Shown here: in pieces, positions 1 through 64,000 of the stretch
How positions within the stretch are numbered: position 1 is the stretch's first letter
Layout: the number at the start of each line of letters is the position of its first letter
DNA from: Paenarthrobacter sp. JL.01a
GTDB lineage: Bacteria; Actinomycetota; Actinomycetes; Actinomycetales; Micrococcaceae
Assembly: GCF_025452095.1 (NCBI RefSeq)
Contig: NZ_CP104877.1
Coordinates: 1,674,001-1,738,000, forward strand
DNA length: 64,000 nucleotides
Reading direction: 5' to 3'
The notes under the pieces: model-generated
Told to the model about the DNA's origin: nothing
The model's input: only the letters and a program-made list of their open reading frames with translations
Database searches by the model: none
Translations under genes and position numbers: made by a program

Positions 1-1938
1 AAGCACGTAACCCGGGCCATCGAAAACGGGGAGCATCTGCTGGTCCAGGCGGGAACGGGAACAGGTAAGTCTCTGGCTTACCTGATTCCGTTGATCGCAC
101 ATTCCATGGACAGCGACAAACCGACGCTCGTGTCCACCGCCACCTTGGCTCTCCAGACCCAGATTGTCGGCAGGGACCTGCCGCGGTTGCTGGAGACCAT
201 CAACCCCGCACTCGAGCGGCCGGTCAACGTGGCGCTCGTGAAGGGCCGTGCCAACTACGTCTGCCTGCAGAAGCTCGAGGGTGGCTTTCCCAGTGAAGAG
301 CCGTCGGAAGGCCAACTGTTCTCCCTGGGCGAGGACACCAGTGTTCCGCACTTCGCGGCGTCCATGGGAGGACCGCAATCACAGCTTGGCAAGGAAGTAG
401 TCCGCCTTCGTGAATGGGCTGAGAAGACTGCCACGGGCGACCGCGATGAACTGATGCCCGGCGTCACGGACCGGGCCTGGCGACAGGTGTCTGTGACGTC
501 CATGGAGTGCCTGGGGGCCCAGAAATGCCCACTCGCGGAGGAGTGCTTCAGCGAGCTGGCCCGGGCCCGGGCCGCTGAGGCCGACGTCGTTGTCACCAAC
601 CACGCCATGCTTGCCGTCAGCGCCTTCGAGGGCTTGGCCGTCCTGCCTGAATACGATGTCGTGGTGGTTGACGAAGCCCACGAACTGCAGGACCGCGTGA
701 CCGGTGCGGTGTCAGGGCAGTTGTCAGTGGCCATGGTCCATGCGGCTGCCTCCAGTGCACGGAAACACACGGCCATTACGGTCGATGCCCTCAACGCAGC
801 TGCCGATCGCCTTGATATGGCCATCGCCGGGGTCCCGAACGGCCTGTTGCCCAACGGACTGAACGACGAACAGCTCGACTGCCTGGACCAACTGCGCGAT
901 GCCACACGTGCTGCTCTGTCCGATTCGAAGACAGATTCCTCGAATGCCGCAGACGGCGGCAGGCAGCTGGCGCGGTCCCGGCTCATGCTCATCCTCGAGC
1001 TGTGCGAGCGGATGCTCGCGGCCAAGGAGAACCGGGAAGTAGTTTGGTTTTCCCGTAACAGCACCTTTGATCCCCAACAGGGATACTCGCAGCCTGACGA
1101 GACCGCGCCGGCGCTGATCAACATCGCCCCGCTGAGCGTCGCCGGCCGGTTGCGCGAAGGCTTGTTCGCCGACCACACGGTGGTGCTGACTTCGGCCACG
1201 CTGGCCATTGGCTCGGCTTTTGAACCCGCCGCCGGGGGTCTTGGCCTGATTGGTGACGGCGCCCCCAGCTGGACAGGTATCGACGTCGGTTCGCCGTTCG
1301 ATTACCCCAAGCAAGGGGTGCTGTACGTAGCGAAGCATCTTCCCAAACCCGGCCGCGGAACATCCCCTGAGGCCCTGGATGAGCTGGAAGACCTGATCCG
1401 GGCATCGGGCGGTGGAGCGCTGTGCCTGTTCTCATCACGGCGGGCATCCGAAGAGGCAGCAGAAGCCATGCGGCTGCGCCTTGATGTGGACATCCTCTGC
1501 CAGGGCGAGTCCACCATGGCGGCCCTGGTCAAGCAGTTCGCCGATGAGCCGGACACATGCCTCTTCGGAACCATGTCCCTGTGGCAGGGAGTGGACGTGC
1601 CAGGCGGTTCATGCCGCCTGGTGGTCATCGACCGGATTCCGTTCCCGCGGCCCGATGACCCCCTCATGACTGCCCGCTCCCGTGCGGTGGCGCAGTCCGG
1701 CGGCAACGGATTCATGGCGGTTTCGGCCACCCACGCTGCCACCCGGCTGGCGCAGGGCGCGGGGCGCCTGATCCGTTCAACGGGGGACAAGGGGGTAGTG
1801 GCCGTCCTGGATTCACGGCTCTCGACAGAACGCTATGGAGGGTTCCTGCGGGCCGCTCTGCCGCCCTTCTGGGCCACGACGGACCGTTCGGTGGTACGCG
1901 GCGTCCTGGAGCGCCTGGGATCCGCCCGGAAGGCCTGA
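1..1938 (+). CDS. DinG/XPD-like ATP-dependent DNA helicase (5' end outside window)
   Basis: The reading frame is open from the first base, and the Walker A motif (GTGTGKS) is encoded at about 52-75, before the first ATG at 91, so the true start lies upstream. A DEAH box (VVVDEAHE) follows at about 660-680. Between them sit four cysteines (NYVC, ECLGAQKC, ECF) placed like the iron-sulfur cluster of XPD/DinG superfamily 2 helicases. The C-terminal helicase half holds SLWQGVDVPG and a QGAGRLIR motif VI. Such enzymes unwind 5' tails, R-loops or damaged forks. It ends 4 bp before the lexA stop on the other strand, so the two genes converge. Family is clear; equivalence to E. coli DinG is only by similarity. 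Confidence 0.9.
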   Translation, partial: KHVTRAIENGEHLLVQAGTGTGKSLAYLIPLIAHSMDSDKPTLVSTATLALQTQIVGRDLPRLLETINPALERPVNVALVKGRANYVCLQKLEGGFPSEEPSEGQLFSLGEDTSVPHFAASMGGPQSQLGKEVVRLREWAEKTATGDRDELMPGVTDRAWRQVSVTSMECLGAQKCPLAEECFSELARARAAEADVVVTNHAMLAVSAFEGLAVLPEYDVVVVDEAHELQDRVTGAVSGQLSVAMVHAAASSARKHTAITVDALNAAADRLDMAIAGVPNGLLPNGLNDEQLDCLDQLRDATRAALSDSKTDSSNAADGGRQLARSRLMLILELCERMLAAKENREVVWFSRNSTFDPQQGYSQPDETAPALINIAPLSVAGRLREGLFADHTVVLTSATLAIGSAFEPAAGGLGLIGDGAPSWTGIDVGSPFDYPKQGVLYVAKHLPKPGRGTSPEALDELEDLIRASGGGALCLFSSRRASEEAAEAMRLRLDVDILCQGESTMAALVKQFADEPDTCLFGTMSLWQGVDVPGGSCRLVVIDRIPFPRPDDPLMTARSRAVAQSGGNGFMAVSATHAATRLAQGAGRLIRSTGDKGVVAVLDSRLSTERYGGFLRAALPPFWATTDRSVVRGVLERLGSARKA

Positions 1939-1942
1939 GAGG

Positions 1943-2686
1943 CTAGATGGAGCGAAGTACGGACACGACCTTGCCCATGATGGTTGCCTGGTCGCCGAGG
2001 ATGGGTTCGTACTGGGTGTTCTGGGGCAGCAGCCAGGTGTGTCCGTCCCGCTGACGGAACGTTTTCACGGTGGCTTCATCATCGAGCAGCGCCGCCACGA
2101 TGTCGCCGTTGATGGCGTCGTTCTGACGGCGGACAACCACCCAGTCACCGTCGCAGATGGCGGCATCGATCATGGAGTCTCCGGCGACCTTGAGCATGAA
2201 GAGCTCACCGTGTCCCACGAGCTGCCTGGGCAGCGGGAGCACGTCCTCAACGGTCTGGTCGGCTAGGATCGGCCCACCTGCTGCAATGCGGCCGACCAGC
2301 GGAACCATGGCGGTGTCGCTGGCGCTTGCCAGTTCGGTGACGGCCATCCCGCCGGCGCTTCGCAGCGTTGCCGGAGCCTCGACGCCCGGGATCGGGCCGC
2401 CGTCGAGGGTCAGGGGCATCAGCACCTCCATGGCGCGGGGTCGTTTGGGGTCCCTGCGGAGGTAGCCAAGTTTTTCCAGCTGTGACAGTTGGTGAGTCAC
2501 GCTGGACAGGCTGGCCAGTCCCACGGTGTCCCCAATTTCGCGCATGCTGGGCGGATAGCCGTTGTCATTGACTGAGCGCTGGATGGTCTCCAGGATCTTC
2601 TTCTGACGTACGGTCAGGCTCTTGGGAGTCTTTTGGGGCTGTTGGCTTCGCAGGGGTGCCCCGCCGCCTGTGGCTTTTGCTGCCAT
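1943..2686 (-). CDS. lexA: LexA, SOS response transcriptional repressor
   Basis: Represses DNA-damage genes and self-cleaves when RecA filaments form. The N-terminal winged helix reads [13 protein letters not shown] and [11 protein letters not shown]. The C-terminal S24 peptidase half has the cleavage-site region [10 protein letters not shown], nucleophile serine in GDSMIDA and general-base lysine in ATVKTF. I chose the ATG at 2686 (protein MAAKATGG, 247 aa) because an AGGAAAGG ribosome site lies about 11 nt upstream; a longer frame to 2767 exists without a comparable site. A LexA-type box at 2818-2833 lies in its upstream region, in line with autorepression. It is divergent from a LysM protein gene. 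Confidence 0.97.
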
Positions 2687-2817
2687 GTTCGCCAATGCCT
2701 TTCCTTCCGCCCCGAAGAGAGCCGGGGATGCAGGGCCTGGAAAAAATGTCAGACCCTCCTGTTCCACTGAAACAGTGCTGTTTCTTCACTCAAACGTAGG
2801 GCAGGCACAGGCGTTTA

Positions 2818-2833
2818 TCAAACATTTGTTCTA
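2818..2833. promoter_or_regulatory. LexA-binding site (SOS box) upstream of lexA
   Basis: Reads TCAAACATTTGTTCTA, a good match to the actinobacterial SOS box TCGAACnnnnGTTCGA. It is 131 bp upstream of the chosen lexA start, on the promoter side. Confidence 0.75.
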
Positions 2834-2884
2834 GCGAGTCTCGACACCGTTCGTTGATAAGTGCTAAAAATGTCATAGCAAGGT

Positions 2885-2900
2885 TCGAATATGTGTTCTA
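2885..2900. promoter_or_regulatory. LexA-binding site (SOS box) in the lexA/LysM intergenic region
   Basis: TCGAATATGTGTTCTA has the SOS-box layout TCGAAY-N4-GTTCNA. It lies 132 bp before the LysM gene and could serve either divergent promoter. Confidence 0.75.
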
Positions 2901-2920
2901 TAAACCTCGCGCTGATGGTG

Positions 2921-2947
2921 GATGTTCGAACAAGCCGTTCGAACATC
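2921..2947. promoter_or_regulatory. Perfect 11-bp inverted repeat built from two LexA-like half-site pairs
   Basis: Arms 2921-2931 (GATGTTCGAAC) and 2937-2947 (GTTCGAACATC) flank AAGCC. Each arm contains the self-complementary octamer GTTCGAAC. The centre reads TCGAAC-N5-GTTCGA, an SOS box with one extra spacer base. It may bind LexA abnormally or fold as a hairpin in a transcript of the downstream LysM gene. Confidence 0.5.
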
Positions 2948-3032
2948 CGGCGTCGCCGGGAGGAACACAAAGAATTGGCAGCGCTGCTCCGGGGCCTCCG
3001 GAGCGGCGCAATAGCTCAGAAGGGCTCAGCTC

Positions 3033-3392
3033 ATGTCCGCAATCACTTCGTTCGCTGATTTCCGTACCGCACCGGCGCCCGCACGTCTTCGCCTCACCCG
3101 CCGGGGCCGCATGGTCTTCTTCGGAATCCCTGCCATGCTCCTGGTGGCTGCGCTCCTTAGCCTCGCCGGGGTTATCACCTCGCCAGCCAAGGCATCGGAC
3201 TCCCAGGTGCAGTTGCAGCCGCCCGTTGCAGTGTCCGTGACAGTGCAGCCCGGCCAGTCGCTGTGGGGTATTGCCGGTGCTGCCGCTCCGGAGCGGGACC
3301 CACGCGAAGTCATTGCCGAAATCATCCAGCTGAACGACCTCCGCGGTGGCCGGATCCTGCCGGGGCAGCAGTTGTTCGTACCGGCCCACTGA
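3033..3392 (+). CDS. LysM-domain membrane protein, probable SOS cell-division inhibitor (YneA/Rv2719c-like position)
   Basis: 119 aa. A basic cytosolic start (residues 1-25) is followed by one membrane segment (about 28-48, FFGIPAMLLVAALLSLAGV) and an external LysM module (about 67-118: VTVQPGQSLWGIA ... INDLRGG-like ... ILPGQQLFVP). LysM binds peptidoglycan. The start at 3033 has an AGAAGGG site 9 nt upstream. In Firmicutes and mycobacteria small LysM proteins divergent from lexA (YneA, Rv2719c) are LexA-controlled and delay division. Position, size, topology and the SOS boxes at 2885-2947 support the same role here; no activity can be read from sequence. Confidence 0.85.
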   Translation: MSAITSFADFRTAPAPARLRLTRRGRMVFFGIPAMLLVAALLSLAGVITSPAKASDSQVQLQPPVAVSVTVQPGQSLWGIAGAAAPERDPREVIAEIIQLNDLRGGRILPGQQLFVPAH

Positions 3393-3459
3393 TGCCCGCA
3401 ATACTTGTGTCTTTGCTCCGCCCGTACGTCACAGTTACTCGGCAGTCGCAGTGGCCCCT

Positions 3460-3465
3460 TAAACT
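3460..3465 (+). promoter_or_regulatory. -10 element of a leaderless hisC promoter
   Basis: TAAACT ends 7 nt before the GTG start at 3472. That places the transcription start on or next to the start codon, and no ribosome site is present. Confidence 0.55.
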
Positions 3466-3471
3466 GTTGTA

Positions 3472-4590
3472 GTGAGTGAGCAGCTTGAGCGACTTGACCG
3501 ACTTCCCCTCCGGACCAACCTGCGTGGATTGAGCCCCTACGGCGCACCGCAGCTCGATGTCCCCGTACTGCTCAATGTCAACGAAAACACCCATGGGGTC
3601 CCTGCCGATGTGCAGGCGGCCATTACAGAGGCAGTAGCAGCCGCCGCCACTGGCTTGAACCGCTACCCCGACCGCGAGTTCACCGACCTTCGGGTAGCCC
3701 TGGCGGAGTATCTCGGCCACGGCCTTTCTGCGGACAACATCTGGGCTGCCAACGGCTCCAACGAAGTCCTGCAACAAATTCTCCAGGCATTCGGCGGCCC
3801 GGGGCGCAAAGCCCTTGGTTTCCCTCCCACGTACTCCATGTACCCGCTGCTCGCCAGCGGAACGGACACTGAGTACGTCCGTGGCGTTCGTGCCGACGAC
3901 TACGGACTGGATGCGCAGTCGGCAGCCCAACAGGTCCGTGAGACCGAGGCCAACATCGTCTTCCTGTGCTCGCCGAACAATCCAACGGGCACAGGTTTGA
4001 CCCTGGATGTGGTTGAGGCTGTGTACGAAGCCGGCGAAGCAAGCCAGGCCATCGTGATCGTGGATGAGGCCTACCACGAGTTCGCCCACGACAACACTCC
4101 CAGTGCCCTGACCCTCCTGCCCGGGCGCGAGCGTTTGATCGTCTCCCGCACCATGAGCAAGGCGTTCGCCTTGGCTGGAGCACGGCTTGGCTACATGGCT
4201 GCGGCCCCGGAGGTGACAGACGCGATCCGGCTGGTACGACTCCCGTACCACCTCTCGGCCATCACCCAGGCCACCGCCCTCGCGGCGTTGACGCACCGCG
4301 AAGCCCTTATGGCCGACGTCGAAGACATCAAGGTCCAGCGGGATCGCATCGTGACCGAACTTATCCGCATGGGACTCAAGCCCGCGGCGTCGGACTCCAA
4401 CTACGTCTTTTTCGGCGGGCTGGAGGATCCCCACACGATTTGGCAGGGCCTGCTCGATGCCGGCGTGCTGATCCGCGATGTCGGCATCCCCGGGCACTTG
4501 CGCGTCACGGCCGGAACCGAGCCGGAAACCACTGCCTTCCTGGAGGCGCTGGAAGCCCTCCTGGGCGGCGCGGTTTCCCAGCGCGTCTAA
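3472..4590 (+). CDS. hisC: Histidinol-phosphate aminotransferase
   Basis: 372 aa, class I/II PLP-dependent aminotransferase. It converts imidazole-acetol phosphate plus glutamate to histidinol phosphate. Visible are NVNENTHG (substrate entry loop), the [10 protein letters not shown] cofactor phosphate loop, [18 protein letters not shown] and the PLP lysine in [20 protein letters not shown] start at 3472 with a likely leaderless promoter. It heads a collinear group hisC-hisB-hisH-ORF-priA; hisD, normally next to hisC, is absent from the window. Confidence 0.97.
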
Positions 4591-4637
4591 ACTTGTCAAT
4601 AGACCAATCCATCCTCCCTGTAGAAGGACGTTCCCCA

Positions 4638-5264
4638 ATGAGCGAAACCGGCGCTACGCCGTCCGCTGCCCGCACTGCCCGCATGGAGCGCACCACCAGC
4701 GAGTCCTCCGTGCTAGTGGAAATCAACCTGGATGGCTCCGGCATTTCGGACATCAGCACCTCAGTACCCTTCTACGACCACATGCTGACCGCCCTGTGCA
4801 AGCACTCGCTGATCGACATGACCGTCAAGGCTACCGGTGACACCCACATCGATGCCCACCACACCGTGGAAGACGTCGCTATTACCTTTGGCGAGGTCCT
4901 GCGTACGGCTTTGGGCAACAAGGCCGGCATCCGTCGCTTCGGCGAAGCCACCGTGCCGCTGGATGAGGCCTTGGCGCACGCCGTCGTGGATGTTTCCGGC
5001 CGCCCCTACCTGGTCCACGGCGGTGAGCCCGCCGGGCAGGAGTACCACCTCATCGGCGGGCACTTCACAGGTTCACTGACACGGCACGTTTTCGAGGCGA
5101 TTACTTTGCACGCTGGGATTTGCCTGCACATGAACGTTATCGCGGGCCGCGATCCGCACCACATTGTCGAAGCCCAGTTCAAGGCGTTCGCGCGTGCACT
5201 CCGCGCGGCTGTTGAGTCCGATCCCCGTGTTGAGGGTATCCCGTCCACCAAGGGGGCCCTGTGA
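4638..5264 (+). CDS. hisB: Imidazoleglycerol-phosphate dehydratase
   Basis: 208 aa, monofunctional dehydratase as usual in actinobacteria (no HAD phosphatase half). It forms imidazole acetol phosphate from imidazoleglycerol phosphate with manganese. The paired metal motifs are visible: [11 protein letters not shown] near residue 75 and [17 protein letters not shown] near 175; FYDHMLTAL and [12 protein letters not shown] are also typical. ATG at 4638 lies 47 bp after hisC. The stop overlaps the GTG of hisH by 4 bp (GTGA), indicating translational coupling. Confidence 0.97.
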
Positions 5265-6004
5265 GCGGCCAGTTTTTGAAAGACGGAGCAGTGGCCGACG
5301 CCACCGCTTCGGTGAAGCCTGAGTCACCGGAGGGCAAGCCGACGGTGACGGTTTTGGATTACGGATCCGGCAACGTCCGTTCCGCCGTCCGCGCCCTCGA
5401 AAGGGCAGGGGCGCACGTACTGCTCAGCTCCAAGCCGGAGGACGTGCTCAACGCCGACGGGCTGGTTGTTCCCGGAGTCGGTGCCTACGAGACCGTGATG
5501 AAGGAGCTCAAAGCCGTTGATGCCATTCGGATGATTGGCCGCCGTGTTGCCGGTGGGCGTCCGGTGCTGGCTATCTGCGTGGGTTTGCAGGTTCTCTTCG
5601 AAGCCGGTGTCGAGCACGGCACCGAGTCCGAAGGCATGGCTGAATGGCCCGGCAAGGTGGAGCTGCTTCCGGCTCCCGTGGTGCCGCACATGGGCTGGAA
5701 CACTGTGGACGTCCCAGAAGGTTCCAAACTCTTCGCAGGGGTCGAGCAGGAACGTTTCTACTTCGTGCACTCGTATGGGGTGCAGGAGTGGAACTTCGAC
5801 GTTGTCCAGCCCCGCATGGCGCCTCCGATGGTTACCTGGTCCGAGCACGGCGCACGGTTCATTGCCGCCGTCGAGAATGGTCCACTCTGCGCTACCCAGT
5901 TCCACCCCGAGAAATCAGGGGATGCCGGAGCAAGGCTCCTGCGCAACTGGGTCGAGGGCCTGCGGAAGCCCGCTCCGGAATCGTCCGGGAGCGGTGCTGC
6001 CTGA
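5261..6004 (+). CDS. hisH: Imidazole glycerol phosphate synthase, glutaminase subunit
   Basis: 247 aa class I glutamine amidotransferase that supplies ammonia to HisF. The oxyanion segment VPGVGAYE, the nucleophile cysteine in [12 protein letters not shown] and the catalytic His-x-Glu in [12 protein letters not shown] are visible. The N-terminus is about 27 residues longer than the usual [10 protein letters not shown] start, suggesting either a real extension or initiation downstream; the 4-bp overlap with hisB favours 5261. hisF is not in this window. Confidence 0.96.
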
Positions 6005-6163
6005 ATGTGGTCTGTAGTCCTTATGGGCCTGGCGGGACTGTTGGTGGGTGGGGGAGTCTCCTTCCATCAACAGAAGAAGCCCCGCTGGGTTTCCATTTCT
6101 TTTTACATGCTGGCCGGGATGTCCCTGCTGGCTGCCTACCTCCTGACACTTCCCGCCAACTGA
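6005..6163 (+). CDS. Small two-helix membrane protein between hisH and priA
   Basis: 52 aa, starting at the ATG directly after the hisH stop (TGA 6002-6004, ATG 6005-6007) and ending at TGA 6161-6163. It has two hydrophobic segments (residues about 3-19, [17 protein letters not shown], and 34-49, [17 protein letters not shown]) joined by a basic, aromatic loop [10 protein letters not shown]. The loop charge suggests it faces the cytoplasm. No function recognised. Contiguity with hisH and the clean hydrophobic pattern argue for a real gene. Confidence 0.7.
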
Positions 6164-6209
6164 ATCGCGGCGTGGTACGCCGGCGAACCCTCACACTGCA
6201 AGGACCCTC

Positions 6210-6953
6210 ATGACCACCTCCTCCCAGTCCGTCCTGGAACTCCTGCCTGCCGTCGATATTGTCGACGGCCAGGCGGTGCGCCTCCTGCAAGGAGAGGCAG
6301 GCTCGGAAACCAGCTATGGAACTCCCCTCGAGGCAGCCCTCAACTGGCAGAATGCCGGGGCGGAGTGGGTTCACATGGTTGACTTGGACGCTGCTTTCGG
6401 CCGGGGAAACAACGCCGCGCTCATCAGCGAGGTTGTCTCGCAGCTCAACGTCAAAGTTGAGCTGTCCGGCGGCCTGCGGGATGACGCATCCCTTGAGCGT
6501 GCCCTCGAACTGGGCGTTGCGCGGGTGAACCTCGGTACGGCTGCATTGGAGAACCCGGACTGGACCAAGCGGGCGATCGAGCGTTTTGGTGACCAGATCG
6601 CCGTCGGGCTTGATGTCCGGGGTACCACCCTTGCCGGCCGCGGCTGGACGAAGGAGGGCGGGGACCTGTGGGAGGTGCTGGCCCGGCTCGAGGACGCAGG
6701 GTGTGCCCGTTACGTTGTGACGGATGTGACCAAGGACGGCACCTTGCAGGGCCCCAACGTGGATCTGCTGCGCCAGATGGTGGAGAAGACCGGCAAGCCG
6801 GTTGTGGCTTCGGGCGGTATCTCCAGCCTGGAGGACCTCCGGGTCCTGCGCGAACTGGTGCCGCTCGGTGTTGAGGGTGCGATTGTTGGCAAGGCTCTGT
6901 ATGCCGGCGCCTTCACCTTGCCCGAAGCCCTGGACGTGGCCGGCCGCCGCTGA
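6210..6953 (+). CDS. priA: ProFAR isomerase, probably bifunctional HisA/TrpF (PriA)
   Basis: 247 aa TIM barrel that isomerises ProFAR in histidine synthesis. In Actinobacteria the same enzyme (PriA) usually also does the TrpF step of tryptophan synthesis. Features are [15 protein letters not shown] with the first catalytic Asp, [34 protein letters not shown] with the second catalytic Asp, and [12 protein letters not shown]. An AAGGA site precedes the ATG. The stop shares one base with the next gene (TGATG). Dual activity is inferred from lineage. Confidence 0.93.
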
Positions 6954-7891
6954 TGGGCCGCCATTCAGCTGAATCGGAATCCAACCAGCGGGAATCAAAC
7001 CAGCCGGAATCCAGCCGGCCGGAAAAGCGTGAACTGCCCGGTCACATTGCGGCCGCGTTGGCCGGCGCGGGCGGGGCGACGGACTCGGCGGGTCAGCCGT
7101 GGGCCGGACGCAGCCTGGCCGGTGACGACGCCAGGATCCACAACTTCGACGACGACGATGGAAGCGCGGCCGCCGGTTACGTCGCCGCCATAGGGGAGTT
7201 GCTCAACGGCACCGGCGGCGAGGCCGAAGTAGTAGCCTCCCTTGCGACTGCCCGGGTCTTTGTTCCGGTGGTGGCCCAACTGGCCGAGGAAGCCGAAGGT
7301 GTCGACGGACTGCATGCCGACAAACAGGCCGATATGGCATTGGTCACACTCAAGGCTCCCGACGGCCGGACGGCAATGCCGGTGTTCACCTCCGCGGCTG
7401 CCTTGGAGTTGTGGCACCCGCAGGCGCGCCCGGTAGCTGTTTACGCCGCGCGGGCGGCGCTTTCGGCGGTATCGGAAGGCGCCCAGCTGTTGGTTGTGGA
7501 TCCCGGTTCCGAGTTCGCCTTCGTGGTCAGGCGCCCGGCGCTGTGGGCTCTGGCCCAGCAGAAGGACTGGACGCCGTCATACCTGGATGATCAACTGGAG
7601 ACTGCTCTCGTTTCGACAATTTCAGGCTTCACCGCGGTCCGGCGCCTTGAGACGCAGGCTGGTGGTGGCGTCGCATCCCTCACGTCCGACGGACGTCAGG
7701 TGCAAGGCGGCGGTGCCGGTCCGGAGCTGCGTGTGGTGCTCTTCCTTGAGGACGGGCTGGATGCCGCGGCGGTGCAGACGCTTGTCGGCCAGTTGAACGA
7801 AGCATGGGCAAGCATGGATTCCTTTGCCGAGGGTGTCGATTCCATGGAGATCAAACTGCAGCGTGCAGCACAGGAGCCCGCGCCGCACTAA
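6953..7891 (+). CDS. SseB-family N-terminal domain protein
   Basis: 312 aa. The first 30 residues are a polar Ser/Asn/Glu/Pro repeat (ESNQRESNQPESSRPE). An SseB-type domain spans roughly residues 85-190, with RVFVPVVAQ, DMALVTLKAPDGRTAMPVFTS and YAARAALSAVSEGAQLLVVDPGSEFAFVVRRPAL. No catalytic motif is visible and the molecular role of SseB domains in actinobacteria is unknown. The ATG overlaps the priA stop, so it is co-translated with the his genes, and the MFS gene follows 45 bp later. Confidence 0.8.
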   Translation: MGRHSAESESNQRESNQPESSRPEKRELPGHIAAALAGAGGATDSAGQPWAGRSLAGDDARIHNFDDDDGSAAAGYVAAIGELLNGTGGEAEVVASLATARVFVPVVAQLAEEAEGVDGLHADKQADMALVTLKAPDGRTAMPVFTSAAALELWHPQARPVAVYAARAALSAVSEGAQLLVVDPGSEFAFVVRRPALWALAQQKDWTPSYLDDQLETALVSTISGFTAVRRLETQAGGGVASLTSDGRQVQGGGAGPELRVVLFLEDGLDAAAVQTLVGQLNEAWASMDSFAEGVDSMEIKLQRAAQEPAPH

Positions 7892-7936
7892 TGGCAGTTC
7901 CGGTTCCCCGGGGTTGCCCGGGGAAATGAGGATTGA

Positions 7937-9241
7937 GTGAACTTCGCTCTCTACAAAGAGATGCTGTCCATCCGGCCTGTCCGGCGCTTGCTGGTGGTGG
8001 GCATGATTGCCCGCATCCCGCATTCCGCTGCCGGGGTGCTCCTGACACTTCACATCGTCCTGACACTTGGGCAAGGGTATGCCGCTGCGGGTGCGGCGGC
8101 CGCCGTCATGACCATCGGCATCGCTTTGGGGGCACCTTGGCGTGGCCGCAGGGTGGATATGGTGGGGCTGCGGAAAGCCCTGATCCCTTCAGTCATTTTC
8201 GAGACCGTGATTTGGTCGGTTGTGCCGCATGTTTCCTACCAGTGGCTTCTGCCGCTGGTGTTTGTCGGCGGCCTCTTTACCTTGCCGATCTTCAGCGTTG
8301 TCCGGCAGTCGCTGGGTGTCCTCGTGGATGGGGAACAGCGCCGGTCGGCGTTCGCCCTGGACTCCATTGCCACCGAGCTGGTTTTCATGATTGGTCCGGC
8401 TGTGGGCGCCGTGGTGGCGACCAGCGGCTACTCGGCCCTCGGTCTCACAGCCGTTGGTGTCTCCGTTTCCGTGGCCGGACTTTTCCTGATGTGGTTCAAC
8501 CCTCCGACCCGGAGCGAGGTTGCGTGCACGCCGGAGGAGTCCGCTGATCGGGAGTCTGCCGATTTGGCCGCGGCGGAGGCCGCTATGGTCGCTTCGGCTC
8601 CTGCGCACGTCCAGGAAGCGGCCTCCGAGATGGCATCCGCGAACTCGCGTACTTCGGCTCTGAAGAACCGGGTGGCCAGGAACTTCACCTGGTTTACGGT
8701 TTCCGTTGCTGCGCTCTTCGCAGTAGCGGCCGGTTCCGGCATGGTGCTCAGCGGCTCCGACGTCAGCATTGTGGGGCTGCTGGAGCGGGGCGGGCACCAA
8801 AATGAAATCGGCATCGTCTTCTTCTTCTGGTGTGCGGCCTCGGTGGTCGGCGGCCTGATCTACGGCTCGATGAAGCGGTCCGTTTCGCCCATGATCCTCC
8901 TGCTGGGCATGGCCGCTTTGACCATTCCGATGGGCTTCGCCCATGACACCTGGACCCTTGCGTTCCTCTCGCTCCTTCCGGGCCTGTTGTGTGCCCCGGT
9001 CCTGTCCGCGTCCTCCGAGAAGGTAGCGGACCTGGTGGATGAGGAGCGGCGCGGCGAGGCCATGGGTTGGTACGGCTCTGCCCTCACCGCCGGTGTCGCT
9101 TTGGGTGCCCCCTTGGCCGGGGTCTTCATCGACAATGTCGGCCCGTCCGGGGGATTCGCGGCGGTGGGGATTGCCGGCGTCGCGCTGTGCGCGACGGGTT
9201 TGGTCCTGACGTCCATCCGTCGTCGTGCCGCCCGGGTCTGA
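7937..9241 (+). CDS. MFS transporter, substrate unknown
   Basis: 434 aa with about 12 hydrophobic segments in two halves separated by a polar, Glu/Ala-rich loop (about residues 195-250). The between-helix motif APWRGRRVDMVGLRK resembles the MFS loop 2-3 signature. GTG start at 7937 has a GAGGAT site just upstream. It lies at the end of the his-priA-sseB run and may be read through from it. No residue pattern reveals the substrate; a drug or metabolite exporter is likely. Confidence 0.88.
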   Translation: MNFALYKEMLSIRPVRRLLVVGMIARIPHSAAGVLLTLHIVLTLGQGYAAAGAAAAVMTIGIALGAPWRGRRVDMVGLRKALIPSVIFETVIWSVVPHVSYQWLLPLVFVGGLFTLPIFSVVRQSLGVLVDGEQRRSAFALDSIATELVFMIGPAVGAVVATSGYSALGLTAVGVSVSVAGLFLMWFNPPTRSEVACTPEESADRESADLAAAEAAMVASAPAHVQEAASEMASANSRTSALKNRVARNFTWFTVSVAALFAVAAGSGMVLSGSDVSIVGLLERGGHQNEIGIVFFFWCAASVVGGLIYGSMKRSVSPMILLLGMAALTIPMGFAHDTWTLAFLSLLPGLLCAPVLSASSEKVADLVDEERRGEAMGWYGSALTAGVALGAPLAGVFIDNVGPSGGFAAVGIAGVALCATGLVLTSIRRRAARV

Positions 9242-9265
9242 GGCGCAACAAAGCCATCAGACGAC

Positions 9266-9300
9266 GACGGCGGGCCGACCAATGTGGTCGACCCGCCGTC
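9266..9300. terminator. Hairpin between convergent MFS and DUF1844 genes
   Basis: Arms 9266-9281 and 9285-9300 pair over 16 positions with one mismatch around a 3-nt loop. There is no clear U-tract, so it is a stable hairpin that may end transcripts from both sides. Confidence 0.6.
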
Positions 9301-9324
9301 GGTGGTTATCCAGGCAGTCCGCGG

Positions 9325-9720
9325 CTAGTTAACCGGTCCGGTGAACTTTTCGCCCGGGCCCTTGCCGGGGGCGTCCGGGATGATGGAGGCTTCGCGGAAG
9401 GCCAGCTGCAAGGAGCGCAGGCCATCGCGCAACGGTCCGGCATGCTGGGAGCCAATTTCGGGGGCCGCGGCCGATACGAGTCCGGCAAGTGCGGTGATCA
9501 GCTTGCGGGCCTCGTCAAGGTCTTTGAGGTCTTCGGCGTTGGGGTCGTCGGCAAGACCAACCTTGACGGCTGCGGCGCTCATCAGGTGAACGGCGCCGGT
9601 GGTGATGACTTCCACGGCCGGAACCTCGGCGATGTCGCGGATCTGCTGGGAGACCCCGGCATCAGCGGCGGGGGCGTCTCCGCCGAAGGAGTTGCGGGAA
9701 TTGCTGTCTTCAGTGCTCAT
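9325..9720 (-). CDS. DUF1844 family protein
   Basis: 131 aa, acidic, starting MSTEDSNSRNSFGG. The conserved block (about residues 25-100) includes VPAVEVITTGAVHLMSAAAVKVGL and DLDEARKLITALAGLVSAA, which identifies DUF1844. The family is soluble, of unknown function, and in actinobacteria is commonly found divergent from infC, as here. The frame stays open far upstream across infC, but the compositionally sensible start is the ATG at 9720. Confidence 0.88.
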   Translation of the reverse strand: MSTEDSNSRNSFGGDAPAADAGVSQQIRDIAEVPAVEVITTGAVHLMSAAAVKVGLADDPNAEDLKDLDEARKLITALAGLVSAAAPEIGSQHAGPLRDGLRSLQLAFREASIIPDAPGKGPGEKFTGPVN

Positions 9721-10095
9721 ACTGGTAAGCTTGTCACAGACCGACTGGAAGTCGTTATTCACCAGGATTTTCACCATGTATATCCGCGGTGAAGATCTGT
9801 AGCCAACAGTCCCGCCACCGCAATGTGCGCTTGGCGGGTTGTTTCTGTAGAATTGTCTTTCAGTTTGCAAGCGGAGTTCTCTCCCACCCGCGTCAGCCGT
9901 TTCCCTCCGGGGACAGGATTCCCTTACGGGACAAGAGGTTGCCGGGTACCTGGTCGGACACTCCGGGGTTATCCCCGGCTGTGTGTACTTTCCCGTTGGG
10001 GAAGTGCAGCCGATCCTCGAGGCTTTCGATTGCACCAGCAATTGGGGGCCTTCTCTTTTTGCCGGTGACACCACCACAACCACAGGAGCTTTAAC
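9721..10095 (+). promoter_or_regulatory. infC promoter region and structured mRNA leader
   Basis: 375 bp without a gene between the divergent DUF1844 and infC. A TAGAAT hexamer at 9848-9853 is a possible -10, giving a leader of about 235 nt. The leader holds a hairpin CCGGGG-TTAT-CCCCGG (9963-9978) and another with arms ACTTTCCC/GGGGAAGT (about 9987-10005). A long structured leader before infC-rpmI-rplT fits autogenous control by L20 or IF-3 known elsewhere, but I cannot match it to a described leader family. Confidence 0.45.
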
Positions 10096-11082
10096 ATTAG
10101 CGAGCCAAGAATCAATGAGCGTATCCGCGTCCCCGAGGTGCGGCTGGTCGGTCCTGCCGGCGAACAGGTAGGAATTGTCCGCATCGAGGACGCACTGCGT
10201 CTGGCTGCCGAATCCGATCTCGATCTCGTTGAAGTTGCGCCGCAGGCTAAGCCTCCTGTTTGCAAGTTGATGGACTTCGGCAAGTACAAGTACGAAGCTG
10301 CAGTCAAGGCGCGCGAAGCCCGCAAGAACCAGACCAACACGGTTCTCAAGGAAATCCGTTTCCGCCTCAAGATCGACAAGCACGACTACGAAACCAAGCG
10401 TGGGCACGCTCTTCGCTTCCTCGGAGCCGGTGACAAGGTCAAGGCCATGATCCAGTTCCGTGGCCGCGAGCAGCAGCGTCCTGAAATGGGCATCCGCCTG
10501 CTGCAGCGTTTCGCTGAAGATGTGGCCGAGGTTGGCGTCATCGAGTCCAGCCCGCGCATCGATGGCCGCAACATGGTCATGGTGATCGGACCGCTGAAGA
10601 ACAAGGCAGAAGCCAAGGCCGAAGCCCGCCGTGCCAGCCAGCGCGCAGAAGCCAAGGCCCAGAACGAAGCCAAGGCCGCAGCCCGCGTGGACACCACGGG
10701 GGAGCAGGCTCCGCTGACGCAGAGCATCGCGGACCTTCTGCCCGAAGGCTTTAAGGTTGCCGAAGCGGAAACCACGGAGGACGCTCCGGCGGCTGCCGAA
10801 GCAACAACTGAAGCTCCCGCAGCCGCTGAAGCCCAGGTTTCCGAAGCCCCCGCTGCTGCTGAAGCTCCGGTGGCCGAAGAAGCACCGGCGGTGGAAGAAG
10901 CACCGGCTGTGGCCGAAGAAGCCCCTGTGGCTGAAGAAGCCCCTGCTGAGGAAGCGCCGGCTCCCAAGCCTGCTGTTCCTTCGGCGCCCAAGCCCGTCGC
11001 CAAGCCGGCGGCTCCCAAGCCCGCAGCCCGGCCTGCGGCCCCCAAGGCCGCTCCGAAGCCTGCAGCACGCAAGACCACCTAG
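10096..11082 (+). CDS. infC: Translation initiation factor IF-3 with long C-terminal tail
   Basis: 328 aa if started at the ATT at 10096, which gives the universal IF-3 N-terminus (I/M)[18 protein letters not shown]. An AGGAG site ends 7 nt before it. The first ATG in frame would remove conserved residues only as far as 10113; a start at 10138 would delete 14. Core residues 1-172 hold both IF-3 domains, with [16 protein letters not shown] and [16 protein letters not shown]. Residues 173-328 are an Ala/Pro/Glu/Lys-rich low-complexity tail. IF-3 binds 30S subunits and proofreads the start codon; AUU starts make infC self-limiting in E. coli. Confidence 0.95.
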
Positions 11083-11199
11083 TTCAACGCCGCGGAGGCC
11101 TCGCCTCCACCGGCAAGCAACCAGCACGTCGGCCCCCGTTGGCCGGCTGCGCGAAAGAATCGCGGACTTGTCCGTGGATACGTAAGGAGATCGGTTCCC

Positions 11200-11394
11200 A
11201 TGCCGAAGATGAAGACCCACAGCGGTGCTAAGAAGCGCTTCAAGCTGACCGGTACGGGCAAGCTGAAGCGTCAGCAGGCCAACCGCCGTCACTACCTGGA
11301 GCACAAGTCCTCCAGGCTGACCCGTCGCCTTGCCGGCGACAAGCTCGTCTTCAAGGGTGACGCCAAGGTCATCAAGAAGATGCTCGGCCTCTAA
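11200..11394 (+). CDS. rpmI: 50S ribosomal protein L35
   Basis: 64 aa, [24 protein letters not shown] then [17 protein letters not shown]: complete L35. TAAGGAGAT precedes the ATG. It is the middle gene of the conserved infC-rpmI-rplT order. Confidence 0.98.
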
Positions 11395-11513
11395 GTTCCA
11401 AGTTCTTTGGTTACTGCCATCCGGCAGGAACCGACTACACCAAAAGCCTTCTCAGGCCGGCCGGAATTCCGGCAGTAGCAGCTTGGGATAAAGATTTCTG
11501 AAGGAGTACGCAC

Positions 11514-12179
11514 GTGGCACGTGTGAAGCGGGCGGTAAACGCCCACAAGAAGCGCCGGGTTGTCCTCGAACGCGCCAAGGGTTACCGCGGTCAGCGTTCG
11601 CGCCTGTACCGCAAGGCAAAAGAGCAGCTGCTGCACTCGTTTGTGTACAGCTACGGCGACCGCCGCAAGAAGAAGGGCGACTTCCGTCGCCTCTGGATCC
11701 AGCGTATCAACGCTGCATCCCGCGCCAACGGCCTTACCTACAACCGTCTCATCCAGGGCCTGAAGGCTGCTGAGGTTGAGGTTGACCGCCGTATGCTGGC
11801 CGAACTGGCTGTCTCCGACGCCAATGCTTTCGCCGCTCTGGTGAACGTTGCCAAGGGTGCCCTCCCGGCCGACACCTCTGCTCCGGCTGCCAAGGCTGCC
11901 CCGAAGGCCAAGGTTGCTCCGGCTGTTGCTACCGCGCCGGCTGTCAAGGCTGTCGTTTCCGAGAAGCCGGCCATCGACGGCGCAGTTGCCGCTGATGGTG
12001 ACGAGGCTCCGGAAGGCTACGCCATCAAGGGCAACGCCGAGTCCAAGAAGTACCACGTGCCGGGTTCCACCTGGTACAACACCACCGCTGCTGAGTACTG
12101 GTTCTCCACGGTCGAAGCTGCAAAGGCTGCCGGTTTCGAGCCGGCCGGCGGCGAAGCCCGCCAGCAGATCAAGAACTAG
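11514..12179 (+). CDS. rplT: 50S ribosomal protein L20 with extra C-terminal domain
   Basis: 221 aa, against about 117-130 for typical L20. Residues 1-118 are standard L20 ([52 protein letters not shown]). Residues 119-165 are an Ala/Pro/Lys linker. Residues 167-213 form a compact module, [21 protein letters not shown] then [15 protein letters not shown], resembling the small IKGN...YHxPGSxxY...WFxxxxxAxxAGF domain found at the ends of some nucleases and actinobacterial proteins. GTG start with a GAAGGAG site. L20 is an early 50S assembly protein and often an autoregulator of this operon. Confidence 0.96.
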
Positions 12180-12192
12180 TCGCAACTGCCAC

Positions 12193-12198
12193 TAAAGT
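12193..12198 (+). promoter_or_regulatory. Candidate -10 of a leaderless promoter for the rRNA methyltransferase
   Basis: TAAAGT ends 8 nt before the ATG at 12206, and there is no ribosome site. Confidence 0.4.
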
Positions 12199-12205
12199 TC
12201 TATAT

Positions 12206-13117
12206 ATGAACGAAACCGGGCGCCCGCAAGACTTTACGATGACCAACCCCCGAGCAGATCGGGTGAGGGATGTCGCCAAGCTTGCCGGGCGCCCGGCGCG
12301 TTTAAAACGCGGACGGTTCCTTGCTGAAGGTCCGCAGGCGGTGCGTGAGGCGTTGACCCTGCACCGTGAGCGCACGGCGGCCGGTGGGGCCGCCGTCGTG
12401 CATGAAGTCTTTGCCAGCGAGGCGTGTCTTGACCGCCTGCCCGAGCTCGCCGACCTGGCGCAGGGTACGTTGCTCCGGCTGGCGAGCGATGACGTTCTGT
12501 CCGCCATGGCGGACACAGTCAACCCCCAGGGGATCGTCGCTGTCTGCAGTTTTGTGGACGTCACCCTCGACTCAGTGCTCGACGCCGGTCCCCGGCTTCT
12601 CGCGGTCATGTGCCAGGTGCGTGACCCCGGCAATGCCGGCACGGTGCTTCGTGCCGCTGATGCGGCGGGGGCGGATGCTGTCGTCCTGACCGGTTCCAGT
12701 GTGGACATCTACAACCCGAAGGCTGTCCGTTCCACTGCCGGTTCACTTTTTCACCTTCCAGTCGTCCTGGGCGTGGACGTCGAAGAACTGGTGGCCCGGT
12801 GCCGGGAACGCGGGATCGGAATCCTGGCCGCTGACGGCTATGGAACCCTCAACCTTGACAAGCTTCAGGACGAAAATGCCGCACGGCGGCTGGGCAATGA
12901 CTCCGTGGCGTCCGACTACGCCCTGGAAGCCCCTACCGCGTGGCTCTTTGGCAACGAGGCCCAAGGCTTGTCGGACGAAGAGCTGGCACTGGCGGACCAC
13001 CGTGTCGCCGTACCCGTGTACGGGGCGGCCGAAAGCCTGAACCTGGGAACCGCGGCCACCGTGTGTCTCTACGCCAGTGCGCGTTCGCAGCAGGTCGCCA
13101 GAGTGGAGAATGTGTAA
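12206..13117 (+). CDS. SpoU/TrmH-family RNA 2'-O-methyltransferase
   Basis: 303 aa. An N-terminal L30e-like substrate-binding region (about 20-115, RLKRGRFLAEGPQAVREAL) precedes a SPOUT knot. The knot motifs are visible: VRDPGNAGTVLRAADAAGADAVVL (motif 1), WLFGNEAQGLSDEE (motif 2) and VPVYGAAESLNLGTAATVCLY (motif 3). It methylates a ribose in rRNA or tRNA; the target cannot be told from sequence. A second possible start is ATG 12239. Placement after rplT is conserved in the group. Confidence 0.92.
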   Translation: MNETGRPQDFTMTNPRADRVRDVAKLAGRPARLKRGRFLAEGPQAVREALTLHRERTAAGGAAVVHEVFASEACLDRLPELADLAQGTLLRLASDDVLSAMADTVNPQGIVAVCSFVDVTLDSVLDAGPRLLAVMCQVRDPGNAGTVLRAADAAGADAVVLTGSSVDIYNPKAVRSTAGSLFHLPVVLGVDVEELVARCRERGIGILAADGYGTLNLDKLQDENAARRLGNDSVASDYALEAPTAWLFGNEAQGLSDEELALADHRVAVPVYGAAESLNLGTAATVCLYASARSQQVARVENV

Positions 13118-13217
13118 AAACCGCCCTGCCGGGTACGGTAATGCTTGCAAGATCAGACGATGACGACTCTTCTTGGCCTTTCCCATTCTTTCCCATACCC
13201 GAAGAGGTGAAGCTTTC

Positions 13218-14141
13218 GTGGCTGCTGGTGGCGGTACCAAAGCGATTGTGGCGGCTCTGGCCGCTAACTTGACCATCGCTGTTCTGAAGTTCATTGCGTT
13301 TTTCCTGACGGCGTCATCGTCAATGCTCGCAGAAGCAATCCACTCGGTGGCCGATTCCGGTAACCAGGTCCTCCTGTTGGTCGGGGGCAAGCGTTCCAAG
13401 CGGGCTGCCAGTCCGGAGCATCCGTTCGGCTATGGCCGCGAACGCTACATTTACGCCTTCATTGTGTCCATTGTGCTGTTCAGCGTCGGTGGCCTGTTTG
13501 CCCTCTATGAGGCCTGGGAGAAGTTCCAGCACCCGCACGGCATCGAAGGCGGCTTCTGGTGGGTTCCCTTGGCTGTCCTGGTAGGGGCGATCATCGCTGA
13601 AGGTTTCTCCTTCCGCACGGCAATCATCGAATCGAACCACATCCGCGGCAAGCAGAGCTGGGTCAAGTTTGTCCGCAACGCCAAGCAGCCGGAACTTCCC
13701 GTTATCTTGCTCGAAGATTTCGGCGCCCTGCTTGGTTTGGTCTTTGCGCTCTTCGGCGTCAGCATGACCCTGGTCACCGGAGACGGAGTGTGGGACGCCC
13801 TCGGTACCGCGATGATTGGCTTGCTGTTGGTCGCCATTGCCGTGGTTCTGGCCATGGAAACCAAATCGCTGCTGTTGGGGGAGTCTGCCACGAAGGAGGA
13901 CGTCCAGCGCATCTCCGAAGCCCTGCAGGCCGACGGAACGCGGATCATCCACCTCAAGACCATGCACCTCGGACCGGAAGAGCTGCTGGTGGCCGCCAAA
14001 ATCTCCATGGGCGCTTCTGAAACCGGCGAGGAGATCGCGAAGGGAATTGACGACGCCGAGCAACGGATCCGTGCGGCGGTTCCGATCGCGCGGGTCATCT
14101 ACCTCGAACCCGACATTGAGCGGGTCCAGGCCCAGGCCTAG
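13218..14141 (+). CDS. Cation diffusion facilitator family transporter
   Basis: 307 aa from the GTG at 13218, chosen for the AGAGGTGA site 7 nt upstream; an earlier ATG at 13173 has none. Six membrane helices fill residues 1-220; the metal site in helix 2 reads EAIHSVADSGNQ. A cytoplasmic domain follows (about 225-300), ending IARVIYLEPDIE. CDF proteins export Zn, Co, Cd, Mn or Fe against protons. The loop segment GKRSKRAASPEHPFGYGRERYIYAF is typical of the family. Metal specificity is not evident. Confidence 0.92.
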   Translation: MAAGGGTKAIVAALAANLTIAVLKFIAFFLTASSSMLAEAIHSVADSGNQVLLLVGGKRSKRAASPEHPFGYGRERYIYAFIVSIVLFSVGGLFALYEAWEKFQHPHGIEGGFWWVPLAVLVGAIIAEGFSFRTAIIESNHIRGKQSWVKFVRNAKQPELPVILLEDFGALLGLVFALFGVSMTLVTGDGVWDALGTAMIGLLLVAIAVVLAMETKSLLLGESATKEDVQRISEALQADGTRIIHLKTMHLGPEELLVAAKISMGASETGEEIAKGIDDAEQRIRAAVPIARVIYLEPDIERVQAQA

Positions 14142-14172
14142 TGACTTCAGTAAGCGTGTGAATCCAGGTGAT

Positions 14173-14216
14173 TAACGACGAAGGGCTCCGCGGATGCGGA
14201 GCCATTCGTCGTTTAA
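14173..14216. terminator. Bidirectional terminator between convergent CDF and MFS genes
   Basis: A long inverted repeat: AACGACGAA + GGCTCCGC, loop GGAT, then GCGGAGCC + TTCGTCGTT, flanked by TTA/TTTAA. It can end transcripts in both directions. Confidence 0.8.
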
Positions 14217-14228
14217 TGCCGCTGCCGA

Positions 14229-15437
14229 TCAGGAAGTCGGGGTGGTCCTGCGTTCCACCATGCCACTGATGACAGCAACGCCCAGGCCCAGGAGGGCGAG
14301 GACGGCACCTACCAGGGCGGGGGCGACGTAACCCCAGCCCCAGGCAATCACCGTGCCACCCAGGAAGGCGCCCAGGGCATTGGCGATGTTGAGGGCTGAG
14401 TGGTTCAGCGAGGAGGCCAGCGAGGCAGCCCCCGGGGCTGAATCGAGGAGCCTGGTCTGCAGTGCCGGTGTCAGCATCGAACCGATGCCACCGACCACGA
14501 AGGCCATCAGGAAGGCAGACCAAGCCCAGTGGGCTGCGATGGCGTAGACCACCAGGGCGGCGGCGATACCGGGCATGACCCAGTAGATGGTACCCATTAC
14601 GGACTTGTCCGCCAGCCGGCCACCGATGATGTTTCCGACAACCATGCCAAGACCATAAAGGGCAACGACGGCGGGAATGAGGTACTCGGGGATACCGGCC
14701 ACGGACGTCATGGTGTGTGCGATGTAGGTGTACACGGCGAAGAAGCCGCCGAAACCGATGATGCCGATCAGGAGGGCCAGCCATACCTGAAGCCTCTTCA
14801 GCGCTCCAAGTTCCCGGCGGATGCTGGCGTCCGGGTGCGCGGCTTCGAAGGGGACAAACTTCCACATCATGGCAACCGTGAGCAGACCGATGGCGCCGAC
14901 AATGACGAAGAGAAGGCGCCACCCAAAAGTCTGGCCCACCCAGGTGGCCAAGGGGACTCCGATGACGTTGGAGACCGTCAGGCCGGCCATGACCATGGAG
15001 ATTGCCCAGCCGCGCTTGGTGGGGGCCACGAGGCCCGCAGCGATGACGGCTGCCACCCCGAAGAACGCTCCATGCGGAAGGCCCGAGGCGAAGCGGGACA
15101 ACAGCATTAACCCGTAGTCCGGAGCAATGAACGACGTCAGGTTGGCCACTGCAAGGAACAGCATGAGGCCGAGCGCCAGATGCTTGCGGGGCAGCTTGGC
15201 TCCCAGGGCGGCAAAGACGGGGGCGCCTATCACTACTCCCAGGGCGTAGGCCGAGATAAGGCTGCCCGCTTGCGGGGTGCTGATCCCCAGGCCCGTCTCG
15301 ACCTCCTTCAACAGGCCCATCATGGCGAACTCTGTGGTGCCGATGGCAAACCCGCCCATGGCCAGGGCCAGGATGGCCAAGCCAAGGTGGCGCCCCGACT
15401 TCTTGACGGCGACGGGCTGGGACACGGTGGTAGACAT
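14229..15437 (-). CDS. MFS transporter of the DHA1 (AraJ/Cmr-like) type
   Basis: 402 aa from the ATG at 15437 (MSTTVSQPVAVKKSGRHLG). Twelve hydrophobic segments. The first helix reads GGFAIGTTEFAMMGLL, the TEF motif typical of DHA1 drug or sugar efflux proteins, and SAYALGVVIGAPVFAALGAKLPRKHL is the loop 2-3 signature. It is divergent from the mutT-like gene. Likely exports small organic compounds. Confidence 0.9.
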   Translation of the reverse strand: MSTTVSQPVAVKKSGRHLGLAILALAMGGFAIGTTEFAMMGLLKEVETGLGISTPQAGSLISAYALGVVIGAPVFAALGAKLPRKHLALGLMLFLAVANLTSFIAPDYGLMLLSRFASGLPHGAFFGVAAVIAAGLVAPTKRGWAISMVMAGLTVSNVIGVPLATWVGQTFGWRLLFVIVGAIGLLTVAMMWKFVPFEAAHPDASIRRELGALKRLQVWLALLIGIIGFGGFFAVYTYIAHTMTSVAGIPEYLIPAVVALYGLGMVVGNIIGGRLADKSVMGTIYWVMPGIAAALVVYAIAAHWAWSAFLMAFVVGGIGSMLTPALQTRLLDSAPGAASLASSLNHSALNIANALGAFLGGTVIAWGWGYVAPALVGAVLALLGLGVAVISGMVERRTTPTS

Positions 15438-15554
15438 AAACCTGCTTCTGGGGCGACGTTTGAGCTGGGAAAAATGGAGAAAATCCGATAACAAGTCTAG
15501 TTCGCTGCTTGGACCAGGGGTTACCCCTGTAACCATGCCTCTGTGGTCGCCCCA

Positions 15555-15560
15555 TAGACT
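15555..15560 (+). promoter_or_regulatory. -10 element of a leaderless promoter for the Nudix gene
   Basis: TAGACT ends 7 nt before the GTG at 15567, with no ribosome site. Confidence 0.55.
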
Positions 15561-15566
15561 GTTCCG

Positions 15567-16001
15567 GTGACTGCAGTGATAAACGTCGTTGGTGCGGCTA
15601 TTGTCGACTCGTTGGACGCGCCAGGAAGATTGCTGGTTGCCCGTCGTACGGCCCCACCCCAATTTGCGGGCATGTGGGAATTCCCAGGCGGCAAGGTTGA
15701 ACCAGGTGAAACGCCGGAAGCGGCGCTGCACCGCGAACTCGCGGAGGAGCTGGGAATCGAGGTTCAGCTCGGCCCGGAGCTGGAATCGGGGAGCGTGGCA
15801 GGCTGGGTCCTCAATAAGCGCGCCTGCATGCGCGTGTGGTTCGCTGAAATAACAGCCGGCCGGCCTGTGGCGCTCGAAGACCACGACGAACTGCGCTGGG
15901 TCACACTGGTCGACGACGAGGAGTCCCTGGCTCTTCCGTGGATTCCTGCGGACCTTCCCATCGTCCGGGCATTGCTGGAGCGGGTATCCGCGCCGGCCTG
16001 A
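15567..16001 (+). CDS. MutT-like Nudix hydrolase (probable 8-oxo-dGTP diphosphatase)
   Basis: 144 aa. The Nudix box is complete: GGKVEPGETPEAALHREL followed by AEELGI, matching GX5EX7REUXEEXGU. FAGMWEFPGGKVE is the usual MutT lead-in. MutT enzymes hydrolyse 8-oxo-dGTP to prevent A:T to C:G changes. The final segment DHDELRWVTLVD also fits MutT. CTP or another nucleotide as substrate cannot be excluded. GTG start, leaderless promoter. Confidence 0.9.
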   Translation: MTAVINVVGAAIVDSLDAPGRLLVARRTAPPQFAGMWEFPGGKVEPGETPEAALHRELAEELGIEVQLGPELESGSVAGWVLNKRACMRVWFAEITAGRPVALEDHDELRWVTLVDDEESLALPWIPADLPIVRALLERVSAPA

Positions 16002-16018
16002 GAGCCGGACGGCGGAAC

Positions 16019-17113
16019 CTAGAAAAGAGACTCTTGTCCGGGCAGGGGAGCGGCTGCTGCCCCGGCCGGTGACGCTGCCTGTGCCGCTGTGTACCGCGCA
16101 TTGCGGTGGCTGAATCCGGAACTACCCGTGAAGCCGTACTTGGCCTTGAAGTAATTGGTCCTGCCCGACAACCACGCACGGTATTCCTTGGAGGCATACC
16201 AGCCATTGCCGTAGAGGCGCCGGTACTTGCCCACCAGCTCCGGGTGTTCGGCAGCAAGCCACTTCATGTACCACTCGCGGGTGCCGGGCTTCAGGTACAG
16301 GGCGCCGGCAGAGACTCCGGTAGCTCCAGCCTGGGCCAACCCTGCGAAAAGGGAGTCGAGGGCTTCGTCTGAATCAGTGAGCCAGGGGAGGACGGGCATC
16401 GCCATGACGCCGCACCCCAGGCCCGCCTCCCGGAGGCGGGCAATGAGCTTCAGGCGCGCCTTGGGGGAGGGCGTTCCCGGCTCGATCAGGGCAGCGAGGT
16501 CCTGGTTGGTCATGGCCAGCGAAATCCCGAGATCCACCGGAACCATGGTGGCGGCATGCTTCAGCAGGGGGATGTCCCTGGCCAACAACGTGCCTTTGGT
16601 CAAGATGGAGAACGGTGTGCCCGAATCTGCAAGGGCCCGGATGATGTCTGGCATCAAGGCGTAGCGGCCTTCGGCCCGTTGATAAGGGTCCGTGTTGGTG
16701 CCGAGGGCTACCTGGTGGCGTCCCCAGGAGGGCTTGGCAAGTTCCTTGCGGAGTACCTCGGCTGCGTTGATCTTGACGACCACCTGCGAGTCGAAGTCCC
16801 GGCCGGCGTCGAATTCCAGATAAGTGTGGCTTTTGCGTGCGAAGCAGTAGACGCAGGCATGGCTGCATCCGCGATAGGGATTGACCGTCCACTCGAACGG
16901 CATGTTTGAACCGGAAGGCACCTTGTTGAGCACTGACTTTGCGGTGACCTCATGGAAGGTGACTCCGGAGAATTCGGGTGTAGAGACGGAACGCACAAGC
17001 CCGGCCAGGGGCAGCAAGGCGTCCATTGCCGGGGCAGGGCCTGGAGCCGGGCTGCCAGCCGTTTCAGGGGCCGGTTCCCGGGTCGGTGCAATTGCTTGTG
17101 CGTCCCATCTCAT
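16019..17113 (-). CDS. Rv2578c-type radical SAM protein, LexA-controlled
   Basis: 364 aa from the ATG at 17113 (MRWDAQAI). The CxxxCxxC iron-sulfur motif is CSHACVYC near residue 85, in PYRGCSHACVYCFARKSH, a hallmark of the radical-SAM group that includes spore photoproduct lyase-like and Rv2578c proteins. Further: LGTNTDPYQRAE, FSILTKGTLLARD and MPVLPWLTDSDEALD. A consensus SOS box lies 10 bp upstream, so it should be induced by DNA damage. A repair or tRNA/DNA-modifying role is inferred; the substrate is unknown. The last 60 residues are more variable. Confidence 0.9.
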   Translation of the reverse strand: MRWDAQAIAPTREPAPETAGSPAPGPAPAMDALLPLAGLVRSVSTPEFSGVTFHEVTAKSVLNKVPSGSNMPFEWTVNPYRGCSHACVYCFARKSHTYLEFDAGRDFDSQVVVKINAAEVLRKELAKPSWGRHQVALGTNTDPYQRAEGRYALMPDIIRALADSGTPFSILTKGTLLARDIPLLKHAATMVPVDLGISLAMTNQDLAALIEPGTPSPKARLKLIARLREAGLGCGVMAMPVLPWLTDSDEALDSLFAGLAQAGATGVSAGALYLKPGTREWYMKWLAAEHPELVGKYRRLYGNGWYASKEYRAWLSGRTNYFKAKYGFTGSSGFSHRNARYTAAQAASPAGAAAAPLPGQESLF

Positions 17114-17122
17114 GCCCTCTAT

Positions 17123-17138
17123 TCGAATGTATGTTCGA
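17123..17138. promoter_or_regulatory. LexA-binding site (SOS box) before the radical-SAM gene
   Basis: TCGAATGTATGTTCGA fits TCGAAY-N4-GTTCGA with full dyad symmetry of the half-sites apart from the T. It starts 10 bp upstream of the ATG at 17113 and would block the promoter. Confidence 0.85.
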
Positions 17139-17193
17139 ATCAATGTCAAGGCCTCCGAATCCGCATGCCCCGGGGTTGAGGGTAAGGCGTTGC

Positions 17194-17199
17194 TATGGT
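17194..17199 (+). promoter_or_regulatory. -10 element of a leaderless promoter for pcp
   Basis: TATGGT ends 7 nt before the ATG at 17206, without a ribosome site. Confidence 0.5.
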
Positions 17200-17205
17200 T
17201 GGCCC

Positions 17206-17847
17206 ATGATTCTGCTCACGGGCTTCGAACCGTTCGGCCGGGAAACCGTCAACCCCTCCTGGCTCGCCGTCCAGCGCGCCCGCCAGATGCTACTCGCTGA
17301 GGGGCTCGCCGTTGAAGCCCTGGAGCTGCCATGCGTATTTGGCGAATCGGTATCGGTTCTCGATGACGCCCTATCCCGTTTCAACCCGGATGTAGTGGTG
17401 TCCGTGGGCTTGGCAGGGGGCCGGGACCGGATATCGCTTGAACGCGTGGCCATCAACTGCGATGACGCGAGGATTCCGGATAACAAGGGCCAGCGGCCCA
17501 TAGACGAAGAAGTCATCCCCGGGGGACCGGCGGCATACTTCTCCAGTCTGCCCATCAAGGCCGCGCTCAGGAATCTCCAGATTGCCGGTATCAGGGGCGA
17601 AATCTCCCAGACGGCCGGTACCTACGTCTGCAACCACCTCTTCTACGGCCTGATGCATTCGTTGGCGAACCGGTCCGGCGTCCGGGGTGGCTTCATTCAC
17701 GTTCCCTATGCTCCGGAGCAGGTACCCCCTGGCGGCTCGGCCCCTTCAATGCCGCTTGACGTCACCGCCCAAGGGATTGCGGTGGTTGTCAGGACTTCGC
17801 TTAACACACAGGTCGATTCCAAGCTGGGGGCAGGGGCCATCCACTAG
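17206..17847 (+). CDS. pcp: Pyrrolidone-carboxylate (pyroglutamyl) peptidase
   Basis: 213 aa, cysteine peptidase family C15, which removes N-terminal pyroglutamate from peptides in the cytoplasm. The start MILLTGFEPFGRETVNPSW is diagnostic. The catalytic triad is visible: Glu in SLERVAIN, Cys in TYVCNHLFYG and His in GGFIHVPYAPEQ. Length matches the family. Its stop overlaps the SIMPL gene stop on the other strand by 4 bp. Confidence 0.96.
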   Translation: MILLTGFEPFGRETVNPSWLAVQRARQMLLAEGLAVEALELPCVFGESVSVLDDALSRFNPDVVVSVGLAGGRDRISLERVAINCDDARIPDNKGQRPIDEEVIPGGPAAYFSSLPIKAALRNLQIAGIRGEISQTAGTYVCNHLFYGLMHSLANRSGVRGGFIHVPYAPEQVPPGGSAPSMPLDVTAQGIAVVVRTSLNTQVDSKLGAGAIH

Positions 17848-18473
17848 ATCAGTTCCCATTGCACGGTGACACTGGCCGAGACAGCAGACTCACCCGCCTC
17901 AACCGGCAGCGCCTCGGCGGCGAAAGAGGCGCGGACCATTCCGCCCATGGGAATGTGGGCGCCTTGAACCGGTTGCTGGGAGATGGAGACCACGGAACCC
18001 AGCCGGGCAGAGGCAAGACGCGCGTACTGTTCGGCACGGGCCACGGCGTCCCGCCATGCCGCTTCCTGCGCCTGTGCTGTGACAGCCGAAGGGTCGGCCA
18101 TGCCCTGCTCCAGCCCAGTGATCCGTATGTCATCGCCACCGGCGGCTACCGCCGCTGCGATGGCGGCCGGCGCCTCAGCGTGGGTACGTATTCCGACGTG
18201 CAAGGTGGTGGAGGCAACATAAGCCGTCACCTTCTGGCCCTGCCCTTCTGCCCACACGAGGTCGGCGCGCAGGTTCAAGCCACTCGTTCGCAGTTCGGCG
18301 TCTGCGACCCCCGCACCGCGTAAAGCTGAGGCGACGGCGGCGGCGGACTTGCCGGCGTCGTCATATGCTTTCGCTGCGGTCTCTCGACGGGTTTCGACGC
18401 CGAGAGTCAACGTCACCAGGTCCGGAACCGCCGTTGCGGTTCCGGTTCCGGTCACTGTGATGGTTCGTTCCAT
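17844..18473 (-). CDS. SIMPL domain (DUF541) protein
   Basis: 209 aa from the ATG at 18473 (MERTITVTGTGTATAVPDLVTLTLGVE). The block VTGTGxAxxxPDxVxLxLGVE is the SIMPL/DUF541 signature; the rest (ISQQPVQGAHIPMGGM, VSASVTVQWEL) also fits. Unusually for this family, there is no signal peptide, so it appears cytosolic. Function in actinobacteria unknown; BP26-type relatives are periplasmic. It starts 2 bp after the stop of the upstream gene, so the two are translationally coupled. Confidence 0.87.
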   Translation of the reverse strand: MERTITVTGTGTATAVPDLVTLTLGVETRRETAAKAYDDAGKSAAAVASALRGAGVADAELRTSGLNLRADLVWAEGQGQKVTAYVASTTLHVGIRTHAEAPAAIAAAVAAGGDDIRITGLEQGMADPSAVTAQAQEAAWRDAVARAEQYARLASARLGSVVSISQQPVQGAHIPMGGMVRASFAAEALPVEAGESAVSASVTVQWELI

Positions 18474-18475
18474 GC

Positions 18476-18922
18476 CTAAGCCTCCATTCGATGGTCGGTC
18501 TGCCAATGCTGCCCGCGGTTGGGCGACTCAACGTATCCGCCTGCCTCCAGCCCGGCCTGGCGCTCGAAGAAGTTCGCCCTTCCAGGGTTCCCGGTGCGGA
18601 CCATGGACCAGCAGGCCGCTGCTCCATAGAGGGCGAAGAAGGGCAGGCCCAGGCAGTACGCGTACTGGGTGCTGTGGCGTTCTTCGTGTCCCAGGAGCAC
18701 TGGGTCGCTTCCCGCAATACCGTGCGGTGCCCGGTACAGGATGACGTTCCCCACTGTAAAAGCGCCGGCGAAAGGAAGCTTCCAGCTGTACCCGGCTGCT
18801 ATCAGGAGGCCTCGCGGTCCCTTCGAGAGCGTGGAGCGGGAGGCGAGGGCCACCGCCAGGCCCAGAGGTGTGGTCAGATTCAGCACGTTGGCTGCCTGCC
18901 GCAGGCGTTGACCGGGTGTCAT
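18476..18922 (-). CDS. Conserved hypothetical protein with HExxH motif
   Basis: 148 aa. The centre reads LLGHEERHSTQYAYCLGLPFFALYG: HEERH matches the zinc-peptidase HExxH pattern and is followed by a hydrophobic helix. An earlier hydrophobic stretch spans LTTPLGLAVALAS. The C-terminal part has NFFERQAGLEAGGY, with a downstream Glu that could be the third ligand. I do not recognise the family; the HExxH may be coincidental. It is in an operon with the SIMPL gene (2-bp spacing). Confidence 0.7.
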   Translation of the reverse strand: MTPGQRLRQAANVLNLTTPLGLAVALASRSTLSKGPRGLLIAAGYSWKLPFAGAFTVGNVILYRAPHGIAGSDPVLLGHEERHSTQYAYCLGLPFFALYGAAACWSMVRTGNPGRANFFERQAGLEAGGYVESPNRGQHWQTDHRMEA

Positions 18923-19021
18923 GAAGCCATGCTAGCCCCGTTGCGTGTGGCGGGGGCCGGCAGACGGGGATACGCTGTTGCAGCACTCACTCGTGCAGGT
19001 GATGGATGGGGGAAAGAAGAA

Positions 19022-19966
19022 ATGAACGTCAAACGCGCCGTGGGCGTGATCGGTGTGCTGATAGCCGTGATGGTGGCCTTGACCGGATGCGTCAAGCTCA
19101 ACATGTCGGTGAAGGTCAACAACGAAAAAAGTGTCGACTATGAGGTCGTCTACGCTATCCAGAAGTCCGTTCTGGGCGACAAGTCCTTCGACGAATTCAT
19201 GAAGTCCAACGGCAGCGGCAGCCAGGAAATGGATATTCCTGAGGGTGCCACTGTTGTGGACTACGAAGACGACAAGTACAAGGGCAAACGGATCACGGCA
19301 GTGAACCTCGACCCGGCCAAGCTGGCCGAGTCGTCCAGCTCGGAGAACCCTTTTGACCTGAAAAGAGACGGCGACTTCTACATCATGTCGATGGGAAGCG
19401 TCACAGGCACCGATGCCAGTGATCCCCAGGCCGCCAGCATGGCCAAGTCAATGTTCGACGAAGCCTCCGTCAAGTTCACCTTCCCCGGGAAGGTAGTGGA
19501 GGCCAAGGGCGCAGTTGTCGACGGCAACACGGCGACTTTTGACATGCTCTCGATCAACGAAACGGCAGTGCAGGTGAAGGCCGAGGCCAACCCCGGCATT
19601 CCCATGTGGATCATCTGGCCCCTGGTGGCTGTCCTGGTGGTCGCCGCGGCGTTGGTCCTGCTGTTCGTGCTGTTGCGGAGGAATTCCTCCCGCAAGTCGC
19701 CGGCGCTCGCAGGTGCCGCACCCAACGGCCAGGTCTGGAACGGCCAGCCCCAGCAGGGCTATGCAGGCCAGCCGGCTTACCCTGCTCAGCAGCAGGGTTA
19801 CGCCGCGTCCCAGCCGCCGGTCGGGCCTTCAGCCCAACCGCCGCAGCAGGACTGGGCAGGCCAGGGCTACAGGCCAGGAACACAGCAGGCGCCCCAGGCA
19901 GGCGCTGCGCACGACGACGGCCACGTACCTCCGCCGCCCGCCGCGCCACCGGCATCGGGGGCCTAG
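19022..19966 (+). CDS. LppM-like lipoprotein with C-terminal Gln/Pro-rich tail
   Basis: 314 aa. Lipoprotein signal with basic start MNVKRAVG, hydrophobic core and lipobox LTGC (cysteine near residue 23). Residues about 24-190 form an LppM-type domain (KLNMSVKVNNEKSVDYEVVYAI ... FTFPGKVVEAKGAVVDGNTATFDM). A membrane helix (about 198-222) is followed by a cytoplasmic, Gln/Gly/Pro/Tyr-rich tail. LppM of mycobacteria is linked to phagosome traffic and lipid binding; here only the domain and topology are supported. ATG at 19022 follows a GGGGGAAAGAAGA ribosome site. Confidence 0.83.
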   Translation: MNVKRAVGVIGVLIAVMVALTGCVKLNMSVKVNNEKSVDYEVVYAIQKSVLGDKSFDEFMKSNGSGSQEMDIPEGATVVDYEDDKYKGKRITAVNLDPAKLAESSSSENPFDLKRDGDFYIMSMGSVTGTDASDPQAASMAKSMFDEASVKFTFPGKVVEAKGAVVDGNTATFDMLSINETAVQVKAEANPGIPMWIIWPLVAVLVVAAALVLLFVLLRRNSSRKSPALAGAAPNGQVWNGQPQQGYAGQPAYPAQQQGYAASQPPVGPSAQPPQQDWAGQGYRPGTQQAPQAGAAHDDGHVPPPPAAPPASGA

Positions 19967-20042
19967 GAGCGCAGGCGTGTTGCCGCCGTCGAACTCCTGT
20001 CGTTCGGCGGTTAAAACACGCCGGTGCGCTTCAACTAGACTG

Positions 20043-20089
20043 AAGGGTAGTGCCAGCCGTCCGCGGTGAGCACTACCCTTTCGTTTTGC
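20043..20089 (+). terminator. Terminator hairpin between the lppM-like gene and pheS
   Basis: Stem AAGGGTAGTG (20043-20052) pairs with CACTACCCTT (20071-20080) around an 18-nt loop, followed by TCGTTTT. A TAGACT hexamer at 20036-20041 lies too close to its left arm to produce a full leader, so I read it as a terminator of the upstream gene rather than a pheS attenuator. Confidence 0.6.
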
Positions 20090-20135
20090 AGGCCTGCCTT
20101 GCCGGCCGCTCCCAACTCGTAGCTAAGAACAGTAG

Positions 20136-21197
20136 ATGACTGACACTTTGCCAGGCGCCGCCATCCCGAATCCGCTGGATGAGGCCGCCATCAACGCCGC
20201 CGTCGAGGACGCCATCGCCGCTATTGGGGCAGCTTCCTCCCTTGATGAACTCAAGGCTGTCCGCCTTGCCCACACGGGCGAGAAGTCGCCCCTGAGCCTT
20301 GCCAACCGCGAAATCGGTGGCCTGGCCAAGGAGCACAAGGCGGCCGCCGGTAAGCTCATGGGCTCCTCGCGCGGCAGGGTTAACCAGGCGCTCGCCGCCA
20401 GGACCCAGGTGCTTGAAGCAGAGAATGACGCCCGCATCCTGATCGAGGAAACGGTTGATGTCACCGCGGCCCCGCGTCGGCGTCGTGCCGGTGCGCGCCA
20501 CCCGCTGTCCACCCTGCAGGACCGGGTGTCGGACATCTTCGTCGGCATGGGCTGGGAAATCGCCGAGGGCCCGGAAGTCGAATCCGAGTGGTTCAACTTC
20601 GATGCCTTGAACTTCAAGCCGGACCACCCGGCACGTGAAATGCAGGACACTTTCTTCGTGGAGCCCCCGGAGGCGCACCTGCTCATGCGCACCCACACCT
20701 CCCCGGTGCAGGTCCGTTCGATGCTGGAGCGCGAGGTGCCCATCTACGTGCTGTGCCCGGGCAAGGTGTTCCGCACCGACGAGCTCGATGCCACCCACAC
20801 GCCGGTCTTCCACCAGTTCGAGGGCCTGGCCATCGACAAGAACCTCAGCATGGCCGACCTCCGCGGCACCCTGGAACACTTCGCCCGCCAGATGTTCGGT
20901 GATGAAGCGTCCATCCGCCTGCGGCCCAACTACTTCCCATTCACGGAGCCCTCTGCTGAGCTGGACATCTGGCACCCCGGTGCCAAGGGCGGTCCGCGGT
21001 GGATCGAGTGGGGTGGCTGCGGCATGGTCAACCCCAACGTCCTCCGTGCTGCCGGCATTGACCCGGACGTCTATTCAGGATTTGCCTTCGGCATGGGCAT
21101 TGAGCGCACGCTCATGTTCCGCAACGAAGTTGGCGACATGCGCGACATGATCGAAGGCGATGTACGTTTCAGCGAGCACTTCGGGATGGAGATCTAA
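20136..21197 (+). CDS. pheS: Phenylalanyl-tRNA synthetase alpha subunit
   Basis: 353 aa, class II catalytic subunit of the (alpha-beta)2 enzyme that charges tRNA-Phe. The N-terminal coiled-coil arm spans about residues 1-105 ([17 protein letters not shown] and the basic [11 protein letters not shown]). Catalytic motifs: [34 protein letters not shown] (motif 2), [20 protein letters not shown], and [11 protein letters not shown] (motif 3). No T-box or leader peptide is evident; a TAAGAA 7 nt upstream of the ATG may be a leaderless -10. Confidence 0.98.
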
Positions 21198-21199
21198 CA

Positions 21200-23743
21200 G
21201 TGCGTATCCCACTTTCCTGGCTGCGTGAATTTGCGCAGGTACCGGCCGAAGCAACGGCCGAAGACGTCATGGCGGACCTGGTCAAGGTCGGGTTCGAAGA
21301 GGAAGACGTTCACCGTCCCACGGACGAGCTCAAGGGTCCGATCGTTGTTGGCCAGGTCCTGAGCCTGGTCAAGGAACCGCAAAGCAACGGCAAGACCATC
21401 AACTGGTGCCAGGTCCGCGTTGTTCCGGAAGGACAGGAGCAGACCCTCACCGGCAAGGGAATCGACCCCTCGGGTGTGCAGGGCATTATTTGTGGTGCCC
21501 ACAACTTCGTTGAAGGCGACAAGGTAGTAGTTACCCTCCCTGGTGCTGTCCTGCCCGGAAACTTCCAGATCTCCGCCCGGAAGACCTATGGACACCTGTC
21601 CGCGGGAATGATCGCTTCCGTCCGCGAGCTGGGCATCGGCGATGACCACGACGGTATCCTCGTCCTTTCCCGCATCGGACTTGACCCGGAAGTCGGGACT
21701 GACGCGATGGAACTGCTGGGTCTCTACGACCAAGCGGCCGAAATCAACGTCACCCCGGACCGAGGCTACGCGTTCTCCATCCGCGGCGTTGCCCGTGAGT
21801 ACGCCCACGCCACTGGAACGTCCTTCGTGGACCCCGCGTCGAAGGTGAACGCCCCTGCCTCCCTCCAGGGTGGCTACGGAGTGAAGCTCAACGACGACGC
21901 GCCCATCTACGGCAAGCCTGGCTGCGACCGCTTTGTTGCCCGCACCGTGCGGGGCGTGGATGCTTCCCGTCCGACCCCGCCGTGGATGTCCTCGCGCCTT
22001 CGCCTCGCGGGCGTGCGGAGCATCTCGCTGCCCGTGGATATCTCCAACTACGTCATGTTGGAACTCGGCCAGCCGAACCACTGTTACGACCTCGACAAGC
22101 TGTCGGGCGACATCGTGGTCCGCCGCGCTGTCGCAGGGGAGAAGATCACTACCCTCGACGACAAGGAACGTACGCTCGACGTCGAGGACCTGCTGATCAC
22201 AGATGACTCCGGTGCCATCGGCATTGCCGGTGTCATGGGCGGTGCGCACACGGAGGTGTCCGATGCCACTACGAACATCCTGGTGGAAGCGGCGCACTTT
22301 GATGAAGTGTCCATTGCCCGCTCCCGCCGTCGACACAAGCTGCCGTCCGAAGCGTCCAAGCGATTCGAGCGTGGCGTTGACTGGCACGTTGCCAACATTG
22401 CCGCGCAGCGCGTGGTCGATCTCCTGGTGGAGCTCGCCGGTGGAACAGCGGACCAGGCCGGAACCGACGTCGGGACCGCGCCTGACGCCGTCGTCATCGA
22501 CCTGCCTGCAGGTTTCGCCTCAGCGCGGATCGGTATCGACTTCACTGAAGAGCAGATCACCACCTCCCTGGAGGACCTGGGGGCCGTCGTGGAGAAGACC
22601 GCTACCGGATACCGCGTCACCGCCCCCAGCTGGCGCAACGACCTTGAAACCAAGGAAGACCTCTCCGAGGAAATCGCGCGCCTCGTCGGTTATGACAACA
22701 TTCCGGCGACCTTGCCGGTGGCTCCTCCGGGGCGTGGCTTGAGCCGCACGCAGCAGCAGAAGCGTCGCGTAGTGCAGGCGCTTGCTGATGCCGGTCTGAC
22801 CGAGGTGCTGTCCTACCCGTTCGTCACCAAGGCTGCCAATGACACATTTGGCGTGGCGGAGGAAGGCGCGCCGCGTCCTGCGCTGAAGCTCGCCAACCCG
22901 ATCAGCGAGGAACACGGCTACCTCCGCACGTCCATCCTGCCGGGCCTTATTGAGGTCGCCCGCCGGAACCACTCGCGCGGATTCCGCGATCTGGCGCTCT
23001 ATGAAGCCGGTTCGGTGTTCCTTCCTGGTGACAAGCTCGGAACCGAATCCATCCCGCCGCTGGGCGTCAAGCCCAGCGATGAGGTTCTGGATGCGCTGTA
23101 CGACGGCGTTCCTCACCAGCCGCTGCACATCGGCGCTGTCCTCACCGGCCATGACTCTCCGGCTGCGGCCACGCACAAGCCGCGCGCCTGGGATTGGGCG
23201 GACGCTGTTGATGTCGCCAGGCTGATCGCCGACGTCCTTGGTGTCGAACTGGTTGTCAGCCAAGGCAGCCACCAGGCGTTCCACCCCGGGCGTGCCGCCC
23301 GGCTCGCGCTGCGCAATGGCGACGTCGTTGGTTATGCAGGAGAACTCCACCCCAAGCTCCTGGCTTCGCATGACATGCCGGCCCGTTCCGTGGCTGTCGA
23401 GGTCAACGTTGAGGCGTTGTTCGAAGCTGCCGCCGATGTGATTGTCGCCAAGCACATCTCCGGGTTCCCGGTGGCAACCCAGGACGTTGCCTTGGTGGTT
23501 CCGCAGGACGTGCCTGCTGACCAGGTTCTGTCTGCGCTCCGGGAAGGCGCCGGGGAGCTGCTCGAGGACGTTGCGTTGTTCGATGTCTACGTTGGTCCGG
23601 GCATCGACGACGGTCAGAAGTCGTTGGCCTTCGGCCTGCGCTTCCGTGCGAACGACCGGACGCTGACGGCTGACGAGGCATCCGAAGCCCGCGCCGCCGC
23701 CGTGGCCGTGGCGGCTGACCGCTTTGGCGCCGTCCAGCGCTAG
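21200..23743 (+). CDS. pheT: Phenylalanyl-tRNA synthetase beta subunit
   Basis: 847 aa. The order is full length: MRIPLSWLREFAQVP, tRNA-binding OB fold (about 40-150), B3/4 editing domain (GCDRFVARTVRGVD, around 225-380), B5 domain (about 405-480), a catalytic-like core, and C-terminal FDX-ACB (from about 755: HISGFPVATQDVALVVP ... KSLAFGLRFRANDRTLTADE). GTG start 2 bp after the pheS stop, so coupled translation. A strong intrinsic terminator follows. Confidence 0.98.
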   Translation: MRIPLSWLREFAQVPAEATAEDVMADLVKVGFEEEDVHRPTDELKGPIVVGQVLSLVKEPQSNGKTINWCQVRVVPEGQEQTLTGKGIDPSGVQGIICGAHNFVEGDKVVVTLPGAVLPGNFQISARKTYGHLSAGMIASVRELGIGDDHDGILVLSRIGLDPEVGTDAMELLGLYDQAAEINVTPDRGYAFSIRGVAREYAHATGTSFVDPASKVNAPASLQGGYGVKLNDDAPIYGKPGCDRFVARTVRGVDASRPTPPWMSSRLRLAGVRSISLPVDISNYVMLELGQPNHCYDLDKLSGDIVVRRAVAGEKITTLDDKERTLDVEDLLITDDSGAIGIAGVMGGAHTEVSDATTNILVEAAHFDEVSIARSRRRHKLPSEASKRFERGVDWHVANIAAQRVVDLLVELAGGTADQAGTDVGTAPDAVVIDLPAGFASARIGIDFTEEQITTSLEDLGAVVEKTATGYRVTAPSWRNDLETKEDLSEEIARLVGYDNIPATLPVAPPGRGLSRTQQQKRRVVQALADAGLTEVLSYPFVTKAANDTFGVAEEGAPRPALKLANPISEEHGYLRTSILPGLIEVARRNHSRGFRDLALYEAGSVFLPGDKLGTESIPPLGVKPSDEVLDALYDGVPHQPLHIGAVLTGHDSPAAATHKPRAWDWADAVDVARLIADVLGVELVVSQGSHQAFHPGRAARLALRNGDVVGYAGELHPKLLASHDMPARSVAVEVNVEALFEAAADVIVAKHISGFPVATQDVALVVPQDVPADQVLSALREGAGELLEDVALFDVYVGPGIDDGQKSLAFGLRFRANDRTLTADEASEARAAAVAVAADRFGAVQR

Positions 23744-23758
23744 TATCCTTCCTGTAAG

Positions 23759-23791
23759 ACCCCGGGACTTCGGTCCCGGGGTTTTCTTTTT
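23759..23791 (+). terminator. Intrinsic terminator of pheST
   Basis: Perfect 10-bp stem ACCCCGGGAC/GTCCCGGGGT with a TTCG tetraloop, followed by a near-continuous T tract. Confidence 0.95.
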
Positions 23792-23814
23792 AACGAGATT
23801 CGACTCCCAACATC

Positions 23815-23873
23815 TTGACAGACTATTCACGGCTGTATGACAGTTTTGTCATACACATGTGAAACATGTGTAT
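23815..23873 (+). promoter_or_regulatory. Promoter of the protease gene with overlapping palindromic operators
   Basis: TTGACA at 23815-23820 is a consensus -35. Two perfect inverted repeats overlap the -10 area: GTATGACA-GTTT-TGTCATAC (23835-23854) and ATACACATGT-GAA-ACATGTGTAT (23851-23873), sharing the bases ATAC. This arrangement fits binding of one or two dimeric repressors over the promoter. No regulator is adjacent on this strand. Confidence 0.55.
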
Positions 23874-23920
23874 CACATCCCTCGCGCGGCTCCACGAGAG
23901 CTGCTCTTTGAAAGGTACCC

Positions 23921-24787
23921 ATGAAAAAGCAGAAGCTTGCTGTGCTTGTCGGGGCTGCGGTTGTGGCCCTGACATCCTCGCTGACCGGGGCAGCCGTAGC
24001 GTCAGAGCCGACGACTACAGTGGCCAACTCCGGTTTCCAGCCGGTGTCGCATGCCGTGGACAAGACACAGACGTCCGGTTCCGCGGCCTCTCCACTGGCC
24101 GACAGGTACAGCCTTGCAATGCCCTCCAAGATTGGCGGCGCGTCCACGGACTCAGTCATCGGCGCTGATGGCAGGGTCCGGATCACTGACACCACGGCTG
24201 CACCAAACCGCTCCATCGTGCAGATCGAATTCAATGGTGGATACATCTGTTCCGGGGCGCTCATCTCGGCTGACACGGTGTTGACCGCTGGCCACTGCGT
24301 GCATGAAGGCGGCACCGGCTCGACGGCCGACTACTCCTGGGGCGTCAAGGTCGCGCCCGGACGCAACGGGGCAACAGACCCCTACGGCAGCTGTGGGGCC
24401 AGCAAGATCTACACCGACCAGCGCTGGATCGATTCGGCCAACACCAACGCGGACTGGGGCGTCATCAAACTCGACTGCACGGTGGGCAACACCACCGGTT
24501 GGTTGACCTACGCTGGCACCACCGCCAGCCTGAACGGAACAAGCGCCACGGTCAGGGGATATCCCGGCGACAAGGCCTTCGGCACCATGTGGTCGATGAC
24601 CGGAACCATCGACAGCACGCAGACCGAGAAGGTGTTCTACAAGATGGACACGTACGGTGGCCAGAGCGGTGCGCCCGTCTACAACAGCAGCAACACCATC
24701 GTGGCCATCCACACCAACGGCGGCAGCTCGAATTCGGGAACCCGCATCACGCCGACCTTGGCGAACTACCTGACATCAGTGAAGTAG
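23921..24787 (+). CDS. Secreted V8-like serine protease (trypsin fold, S1B type)
   Basis: 288 aa. Signal peptide MKKQKLAVLVGAAVVALTSSL with cleavage near ASA/AVAS, then a propeptide-like segment to about residue 75. Catalytic triad: His in TAGHCVHEG, Asp in NADWGVIKLD, Ser in YGGQSGAPVYN. The final GTRITPTLANYL matches glutamyl endopeptidases. Cysteine pairs (ICSG/GHC, SCG/LDC) suggest disulfides, fitting an exported enzyme. An AAAGG ribosome site precedes the ATG. It probably degrades extracellular protein for nutrition; Glu specificity is not proven. Confidence 0.92.
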   Translation: MKKQKLAVLVGAAVVALTSSLTGAAVASEPTTTVANSGFQPVSHAVDKTQTSGSAASPLADRYSLAMPSKIGGASTDSVIGADGRVRITDTTAAPNRSIVQIEFNGGYICSGALISADTVLTAGHCVHEGGTGSTADYSWGVKVAPGRNGATDPYGSCGASKIYTDQRWIDSANTNADWGVIKLDCTVGNTTGWLTYAGTTASLNGTSATVRGYPGDKAFGTMWSMTGTIDSTQTEKVFYKMDTYGGQSGAPVYNSSNTIVAIHTNGGSSNSGTRITPTLANYLTSVK

Positions 24788-24811
24788 CCCGGCTGGGTTA
24801 ATCCGCGTGCG

Positions 24812-24849
24812 CAGTGTTCCCCGCATTCGAAATGCTGCGGGGAACACTG
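24812..24849. terminator. Bidirectional hairpin between convergent protease and membrane-protein genes
   Basis: 14-bp perfect arms CAGTGTTCCCCGCA (24812-24825) and TGCGGGGAACACTG (24836-24849) around a 10-nt loop. No long U-tract. Confidence 0.7.
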
Positions 24850-24861
24850 GCATTACGACGG

Positions 24862-25848
24862 TCATCTGCGCAGTGTGCTGTTGACCAGGCCGATGAGCAC
24901 CGCAGTCCACCAGCAGGCCTGTGAGATCCCCGCCGTCACCATGAGCCGGATCTTCAGTCGCCTGCCGAGGCCCACATATCTCGTTCCCGGGGCCTGGGTG
25001 AACAGTTGGCGGAGCACGGGGTGCATGAACACGCCATTTAGCATCAGGACAAGGACGCACACAAGCTTGACCCAGGTGAGCGGGCTGCCGGGATCGGGCC
25101 TGATCAATGCCCCGGATAACAGCAGTAGTGCCAGTCCTCCCCAAATCAGCGGTTTGGCCGCTGACTCCAGTGTGGCCGCCGCCTGCAGCGGGGTTTTTCC
25201 GAGGAGCCAAAGGAGACCAAGCCAGTCGACCACCAGGATGGCTCCGAAGGCCGCCACCAGCGACAGAATATGCACGGCGAGACCGATGCGCTGAATATCG
25301 GGACCGAAGTCAAAGGTGTAGCCAACCAATAGGGAGTCGGTCCAGGCCAAGGAGCAAAGGAGTGCAGGCAACAAGGGGTTGAACGCTGGTTGCCTCTTGT
25401 ACCGTACCTCCGATGCAGCCGCCACCTCAGCTTGGTTTTCACGCCAGTTCAGGAATCCGGTGGGGCCGATCGTGGGTTCAAGTTGTACGGTGTGGTCGTA
25501 CTTCCGCTGGGCGTCGGCGACGAAGAAGGCATCTGTAGTCACGCGTACGGTCCTAACGATCTTGTCCTCATTGAAGAAGACAAACAAAGCCGGTGAGGTC
25601 GTATGGACTTCCCGGCTTTCGGGTGCCTGACCGAAGGCTTGCTCTATTGCGTCGTCAGTTCCAGCCCCGGTGACAAAGCCCACGTGGTCCCACGCGAAAT
25701 CCGTGACATCACTGAGCCTTAATGTGGTCCCGGTGTTGGCAGCTTCAAGAACAACCGCGTTGAGTAGCCTGTCTGTTTCGAGCAATTCGCATGCCTTCTG
25801 TTCAACCAAGTGGTGCGTCAACCAAGTGGTGCGCAGAACGCACACCAT
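24862..25848 (-). CDS. Membrane protein of unknown function
   Basis: 328 aa, not recognised. Residues 1-150 look soluble (VTDFAWDHVGFVTGAG, FVFFNEDKIVRTVRVTTDAFFV, TVQLEPTIGPTGFLNWRENQAEV). Residues about 160-325 contain five hydrophobic stretches: LLPALLCSLAWTDSLLVGY, HILSLVAAFGAILVVDWLGLLWLLG, IWGGLALLLLSGALI, VKLVCVLVLMLNGVF and ISQACWWTAVLIGLV. A histidine and aspartate (VHI, VVDW) sit inside the second. The 5' end contains a 16-bp tandem duplication (25802-25833) that shifts frame, so the start at 25848 is uncertain. It is divergent from the Lrp-type regulator and convergent with the protease gene. Confidence 0.68.
   Translation of the reverse strand: MVCVLRTTWLTHHLVEQKACELLETDRLLNAVVLEAANTGTTLRLSDVTDFAWDHVGFVTGAGTDDAIEQAFGQAPESREVHTTSPALFVFFNEDKIVRTVRVTTDAFFVADAQRKYDHTVQLEPTIGPTGFLNWRENQAEVAAASEVRYKRQPAFNPLLPALLCSLAWTDSLLVGYTFDFGPDIQRIGLAVHILSLVAAFGAILVVDWLGLLWLLGKTPLQAAATLESAAKPLIWGGLALLLLSGALIRPDPGSPLTWVKLVCVLVLMLNGVFMHPVLRQLFTQAPGTRYVGLGRRLKIRLMVTAGISQACWWTAVLIGLVNSTLRR
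25802..25833. repeat. 16-bp perfect tandem duplication at the 5' end of the membrane-protein gene
   Basis: TCAACCAAGTGGTGCG occurs twice in direct succession. The unit is not a multiple of three, so one extra copy alters the frame between the annotated start and the body of the gene. Confidence 0.9.
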
Positions 25849-25974
25849 CTATACATGTGTGCCAGTTCGACGTTCGTGACGCGTGATGGCCGATCTCAAG
25901 GGTTTGGGGCCCAAACAAGGGAGAGTCATAATTGGTGTGCCCCACTACGGGGAAGCTGAGGCAGGTGGCAAGCG

Positions 25975-26958
25975 GTGCGGGACATCGAATTCGATGAGCG
26001 TGATCTGCGGTTGCTGCACGCCCTGCAAGTACGGCCGCGCGCCCCGTGGACCGCGTTGTCCTCCATCGTCGGAGCGGATGCAGTCACCTTGGCCCGACGA
26101 TGGGCTGTTCTCCAGGACACCGGCCTGGCGTGGATGACGTCCTATCGGGGCGAGGGGGCCAGGTCCGTAGGAGCGGTGGTCGAGATCAGCTGCATCCCCT
26201 CGACGTTGGCGGGCATTGTCAATGACTTGGCCCGGGAGCGGGTGGTCATCACCATCGACCAGACGGCCGGAAGCCGGGACCTGGTGTTGTGCGTGTTGTG
26301 TGCCTCGGAAGCCGAGCTGACAGCGTTTCTCCTGGAAAGACTGCCCAACTTTGCAGGTATCACGAGCACCCGGACCCACCGGATTATCCGGATTCTCACG
26401 GATGCGCAGAATTGGCGGCTGAAGTCGCTGCACGAGAACGAAGTCAGGGCCTTGGAACGGGCTGTGCCTCCGCCGCACGCCGGTAAGTCCTTGGTTCCGG
26501 ACTCCGTGGAGGACGACCTTACGCGCATTCTCCTCATCGACGGGCGCGCCCCGGTTTCTGACCTGGCGCAGTGGCTCCGCATCAGCCCAGCGCGGGCCAA
26601 GGGTGCATTGTCGAACATCCTGGGCGCCCAGCGGGTGGTGGTGCGGCTTGATATAGCGCGCACTTTCTCGCCGTGGCCGGTCAGCGTCTGGTATTTCCTG
26701 CGGGTGCCCCCTGCAAAAATCGCTGCTGTGGCGGCGGCCCTGGCAGGCCTCGACGCGGCGCGGCTCGTTGCGACGACAGGCGGTCAGTATTCCTTGCTGT
26801 TGTCGGTGTGGCTCAGGCGCGTCGAGGACATGGCCGCACTGGAGCGGCAATTGGGCGAGCGCTTGCCCTCCGTTGAGATCGGGGACCGGTCCATAGTTCT
26901 CCGTACGCCCAAGCACATGGGCAAGCGCTTGTATCCGGATGGCAGGAGGATAGTCTGA
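25975..26958 (+). CDS. Lrp/AsnC-family regulator with two tandem Lrp modules
   Basis: 327 aa, about twice a normal Lrp (150 aa). Module 1: helix-turn-helix in residues 5-55 (FDERDLRLLHALQVRPRAPW ... LARRWAVLQDTGL), effector-type domain about 65-140. Module 2: helix-turn-helix about 180-230 (DDLTRILLIDGRAPVSDLAQWLRISPARAKGAL), effector domain about 240-310. Such proteins usually sense amino acids or related metabolites. GTG start. It is 53 bp upstream of the PPTase gene on the same strand and divergent from the membrane gene, so either may be its target. Confidence 0.87.
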   Translation: MRDIEFDERDLRLLHALQVRPRAPWTALSSIVGADAVTLARRWAVLQDTGLAWMTSYRGEGARSVGAVVEISCIPSTLAGIVNDLARERVVITIDQTAGSRDLVLCVLCASEAELTAFLLERLPNFAGITSTRTHRIIRILTDAQNWRLKSLHENEVRALERAVPPPHAGKSLVPDSVEDDLTRILLIDGRAPVSDLAQWLRISPARAKGALSNILGAQRVVVRLDIARTFSPWPVSVWYFLRVPPAKIAAVAAALAGLDAARLVATTGGQYSLLLSVWLRRVEDMAALERQLGERLPSVEIGDRSIVLRTPKHMGKRLYPDGRRIV

Positions 26959-27011
26959 AGCCGGTCCAGTCCAGAAGCGTCCGGCGTGGAGGAGAGCTGC
27001 AAAGGAGCTCC

Positions 27012-27698
27012 GTGGGAAACCCCGTGCTGGAGTTGCGCAAGCTCAGCGACGTGCCCCTTCCGGCAATCATTCCCGCGGAGCTGGGCGAACCCGCCCGCCA
27101 GCGAGCCCTGCATTTCGCCAACCCGGCAGCCCGGGACGGTTTCGTCGCCGGCAGGATCGCGCTCCAGCAGTTCGCGGCCTCGCTCCTTGATGTCGACTCC
27201 ATTCGGCTCACACCCGATTACCGCTGCCCCCAGTGCGGTCCTGGCCAGGACCACGGCAGGCCCGGTTTCATGCTCGACGGCGGTCCCGCACCTTTGGCTC
27301 TCAGCGCCTCCCGGGCGTCGGGCTGGGTGCTGCTGGCCGGCGTCGTACATCCTCCGCAAGGTTTCCTGCTGGGAGTGGACCTTGAAGTGGTCGGTGCCAC
27401 GGATTTCGCGGGCTTCAACGACGTCGCCCTGACGGAACAGGAGAAAGAATTCCTGGGCGCAATCCCCGGCGCCCAGCAGAGTCGGCAACGCGCCAGTCTC
27501 TGGGCACGCAAGGAGGCCTGGCTGAAGATGACAGGGGAGGGCCTGCGTCGAAACCCCACGGATGTGGATGTGCTGGAGAGAGACGGATTATCGGATTTGG
27601 ACTTGTCAGCCCACGACGAGATGGACCTGGTGGGGGCGATCGCTACCGGTTGGACGGGGGCATTGCAGGCAGCGGACCCTCGTACAACCACGGGTTGA
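27012..27698 (+). CDS. 4'-phosphopantetheinyl transferase superfamily protein (Sfp type)
   Basis: 228 aa. It transfers phosphopantetheine from CoA to a serine on carrier domains. The metal and phosphate motifs are GVDLEVVG (residue about 119) and LWARKEAWLKMTGEGL (about 162-177), matching (V/I)G(V/I)D and (F/W)(S/C)xKE(A/S)xxK. A CPQC motif near residue 71 is an additional cysteine pair. GTG start at 27012 has an AAAGGAGC site. Its obvious local partner is the carrier domain of the NRPS at 28995-32951. The C-terminal 56 bp overlap antisense with the M1 peptidase gene. Confidence 0.9.
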   Translation: MGNPVLELRKLSDVPLPAIIPAELGEPARQRALHFANPAARDGFVAGRIALQQFAASLLDVDSIRLTPDYRCPQCGPGQDHGRPGFMLDGGPAPLALSASRASGWVLLAGVVHPPQGFLLGVDLEVVGATDFAGFNDVALTEQEKEFLGAIPGAQQSRQRASLWARKEAWLKMTGEGLRRNPTDVDVLERDGLSDLDLSAHDEMDLVGAIATGWTGALQAADPRTTTG

Positions 27699-28983
27699 GG
27701 ATTCCGGCGGCGTCGAGGCCGGGAATGAACGCGTCCGCTGCTGCAATGAACGACTCCGTGGACACCGACCCGTGCCGGTTCCCGGCTGTCCAATGCTGCA
27801 GGAAAGCGAAGAACGCCTCATCCCCGGCAGCCATGCGTAGGGCATGAACAGCCAGAGCCCCCCGCTTGTAGACCCTGTCATCGAACATGAGTTCAGGCCC
27901 CGGGTCCCCGACCAGAAGGTCCTGGGCCCCGGCGTCGAGCTTCTTCCATGCAGCCGTAGCGCGCGCGGCAACAGTCATGGTCCCGGATTCCTCGGACCAC
28001 AGCCATTCGGCGTAGCAGGCGAATCCCTCGTGCAGCCAGATGTCTTTCCAGTTGCTGGCCGTCAGCGAATTCCCGAACCACTGATGGGAAAGCTCATGGG
28101 CGATGAGCCGCTGCGATTCCCAGGCCTCCTTCATGTGGTTCCGCCCGAAAATGGAGACCGTCTGGGCTTCCAGTGGAATTTCCAGCTCGTCCTCCGTCAC
28201 CACTGACGTGTAGTCGGTGAACGGGTACGGACCGAAGCAATCTTCGAAGGTCTTCATCATGTCCGGCTGGCGTCGCAGGCCTTCCAAGGCATCCCCCGCC
28301 ATCTCGGCTGTGACAGCGACAAACTGGGGAACCCGGTGATGGTTATCCTCTGCCCGGAGTGGAATCTTGATGTACCGGCCGATTTGAACCGTGGCAAGGT
28401 ACGTTGCCATGGGCTCAACCTGCTCGTAGACCCAGGTTTCACGGCTGGACTTGCGGCTGTGGGAGACGAGCTTGCCGTTGCAGACCGGCCGGTAGTTATC
28501 GTCGGTAGTTACGGAGATGAGGAAGGTGGACTTGTAACGTGGGTGGTCATTGCAGGGAAACCAGGATGCCGCGCCGTTCGGCTGGCCGGCGACCAGCACG
28601 CCGTCGTTCAGTTCTTCCCAGCCAACATCTCCCCACAGCCCGCGGCGCGGTTGCGGATTTCCCTCATAGCGGATCTCCAGCGTGAACTGTTGTCCGGGTT
28701 TGATCGAGGACGTCGGGGTGAGTACCAAATGCTCGGCCCTGTGGCTGAATTTCTGCAGTTTCCTGCCGTCCAGCTGGATCTTGGATGCCCGCAATCCCAC
28801 GAGGTCCAGGACCACCTGGTTGGTCGCCTCAAGAGCCGTGCAGTGCAGGACAGCCCTGCCGATCAGCTTGTTGCTGCCAAGCCTGACGTCGAGGTCCAGC
28901 TCATACCGGTCCACCCGGTAGCCCGTGCTGCCGTGATCCAGGGTGTAGGGGTCGGTACTGGGGGTGCTGGTGGGTGCAGTCAT
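27643..28983 (-). CDS. M1-family zinc metallopeptidase
   Basis: 446 aa, shorter than PepN (about 850): the N-terminal beta domain and catalytic domain are present without the long C-terminal helical domain. The zinc site is HELSHQWFGN ... WLHEGFACYAE (HExxH, 18 residues, E). The substrate-binding GAMEN motif is replaced by IPLEAQT. No signal peptide. It starts 11 bp after the stop of the Pls-type NRPS, so they form one operon. Zn-aminopeptidases degrade polylysine in polylysine-producing streptomycetes, so a role in polymer turnover is plausible but inferred. Confidence 0.9.
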   Translation of the reverse strand: MTAPTSTPSTDPYTLDHGSTGYRVDRYELDLDVRLGSNKLIGRAVLHCTALEATNQVVLDLVGLRASKIQLDGRKLQKFSHRAEHLVLTPTSSIKPGQQFTLEIRYEGNPQPRRGLWGDVGWEELNDGVLVAGQPNGAASWFPCNDHPRYKSTFLISVTTDDNYRPVCNGKLVSHSRKSSRETWVYEQVEPMATYLATVQIGRYIKIPLRAEDNHHRVPQFVAVTAEMAGDALEGLRRQPDMMKTFEDCFGPYPFTDYTSVVTEDELEIPLEAQTVSIFGRNHMKEAWESQRLIAHELSHQWFGNSLTASNWKDIWLHEGFACYAEWLWSEESGTMTVAARATAAWKKLDAGAQDLLVGDPGPELMFDDRVYKRGALAVHALRMAAGDEAFFAFLQHWTAGNRHGSVSTESFIAAADAFIPGLDAAGILNPWLYEGPLPAMPPSNR

Positions 28984-28994
28984 TAGCTCCCAAT

Positions 28995-31900
28995 CTACTT
29001 GAGGCGGGGTGCTTCTGCTGTCGGACCCACCCAAGGGCTCACCGGGTTGCCCATCCAGTACGTCCCCGCCGGGACGGTCTCGCCGCGCATCACCAACGAC
29101 GCCGGTCCAACAGTTCCGCCGTCGCCGATGCTGGCGGCAGGAAGGATGACGCCGTGCGGGCCCATCGTTGCCCCGTTGCCTAGCGTCACCGTGTCCAGGC
29201 TCATGACGCGGTCGTGGAACAGGTGGGTTTGGACGACACAACCCCGGTTGACGGTGGAGTTCTCGCCGAGCGTTACGAGGTCGGCTTCGGGGAGCCAGTA
29301 GCTCTCGCACCAGGTCCCGCGTCCAATCTTGGCGCCGAGCCCCCGCAGCCACCACACCAAGGCTGGTGTCCCGGCGGCAGAGCGGGCAAACCACGGCGCA
29401 CTGACCATTTCGATGAAGGTGTCCACCACCTCGTTGCGCCAGATGAAGGAGCTCCACAAGGGGTGTTCGCCGGATCGAATGGTTCCCACCAACACCCACT
29501 TGGCCACCACCGAACTCAGTGCTGCCACGCCGCCTGCGGCCAGCATCACCACGCCGCCCAGGAGGGCAGCGATCCAATAACCCCATCCACGTGCGATCCA
29601 GTCCAGGACCACCATCACAGCCACCGCAATGGCCACCGTAAGGATGACCGGTACCAAACGGCAAAGCTCCCAGAGCGCACGGGCCAGCTTCAGTTTCAAG
29701 GGCGGCTGGAAAGTGCGGCTCTGGTCGGCGTCGACGGCGGTGCGGCGCAGACGGACCGGTGGACTGCCCAGCCAGGACGTTCCGGACTTTGCCTTGGCTG
29801 GCGTGGCAGAGAGCACCGCCACGAGGGAATTCTTTGGAACGTTGCGGCCTGCGGCTGTCATGCCGGAGTTCCCCAGGAACGAGCGCTTACCGATCTTGGC
29901 AGGTGCGATCTTCATCCAGCCGCCGCCGAGTTCGTATGAGGCCACCATGGTGTCGTCGGCAAGGAAGGCACCTTCTCCAATGGTGGTCATCCGGGGGACC
30001 AGGAGAACGGTTGAGGCCTCGACGTTCTTGCCCACTTTGGCACCCAGCAGACGGAGCCAAACCGGCGTGAACAGGCTGGCGTAGATCGGAAACAGGAGGT
30101 CACGTGCCATGTCCAGCAACCGCTCGGTAGCCCATACCTGCCAGCCGACCCTGCTGCGGACCCGGTAGTAGCCCTCCTTCAGGCCCAAGCCCAGGAGCCG
30201 CGCCACAAGAAGGACCAGCAGGAGGTTGCCCAGGAACCAGGCCAGTGCCGCCAAAGGCACGGACAGGGCAATCTGCGGGACTGCAGTTTCCAGGGAATCA
30301 TGCCCCCGGATGAAAGCCAGGATCACCAGGGCGCCTGCGAAGGCTGAGACATAGGGGATCAGGGACAGCATGGCCGAGGCAGCCGCAAAAGCGAACAGCC
30401 ACAATCGATCGACTGCGGAACGGCGCGCCGGGGTCCCGGGCCAGTCGTGCTTCGCCTTGCCCCTCCTTTGGGCAGGTGAACCCGCTACCAAATGTCCCGC
30501 TTTGACCTTGCCGAAAACAGCGGAGCCGGGCTCTACGTGGGCCCCGGCGCCGATGGTTGCCCCGGGCATGAGCGTGCTTCGCGATCCCACCACCGCGCCC
30601 GCTCCCACGTGGACATGGCCGATATGGACCCAATCGCCGTCCACCCACCAGCCGGAAAGGTCCACTTCCGGCTCAATGTTGGCCCCGTTTCCCAAGGACA
30701 GGAGGCCGGTGACGGGCGGCAAGGAGTGCAGGTGCACATCCTTTCCGATCCGTGCGCCGAGTGCCCGGGCGTAGTAGGGGACGAACGGGGCGCTGGCCAG
30801 GCCAATGGCACCTGAAAGATCCTGGATCTGTTCGGCAAGCCACAGCCGAAGGTGGGTCTTGCCGGAACGGGGGTAGGTTCCCGGCTGGATTCTTCCGAGC
30901 AGGATCCGGGCTGCCAGCACGGAGATTGCCATTCGGCCCAAGGGACTGACGAAGACCAGCCAGGAGAGCCCGATCCACCACCAGGGCACCACAGGGGCCG
31001 CAGAGAACCCGGCAAAGGCGGCGAGCAAGTTGTTGGCCGCCATGAGATAGGTGAGCCACCGCATCCCCACGAGGATGTGCAACGGCACTCCCATGAGTAT
31101 CTGGAAGACCTGCGACTTCAAGGCCGTGGGGCGGACGGTGCGCTCGGCAGCGGGACCCGGCGCTCCGCCGTCGGGCAGTGATTGCCGGGCGGCGTCGATC
31201 AGGGCGCCGACGCGCGGTGTCGCGTAGATGTCCGCCACCGTAATCGTGGGATAACGAAGACGAAGAGCCGAGACGAGCTGGGCCGCGGCCAGGGAGCCGC
31301 CGCCATAGGCGAAGAAGTCGGCATCGAGGGACGAAACAGGACTGCCCAGGACGGCCTCCCACTGCTCAACTATCCAGCGGGCGTCATCGGGCAGGTTCAA
31401 CGGAGCCTTGCCGGCATCGGCGGCCGCGGACCCCGGCAGCGGCCAGGGGAGCGCGTGGCGGTCTACCTTGCCGCTGGTCTTGGTAGGCAACGAATCCACC
31501 ACCGTCAGCAGGGGAATCAGGGCTGCAGGCAGACTGTCGGCGAGCATCGTTCGAGCATCATCCAAATTGAGCTCCACACCCTCGGCGGGGGCCAGGTAAC
31601 CCACCAGGATCTGGTTGCCGGCAGCTGTGGTCTGAACGGCAGCGGCAGCGCCCGCCACCCCCGGCAAGGATTGGAGCGCTGCATCAACCTCGCCCAGCTC
31701 AATCCGGCGTCCACCGAGCTTCACCTGTTCATCGGCCCGGCCCATGAAGATCAGGCCCTCAGCTTCGTAACGTACCAAGTCTCCGGACCGATAAGCGCGG
31801 TCCCAGGCCAGCGTGGGCATGGGAGCGTACTTCTCAGCGTCCTTGGCCGGATCCAGGTAGCGGGCGAGGCCGACGCCGCCGATGATCAGTTCGCCGACTT

Positions 31901-32951
31901 CGCCTTCTTCCACCGGGACGCCGTCGGAATCGACGACGGCGAGGTCCCAACCATCAAGCGGCAGGCCGATCCGGACGGGGCCGGGTCCGCCCAGGGGAGC
32001 GGCACAAGCCACAACGGTGGCTTCTGTTGGTCCGTACGTGTTCCACACTTCGCGACCATCGACGGCGAGCCGCTCGGCCAGCTCGGGCGGGCAGGCTTCG
32101 CCGCCGAAGATGAGCAGGCGGACGTTTTCCAACGCCTCGGCCGGCCACAGGGCCGCAAGGGTGGGCACAGTGGACACCACTGTGATGCCGTGGTTGATGA
32201 GCCACGGTCCGAGGTCCATGCCGGTCCGCACCAGCGCACGGGGAGCGGGCACGAGGCATGCGCCGTGGCGCCAGGCGAGCCACATTTCTTCGCAGGAGGC
32301 GTCAAAAGCCACCGACAGGCCCGCGAGCACCCGGTCCTGTGGCCCAATGGGTTCGGCCTGCAGGAAAATCCGGGCTTCTGCGTCGACGAAGGCGGCTGAG
32401 GACCGATGCTTGACGGCCACGCCCTTGGGCGTACCGGTGGAGCCAGAGGTGAAGATGATCCACGAATCGTCATCCAGGCCCGGCTTGCTGGACCCGGCAA
32501 CGGGTTCCTGCGCAGTTTCGGAAAGGCGGACGTCGAGTCCTGCACCAATGACAACTGCCACCTTGGCTTCGCCAAAGACCAGACGGGCCCGTTCGTCGGG
32601 ATCGTCAGCGTCCACAGGTACATAGGCGGCTCCTGCCATGAGGATGCCCAGGATGGCGATGTAGAGCTCGTTGGTTCCGGACGGAATGCGGACACCGATT
32701 TTCGCGCCGCGTCCCAGCCCGGCCGCGTTCAGCGTGCGCGCGAAGGACTTCACCGAGGCGAGCAATTCGGTGTAACTCAGTGACTTGTGCCCATCGTCCA
32801 GGGCTGAGGACTCCGGGAAGGACGCCGCAGTGGCTTCCAGGATGTCCACGAGGGTACGTTCGGCAGGTGCTGCAGTGCCGCCCGGCAACTGCGGGCGGTA
32901 GGTAGTCAGGGCAGGCGGCTGCCCGGCCCCCACGGGATGTTCTGTGCTCAC
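28995..32951 (-). CDS. Pls/PosA-type nonribosomal peptide synthetase (poly-amino-acid synthetase), lysine-like code
   Basis: 1318 aa from the GTG at 32951 (an in-frame TTG at 32981 is possible). Architecture: adenylation domain about 30-515 (TSGSTGTPKG, FDASCEEMW, NTYGPTEAT, SGDLVRYEAEG, TSGKVDR); carrier domain with phosphopantetheine serine in YGGGSLAAA near 553; then six membrane segments alternating with three hexapeptide-repeat domains (about 760-840, 950-1060 and 1210-1300). This is the layout of epsilon-polylysine synthetase Pls, where the tandem C domains condense lysine without classical condensation domains. Aligned by eye to GrsA, the pocket reads D-A-E-S-I-G-T-V-V-K, 8 of 10 identical to the known Lys code DAESIGSVAK. 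Operon with the M1 peptidase. Confidence 0.88.
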   Translation of the reverse strand: MSTEHPVGAGQPPALTTYRPQLPGGTAAPAERTLVDILEATAASFPESSALDDGHKSLSYTELLASVKSFARTLNAAGLGRGAKIGVRIPSGTNELYIAILGILMAGAAYVPVDADDPDERARLVFGEAKVAVVIGAGLDVRLSETAQEPVAGSSKPGLDDDSWIIFTSGSTGTPKGVAVKHRSSAAFVDAEARIFLQAEPIGPQDRVLAGLSVAFDASCEEMWLAWRHGACLVPAPRALVRTGMDLGPWLINHGITVVSTVPTLAALWPAEALENVRLLIFGGEACPPELAERLAVDGREVWNTYGPTEATVVACAAPLGGPGPVRIGLPLDGWDLAVVDSDGVPVEEGEVGELIIGGVGLARYLDPAKDAEKYAPMPTLAWDRAYRSGDLVRYEAEGLIFMGRADEQVKLGGRRIELGEVDAALQSLPGVAGAAAAVQTTAAGNQILVGYLAPAEGVELNLDDARTMLADSLPAALIPLLTVVDSLPTKTSGKVDRHALPWPLPGSAAADAGKAPLNLPDDARWIVEQWEAVLGSPVSSLDADFFAYGGGSLAAAQLVSALRLRYPTITVADIYATPRVGALIDAARQSLPDGGAPGPAAERTVRPTALKSQVFQILMGVPLHILVGMRWLTYLMAANNLLAAFAGFSAAPVVPWWWIGLSWLVFVSPLGRMAISVLAARILLGRIQPGTYPRSGKTHLRLWLAEQIQDLSGAIGLASAPFVPYYARALGARIGKDVHLHSLPPVTGLLSLGNGANIEPEVDLSGWWVDGDWVHIGHVHVGAGAVVGSRSTLMPGATIGAGAHVEPGSAVFGKVKAGHLVAGSPAQRRGKAKHDWPGTPARRSAVDRLWLFAFAAASAMLSLIPYVSAFAGALVILAFIRGHDSLETAVPQIALSVPLAALAWFLGNLLLVLLVARLLGLGLKEGYYRVRSRVGWQVWATERLLDMARDLLFPIYASLFTPVWLRLLGAKVGKNVEASTVLLVPRMTTIGEGAFLADDTMVASYELGGGWMKIAPAKIGKRSFLGNSGMTAAGRNVPKNSLVAVLSATPAKAKSGTSWLGSPPVRLRRTAVDADQSRTFQPPLKLKLARALWELCRLVPVILTVAIAVAVMVVLDWIARGWGYWIAALLGGVVMLAAGGVAALSSVVAKWVLVGTIRSGEHPLWSSFIWRNEVVDTFIEMVSAPWFARSAAGTPALVWWLRGLGAKIGRGTWCESYWLPEADLVTLGENSTVNRGCVVQTHLFHDRVMSLDTVTLGNGATMGPHGVILPAASIGDGGTVGPASLVMRGETVPAGTYWMGNPVSPWVGPTAEAPRLK

Positions 32952-33070
32952 AGGGTCAGCTTTTCCCAGGAAGGTGAACAAAAGGTGTCGGTGGTTTCCT
33001 TCCCGTCATGGTCCCTTGTTCTGCTGTTGGCCTTTGAGTCACCACGAGTTTGGGGAGCCGGGCGCTGATC

Positions 33071-34036
33071 TTAGGGCACCAGCAGGACTTTGCCGGTGGT
33101 GCGCCGGCCCTCCAGATCACGGTGTGCTTGGGCAGCCTCAGCCAAGGGGTACGTGGCGCCCACCCTTACTGAAAGGGTGCCGTTTGCCGCGGCGTCGAAA
33201 ATTTCGGTGGAGCGCCACCGGCGTTCCTGGGCGTTCTGAACGAAGTGCGCCATGGTCGGCCGGGTCAGGGTCAGCGATCCGGCTGCGTTCAGCCGCTGCG
33301 GGTCAAAGGGCGGTACGGGCCCCGAAGCGGCGCCGAAAAGCACCATGGCGCCGCGGATCCGCAGGCTCTTCAAGGACTCATCGAACGTGTCCTTTCCGAC
33401 GCCGTCGTACACCACGTTGACGCCCTCGCCGTCGGTAAGTTCGCGGACTTTGTCCGCGAAGCCTTCATAGCGCAGGACCTCATCGGCGCCTGCCAGGGTG
33501 GACAGATCGGCTTTCTCATCACTGGAGACAGTGGTGATGACGCGGGCTCCGCGTGCCTTCAGCAGTTGGGTCAACAGCAGGCCCACACCGCCGGCTCCAG
33601 CGTGCAGAAGTACTGTGTGGCCGGGCTCCACCCGGAACGAGGAATTCATCAGGTAGTGCGCCGTGATTCCCTGCAGTGGCAGGGCGGCTGCTGTGTGGTC
33701 GTCGACGCCGGCAGGTACCGGAAGCGCTTTGGCCGCCTCCACGAAGGCGTACTCCGCGTACGTCTTGGTCCCTTCAGCCGTGGCAACGCGGTCTCCCACG
33801 GCGAATTCTTCAACACCTTCACCGACCGCCTCCACGACGCCTGCTGCTTCGGCGCCGGGAGTGAAGGGGTAGTCCACTTTGTAGGTGCCGTTGCGCTGGT
33901 AGGTTTCGATGAAGTTGACTCCGGTGGCTGCGACTTTGATCAGCAGCTGTCCGGGGCCCGGGGCCGGTAATTCGACGGAAGCGTACTCAAGGACCTCGGG
34001 TCCTCCGGCTTGCTGTGCAACGATTGCGTGCGTCAT
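33071..34036 (-). CDS. NADPH:quinone oxidoreductase-like MDR protein
   Basis: 321 aa, medium-chain dehydrogenase/reductase without the zinc ligands. Typical segments are ATGVNFIETYQRNGTY, FTPGAEAAGVVEAVGEGV, GDRVATAEGTKTYAEYAFV, LPLQGITAHYLMNSSF and the dinucleotide motif HAGAGGVGLLLTQLL. It reduces quinones or related enones with NADPH. Located 119 bp downstream of the NRPS start on the same strand; no sign that it belongs to that operon's function. Confidence 0.93.
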   Translation of the reverse strand: MTHAIVAQQAGGPEVLEYASVELPAPGPGQLLIKVAATGVNFIETYQRNGTYKVDYPFTPGAEAAGVVEAVGEGVEEFAVGDRVATAEGTKTYAEYAFVEAAKALPVPAGVDDHTAAALPLQGITAHYLMNSSFRVEPGHTVLLHAGAGGVGLLLTQLLKARGARVITTVSSDEKADLSTLAGADEVLRYEGFADKVRELTDGEGVNVVYDGVGKDTFDESLKSLRIRGAMVLFGAASGPVPPFDPQRLNAAGSLTLTRPTMAHFVQNAQERRWRSTEIFDAAANGTLSVRVGATYPLAEAAQAHRDLEGRRTTGKVLLVP

Positions 34037-34121
34037 GGTGGCTCCTTACTCCGGGGCGGTCCTTCCGGTGCCCGGTTCCAGAATCCATCCTAGGGAGGTT
34101 GGGACCTTCCGTGTCGAACGC

Positions 34122-35210
34122 CTAGAAGCGTCCGTGCGTCGAGGCTACGGGGCAGTCGAAGCCGCGGCCGGCTGCCAGGCCAACGTCATTGAGGTACCGG
34201 ACCACGATGCCGTAAGACTGCACCAGGGTTGTTTCGGTGTACGGGATGGCATGCTTGGCGCAGAATTCGCGCACAATCGCTGATGCTTTGTGCAGCTGGG
34301 GCCGCGCCATATCCGGGAACAGGTGGTGCTCCACCTGGCGGTTGAGACCGCCAAGAAGGAAATCCATGAAGCGTCCGCCGGAAATGTTGCGTGAAGTCAG
34401 GATCTGGCGGTTGAGGAAATCCACGCGGCTGTCCTTGGGCAGGACGGGCATGCCCTTGTGGTTGGGCGCGAACGAGGCCCCCATGTAGAAGCCATAGACC
34501 ATGATTTGGACGCCAAGGAAGGCAAAGGCCATTCCTATGGGCAGGAAAGTGAAGGCCAGGACAGGGAGAGCGCTTAGCCGCGCCACGAGGATGGGAGTCT
34601 CAACCCAGCGGTGGCGAACGTTTTGCTTGCCGAAGACAAAGCGCAGTGAGTCGAACTGGAGGCTAAGTCCAAGCAACGTCAGGAGCGGGAAGAAGAACCA
34701 GCCCTGCTTCTTCGTCAGGAACGCCAGGCGGCCCTTGCGTTCAGCCGCGGCATCTTCGTGGAAGACCAAGGCGTTGTTCCGGATGTCGGGGTCCTTGGAG
34801 ATGACGTTGGGATGGTTGTGGTGTGCGCCGTGCTTCTGTTCCCACCAGGAGTAGCTGATGCCGGCTACTCCAGTGGCAAGGAGCCGGGCCGACCAGTCGT
34901 TTGCGCGGCGCGAGGCGAAGATCTGCTTGTGCCCGGCCTCATGGGCCAGGAAGCTCAGCTGCGTGCACAGGATGCCGACGGCGGCAGCAATCAGGAGTTG
35001 ATACCAGGACTCGCCGATCAGGGCGAAGCCGAGCCATGTTCCGGCCATGAGAAGCATGAGGGCCACGAAGACCCAGATGTAGAAGCCGCTGCGACGTTCA
35101 AGAAGCCCTGCTGCTTTGACGGACTTGAGGAGCTCTGAGTAGCTCTGGACAACCGGATTTGGCTGAATTGCGCGTGCTTTGGGGCGCTCAGCGGTGGACG
35201 TGGGTGCCAT
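34122..35210 (-). CDS. Membrane fatty acid (acyl-lipid) desaturase
   Basis: 362 aa from the ATG at 35210. Two paired membrane segments flank the di-iron histidine boxes: HEAGHKQ (about 90-94), HGAHHNHPN (127-133) and QVEHHLFPD (about 308). The third box starting with Gln (QxxHH) is typical of front-end desaturases, though here without a cytochrome b5 domain. It introduces a double bond into an acyl chain using oxygen and ferredoxin-type electrons, probably to adjust membrane fluidity. Divergent from argC. Confidence 0.92.
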   Translation of the reverse strand: MAPTSTAERPKARAIQPNPVVQSYSELLKSVKAAGLLERRSGFYIWVFVALMLLMAGTWLGFALIGESWYQLLIAAAVGILCTQLSFLAHEAGHKQIFASRRANDWSARLLATGVAGISYSWWEQKHGAHHNHPNVISKDPDIRNNALVFHEDAAAERKGRLAFLTKKQGWFFFPLLTLLGLSLQFDSLRFVFGKQNVRHRWVETPILVARLSALPVLAFTFLPIGMAFAFLGVQIMVYGFYMGASFAPNHKGMPVLPKDSRVDFLNRQILTSRNISGGRFMDFLLGGLNRQVEHHLFPDMARPQLHKASAIVREFCAKHAIPYTETTLVQSYGIVVRYLNDVGLAAGRGFDCPVASTHGRF

Positions 35211-35332
35211 AAATGTGCCCCGTATCGCTAACGGGCAACGCTGCAGCCGACGTTCGGACTGCACGGTCTGGATCACCCTCCACTAAGCATACGCGCAATG
35301 TCCTGACAACTGTGACAGCGCACACGAGGGCA

Positions 35333-35360
35333 TGCATAAATATCGGGCAGCGTGAATAAT
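35333..35360. promoter_or_regulatory. Candidate ArgR operator (two ARG boxes) before argC
   Basis: TGCATAAAT (35333-35341) and GTGAATAAT (35352-35360) are spaced 19 bp apart and resemble ARG-box halves. They cover the -35 area of the argC promoter, so ArgR (encoded in the same cluster) could repress it with arginine. Confidence 0.5.
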
Positions 35361-35367
35361 CTTGCTG

Positions 35368-35373
35368 TACAGT
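35368..35373 (+). promoter_or_regulatory. -10 element of a leaderless argC promoter
   Basis: TACAGT ends 7 nt before the ATG at 35380. Confidence 0.55.
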
Positions 35374-35379
35374 GGTGTC

Positions 35380-36411
35380 ATGACTATTTCTGTTGCCGTC
35401 TCCGGTGCCAGCGGCTACGCCGGGGGAGAAGTGCTGCGCCTGTTGGCGAACCATCCCAACGTCACCATCGGTGCGATCACCGCGCACAGCAACGCCGGTT
35501 CCAGACTAGGGGAGTTGCAGCCGCATCTCCATGGTTTGGCAAGCCGGATCCTGGAAGAGACCACGGTGGAGAACCTGTCCGGTCACGACGTCGTGTTCCT
35601 TGCCCTGCCGCACGGAACCTCCGCCGGGATCGCGGCGCAGTTGCCCGAAGGCACGGTAGTCATCGACGCCGGGGCGGACCACCGTTTGCAGGACGCGGCA
35701 GCCTGGGAAAAGTTCTACGGCTCCGAGCACGCGGGCACCTGGCCCTACGGGCTGCCGGAACTTCCGGGCCAGCGTGAGGCGCTCAAGGGCGCCAAGCGGA
35801 TCGCCGTCCCTGGCTGCTACCCGACGTCGGCTCTGCTCGCTTTGACGCCCGGGTTCGCCAACAACCTTCTCCTGACGGACGACGTCGTCATCGTTTCCGC
35901 CTCCGGTACCTCGGGCGCCGGCAAGGCGGCCAAGGTCAACCTGATCGGTTCGGAGGTCATGGGTTCCATGAGCCCCTACGGCGTGGGTGGCGGTCATCGC
36001 CACACGCCGGAAATCGAACAAGGGCTCAGCAACGTCGCCGGCGAACCCGTCACGGTGTCCTTTACCCCGACCCTCGCCCCCATGAGCCGAGGCATCCTCA
36101 CGACGGCCACGGCCAAGGTTGGTCACGGCGTCACCGAAGCCGAGTTGCGCCAGGCGTGGGCAGATGCTTACGACGACGAGCCGTTTGTCCACCTGCTGCC
36201 CGAAGGCCAGTGGCCCACCACCAAGTCGGTGCAGGGGTCAAACCACGCGGTCATGCAGCTTGCGTTCGATGCCCACGCGGGCCGTGTGATTGTCACTTGC
36301 GCCATAGACAACCTGACCAAAGGGACCGGCGGCGGAGCCGTGCAGTCCATGAACATTGCCCTCGGCCTGGATGAAACAGCCGGCCTGAACCTGCAGGGAG
36401 TTGCACCGTGA
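35380..36411 (+). CDS. argC: N-acetyl-gamma-glutamyl-phosphate reductase
   Basis: 343 aa from the ATG at 35380; an upstream TTG at 35362 overlaps the promoter and is rejected. NADPH-dependent reduction of N-acetylglutamyl phosphate. [22 protein letters not shown] is the Rossmann start, and the catalytic cysteine lies in [30 protein letters not shown] is also diagnostic. First gene of argCJBDFRGH; the stop overlaps the argJ GTG (GTGA). Confidence 0.98.
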
Positions 36412-37574
36412 CCATTACCGCCCCCAAGGGATTCCGTGCCGCTGGCATCAAGGCCGGCATCAAGGCCTCCGGCAAACCCGATCTGGCACTCGTCATCAAC
36501 GATGGCCCCTCCAAGGCCGCCGCTGCAGTCTTCACCTCCAACCGGGTGGCAGCAGCGCCCGTGCACTGGTCCCGCCAAGTGGTCAGCGACGGCCGCGTAG
36601 ACGCCGTTGTGCTGAACTCCGGTGGAGCCAATGCCTGCACAGGCCCGCAGGGCTTCCAGAACACCCATGCCACGGCCGAGAAAGTGGCAGAAGTGCTGGG
36701 AGTCTCAGCTTCCGACGTCGTCGTGTGCTCAACCGGGCTGATCGGCGAGCAGCTGCCCATGGACAAGATCCTTCCGGGCGTCGAGGCAGCCGCCAAGGAG
36801 CTCAGCGAGGACGGCGGTGCCGCTGCCGCAACCGCCATCATGACCACCGACAGCGTCTCCAAGGAAGCCGTCTTCACCGGCAAGGACGCTGAGGGCAAAC
36901 CGTACACAGTAGGCGGGATTGCCAAGGGCGCGGGCATGCTCGCCCCGGGGCTGGCCACCATGCTGGTGGTGCTGACGACGGACGCTGAAGTACCGGCCAA
37001 TGAGCTCGATGTTGTGCTTCGCGACGCCACACGCGTCACGTTCGACCGGGCCGATTCGGACGGCTGCATGTCCACGAACGACACGGTGGTGCTGTTGGCC
37101 TCCGGCGCCTCCGAAGCACTGCCGTCGGCAGAGCAGTTGACCGAAGCGGTGACCGCCGTGTGCGCCGAACTGGCCCGCAAGCTCATTGGCGACGCAGAAG
37201 GTGCCAGCCACGACATCGCCATCCGGACCTTCAATGCTGCCAGTGAACGCGACGCCGAAATCGTCGGACGCTCGGTGGCCCGCTCCAACCTCTTCAAGGC
37301 CGCGATCTTCGGCAAGGACCCAAACTGGGGCCGGGTGCTGTCCGCAGTAGGAACCACGGACGCCGTGTTCGAAGCCGACCAGCTCAACGTTGCCATGAAC
37401 GGCATCCAGATCTGCCGCAACGGTGCCATCGGCGATGACCGTAACCTGGTGGACTTGGAGCCACGCGAAGTTCTCGTGGAAATCGATTTGCAAGCCGGAG
37501 ACGCCGAGGCGACCATCTGGACCAACGACCTCACGCACGACTACGTGCATGAGAACAGCGCGTACTCGAGCTAA
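36408..37574 (+). CDS. argJ: Glutamate N-acetyltransferase / amino-acid acetyltransferase
   Basis: 388 aa. It transfers acetyl from N-acetylornithine to glutamate (cyclic pathway), so argE is not needed. The self-cleavage site is [16 protein letters not shown]: the new N-terminal nucleophile is the threonine at about residue 184. VNDGP-like [18 protein letters not shown] and [19 protein letters not shown]-like text at the end also fit. Whether it also uses acetyl-CoA (bifunctional) cannot be told. Confidence 0.97.
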
Positions 37575-37577
37575 GGG

Positions 37578-38525
37578 ATGACGATGACTGCGCATACCCG
37601 CGAGAACACGTCCATGAGTGCAGCCCAGGACAAAGCGGCAACACTGATCGAGGCCTTGCCATGGATCCAGCGTTTCGCCGGAACCACCATGGTGATCAAG
37701 TACGGTGGCAACGCGATGGTGAACGATGACCTTCGCCGCGCCTTCGCCGAAGACATTGTGTTCCTCCACCACGTCGGCATCCACCCGGTGGTTGTCCACG
37801 GTGGCGGCCCGCAGATCAACTCCATGCTCGGCAGGCTCGGTATCGAGTCCGAGTTCAAGGGCGGCCTGCGGGTCACTACCCCCGAAGCCATGGATGTTGT
37901 CCGCATGGTCCTCACGGGCCAGGTGGGACGCGAACTCGTTGGCCTCATCAACTCCCATGGCCCGTACGCCGTCGGCATGTCCGGCGAAGACGGCGGGCTC
38001 CTGCGTGCCGTGCGCACCGGCACCGTGGTGGACGGCGAGGAAGTGGACCTTGGCCTGGTTGGCGAAGTCGTGGGCGTGGATCCAGCAGGTATCAAGGACA
38101 TCCTAGACGCCGGTCGCATCCCCGTGATCTCCACCGTCGCCCCGGAAATCACTGAGGACGGCAACGGCTTCCAGACCACCGGCCAGGTCCTCAACGTCAA
38201 CGCCGATACCGCCGCGGCTGCCGTCGCGTCAGCCTTGGGGGCCTCCAAGCTGGTCATCCTGACCGACGTCGAAGGCCTCTACGCCAACTGGCCGGACAAA
38301 TCCTCGCTGATTTCCTCGCTGACCGCTTCAGAGCTCCGCGACATGCTCCCCAAACTCGAATCCGGCATGATCCCCAAGATGGCCGCCTGCCTGAAAGCCA
38401 TCGACGAAGGCGTGGAGCGCGCCCATATTGTCGACGGCCGCCTGGCGCACTCGATGCTGTTGGAGACCTTTACGACAGCGGGCATAGGCACCCAAGTAGT
38501 ACCCGACGAGGACGTGAACGCATGA
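37578..38525 (+). CDS. argB: Acetylglutamate kinase
   Basis: 315 aa (start 37578; ATG 37584 is equally possible). Phosphorylates N-acetylglutamate. [10 protein letters not shown] (ATP loop), [14 protein letters not shown] (substrate loop), [19 protein letters not shown] and [14 protein letters not shown] are visible. The N-terminal helix (residues 12-35) is the kind seen in arginine-inhibited hexameric enzymes. Its stop overlaps the argD ATG (ATGA). Confidence 0.98.
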
Positions 38526-39790
38526 GCACCAATGAAGCAGCAGTGGTCGAAACCCCGGCCGATGCCATCACCGGCCACAGCACCGGTGCCGACTGGCTGG
38601 CCCGGTACTCGACGTCCCTGATGGGCGTCTTCGGCACCCCGCAGCGGGTCCTGGTCCGTGGCGCGGGCTGCCTGGTGTGGGACGCTGACGGCAAGGAGTA
38701 CCTGGACCTCCTCGGCGGCATCGCAGTGAACGCACTGGGCCATGCCCACCCGTTCGTCACCTCGGTCATTTCCAGCCAACTGGCCATACTGGGGCACGTA
38801 TCCAATTTCTTCACGAGCCCAACGCAGATCGCGCTCGCTGAAAAGCTGCTGGAACTGGCCAAGGCTCCGACAGGCTCCAAGGTCTTCTTCGCCAACTCCG
38901 GCACGGAGGCCAACGAAGCCGCTTTCAAACTGGCCCGCCGGAACAACGGCGATGGCAAGCGCACAAAGATCATCGCCCTTGAAGGCGCGTTCCACGGACG
39001 GACCATGGGTGCCCTGGCGCTCACGGCAAAAGAGGCCTACCGTGCGCCTTTCGAGCCTCTGCCCGGTGGCGTGGTCCACGTTCCGTTCGGTGACATCGAG
39101 GCCCTGCGTGCCGCCGTCGACGATTCCACCGCGGCCGTGTTCCTGGAACCGATCCAGGGTGAAGCGGGCGTCCGGCCCCTCAGCGCCGAATACCTGCAGG
39201 CGGCACGCGAGGCCACCACCGCGGCCGGAGCACTCCTCATCCTTGACGAAGTCCAGACAGGCATCGGCCGGACCGGCAAGTGGCTGGCAAGCGAAGACGC
39301 AGGCATCGTTCCCGACGCCGTCACGCTCGCCAAGGGCCTTGGCGGCGGCTTCCCGATCGGCGCCCTGCTCACGTACGGAAGTACGACGTCGGCCCTGCTC
39401 ACCGCCGGGCAACACGGCACCACCTTCGGTGGAAATCCGGTGGCCACTGCCGCCGCCCTGGCCACCCTGCATGCCATTGAAACCCAGGGCGTGCTGCAGC
39501 ACGTCACCTCGGTTGGCGAGTACCTTCGCGAGGGGATTGCCGCCGTCGAGGGCGTTACCCAAGTCCGTGGCGAAGGTCTGCTGATCGGCTTCGACGTCGA
39601 CTCGGACATCGCCTCCGCCATGGTGACTGCCGGCCTTGACGCGGGCTTCATCATCAACAGTCCCGGTCCCCGGACCATCCGCCTGGCGCCGCCGCTCATC
39701 CTGACCACCGAACAGGCTGACCGTTTCCTGGCAGCCCTGCCTGCCTTGATTGCTACGGCCACCGCCACCACCGCTAAGGACGCACAGTGA
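38522..39790 (+). CDS. argD: Acetylornithine aminotransferase
   Basis: 422 aa class III PLP aminotransferase making N-acetylornithine. It contains [15 protein letters not shown], the HGRTMGAL phosphate region, [16 protein letters not shown], and the PLP lysine in [16 protein letters not shown]. The first 25 residues ([17 protein letters not shown]) are a variable extension. Stop overlaps the argF GTG by 4 bp. Confidence 0.97.
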
Positions 39791-40788
39791 GCATTTCCAC
39801 CCGTCACTTCCTCAAGGACACTGACCTCAGCCCGGCCGAACAAGCCGAAGTGCTTGAGTTGGCCGCTCGGATGAAGGCAGCGCCGTACAGCGTGCAACCT
39901 TTCGCGGGCGAAGGCAACGGCCGCAAGACGGTCGCCGTGATCTTCGACAAGACCTCCACCCGCACGCGTGTCTCTTTCGCGACCGGTATTGCCGACATGG
40001 GCGGCAACGCCCTCATCATCAACCCAGGTGAAGCCCAGATCGGCCACAAGGAGTCCGTAGAGGACACCGCGAAGGTCCTGGAGCGCATGGTGTCCACCAT
40101 CGTGTGGCGCACCGGCGCCCACTCGGGTCTGGTGGCAATGGCGGAGAACTCCAAGGTCCCCGTCATCAACGCGCTGTGCGACGACTACCACCCGTGCCAA
40201 CTCCTGGCCGACCTCCTGACCGTCAAGGAACACAAGGGGGAGTTGGCCGGACTGACCATGGCCTACCTGGGCGATGCCGCCAACAACATGGCGAACTCAT
40301 ACCTGCTGGCCGGCGTCACGGCGGGAATGCACGTCCGGATTTCCGGTCCGGAGGGCTACCTTCCGGCCGCTGACATCGTGGCCGCAGCGGAAGAACGGGC
40401 TGCCGAAACCGGTGGGTCCGTGCTGATCACGAGCGACGCTGCCGAGGCCCTCAAGGGTGCCGACGTCGTGGCCACCGACACGTGGGTGTCCATGGGCCAG
40501 GAGGCGGAGAAAGAAGCCCGCCTTCAGTTGTTCCGCGAATACTCCGTGGACGAGGCAGCCATGGCACAGGCTGCGCCGGACGCCGTCGTGCTCCACTGCC
40601 TCCCGGCCTACCGCGGCTACGAGATTTCGGCGGGTGTCATCGACGGTCCGCAGTCCATCGTTTGGGACGAGGCCGAGAACCGCCTCCACGCCCAGAAGGC
40701 GCTCATGGCCTGGCTGATGCACCGTTCCGGTCTTGCGTTCGTCGAGGGCCTCGCCCCCGTCGAAGGAACCGGCGAGAGCACGTTCTAG
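39787..40788 (+). CDS. argF: Ornithine carbamoyltransferase
   Basis: 333 aa, anabolic OTCase. Carbamoyl-phosphate loop [30 protein letters not shown] and the ornithine loop [15 protein letters not shown] are present. GTG start at 39787; the stop TAG shares its G with the argR GTG. Confidence 0.97.
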
Positions 40789-41324
40789 TGTCCACCAACC
40801 CGTCCGTTCCGGGCGCCAGCCCGGCCACCAAGACCGCCCGACAGGCACGCATCACAGCGATCCTGACGGGTGAGTCCGTGCGTTCCCAGGCAGAGCTTGC
40901 AGCCCTGCTGGCTGACGACGGCGTCCAGGTCACCCAAGCCACGCTCTCCCGCGACCTTGTGGAACTTGGCGCGGTGCGGGTCCGTGGCAAGGATGGAGCA
41001 TTGGTCTACGCGGTCCCGGGGGAGGGCGGGGACCGGAACGCCAAGAGCGGCGTTACCCAGGAAATTCTCGATGCCCGGCTCACACGGCTGTGCGGGGAAC
41101 TGCTGGTTACGGCGGAGGCTTCGGGCAACATCGCTGTGCTCCGTACGCCTCCGGGAGCCGCCAACTTCCTGGCACTTGCGATCGACCACTCCGTGATGCC
41201 GTCGGTATTGGGTACGATCGCAGGCGACGACACTGTGATGTTGGTGTCCAGAGACGCTGACGGTGGGGCGGAACTGGCGGCCCGCTTTCTGCAGATGGCC
41301 GAGGAAGCCGGCCCCGGCAACTGA
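40788..41324 (+). CDS. argR: Arginine repressor
   Basis: 178 aa from the GTG at 40788 that overlaps the argF stop by one base. N-terminal winged helix ([33 protein letters not shown]) binds ARG boxes; the C-terminal hexamer/arginine domain ends [19 protein letters not shown], with the conserved GTIAGDDT. The first 20 residues ([14 protein letters not shown]) are a polar extension. Encoded inside the operon it controls, giving feedback regulation. Confidence 0.97.
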
Positions 41325-41395
41325 CTGATTTCCACGGCACTGATTCACACAGCATTAGATTCGAATGAACCAAGCAACAACAAAGGAGCACTCTC

Positions 41396-44016
<2,621 letters not shown>

Positions 44017-44081
44017 CTTTCGTACCAGCAGAGCGGGATGATGCCTATGGGCGTCATCCCGCTCCGCGTTTAAGGGTGCAT

Positions 44082-44087
44082 TAGCAT
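44082..44087 (+). promoter_or_regulatory. -10 element of a leaderless promoter
   Basis: TAGCAT ends 7 nt before the ATG at 44094; no ribosome site. Confidence 0.5.
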
Positions 44088-44093
44088 GGCCCT

Positions 44094-44840
44094 ATGACCG
44101 TGATCACAGCTGAAACGCTGCCCGCAGAGCTTCACAAAGCCGCCGGCAACCTCACCCGCCTCCTGGCCAAGATGGACGAAGCATCCGTCACTGAACCGTC
44201 GGAACTTCCCGGCTGGACGCGGGGGCACGTGCTGGCGCACCTGACCGGTATTGCCAACGCCATGGCGCGGCAGCTGGAGTACGCGCGGCGCGGCGAAAAG
44301 ATCGAACTGTACGACGGCGGCATGGAAGGCCGCACGAAGGCGATCAACCTCGCCGCGGGACACAGCTTGGGCGAGCACACGGCGTCCGTCACCACGGCGG
44401 TTGATTCGGCGCTTGCAGCGTTCGACGCTGTGGGTCCGGACGGCTGGCAGGCGCGCATCAGCTACCGTGACGGAACAGTGCTCGACGGCGGCCTGGCGCT
44501 GTGGCGCGAACTGACCATCCATGCGTCGGATCTTGGATTGGGTTTCGGTCCGGAGACGTGGAGCCGGTCATTCTGCGAGCACCTGTTCGATTTCCTCTCG
44601 GCAAGGGTCCCGGGGGAGTACAAGTTCGTGCTCCAACCAGCCGGCCTGCCGCCACGGACACTTGGCAGCGGAGGAACGTCCATTGCGATCACAGGCATGA
44701 TCACGGATATCGCCGCATGGCTGGCGGGCAGGGAACCGAGCCTGGGTTCACTCCGCGCCACTGCAGCGGCCGACGGCGTGGACCTCCCCGAGCTCCTTCC
44801 CTGGCCCGCCGGAGTCCCCGCAGAGCCAACCACCCGGTAA
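44094..44840 (+). CDS. Maleylpyruvate isomerase-family, mycothiol-dependent-type protein (DinB fold)
   Basis: 248 aa. The LPGWTRGHVLAHLTGIANAM segment (residues 38-57) is the hallmark of the mycothiol-dependent maleylpyruvate isomerase N-terminal domain, and a third metal histidine is likely in LALWRELTIHASDLGLG. The C-terminal part (about 170-245) ends ITDIAAWLAGREP. These four-helix metal enzymes use mycothiol as cofactor; the substrate here is unknown, as no aromatic-degradation genes are nearby. Confidence 0.85.
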   Translation: MTVITAETLPAELHKAAGNLTRLLAKMDEASVTEPSELPGWTRGHVLAHLTGIANAMARQLEYARRGEKIELYDGGMEGRTKAINLAAGHSLGEHTASVTTAVDSALAAFDAVGPDGWQARISYRDGTVLDGGLALWRELTIHASDLGLGFGPETWSRSFCEHLFDFLSARVPGEYKFVLQPAGLPPRTLGSGGTSIAITGMITDIAAWLAGREPSLGSLRATAAADGVDLPELLPWPAGVPAEPTTR

Positions 44841-44841
44841 T

Positions 44842-45150
44842 CCCGCACCCTCTCTCACATTCCCCCGGTTTGATCCGCACCCTCGCTCATGTTCCCGGGG
44901 GTTTGGTCCGCACCCTCGCTCATGTTCCCGGGGGTTTGGTGCGCACCCTCGCTCATGTTCCCGGGGGTTTGGTGCGTACCCTCGCTCATGTTCCCGGGGT
45001 TTCGTGGGCACGCTCGCTCATGTTCCCGGGGTTTGGTGCGTACCCTCGCCCACGTTCTCGGGGGTTTGGTGGGCACGCTCGCTCATGTTCCCGGGGTTTG
45101 GTGCGTACCCTCGCCCACGTTCCCGCCGTTGCGCGGTAGCCGTTCGACGC
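44842..45150. repeat. Tandem array of nine 32/33-bp units
   Basis: Units such as CCGCACCCTCGCTCATGTTC + CCGGGGGTTTGGT follow each other without spacers (unit starts at 44842, 44875, 44908, 44941, 44974, 45006, 45038, 45071 and 45103). Copies 2-4 are almost identical; the first and last are more diverged. The last unit runs into CCGTTCGACGCCGGGGG. Located after the stop of the forward gene and before an oppositely oriented array. Confidence 0.92.
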
Positions 45151-45162
45151 CGGGGGCCGCCT

Positions 45163-45275
45163 CGGTATGTGAGCGAGGGTTGGGTGGAAGGCCTCGGGAT
45201 GTGAGTGAGGGTTGGGTGGAAGGTGGGGGGATGTGAGCGAGCGTTGGGCGGAAGATGGGGGGATGTGAGTGAGCG
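45163..45275. repeat. Oppositely oriented 32/33-bp array (three and a half units)
   Basis: Units of the form ATGTGAGCGAGGGTTGGGTG + GAAGGTGGGGGG, period 32-33. The core GTGAGCGAGGGT is the reverse complement of ACCCTCGCTCAT/C in the left array, so the two can pair. The array ends at the stop codon of the glycosylase gene (45276). Confidence 0.88.
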
Positions 45276-46805
45276 TCAGCGCTTCGCGGCAGCCCGCCAC
45301 AAGTGCATCGTGGCGTACGAGCGCCAGGGACTCACGTCCCGGAAATCGGTGCTGAGCCCGAAGCCGGCAGGCAGCGCCTTGAGGCCGTTACGTGCAGCGG
45401 CGTCGTTGGCGAGGAAGACATCGGGCGCGCCCAGTACCCGCATGGCAACGTAGCCTACTGTCCATGGACCCACTCCGGGCAGCGGAAGAAGTTTGCGTCC
45501 CAGGCTTTCGAGGTCGTCGCCGTAACCGAAATCAAGAGTGCCTGCGGCCATCGCCTCGGCCACGGCAATGATGGAGTCGATGCGGCGCTGCGGTCCCCGC
45601 AGCAGGGCGCGACCATGTTCGGCGATTTCTGCCGCCGTCGGAAACAGCCGGTCCGGACCGGACACGGTGCCTTCTGCGCGTGAGCCCGCTACTGACAACT
45701 GCGTCAGGGCAGTCCGGGCCGCAGCGACCGTGATCTGTTGCCCGATCATCGCCCGGATCAGCAGCTCTTGCGGATCGACTGCTCCGGGAACCCTGATCCC
45801 GGCGGTGGCCCTCACCGTATTCGCGAGCCGGGGGTCCAGGGCCAGGGCATCATCGATGGCCTCCGGATCCGCATCCAGGTCGAAGAGCCTCCGCACCCGG
45901 CTCAACAGGGCAGGAAGGTCATGCAGGTCCACAGCTGAGGCGGTCAAACGCAATGGTTTGCCGGGCAATGAAGGGCTGTAGGTGACGGTGAACGACGCCG
46001 TACCACGCGGGAGCCGCAGGGTGCGGCCGTAGCTCCGTGTGCCGGGGGCAGTTCCGGCGGTTCCATCTTCAGCCGCTTCGATGCCCGGAACCGCACGCAC
46101 GGCCAGGAAGTCGAAGATCCCTGGGTCGAACGGTTTCCGATACGGCAGGTTAAGTGTCAGCGTGGCGGGTGCCGCCCCCGAGGCGGACGGTGCCCCCGCG
46201 GCCCGGACGGCCGTGCCCCGAGCCGCCGTGCCCCGAGCCGCCGTGACCCGAGCCGCCGTGCCCCGAACCGCCGTCGGGGTCATGGCGAAGACCTCGCCGA
46301 TGGTGTCGTTGAATTGCCGGATGCTGTTGAACCCCGATGCGAAGGCCACGTCCGCAAGTGGCATGTCGGTGGAGACCAGCAGTGTCCTGGCTGTCTGGGC
46401 CCTGCTGGCCCGCGCCAGGGAAAGCGGGCCGGCGCCCAGCTCGTGCCCGAGGATGCGGTTGAGCTGCCGTGCCGAGTAGCCCAACCGACGTGCCAGGCCG
46501 TCGACCCCTTCGCGGGTGATGACGCCGTCGTTGATCAACCGCATGGCGCGCCCGGCGACGTCCGAGCGCAGGTTCCAGGCAGGGGTCCCCGGTACGGCTT
46601 CGGGCAGGCAACGCTTGCACGCGCGGTACCCTGCCTCGTGGGCGGCGGCCGAGGTTTCGTAGAAGGTGACGTTCGCGGCTTTTGGCGTGCGGGCCGGGCA
46701 CGATGGCCGGCAGTAGATGCCCGTGGAACTGACCGCCGTGAAGAATTGGCCATCGAAGCGGGTGTCGCGGGCGTCGATCGCCTTGTAGCGCTGCCAGAAG
46801 TCCAT
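45276..46805 (-). CDS. Ada N-terminal + AraC helix-turn-helix + AlkA DNA glycosylase fusion
   Basis: 509 aa. Zn-binding Ada domain (residues 1-75) with YCRPSCPAR and ACKRC cysteines; AraC-type helix-turn-helix (about 85-180, [20 protein letters not shown]); a low-complexity [20 protein letters not shown] linker; then the AlkA fold from about 215 with HhH-GPD ([18 protein letters not shown]) and the catalytic aspartate in FLANDAA. It would sense methyl phosphotriesters and remove 3-methyladenine. Divergent from a second glycosylase (46889). Confidence 0.92.
46210..46269. repeat. Four 15-bp repeats in the glycosylase linker
   Basis: Unit GCCGTGCCCCGAGCC in four adjacent copies with one or two changes, in frame, encoding (RGTAA)n on the minus strand. 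Copy number could vary between strains. Confidence 0.85.
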
Positions 46806-46875
46806 GGCTTCATCCTTCCAGCCGCAGGAGGAGACATCTAGCGGAAATCGGACATGGCCGTTCCCGGCATTTTGC

Positions 46876-46881
46876 TAGGGT
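46876..46881 (+). promoter_or_regulatory. -10 element of a near-leaderless promoter for the MPG gene
   Basis: TAGGGT ends 8 nt before the ATG at 46889. Confidence 0.4.
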
Positions 46882-46888
46882 CGAGGAC

Positions 46889-47557
46889 ATGGGTTGGTCA
46901 TCGGAGGAAGGGATCAGCGATCCCGCGGCAGTGCGCACGTTTCTTGAGGGAGACCCACGCGTCGTTGCACCGCTCATCCTCGGGGCCGTCCTGACGCACC
47001 ACTCGGACGCCGGCCCGGTTTCGGTGCGGCTGACGGAGGTGGAAGCCTACATGGGCCCGCGGGACTCCGAGCACCCGGACCCCGGCTCACACACTTTCGG
47101 AGGCCCGACGGCGAGGAACGCGCCGATGTTCGGGCCGGCAGGGTTCCTCTATGTCTACTTCACCTACGGCATGCACTACTGCGCGAACATTGTGTGCGGC
47201 CCGGACGGCAAAGCGTCCGCCCTGCTTCTGAGGGCCGGTGAGATTGTCGACGGCGAAGGCCTCGCCACGTTACGGCGGCCGGCCTCCAAAGCACCCAAGG
47301 ATCTGGCCAGCGGCCCGGCACGGCTCGCTTCCGCGCTCGGGTTGACGACGGCGGACACAGGCCGTGACGCGCTCGCCGAACCGTTCGGCCTCTGGTTGCC
47401 AGGGTCCCCGGCACCTGCCGTCGTCAGTGGCCCCCGCGTAGGAGTGGCCGGGCCCGGAGGAAGCACCGAATATCCGTGGCGTTTCTGGATCGAGGACGAC
47501 CCCACGGTGTCCAGGTACAAGGCGGCCCGGCCCCGGAAAAGCTCCGTTGCCCCCTAA
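46889..47557 (+). CDS. DNA-3-methyladenine glycosylase (AAG/MPG family)
   Basis: 222 aa. LTEVEAYMGPRDSEHP (catalytic Glu in TEVEAY), TARNAPMFGPAGFLYVYFTYGMHYCANIV and EYPWRFW are the family signatures. Excises 3-methyladenine, hypoxanthine and other alkylated purines. With the divergent Ada-AlkA gene it forms an alkylation-repair pair, 83 bp apart. Confidence 0.94.
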   Translation: MGWSSEEGISDPAAVRTFLEGDPRVVAPLILGAVLTHHSDAGPVSVRLTEVEAYMGPRDSEHPDPGSHTFGGPTARNAPMFGPAGFLYVYFTYGMHYCANIVCGPDGKASALLLRAGEIVDGEGLATLRRPASKAPKDLASGPARLASALGLTTADTGRDALAEPFGLWLPGSPAPAVVSGPRVGVAGPGGSTEYPWRFWIEDDPTVSRYKAARPRKSSVAP

Positions 47558-47647
47558 TGTGATCCGTCGGGGAGGTTGTACCCCGCACGTTTACCAAAAT
47601 CGCTGTAGAATGGTAGGTCTGTCTTTTGCGATAGGGGTTACGGTTCG

Positions 47648-49876
47648 ATGCACGACGCTGATTTGGTCCACGAGCAGGAATACGTTGCCGGGCTCTACGC
47701 CCGGCTCGATGAGCTGCGCGCCGAAAAGCGCGCCCAGCTGGCGCAGGTGCGCAAGGCCGGCGCGGTAGGAACCATGCAGAACGTCTCAGAGCGGGATGCG
47801 TTCGCGGCTCTGTACGAGGACCGGCTGGCCCAGCTCGACGCCGTCGACGACCGCTTGGTCTTTGGCCGCTTGGACCTTGATTCGGGTGAGGCGCAATACA
47901 TCGGCCGCATTGGGCTGTCCACGGCCGATCTCCAGCGCCTCATGGTGGACTGGCGCGCTCCCGAAGCGGGCCATTTCTACCAGGCGACCGCCTTTGACCG
48001 GCAGGGCGTGCGTCGTCGTCGCCATCTGATCCTTCAAGGTCGTGACGTCAAGGCCATCGAGGACGACGTCCTGGATGCAGGAATGCTCGCGGACAACGAC
48101 TCCTTGCAGGGTGAGGGCGCCCTGCTGGCGGCATTGAACTCCAAGCGCACCGGCCGCATGTCGGACATTGTCGGCACCATCCAGTCCGAACAGGACCGGA
48201 TCATCCGCTCGTCCATCTCCGGGGCCCTCGTTGTCCAGGGTGGTCCGGGCACCGGCAAGACCGCTGTTGCCCTGCACCGTGCCGCCTACCTGCTGTATAC
48301 CCACCGCGAACGGCTCAAGAGCGCGGGTGTGCTGCTGGTAGGCCCGTCGTCGTCCTTCATGCACTACATCGAACGTGTGCTGCCGTCCCTGGGCGAGACA
48401 GGTGTGGTCATGGCCAGCCTGGGCCGCCTTATGCCAGGTATCCACGCCGTGCCAGAAGAAAACGCCGACGTCGCGGCGCTCAAGGGCAAACTGGACATGG
48501 CAAAGGTCGTGGCCAACGCTGTAGCCAACCGGCAGCGTACGCCGGCCGAAGACCGCATCCTGGAAGTCGACTCGCGGAAGCTGACGCTCACTGTGCGCCA
48601 GGTCCGCCGGGCCCGTGAAAAGGCCCGCGCCACGGGCAAGCCGCACAACGAGGCACGGCTTACCTTCGTGAAGATCCTGCTTCGCGAACTCACGGAACAA
48701 CTCACGGACCTGGTTGAGGAATCGAACATCGGCAACAATGCCGACCGCGCCTACCTCGCCGAGGACGTCCGCTCTGCCCGGGATGTCCGCATCGCGCTGA
48801 ACCTGTGCTGGATGCCGATGACGCCGGAGAAGCTCATCTCGGAGCTCTTCAGCAAGCCCGCCATCCTTGAAGCCTGCACGCCGCACCTGACTCCGGAACA
48901 GCGATCGTTGCTCCAGCGGCCTGTTGACGCGCCCTGGACCGAGGCGGACGTTCCGCTTCTGGACGAGGCTGCCGAACTCCTCGGTGAGCTGGATCCGGCA
49001 GCCGGCAGGGGACTGGCCCAGCAGGAAGCTGACCGGGCGCGCGACCTCGCCAACGCCAAGCAGACGCTGGTCAACATGGCTTCCATGGGCGTCGATGTCC
49101 TGGTCACGGCCGAAGAACTCGCAGAGCAGAACCAGGAACGCGAAAGTCGCCTCACGGCCGCCGAGCGCGCTACGAGCGACCGGTCGTGGGCGTTCGGACA
49201 CATCGTGGTTGACGAGGCCCAGGAACTTTCGCCCATGCAATGGCGGCTCTTGGTGCGCCGCTGCCCGCTGAAGTCCTTCACCATCGTCGGCGACATCGCG
49301 CAAACGAGTGCAGCAGCTGGTGCCAATTCGTGGCAGAGTGCGCTGGCGCCGTCGTTCGGTGACCGCTGGACGCTGGAGGAGCTGACGGTCAACTACCGCA
49401 CGCCCAGCCAGATTGCTGAGGCCGCAGTCCGCATGGCCAACCGGGCAGGGCTCGTGGTCTCGGCACCTAAGGCCGTGCGTGAAGGCAAATGGTCGCCCAT
49501 CATCGACCGCGTGGACGCTGGGGGCATAGTGCAGCGCCTGGTTGAAGTCCTGCCGGAGGAACTGGAAGCGATCGACGGCGGCCTGCTGGCCGTCATTGCC
49601 GACGGTCCCTTGCTGCCCCAGGCAACCGCTGCGCTCAAGGAGGTCTACGGACACCGTATCGGCGCCGGTGCAGGCAGCTACGAGCAGGACATCGTGGTGA
49701 TCAGTCCCAAGGAAGCGAAGGGGCTGGAATTCGACGGCGTTGTGGTCCTGGAACCGGCTGCCATGCTCAACCACGAGCACGGCAAGGTAGGGGACCTGTA
49801 CGTTGCCATGACGCGTGCCACGCAGCGGCTGCGCCTGATTGCGGCGGCACCCGTGCCCGCCGGCATTGAGCGCTAG
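47648..49876 (+). CDS. HelD-like UvrD/Rep-family helicase (RNA polymerase-associated type)
   Basis: 742 aa. N-terminal coiled coil (EQEYVAGLYARLDELRAEKRAQL), Walker A GGPGTGKTAVALHRAAYLLY near residue 200, helicase motif VDEAQELSPMQWRLL (about 525), motif IV VGDIAQTSA, motif V ISPKEAKGLEFDGVVV and motif VI YVAMTRATQRL. The absence of RecB/UvrD nuclease parts and the size fit class II HelD, which frees stalled RNA polymerase. ATG 47648 follows a GGGGTTACGG stretch. A rifamycin-associated promoter element was looked for and not seen. Confidence 0.9.
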   Translation: MHDADLVHEQEYVAGLYARLDELRAEKRAQLAQVRKAGAVGTMQNVSERDAFAALYEDRLAQLDAVDDRLVFGRLDLDSGEAQYIGRIGLSTADLQRLMVDWRAPEAGHFYQATAFDRQGVRRRRHLILQGRDVKAIEDDVLDAGMLADNDSLQGEGALLAALNSKRTGRMSDIVGTIQSEQDRIIRSSISGALVVQGGPGTGKTAVALHRAAYLLYTHRERLKSAGVLLVGPSSSFMHYIERVLPSLGETGVVMASLGRLMPGIHAVPEENADVAALKGKLDMAKVVANAVANRQRTPAEDRILEVDSRKLTLTVRQVRRAREKARATGKPHNEARLTFVKILLRELTEQLTDLVEESNIGNNADRAYLAEDVRSARDVRIALNLCWMPMTPEKLISELFSKPAILEACTPHLTPEQRSLLQRPVDAPWTEADVPLLDEAAELLGELDPAAGRGLAQQEADRARDLANAKQTLVNMASMGVDVLVTAEELAEQNQERESRLTAAERATSDRSWAFGHIVVDEAQELSPMQWRLLVRRCPLKSFTIVGDIAQTSAAAGANSWQSALAPSFGDRWTLEELTVNYRTPSQIAEAAVRMANRAGLVVSAPKAVREGKWSPIIDRVDAGGIVQRLVEVLPEELEAIDGGLLAVIADGPLLPQATAALKEVYGHRIGAGAGSYEQDIVVISPKEAKGLEFDGVVVLEPAAMLNHEHGKVGDLYVAMTRATQRLRLIAAAPVPAGIER

Positions 49877-49900
49877 GCAAACCGGTATCCGCAATCCTGC

Positions 49901-49906
49901 TAACTT
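49901..49906 (+). promoter_or_regulatory. -10 element of a leaderless tyrS promoter
   Basis: TAACTT ends 8 nt before the GTG at 49914; argues against a T-box leader. Confidence 0.45.
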
Positions 49907-49913
49907 AGATCTC

Positions 49914-51224
49914 GTGTCACACGTAAACAACATCGAGTCCCAGCACAACGATCCAGCCTTTGCCAACATCTGGCAGGAGCTCAAATGGCGCGGCCTGGTC
50001 CACGTTTCCACTGATGAAACTGAACTGGAAAAACTGCTCGCCGGGGACCCGATCACCTATTACTGTGGCTTCGATCCCACTGCGCCGTCGCTGCACCTGG
50101 GCAACCTCGTGCAATTGTTGCTGATGCGTCGCCTCCAGTTGGCCGGCCACAAGCCACTCGGCTTGGTGGGCGGCTCCACCGGCCTCATCGGCGACCCGCG
50201 TCCGACGGCGGAACGCACCTTGAACACCAAGGAAACCGTGACGGAGTGGGTGGGTTACCTGCAGGGCCAGGTGCGTCGTTTTCTCAGCTTTGAGGGCGGG
50301 AACGCAGCGCGCATGGTGAACAACCTTGACTGGACTGCTCCGCTGAGTGCCATTGACTTCCTCCGGGAGATCGGCAAGCACTTCCGCGTGGGCACCATGT
50401 TGCGCAAGGATGCCGTGGCGTCGCGCCTGAACTCGGACGAGGGCATCAGCTACACCGAGTTCAGCTACCAGATCCTGCAGGGGATGGACTACCTCCAGCT
50501 TTTCCGCGACTACGGTTGCGCCCTGCAGACCGGCGGTTCAGACCAATGGGGCAACCTCACCAGCGGAACCGAGCTCATCCGCAAGGTCGAGGGCAAGAGC
50601 GTTCATGCCCTGGGAACGCCGCTGATCACCAACTCCGACGGCACCAAGTTCGGCAAGTCCGAGGGCAACGCCATCTGGTTGGACCCCGAAATGTGCAGCC
50701 CGTACACGTTCTACCAGTTCTGGTTGAACACGGCCGATGCTGACGTGGTGGACCGGCTCAAGGTGTTCACGTTCCTTTCCCGTGCTGAGATCGAAGCTTT
50801 GGGGGAGTCCGTGGCTGAGCGCCCGTTTGCCCGTGAAGGCCAGAAGAAGCTTGCGTACGAAGTGACCTCGCTGGTCCACGGAGTCGAGGCAACCGAGAAG
50901 GTGATTGCTGCCTCCGCGGCTGTCTTCGGTAACGGTGACCTGTCCGTGCTCGATGAGCCGACACTCGCCGCGGCCACCGCAGAGCTTCCGTCGGCCAAGA
51001 TTGGCAGCGATTCGTTGGGGATCATCGACCTCCTCGTCGCCTCCGGTCTTTCCGACAGCAAGTCCGCCGCACGCCGCACCGTCGGTGAGGGGGGCGCGTA
51101 CGTCAACAACGCCAAGATTTCAGACCCCGACGCCGTCATTGACCAGGACCAACTGCTTCACGGCCGCTACTTGCTGCTTCGCAGGGGCAAGAAGAACCTG
51201 GCCACTATCGAGGTTTCCGCCTAG
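49914..51224 (+). CDS. tyrS: Tyrosyl-tRNA synthetase
   Basis: 436 aa from the GTG at 49914 (VSHVNNIESQHN). Class I: HLGNL (HIGH-type) in PTAPSLHLGNLVQLLLMRRL, tyrosine-binding GGSDQWGNLTSG, and KFGKS (KMSKS-type). S4 RNA-binding domain at the C-terminus (LLVASGLSDSKSAARRTV). The frame stays open 25 residues upstream but this overlaps HelD coding. A strong terminator follows. Confidence 0.97.
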   Translation: MSHVNNIESQHNDPAFANIWQELKWRGLVHVSTDETELEKLLAGDPITYYCGFDPTAPSLHLGNLVQLLLMRRLQLAGHKPLGLVGGSTGLIGDPRPTAERTLNTKETVTEWVGYLQGQVRRFLSFEGGNAARMVNNLDWTAPLSAIDFLREIGKHFRVGTMLRKDAVASRLNSDEGISYTEFSYQILQGMDYLQLFRDYGCALQTGGSDQWGNLTSGTELIRKVEGKSVHALGTPLITNSDGTKFGKSEGNAIWLDPEMCSPYTFYQFWLNTADADVVDRLKVFTFLSRAEIEALGESVAERPFAREGQKKLAYEVTSLVHGVEATEKVIAASAAVFGNGDLSVLDEPTLAAATAELPSAKIGSDSLGIIDLLVASGLSDSKSAARRTVGEGGAYVNNAKISDPDAVIDQDQLLHGRYLLLRRGKKNLATIEVSA

Positions 51225-51249
51225 GGCACCCCGATGTGAAGCCCTGAAG

Positions 51250-51283
51250 GGGCCGGCAACCGCTATGGTTGCCGGCCCTTTTT
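51250..51283 (+). terminator. Intrinsic terminator of tyrS
   Basis: 12-bp stem GGGCCGGCAACC (51250-51261) / GGTTGCCGGCCC (51267-51278), loop GCTAT, then TTTTT. Confidence 0.93.
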
Positions 51284-51291
51284 GCGTTTCA

Positions 51292-51389
51292 GGACCCTCT
51301 CTCACGTTCCCGGGGTTTGGTACGGACGCTCGCTCATGTTCCCCCGGATTCGGTGCTGATGCTCGCTCACGTGGGTGTTCGACGGCGGG
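51292..51389. repeat. Second copy of the 32/33-bp repeat family (about three units)
   Basis: Units begin at 51292, 51322 and 51355 with cores CTCTCACGTTCCCGGGG, CTCGCTCATGTTCCCCCGG and CTCGCTCACGTGGG. As in the array at 44842, the last unit is followed by GTTCGACGGCGGG. Lies directly behind the tyrS terminator. Confidence 0.88.
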
Positions 51390-51690
51390 TGGTTGGGTTG
51401 CTTGGTCGGTTGGTGTGATGGGGTTCACGGGCCGTGTTTTGGCTGGGTTTCGGGTGATTTTGGGGTGGTGTGGGCTGGTTTGGCTTGTGTTTGCGGGGTT
51501 TTTGAGTGGCGTGGGGGTGGATTTGTGTTGGGTGTTGGGGGCGTGTAATGTCTTCTGAGTCGCCGCGAGTGAGACAGCTTGGAGCTGGGAACTGCGGAGG
51601 CCAACCCCCTTGATGACAGCCTGAAAATGGTGCGCTTTTGAGTGTACTGGTGCCGGGTGGGGGCCGAGGATTTGATCTGGAGTCGCGGTA
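51390..51690 (+). other. Gene-free, strongly G/T-rich upstream region of the rRNA operon
   Basis: No credible gene. The plus strand of about 51390-51560 is dominated by G and T (for example GGGTTTCGGGTGATTTTGGG). The open reverse frame through it is compositionally abnormal and rejected as coding. Confidence 0.6.
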
Positions 51691-51697
51691 GCGCTGA

Positions 51698-51727
51698 TTT
51701 GCCAAGATCTGGTTGTTCGGGTAAGTT
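51698..51727 (+). promoter_or_regulatory. Candidate rRNA operon promoter
   Basis: TTTGCC (51698-51703), 18-bp spacer, TAAGTT (51722-51727). Start predicted near 51734, leader about 250 nt. Other promoters upstream are possible. Confidence 0.4.
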
Positions 51728-51794
51728 TGAAAAGTTGCTTCGGAGCGATCCAGTGGCCCTGTGGGGTTGGTGGTGGTGCCGGTAGTGTCTGTTG

Positions 51795-51812
51795 TTTGAG
51801 AACTCAATAGTG
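51795..51812 (+). promoter_or_regulatory. Conserved rRNA leader element (processing/antitermination-like)
   Basis: TTTGAGAACTCAATAGTG closely matches the 16S-23S spacer element at 53864-53881 (TTTGAGAACTACATAGTG). A shared element before 16S and before 23S is typical of rrn leader/antitermination or processing sites in actinobacteria. Confidence 0.65.
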
Positions 51813-51983
51813 TGCCAAGTTTGTTGATACCGATTGTTTTTTGATTGGTTGAAATTTATGCCAGTACTGTCGCGCACCCCCGTGTGTGGTGGTCTGGTTT
51901 TCAGCTGGTTTCGAATTTTGTGCAGCCGCGTTCTTGCCGTTATTTCCGGTGGGTGTGGTTGTGTCTGTTTGATTTGTTTTACT

Positions 51984-57157
<5,174 letters not shown>

Positions 57158-57176
57158 CCACACACAACACACTGCA

Positions 57177-57195
57177 CGCGTCCACTATGTGGTTC
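57177..57195 (+). other. 3' arm of the 23S processing stem
   Basis: CGCGTCCACTATGTGGTTC pairs with GAACTACATAGTGGACGCG at 53869-53887 over 19 positions with one G-U. RNase III would cut here. Confidence 0.75.
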
Positions 57196-57308
57196 CCAAC
57201 CAACAACCCACCAGTTGAAACAGGAACCAACAACTAAATAACAACACCACAGTTGTAACCAACAGTCTTCCCACCCCCACCACACAAGAGCGGGGGAACG
57301 GGTAACAA

Positions 57309-57427
57309 GGTTACGGCGGTCATAGCGTGGGGGAAACGCCCGGTCCCATTCCGAACCCGGAAGCTAAGACCCACAGCGCCGATGGTACTGCACCCGGGAG
57401 GGTGTGGGAGAGTAGGACACCGCCGGA
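57309..57427 (+). rRNA. rrf: 5S ribosomal RNA
   Basis: GTTACGGCGGTCATAGCGTG ... CCATTCCGAACCCGGAAG ... GAGTAGGACACCGCCGGAC; about 119 nt with closing stem ACGGCGG/CCGCCG. Ends approximate. Confidence 0.96.
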
Positions 57428-57437
57428 CACACATTCA

Positions 57438-57470
57438 GAAAGGCCCCAACCACGACGGTTGGGGCCTTTC
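57438..57470 (+). terminator. Intrinsic terminator of the rRNA operon
   Basis: 14-bp stem GAAAGGCCCCAACC (57438-57451) / GGTTGGGGCCTTTC (57457-57470), loop ACGAC; the T's fall inside the stem end, common in actinobacteria. Confidence 0.9.
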
Positions 57471-57651
57471 GACATTAACAACCAGTTCTGGAAGCAGCCA
57501 GGCAAGGCGCCCAAGCCCTTGTGAGACTTGCCACGGGGCGCCCCAAAGGGCTCTCTGAGGTTCGGGGCTGTGGCGTCTTCGAATAGAATTGCATAAGACA
57601 TACGAGTCGGCGGTTCAGAGCCACCGGCGGCGTGACAACGAAATAAGGGTT

Positions 57652-57711
57652 ATGAGCGACTACGCACGCGCCAGTGGTCGGCTCGCAACAGGAGGAATCC
57701 ACCATGGCTGA
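57652..57711 (+). CDS. Possible 19-residue upstream ORF overlapping the RG-rich gene start
   Basis: ATG at 57652 encodes MSDYARASGRLATGGIHHG and stops at TGA 57709-57711, 8 bp inside the next gene. An AAGGG stretch is only 4 nt before its ATG. It covers the ribosome site of the main gene, so translation of one could affect the other. Could be chance. Confidence 0.3.
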   Translation: MSDYARASGRLATGGIHHG

Positions 57712-59521
57712 GCACAACGGCGGCAATCGCGGCGGCAATCGCGGAAACTTCGGCGGTAACAAGGACGGCCGCGGGTCGTTCCGCGCCAACAACAATTCCG
57801 GAGGGGACCCCAGGGGCTTCCGTTCCAGGGAAAACCGGGATGGCAATGATCGTCCTTCCCGTGACGGTGAGCGCCGGTCGTTCGGTAATGACCGTGGCGA
57901 TCGCAAGCCGTTCGGCGACCGTCCCGAGCGAGGTGCCCGGAACTTCGATGGTCCCCGCCGCGACAGCAACGACCGCAAGCCCTTCGGTGATCGCGGAGAC
58001 CGCGCGGATCGTCCGGCCCGTGACGGTGAGCGTCGTTCGTTTGGCAGTGACCGCGGCGACCGCGGTGACCGCAGGCCTTTCAGCAACGACCGCAAGCCCT
58101 TCGGTGATCGCGGAGACCGCGCGGATCGTCCGGCCCGTGATGGTGAGCGTCGTTCGTTTGGCAGCGATCGCGGTGACCGTAAGCCGTTCGGTGACCGTCC
58201 TGAGCGTGGTCCGCGGAACTTCGATGGTCCCCGCCGCGACAGCAATGACCGCAGGCCCTTCAGTAACGACCGCAAGCCTTTCGGCGACCGCGCGGATCGT
58301 TCGGCCCGTGATGGTGACCGCCGTTCGTTCGGCGGTGACCGCAACGACCGCGGTGACCGTAAGCCATACGGTGACCGTCCTGAGCGTGGTCCCCGGAACT
58401 TCGATGGTCCCCGCCGCGACAACGACCGCAGGCCCTTCAATAACGACCGGAAACCCTTCGGCGACCGTGGTGATCGTCCGGCCCGTGACGGTGACCGCCG
58501 TTCCTTCGGCAATGACCGCGGCAACTCCTGGGAAGAACGCCCCGCCCGTGTTCCCAACGCCAAGGACATCCGCAGCTCGAACCGTCCCGACCGCGAACGT
58601 TCTCCCGAGATCGACGAGGATGTCACGGGTAAGGAACTGGACCGTGCCACAGGCCACCAGATCAAGACCCTCGAAGAGCAGAGTGCCGGCTGGGTCGCCA
58701 AGCACCTGGTCATGGCCGGCCGCTTGATCGACGTTGAACCGGAGCTGGCCTTCCAGCACGCCTTGGCCGCCAGTCGTCGTGGAGGCCGTCTCTCCGCTGT
58801 CCGTGAGGCAGTAGGTCTCACCGCCTACGCTGCCGGACACTACGGCGAGGCCCTGCGCGAATTCCGGACCTACCGCCGCATCAGTGGATCCAACGTCCAC
58901 CTGCCGGTGATGGCCGACTGCGAGCGTGGCCTTGGCCGTCCTGACCGTGCATTGGACATGGTGCGCTCTCCTGAAGCCCAGGATCTGGATGCCCCGGGCA
59001 AGGTGGAGTTGGCGATTGTGGCTTCCGGTGCCCGGGCCGACCTTAACCAGCTTGAAGCAGCTGTCAGCGAGCTCGAGATCCCGCAGCTGGATATCAATCG
59101 GGCTTTCTCCTACAGCCCCCGGCTCTTCCGCGCTTACGCTGAAGCGTTGAACGCTGTGGGCCGTGCGGAGGAGGCGGACAAGTGGGCCCGCCAGGCCGTG
59201 GTCGCCGAGAACGCTTTGGGCGTCGGAGAATTTGCCGAGCCTGAAATTCTTGACCTTGGTTGGGACGAGCAGGAAGAAGAAGCCGCGCGTAAGCCGCGCT
59301 TCCAGAAAGCGGCCCAGGAGACCGACGTCGTGCAGCCTGAAGCCGAAACGGTCATCGCGGAAGCTGCCGCGGCTGACGTAGCCCACGATGACGTTGAACT
59401 CGATGACGCCGAGTCGGACTACTTTGAGTCCGATGACGCCGAATCGGACATTGACTCTGCCGAAGACGACGAAGAAGCAGAAGAAGCAGACAACGAGGGC
59501 ACTGACACCCGGCATGGCTGA
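57704..59521 (+). CDS. RG/RD-rich repeat protein with helical (TPR-like) core and acidic tail
   Basis: 605 aa from the ATG at 57704, which has a perfect AGGAGG site; the track-independent earlier start at 57674 lacks one. Residues about 1-300 are a low-complexity basic region of Arg/Asp/Gly/Asn with repeated blocks (RDGERRSFG five times, NFDGPRRD three times, KPFGDR many). Residues about 310-535 are helical and TPR-like (GWVAKHLVMAGRLIDVEPELAFQHAL, AAGHYGEALREFRTYRRI, RAEEADKWARQAVVAENALG). Residues 540-605 are highly acidic. Such RG regions often bind RNA; function otherwise unknown. It follows the rRNA operon and overlaps the HAD gene by 8 bp. Confidence 0.85.
   Translation: MAEHNGGNRGGNRGNFGGNKDGRGSFRANNNSGGDPRGFRSRENRDGNDRPSRDGERRSFGNDRGDRKPFGDRPERGARNFDGPRRDSNDRKPFGDRGDRADRPARDGERRSFGSDRGDRGDRRPFSNDRKPFGDRGDRADRPARDGERRSFGSDRGDRKPFGDRPERGPRNFDGPRRDSNDRRPFSNDRKPFGDRADRSARDGDRRSFGGDRNDRGDRKPYGDRPERGPRNFDGPRRDNDRRPFNNDRKPFGDRGDRPARDGDRRSFGNDRGNSWEERPARVPNAKDIRSSNRPDRERSPEIDEDVTGKELDRATGHQIKTLEEQSAGWVAKHLVMAGRLIDVEPELAFQHALAASRRGGRLSAVREAVGLTAYAAGHYGEALREFRTYRRISGSNVHLPVMADCERGLGRPDRALDMVRSPEAQDLDAPGKVELAIVASGARADLNQLEAAVSELEIPQLDINRAFSYSPRLFRAYAEALNAVGRAEEADKWARQAVVAENALGVGEFAEPEILDLGWDEQEEEAARKPRFQKAAQETDVVQPEAETVIAEAAAADVAHDDVELDDAESDYFESDDAESDIDSAEDDEEAEEADNEGTDTRHG
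57880..58530 (+). repeat. Degenerate coding repeats in the RG-rich gene
   Basis: Near-identical blocks of about 85 bp recur about 117-120 bp apart around 57970 and 58090 (GACCGCAAGCCCTTCGGTGA onward), with looser copies to 58530. They encode the RDR/KPFGDR repeats and suggest expansion by slippage or unequal exchange. Confidence 0.75.
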
Positions 59522-60500
59522 TTCACTGATCTCATCCTTTGATGCTGTCCTCTCCGATCTGGATGGCGTGGTCTACGCGGGACCGCACGCCATCCCCGGC
59601 GCAGTCGAAGCCTTGCAACGGCTGGACTCGGTGGGGGTGGGCCTCGGGTACGTGACCAACAACGCCTCCAGGACCCCGGCCCAGGTCGCAGCGCACCTGC
59701 GAGAGTTGGGCGCTCCGGCGGAGGACCATCAAGTGGTGAGTTCATCGCAGGCGGCAGGGGAGCTCCTTGCGTCCATGCTGCCTGCGGGTGCGCATGTGCT
59801 GATCACGGGCAGCGCGGCCTTGGCCCACGAGATCGAACTTGTGGGACTCAAGCCCGTCCACAGCGCGGCTGAGGCCCCTGTTGCAGTCGTTCAGGGATTC
59901 AATCCCGAGATCGGCTGGAAGGATCTGGCCGAAGCGTCGTATGTGGTCGCAGGAGGTGCCATGTGGTTCGCCACCAACACGGACATGTCCATTCCGCAAG
60001 CACGCGGCATCGCTCCGGGCAACGGGACGCTGGTGGCAGCCGTCGCTGCAGCTACCGGCAAGACCCCCCTCGTCGCAGGGAAGCCGGAGGCGCCCCTCTT
60101 CCACGCTGCCGCCAAACGGCTTAAGGCCCAACGGCCGCTGGTGGTCGGTGACCGCCTTGACACGGACATCCTCGGAGGCAACCGCGCGGGATTCGCGACG
60201 GCCGCAGTGCTCACAGGCGTTGATACCACCGGTACCATCCTGGCAGCCCGTACGGATGAACGCCCCGACTTCCTGCTTGCGGACCTGGAGGGACTCTACG
60301 CCCCCTATCCCGCCATTACGGACGACGGCGGCACGTTCCATTGCGGTGCAGCTTCGGCTGCCGCTGTGGACGGCACAGTGACTGTGATCGGGCATGAGGA
60401 CGACCTCGACGCCTGGCGCGCGGCCTGCGCTGCGTGGTGGGCGGCCGTTCCCGACGCCGCGGAAGCGACAGCGCCGCAGGTGGAATGGCGTACTCACTAG
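59514..60500 (+). CDS. HAD-superfamily (NagD-like, class IIA) phosphatase
   Basis: 328 aa from the ATG at 59514. HAD motif I FDAVLSDLDGVVYAG, motif II-like YVTNNASRTP, lysine motif LVAGKPEAPLF and motif III/IV VVGDRLDTDILGGNRAG. The class IIA cap domain lies between (about 75-205). Relatives dephosphorylate sugar or glycerol phosphates and similar small molecules; the substrate here is unknown. ATG overlaps the preceding stop. Confidence 0.92.
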   Translation: MADSLISSFDAVLSDLDGVVYAGPHAIPGAVEALQRLDSVGVGLGYVTNNASRTPAQVAAHLRELGAPAEDHQVVSSSQAAGELLASMLPAGAHVLITGSAALAHEIELVGLKPVHSAAEAPVAVVQGFNPEIGWKDLAEASYVVAGGAMWFATNTDMSIPQARGIAPGNGTLVAAVAAATGKTPLVAGKPEAPLFHAAAKRLKAQRPLVVGDRLDTDILGGNRAGFATAAVLTGVDTTGTILAARTDERPDFLLADLEGLYAPYPAITDDGGTFHCGAASAAAVDGTVTVIGHEDDLDAWRAACAAWWAAVPDAAEATAPQVEWRTH

Positions 60501-60503
60501 ACT
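60498..60503 (+). promoter_or_regulatory. -10 element of a leaderless promoter
   Basis: TAGACT ends 7 nt before the ATG at 60510, within the end of the HAD gene. Confidence 0.5.
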
Positions 60504-60509
60504 GGTGTG

Positions 60510-60755
60510 ATGACCGAAATTCCTGTGCCGGAGCCGGCTGACAGCAAGGTGCAATGGCCTGAGCCGGCAAACGCCACAGGGGATGCCCTGGTGGATAAGG
60601 CGCTCGGCGTCCTGGACAGTGTTCCCGATGTTCCCTTGAAGGAGCACGGGGAGCTTTACACCCGGATCCACGATTCGTTGTTGGAGGCCTTGGATTCCGA
60701 ACCAGGCCTTCCAACAATCCAAGCCAGCCATCAACCTCCGGAAGGCAACAACTGA
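60510..60755 (+). CDS. Small acidic hypothetical protein upstream of tlyA
   Basis: 81 aa: MTEIPVPEPADSKVQWPEPANATGD then a predicted helix ALVDKALGVLDSVPDVPLKEHGELYTRIHDSLLEAL. No motif recognised. The ORF also allows GTG 60507. It lies 3 bp before tlyA, so it is probably co-translated with it. Similar small ORFs are commonly found before tlyA in related genomes as I recall. Confidence 0.7.
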   Translation: MTEIPVPEPADSKVQWPEPANATGDALVDKALGVLDSVPDVPLKEHGELYTRIHDSLLEALDSEPGLPTIQASHQPPEGNN

Positions 60756-60758
60756 TCC

Positions 60759-61571
60759 ATGGCACGACTCGATCAGGAACTGGTCACCCGAGGGTTGGCG
60801 AGGTCCCGGACCCATGCCGCGAAATTGATCAGCGACGGCAAGGTTTCCTCCGGCGGATCGGTCCTGGCAAAATCGGCGCTCCAGGTCGATGCCGGCACCG
60901 AGCTGACCGTTCAGGCGCACCTGGAGGATATCTACGTCAGCCGCGCCGGCCATAAGCTGGCTGGCGCGCTTGAGGCCTTTCCCGCCGTCGTGGTTTCCGG
61001 GAAGCGGTGCCTCGACGCCGGTGCCTCCACGGGTGGGTTTACCGACGTGCTGCTCCGGCAGGGCGCCTCGAGCGTGGTGGCGGTGGATGTGGGTCACGGC
61101 CAGCTGGTTTCACAGCTGCGTGAGGATCCCAGGGTTGACGTCCATGAAGGGCTCAACGTCCGGTATATGACTCCGGAGCAGATCGGCGGCCCGGCCCGGC
61201 TCACGGTGGCCGACTTGTCCTTTATCTCCCTGACTTTGGTGCTTGCACCCTTGGCTGCCTGCACGGAACCCGGCGGGGATCTGCTGCTGATGGTCAAGCC
61301 ACAGTTCGAAGTCGGCAAGGAGCGGCTGAGCCGCACCGGCGTGGTTTCCTCCGAGAATGAACGACGCCGGGCGGTTGCCCAGGTGGCCCACGCTGCGGTT
61401 GAATCGGGGCTGGATCTTCGGGGCCTGACGGCCAGTCCATTGCCGGGCCAGGACGGAAATGTTGAATACTTCCTGTGGATGACGCGCAGGATGTCGGCCT
61501 CGTTGCCTAAGATCGAAGAGCGGGACCAGCACGTAGCTGCCTTGTTGAAGAACCTCTGGCCGAACCACTAG
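60759..61571 (+). CDS. tlyA: TlyA-family rRNA 2'-O-methyltransferase
   Basis: 270 aa. S4 RNA-binding domain (residues 1-60, RLDQELVTRGLARSRTHAAKLISDGKV) and an RrmJ/FtsJ-type methyltransferase domain with SAM motif CLDAGASTGGFTDVLL and VVAVDVGHGQL. TlyA methylates 16S C1409 and 23S C1920 and gives capreomycin sensitivity in mycobacteria. Overlap-free, 3 bp after the small ORF and 13 bp before nadK. Confidence 0.95.
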   Translation: MARLDQELVTRGLARSRTHAAKLISDGKVSSGGSVLAKSALQVDAGTELTVQAHLEDIYVSRAGHKLAGALEAFPAVVVSGKRCLDAGASTGGFTDVLLRQGASSVVAVDVGHGQLVSQLREDPRVDVHEGLNVRYMTPEQIGGPARLTVADLSFISLTLVLAPLAACTEPGGDLLLMVKPQFEVGKERLSRTGVVSSENERRRAVAQVAHAAVESGLDLRGLTASPLPGQDGNVEYFLWMTRRMSASLPKIEERDQHVAALLKNLWPNH

Positions 61572-61584
61572 AAAGCAGAACCCG

Positions 61585-62616
61585 ATGAGCAGGCGTGTAC
61601 TTGTCCTTGCCCACACTGGGCGGGAGGAATCGCTCCGCGCTGCATGGGATGCCTGCACGCAATTGCACTCGTCAGGTTTGGTTCCTGTGCTGCAGAAATC
61701 TGAACTTGCCGATATTGAACGCTTTTTCGGCGCTTTGGACACTCCCATTGAGATTTTGAACGACCACGTCAGCCTTGAGGACGTGGAGCTGGTCATGGTC
61801 CTTGGTGGTGACGGCACCATCCTGCGTGCTGCGGAACTGGTCCGCGAGGTTGATGTACCGCTGCTCGGAGTCAATTTGGGCCACGTTGGCTTTCTGGCCG
61901 AGAGCGAGCGGGCCGACCTCGCCCAGACGGTGGAGTGGATCGCGAGCCGCCAATACACGGTGGAAGAACGCATGACCATCGACGTCCAGGTGTGGATCAA
62001 GGGCCAGAAGATCTGGCACACGTGGGCGCTGAACGAGGCCGCCATCGAGAAGGCCAACCGGGAGCGGATGCTGGAGGTCGTCACCGAAGTCGATGAACGT
62101 CCGTTGACCTCCTTCGGCTGCGATGGCGTGGTGATGGCTACGCCTACGGGGTCCACGGCCTACGCTTTTTCGTCGGGCGGACCCGTGGTGTGGCCTGAGG
62201 TTGAGGCCCTGGTGATAGTCCCCATCAGTGCACACGCGCTCTTCGCCAAGCCTTTGGTGGTCTCCCCGCGATCCAAGCTCGCGGTCGAAATCATGAACCG
62301 GACCGATGCCCAGGGCGTTCTTTGGTGCGACGGGCGGCGGTCAGTGGACCTGCCTCCCGGGGCACGGGTGGAGGTAACCCGCTCCGCAACGCCTGTTCGG
62401 CTCGCACGGACCCACAAGACCCCGTTCTCGGCCAGGTTGGTCCGGAAGTTTGAACTTCCCATCCACGGATGGCGCGGCCCGGCCCCACGCAGCGGCGAAG
62501 TCCACACGGGTCCCATCCCGGTCATCAGAACCCTGTCACCGGCGCCTTTGCCGAGCCCGCGGGATGTCAATGCTCCCCGGGACGGTGACCCCTCCGACCC
62601 CACGAATGCGAAGTGA
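61585..62616 (+). CDS. nadK: NAD kinase
   Basis: 343 aa. Phosphorylates NAD to NADP. VMVLGGDGTILRAAELV (GGDG motif), GVNLGHVGFLAE and the NE/D pair WALNEAAIEKANRERM are diagnostic; SFGCDGVVMATPTGSTAYAFSSGGPVV follows. The C-terminal 50 residues are Pro/Gly-rich. Next gene recN starts 3 bp after the stop. Confidence 0.97.
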   Translation: MSRRVLVLAHTGREESLRAAWDACTQLHSSGLVPVLQKSELADIERFFGALDTPIEILNDHVSLEDVELVMVLGGDGTILRAAELVREVDVPLLGVNLGHVGFLAESERADLAQTVEWIASRQYTVEERMTIDVQVWIKGQKIWHTWALNEAAIEKANRERMLEVVTEVDERPLTSFGCDGVVMATPTGSTAYAFSSGGPVVWPEVEALVIVPISAHALFAKPLVVSPRSKLAVEIMNRTDAQGVLWCDGRRSVDLPPGARVEVTRSATPVRLARTHKTPFSARLVRKFELPIHGWRGPAPRSGEVHTGPIPVIRTLSPAPLPSPRDVNAPRDGDPSDPTNAK

Positions 62617-62619
62617 AGC

Positions 62620-64000
62620 ATGCTTGAAGAACTCCGAATCCGTGATCTCGGCGTCATCACCGACGCCGCCCTTCCCTTGGGCCCGGGCCTTAGCGTCGTC
62701 ACCGGCGAAACCGGCGCCGGCAAGACCATGGTGGTCACCGCCGTCGGGCTTCTCCTGGGTGCACGTTCGGACGCCGGCGCGGTTCGCAACGGCGCCAAGT
62801 CCGCCTCAGCCGAAGCGGTCCTGAAGCTCGATCCCGCCCACAGCGCCGTGGAACGCACCCGCGAAGCGGGCGGCGACGCGGAAGAGTACGACGGCGTGGC
62901 CGAGCTCCTGCTGGCCCGCACCGTCGGCGCGGATGGCCGCAGCCGTGCTTACGTCGGTGGTAGAACCGCACCGGTAGGCGTCCTTGCCGAACTGGGCGAG
63001 AGCCTGGTGGTGGTGCACGGACAGACGGACCAGATCCGTTTGAAAGGCGCCGCTGCACAGCGTCACGCACTGGATCGCTTCGCAGGGGGAACCTTGGCCA
63101 AGTCGCTGGGGGAGTACCAGGATCTTTACCGGCATTGGAAGGCGATCCAAACCGAACTTGAGACCCTGCGGACTGAGGCACGCGAGCGGCTGCGTGAGGC
63201 AGAGTCGCTGGACGCCGCCTTGACGGAGATCGATGAGATTGATCCCCAGCCAGGCGAGGACGAGACCCTCAAGGCGGAGGCGGTCAAACTCGCCAATGTC
63301 GAGGAACTGCGGATTGCCGCGGCGTCGGCGCATGAGTCCCTGATCGCCGAGGAGTTCGGTGAATCCGGCGATGCCACGTCCATGGTGGACGCAGCGAAGA
63401 GGACGCTTGAGCATGTGGCAGAGCACGATGAAACCCTCGGAGCCGCTGCGGCCAGGTTGGCTGAAGTGGGGTTCCTCCTCAATGACATTGCTGCTGAGCT
63501 CTCCAGCTACCAGGCCGCGCTGGACACCGAGGGCCCGGAACGGCTGTCCGAAATCGAGGAGCGCAGGGCTGCCCTCGCCAAGCTCATCCGCAAGTACGCT
63601 CCCAGCATTGACGAGGTGCTGGAGTGGGCGGCCACGGCGCGGAAAAGGCTGGATGAACTGCAGGACGATTCGAGCCGGATCGAATCCTTGGACGCCGAGG
63701 TGGCCTCTACGGAGGTGACGCTGCGCAAACTGGCCGCGGCCATCAGCAAGGCGCGTTCAAAGGCGGCCAAGGACCTGTCAGGGCGCGTCAGTGCTGAGCT
63801 GAAGGCCTTGGCCATGGCCGATGCCACCTTGGTGATTGAGGTGGAAAGCAGCGATGTCCTGGGGCCGTGGGGGACCGACGAGATCGCCTTCCTCCTCCAG
63901 CCGCACTCCGGCGCTCCCGCGCGCCCCCTGGGCAAGGGAGCTTCGGGAGGTGAACTGTCCAGGGTCATGCTTGCCATCGAGGTTGTCCTCGCAGCGGTGG
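62620..64000 (+). CDS. recN: DNA repair protein RecN (3' end outside window)
   Basis: First 460 residues of the SMC-like repair ATPase, from the ATG at 62620. Walker [20 protein letters not shown] at residues 29-47, the VHGQTDQ loop, long coiled-coil arms (about 160-380) and the start of the C-terminal head (GKGASGGELSRVMLAIEVVLAA, signature motif). RecN acts at double-strand breaks. It follows nadK by 3 bp; no SOS box is seen within the upstream genes. Confidence 0.96.
   Translation, partial: MLEELRIRDLGVITDAALPLGPGLSVVTGETGAGKTMVVTAVGLLLGARSDAGAVRNGAKSASAEAVLKLDPAHSAVERTREAGGDAEEYDGVAELLLARTVGADGRSRAYVGGRTAPVGVLAELGESLVVVHGQTDQIRLKGAAAQRHALDRFAGGTLAKSLGEYQDLYRHWKAIQTELETLRTEARERLREAESLDAALTEIDEIDPQPGEDETLKAEAVKLANVEELRIAAASAHESLIAEEFGESGDATSMVDAAKRTLEHVAEHDETLGAAAARLAEVGFLLNDIAAELSSYQAALDTEGPERLSEIEERRAALAKLIRKYAPSIDEVLEWAATARKRLDELQDDSSRIESLDAEVASTEVTLRKLAAAISKARSKAAKDLSGRVSAELKALAMADATLVIEVESSDVLGPWGTDEIAFLLQPHSGAPARPLGKGASGGELSRVMLAIEVVLAAV

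Follow-up and report, generated by a model that had tools for sequence, protein, structure and literature searches.

Directional 32-bp repeats at gene ends in Paenarthrobacter: a repeat family with a putative role in ending transcription

Introduction

What is the function of a long array of direct repeats that occupies the gap between two convergent genes? Such an array is found in the window, the stretch of 64,000 nucleotides of the Paenarthrobacter sp. JL.01a genome analysed here, between a gene of the mycothiol maleylpyruvate isomerase family (MDMPI/DinB-like) and an Ada/AlkA DNA repair gene. A preliminary description, made from the sequence alone, regarded it as a possible bidirectional terminator or protein-bound array. 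We report on the organization of the array, on its relatives in this genome and in other species, and on the explanations that may account for them.

Results

An array with two arms

The features of the locus are listed in Table 1. The two-armed array (44847-45276) is far above chance. With up to two mismatches allowed, the window contains 15 matches to its core where 0.7 would be expected, and none of 100 shuffles reaches 15; with one mismatch, the genome carries 39 matches, compared with 0 for the reversed control pattern. The nine + strand units occupy 44843-45131. Cores of the + arm start at 44847, 44879, 44912, 44945, 44978, 45010, 45042, 45075 and 45107 (spacings of 32, 33, 33, 33, 32, 32, 33 and 32), and those of the - arm are found at 45163-45180, 45195-45212, 45227-45244 and 45259-45276. 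The complementarity of the cores of the two arms is as originally described. Both lengths of the reported 32/33-bp unit were also observed, but 33 bp is confined to the left arm.

The array reaches from stop to stop, since the upstream gene of the + arm ends with TAA at 44838-44840 and the - arm begins with the last A of the Ada/AlkA TGA codon (45278-45276). The claim that repeats fill this gap holds for its ends, but it passed over the unique centre between the arms. The in-register hairpin present in some other loci of the family is absent from this centre.

Table 1. Coordinates of the arrays and of adjacent features in the window.
Feature	Position	Strand	Basis or remark
MDMPI/DinB-like gene (mycothiol maleylpyruvate isomerase family)	44094..44840	+	ORF list; Pfam PF11716, PF07398
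+ arm, nine units, sense to the MDMPI gene	44847..45124	+	32/33-bp units
Unique centre between arms, 38 bp	45125..45162	none
Minus-strand (-) arm, four cores (3.4-4 units), sense to the Ada/AlkA gene	45163..45276	-	spacing 32
Ada/AlkA DNA repair protein gene, upstream of the - arm	45276..46805	-	Pfam PF06029, PF02805, PF12833
Intrinsic terminator-like hairpin with T-run, after tyrS, ahead of the second array	51250..51286	+	sequence reading
Second array of the family, three units, with tyrS on one side and the rRNA operon on the other	51294..51376	+	tyrS by Pfam, rRNA by Rfam

The second array of the window lies upstream of an rRNA operon. Another array upstream of rRNA genes is found at genome position 161416; flanks of a similar kind, free of genes, are seen for the arrays at 921956 and 3985947, the assignment of rRNA by Rfam covering the window and 161416 arrays. 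The sequence that follows the second array in the direction of the 16S gene (51354-51440, GTTCGACGGCGGGTGGTTGG...) is found again after the arrays at genome positions 161.6 kb and 3985.9 kb, and probably belongs to an upstream region common to rRNA operons. Other tandem repeats in the window are a 15-bp repeat within the Ada/AlkA coding region (46202-46274) and long repeats of 117 and 177 bp at 57964-58519, inside the gene at 57704-59521.

The repeat unit

The unit is 32 bp long and consists of a conserved core, ACSCTCKCTCACRTCCC, and of a linker that is free apart from a TT doublet at positions 24-25. The consensus, obtained from one unit per arm in 207 arms, is W-C-S-CTC-K-CTCAC-R-TCCC, followed by six free or weakly biased bases, the TT doublet and seven more bases. 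A11 and T14 are near-invariant. A spacing of exactly 32 accounts for 494 of the 523 intervals in all related arrays. Between neighbouring units, differences are seen at 7.5% of the conserved core positions and at 7.4% of T24/T25, compared with 19.7% of the other linker positions, as though purifying selection acted on a defined pattern within the unit. Conservation of the TT doublet is not an artefact of the scan, as the weight matrix that found the units ignored it. The core is still under selection in single arms that have no partner.

No internal stem was found in the unit: the single-unit folding energy is -4.87 versus -4.17 for shuffled sequences, and no column pair has a convincing excess of pairing. 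The sense strand is rich in YC steps (9.3 per unit versus 2.5 in the antisense strand), and sense-strand array RNA contains 38% C and 25% G, whereas background 3' flanks are balanced. Some linkers are G-rich, as in GGGGGTTTGG of the + arm in the window, and the C-rich, G-poor character is weaker there. Although direct repeats of about 32 bp recall CRISPR arrays, that identity was rejected, as in the preliminary description: unique spacers are absent, linkers repeat along with the unit, and the family features facing arms and about 50 gene-end loci.

Placement of arms

A sequence model of the unit has 153 matches in the 4.4-Mb genome, and a weight matrix, which favours the core, identified 50 loci that comprise 69 arms and a total of 178 units; most gene ends have no array. 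Placement was analysed in 203 arms, derived from the loci of this genome and from 80 loci, chosen by a two-unit pattern, in named Paenarthrobacter and Arthrobacter genomes. Gene positions were obtained with a custom gene caller. All but two arms (201/203) map outside genes. A same-strand gene precedes the arm in 138 of the 180 arms that are flanked by genes on both sides, and in 48 of these 138 arms the final base of the stop codon is also the first base of the arm (9 arms have the next commonest offset). Adjacent arms face each other (-> <-) in 35 pairs and have the other order (<- ->) in 4. Two-armed loci are nonetheless a minority, as 125 of the 203 arms lie outside any facing pair, and the single arm without a partner is the commonest form. 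A replichore-directed motif, hinted at by the first match list, was discarded once all arms were listed.

Folding of facing arms

The two arms had been proposed to fold as a large hairpin on both strands. The window array does fold in this way (z of -5.5 and -4.5), and the mean folding z of 35 two-armed loci is about -6. Arms pair no better within than between loci, however, the duplex energy being -46.8 for matched arms and -47.1 for arms shuffled across loci. The identity of arm cores is 13.7 of 18 for matched arms versus 13.2 for shuffled arms, the matched value being reached in 20 of 2000 shuffles, and the closest-matching arm pairs include loci with a perfect centre. The two-armed fold thus largely follows from the presence of the same unit in both directions. 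For this reason, and because single-armed arrays outnumber two-armed ones, the large hairpin was rejected as the main conserved feature.

A co-varying hairpin

A hairpin with the pattern ACGCYCnnnCAC-loop-GTGnnnGRGCGT is found in most genomes of the genus; among the sampled genomes of other genera, only two carry it, once each. The free triplets pair in 36 of 46 hairpin loci (shuffled mean 9.4, maximum 18 in 2000 shuffles), and sixteen different triplets were observed. None of the 46 hairpins maps inside a gene or between divergent genes. Copies of the half-arm occur exactly 32 nt upstream of the hairpin (8.5 of 12 bases, against a background of 3.4) and exactly 32 nt downstream (7.7 against 3.5); further copies follow at 64. 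In the clade of the window, only 20 of 121 single arms feature the hairpin, formed by the last or in-register following half-units; 16 of these 20 hairpins are in register at +32, compared with about 2 at control offsets. Upstream units share the hairpin triplet above chance (74 letters versus 58.8; maximum 69 in 2000 shuffles).

Distribution across the genus

In a sample of 150 genomes of the genus, about 20 carry rich sets of the first model, R1 (17 or more matches). Among the species tested, those rich in R1 are the closest by AlkA identity (83-90%), most R1-poor ones falling at 74-79%. A second model, R2, derived from divergent units, revealed rich sets in further species of the genus. Units of the R2 clade keep the 32-nt spacing (91/95) and TT at 24-25, and are mostly in sense orientation. 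A 32-bp tandem array is absent from a 400-kb sample of one poor species. The family is shared by many species of the genus. A fully sporadic distribution, suggested by R1, was also rejected, as R2 finds a 32-nt unit variant in other species and R1-rich species are the closest by AlkA.

Units or clear remnants lie between the same two genes at the alkA locus in 18 of 18 clade species. MDMPI-sense units are nearly always present and alkA-sense units are found in few species only; hence, the single arm is the common state at this locus. In some species (loci L243, L248, L250 and L254), an antisense unit (ACGTGAGAGAGC) contains the TGA that closes the alkA frame, and the stop codon is thus supplied by the repeat. 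In one genome (G008, locus L239), both arms carry strongly diverged 32-bp units that are alike within each arm, which looks like concerted evolution.

At the bcp locus, a unit starts on the stop codon in 20 of 20 clade species; behind it comes a hairpin of the type ACGCCCGCTCAC..GTGAGCGGGCGT, which is mostly in register. Three outgroups (G001, G003 and G006) feature one diverged unit and a hairpin behind bcp, and another outgroup locus (G073) has an A-tract, a hairpin and a T-tract.

No Rfam family matches at or above the gathering score in the array regions searched. A phage or plasmid origin was rejected: no phage match was found, and the two weak plasmid matches are both on megabase replicons of one Arthrobacter. 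We found no description of the repeat in Arthrobacter in the open-licence literature, which is weak evidence of novelty; the family is previously unnamed.

Discussion

The family probably marks the end of transcription, as suggested by its placement and direction, its anchoring to stop codons, the YC-rich RNA, the scarcity of conventional terminators and the co-varying hairpin. We propose, at roughly even odds (about 0.5), that the window array belongs, as an expanded member, to a family of gene-end elements found across the genus, the units of which load termination machinery, most likely Rho. The basic element would be a short hairpin behind the stop codon, with spare arm copies at exact 32-nt steps on either side, sense ones before the hairpin and reverse ones after it; in this clade, sense copies would have multiplied, and the hairpin would often have been lost. 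Once the ribosome has been released at the stop codon, the exposed RNA would be a run of CUCKCUCAC-type units, where this machinery may load repeatedly, and RNA polymerase would stop inside or just behind the array. Each of two convergent genes could own an arm, so that neither would be read through into the other. Position, orientation and the hairpin found across the genus, with its in-register arms, speak for the early suggestion of a bidirectional terminator, but termination itself is what we infer from them.

Rho is encoded in the genome. Conventional terminator-like hairpins with T-runs are found at only 6 of 36 array-bearing gene ends, and the window array has no T-run; in the same scan, such terminators are also scarce at gene ends without arrays. 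High-G+C actinobacteria have few of them (for Streptomyces, see PMC12207403). Some arrays, such as the one behind tyrS, are already preceded by an intrinsic terminator, which counts against the termination explanation, as does the limitation of arrays to about 50 loci. Sense RNA that is C-rich and YC-rich immediately after the stop codon is reminiscent of rut sites of Rho-dependent terminators, but the repeats differ from them in their conserved sequence, fixed bases and fixed register; to our knowledge, ordinary rut sites have no strict consensus. Loose recognition of YC by Rho alone leaves A11, T14, TT at 24-25 and the strict 32-nt register unexplained, leaving room for a specific protein. 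Of the candidate agents, Rho, loading on the YC-rich sense strand, is the first choice and a sequence-specific protein its main rival. A dedicated, lineage-specific termination system, in which a sequence-specific factor or a specialised Rho would read half-units in the strict 32-nt register immediately after the stop codon and the number of units would set the strength of termination, is a tentative and rather unlikely extension.

A sequence-specific protein other than Rho might bind the repeated unit, either as a roadblock on DNA or on RNA, and stop polymerase in one direction, much as tandem terminator-protein sites are arranged behind eukaryotic rRNA genes. The strict 32-bp register, which corresponds to about three helical turns and is kept in two clades, the fixed single bases and TT doublet, the strong directionality of arms and the maintenance of single arms without a pairing partner would all fit such binding. 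We nevertheless hold it to be unlikely, as the hairpin triplets co-vary freely, as would be predicted for paired bases but not for a half-site bound by a protein, and no candidate protein was identified. Base pairing is central to an intrinsic terminator in which opposite arms would form nested transcript hairpins that stop polymerase from either side. Like bidirectional intrinsic terminators, the family has a gene-end hairpin, often between convergent genes, that co-varies; the low folding energies of two-armed loci relative to shuffles, the excess of facing pairs and the triplets shared with upstream units also agree with pairing. However, the family features tandem arms at 32-nt steps, T-runs are mostly missing, the hairpin is often missing in this clade, most arms have no partner, and matched arms are no better in energy than mismatched ones, making this alternative decidedly improbable.

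A REP/BIME-like or selfish extragenic repeat, able to spread and tolerated behind genes, whose side effects would be on supercoiling or mRNA stability, is in our estimate very unlikely. REPs are short extragenic repeats found behind convergent or co-directional genes, clustered and in facing pairs, and sometimes supply the stop codon (PMC3733652). The many extragenic copies near stop codons described here, behind convergent and co-directional genes, are similarly placed (PMC3733652, PMC12306157). In contrast to REPs, including GTAG- and CGTC-tagged ones, the unit is directional, non-palindromic, in strict register and sense to the upstream gene, and a single unit folds about as weakly as shuffled sequences. 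The Y1_Tnp/RAYT transposase (PF01797) has 0 matches in this genome, controls being positive, and a mobile REP/RAYT family was rejected. Positions are moreover conserved across species at the two loci tested, alkA and bcp, and selection acts within arrays.

The mirrored arms of the repeat family appear to evolve in concert, and the family could be a source of insulator parts and of markers for strain typing. How most transcripts of high-G+C actinobacteria end is not settled, and a repeat that is anchored to stop codons, kept in a fixed register and spread over a genus is a defined, testable candidate terminator.
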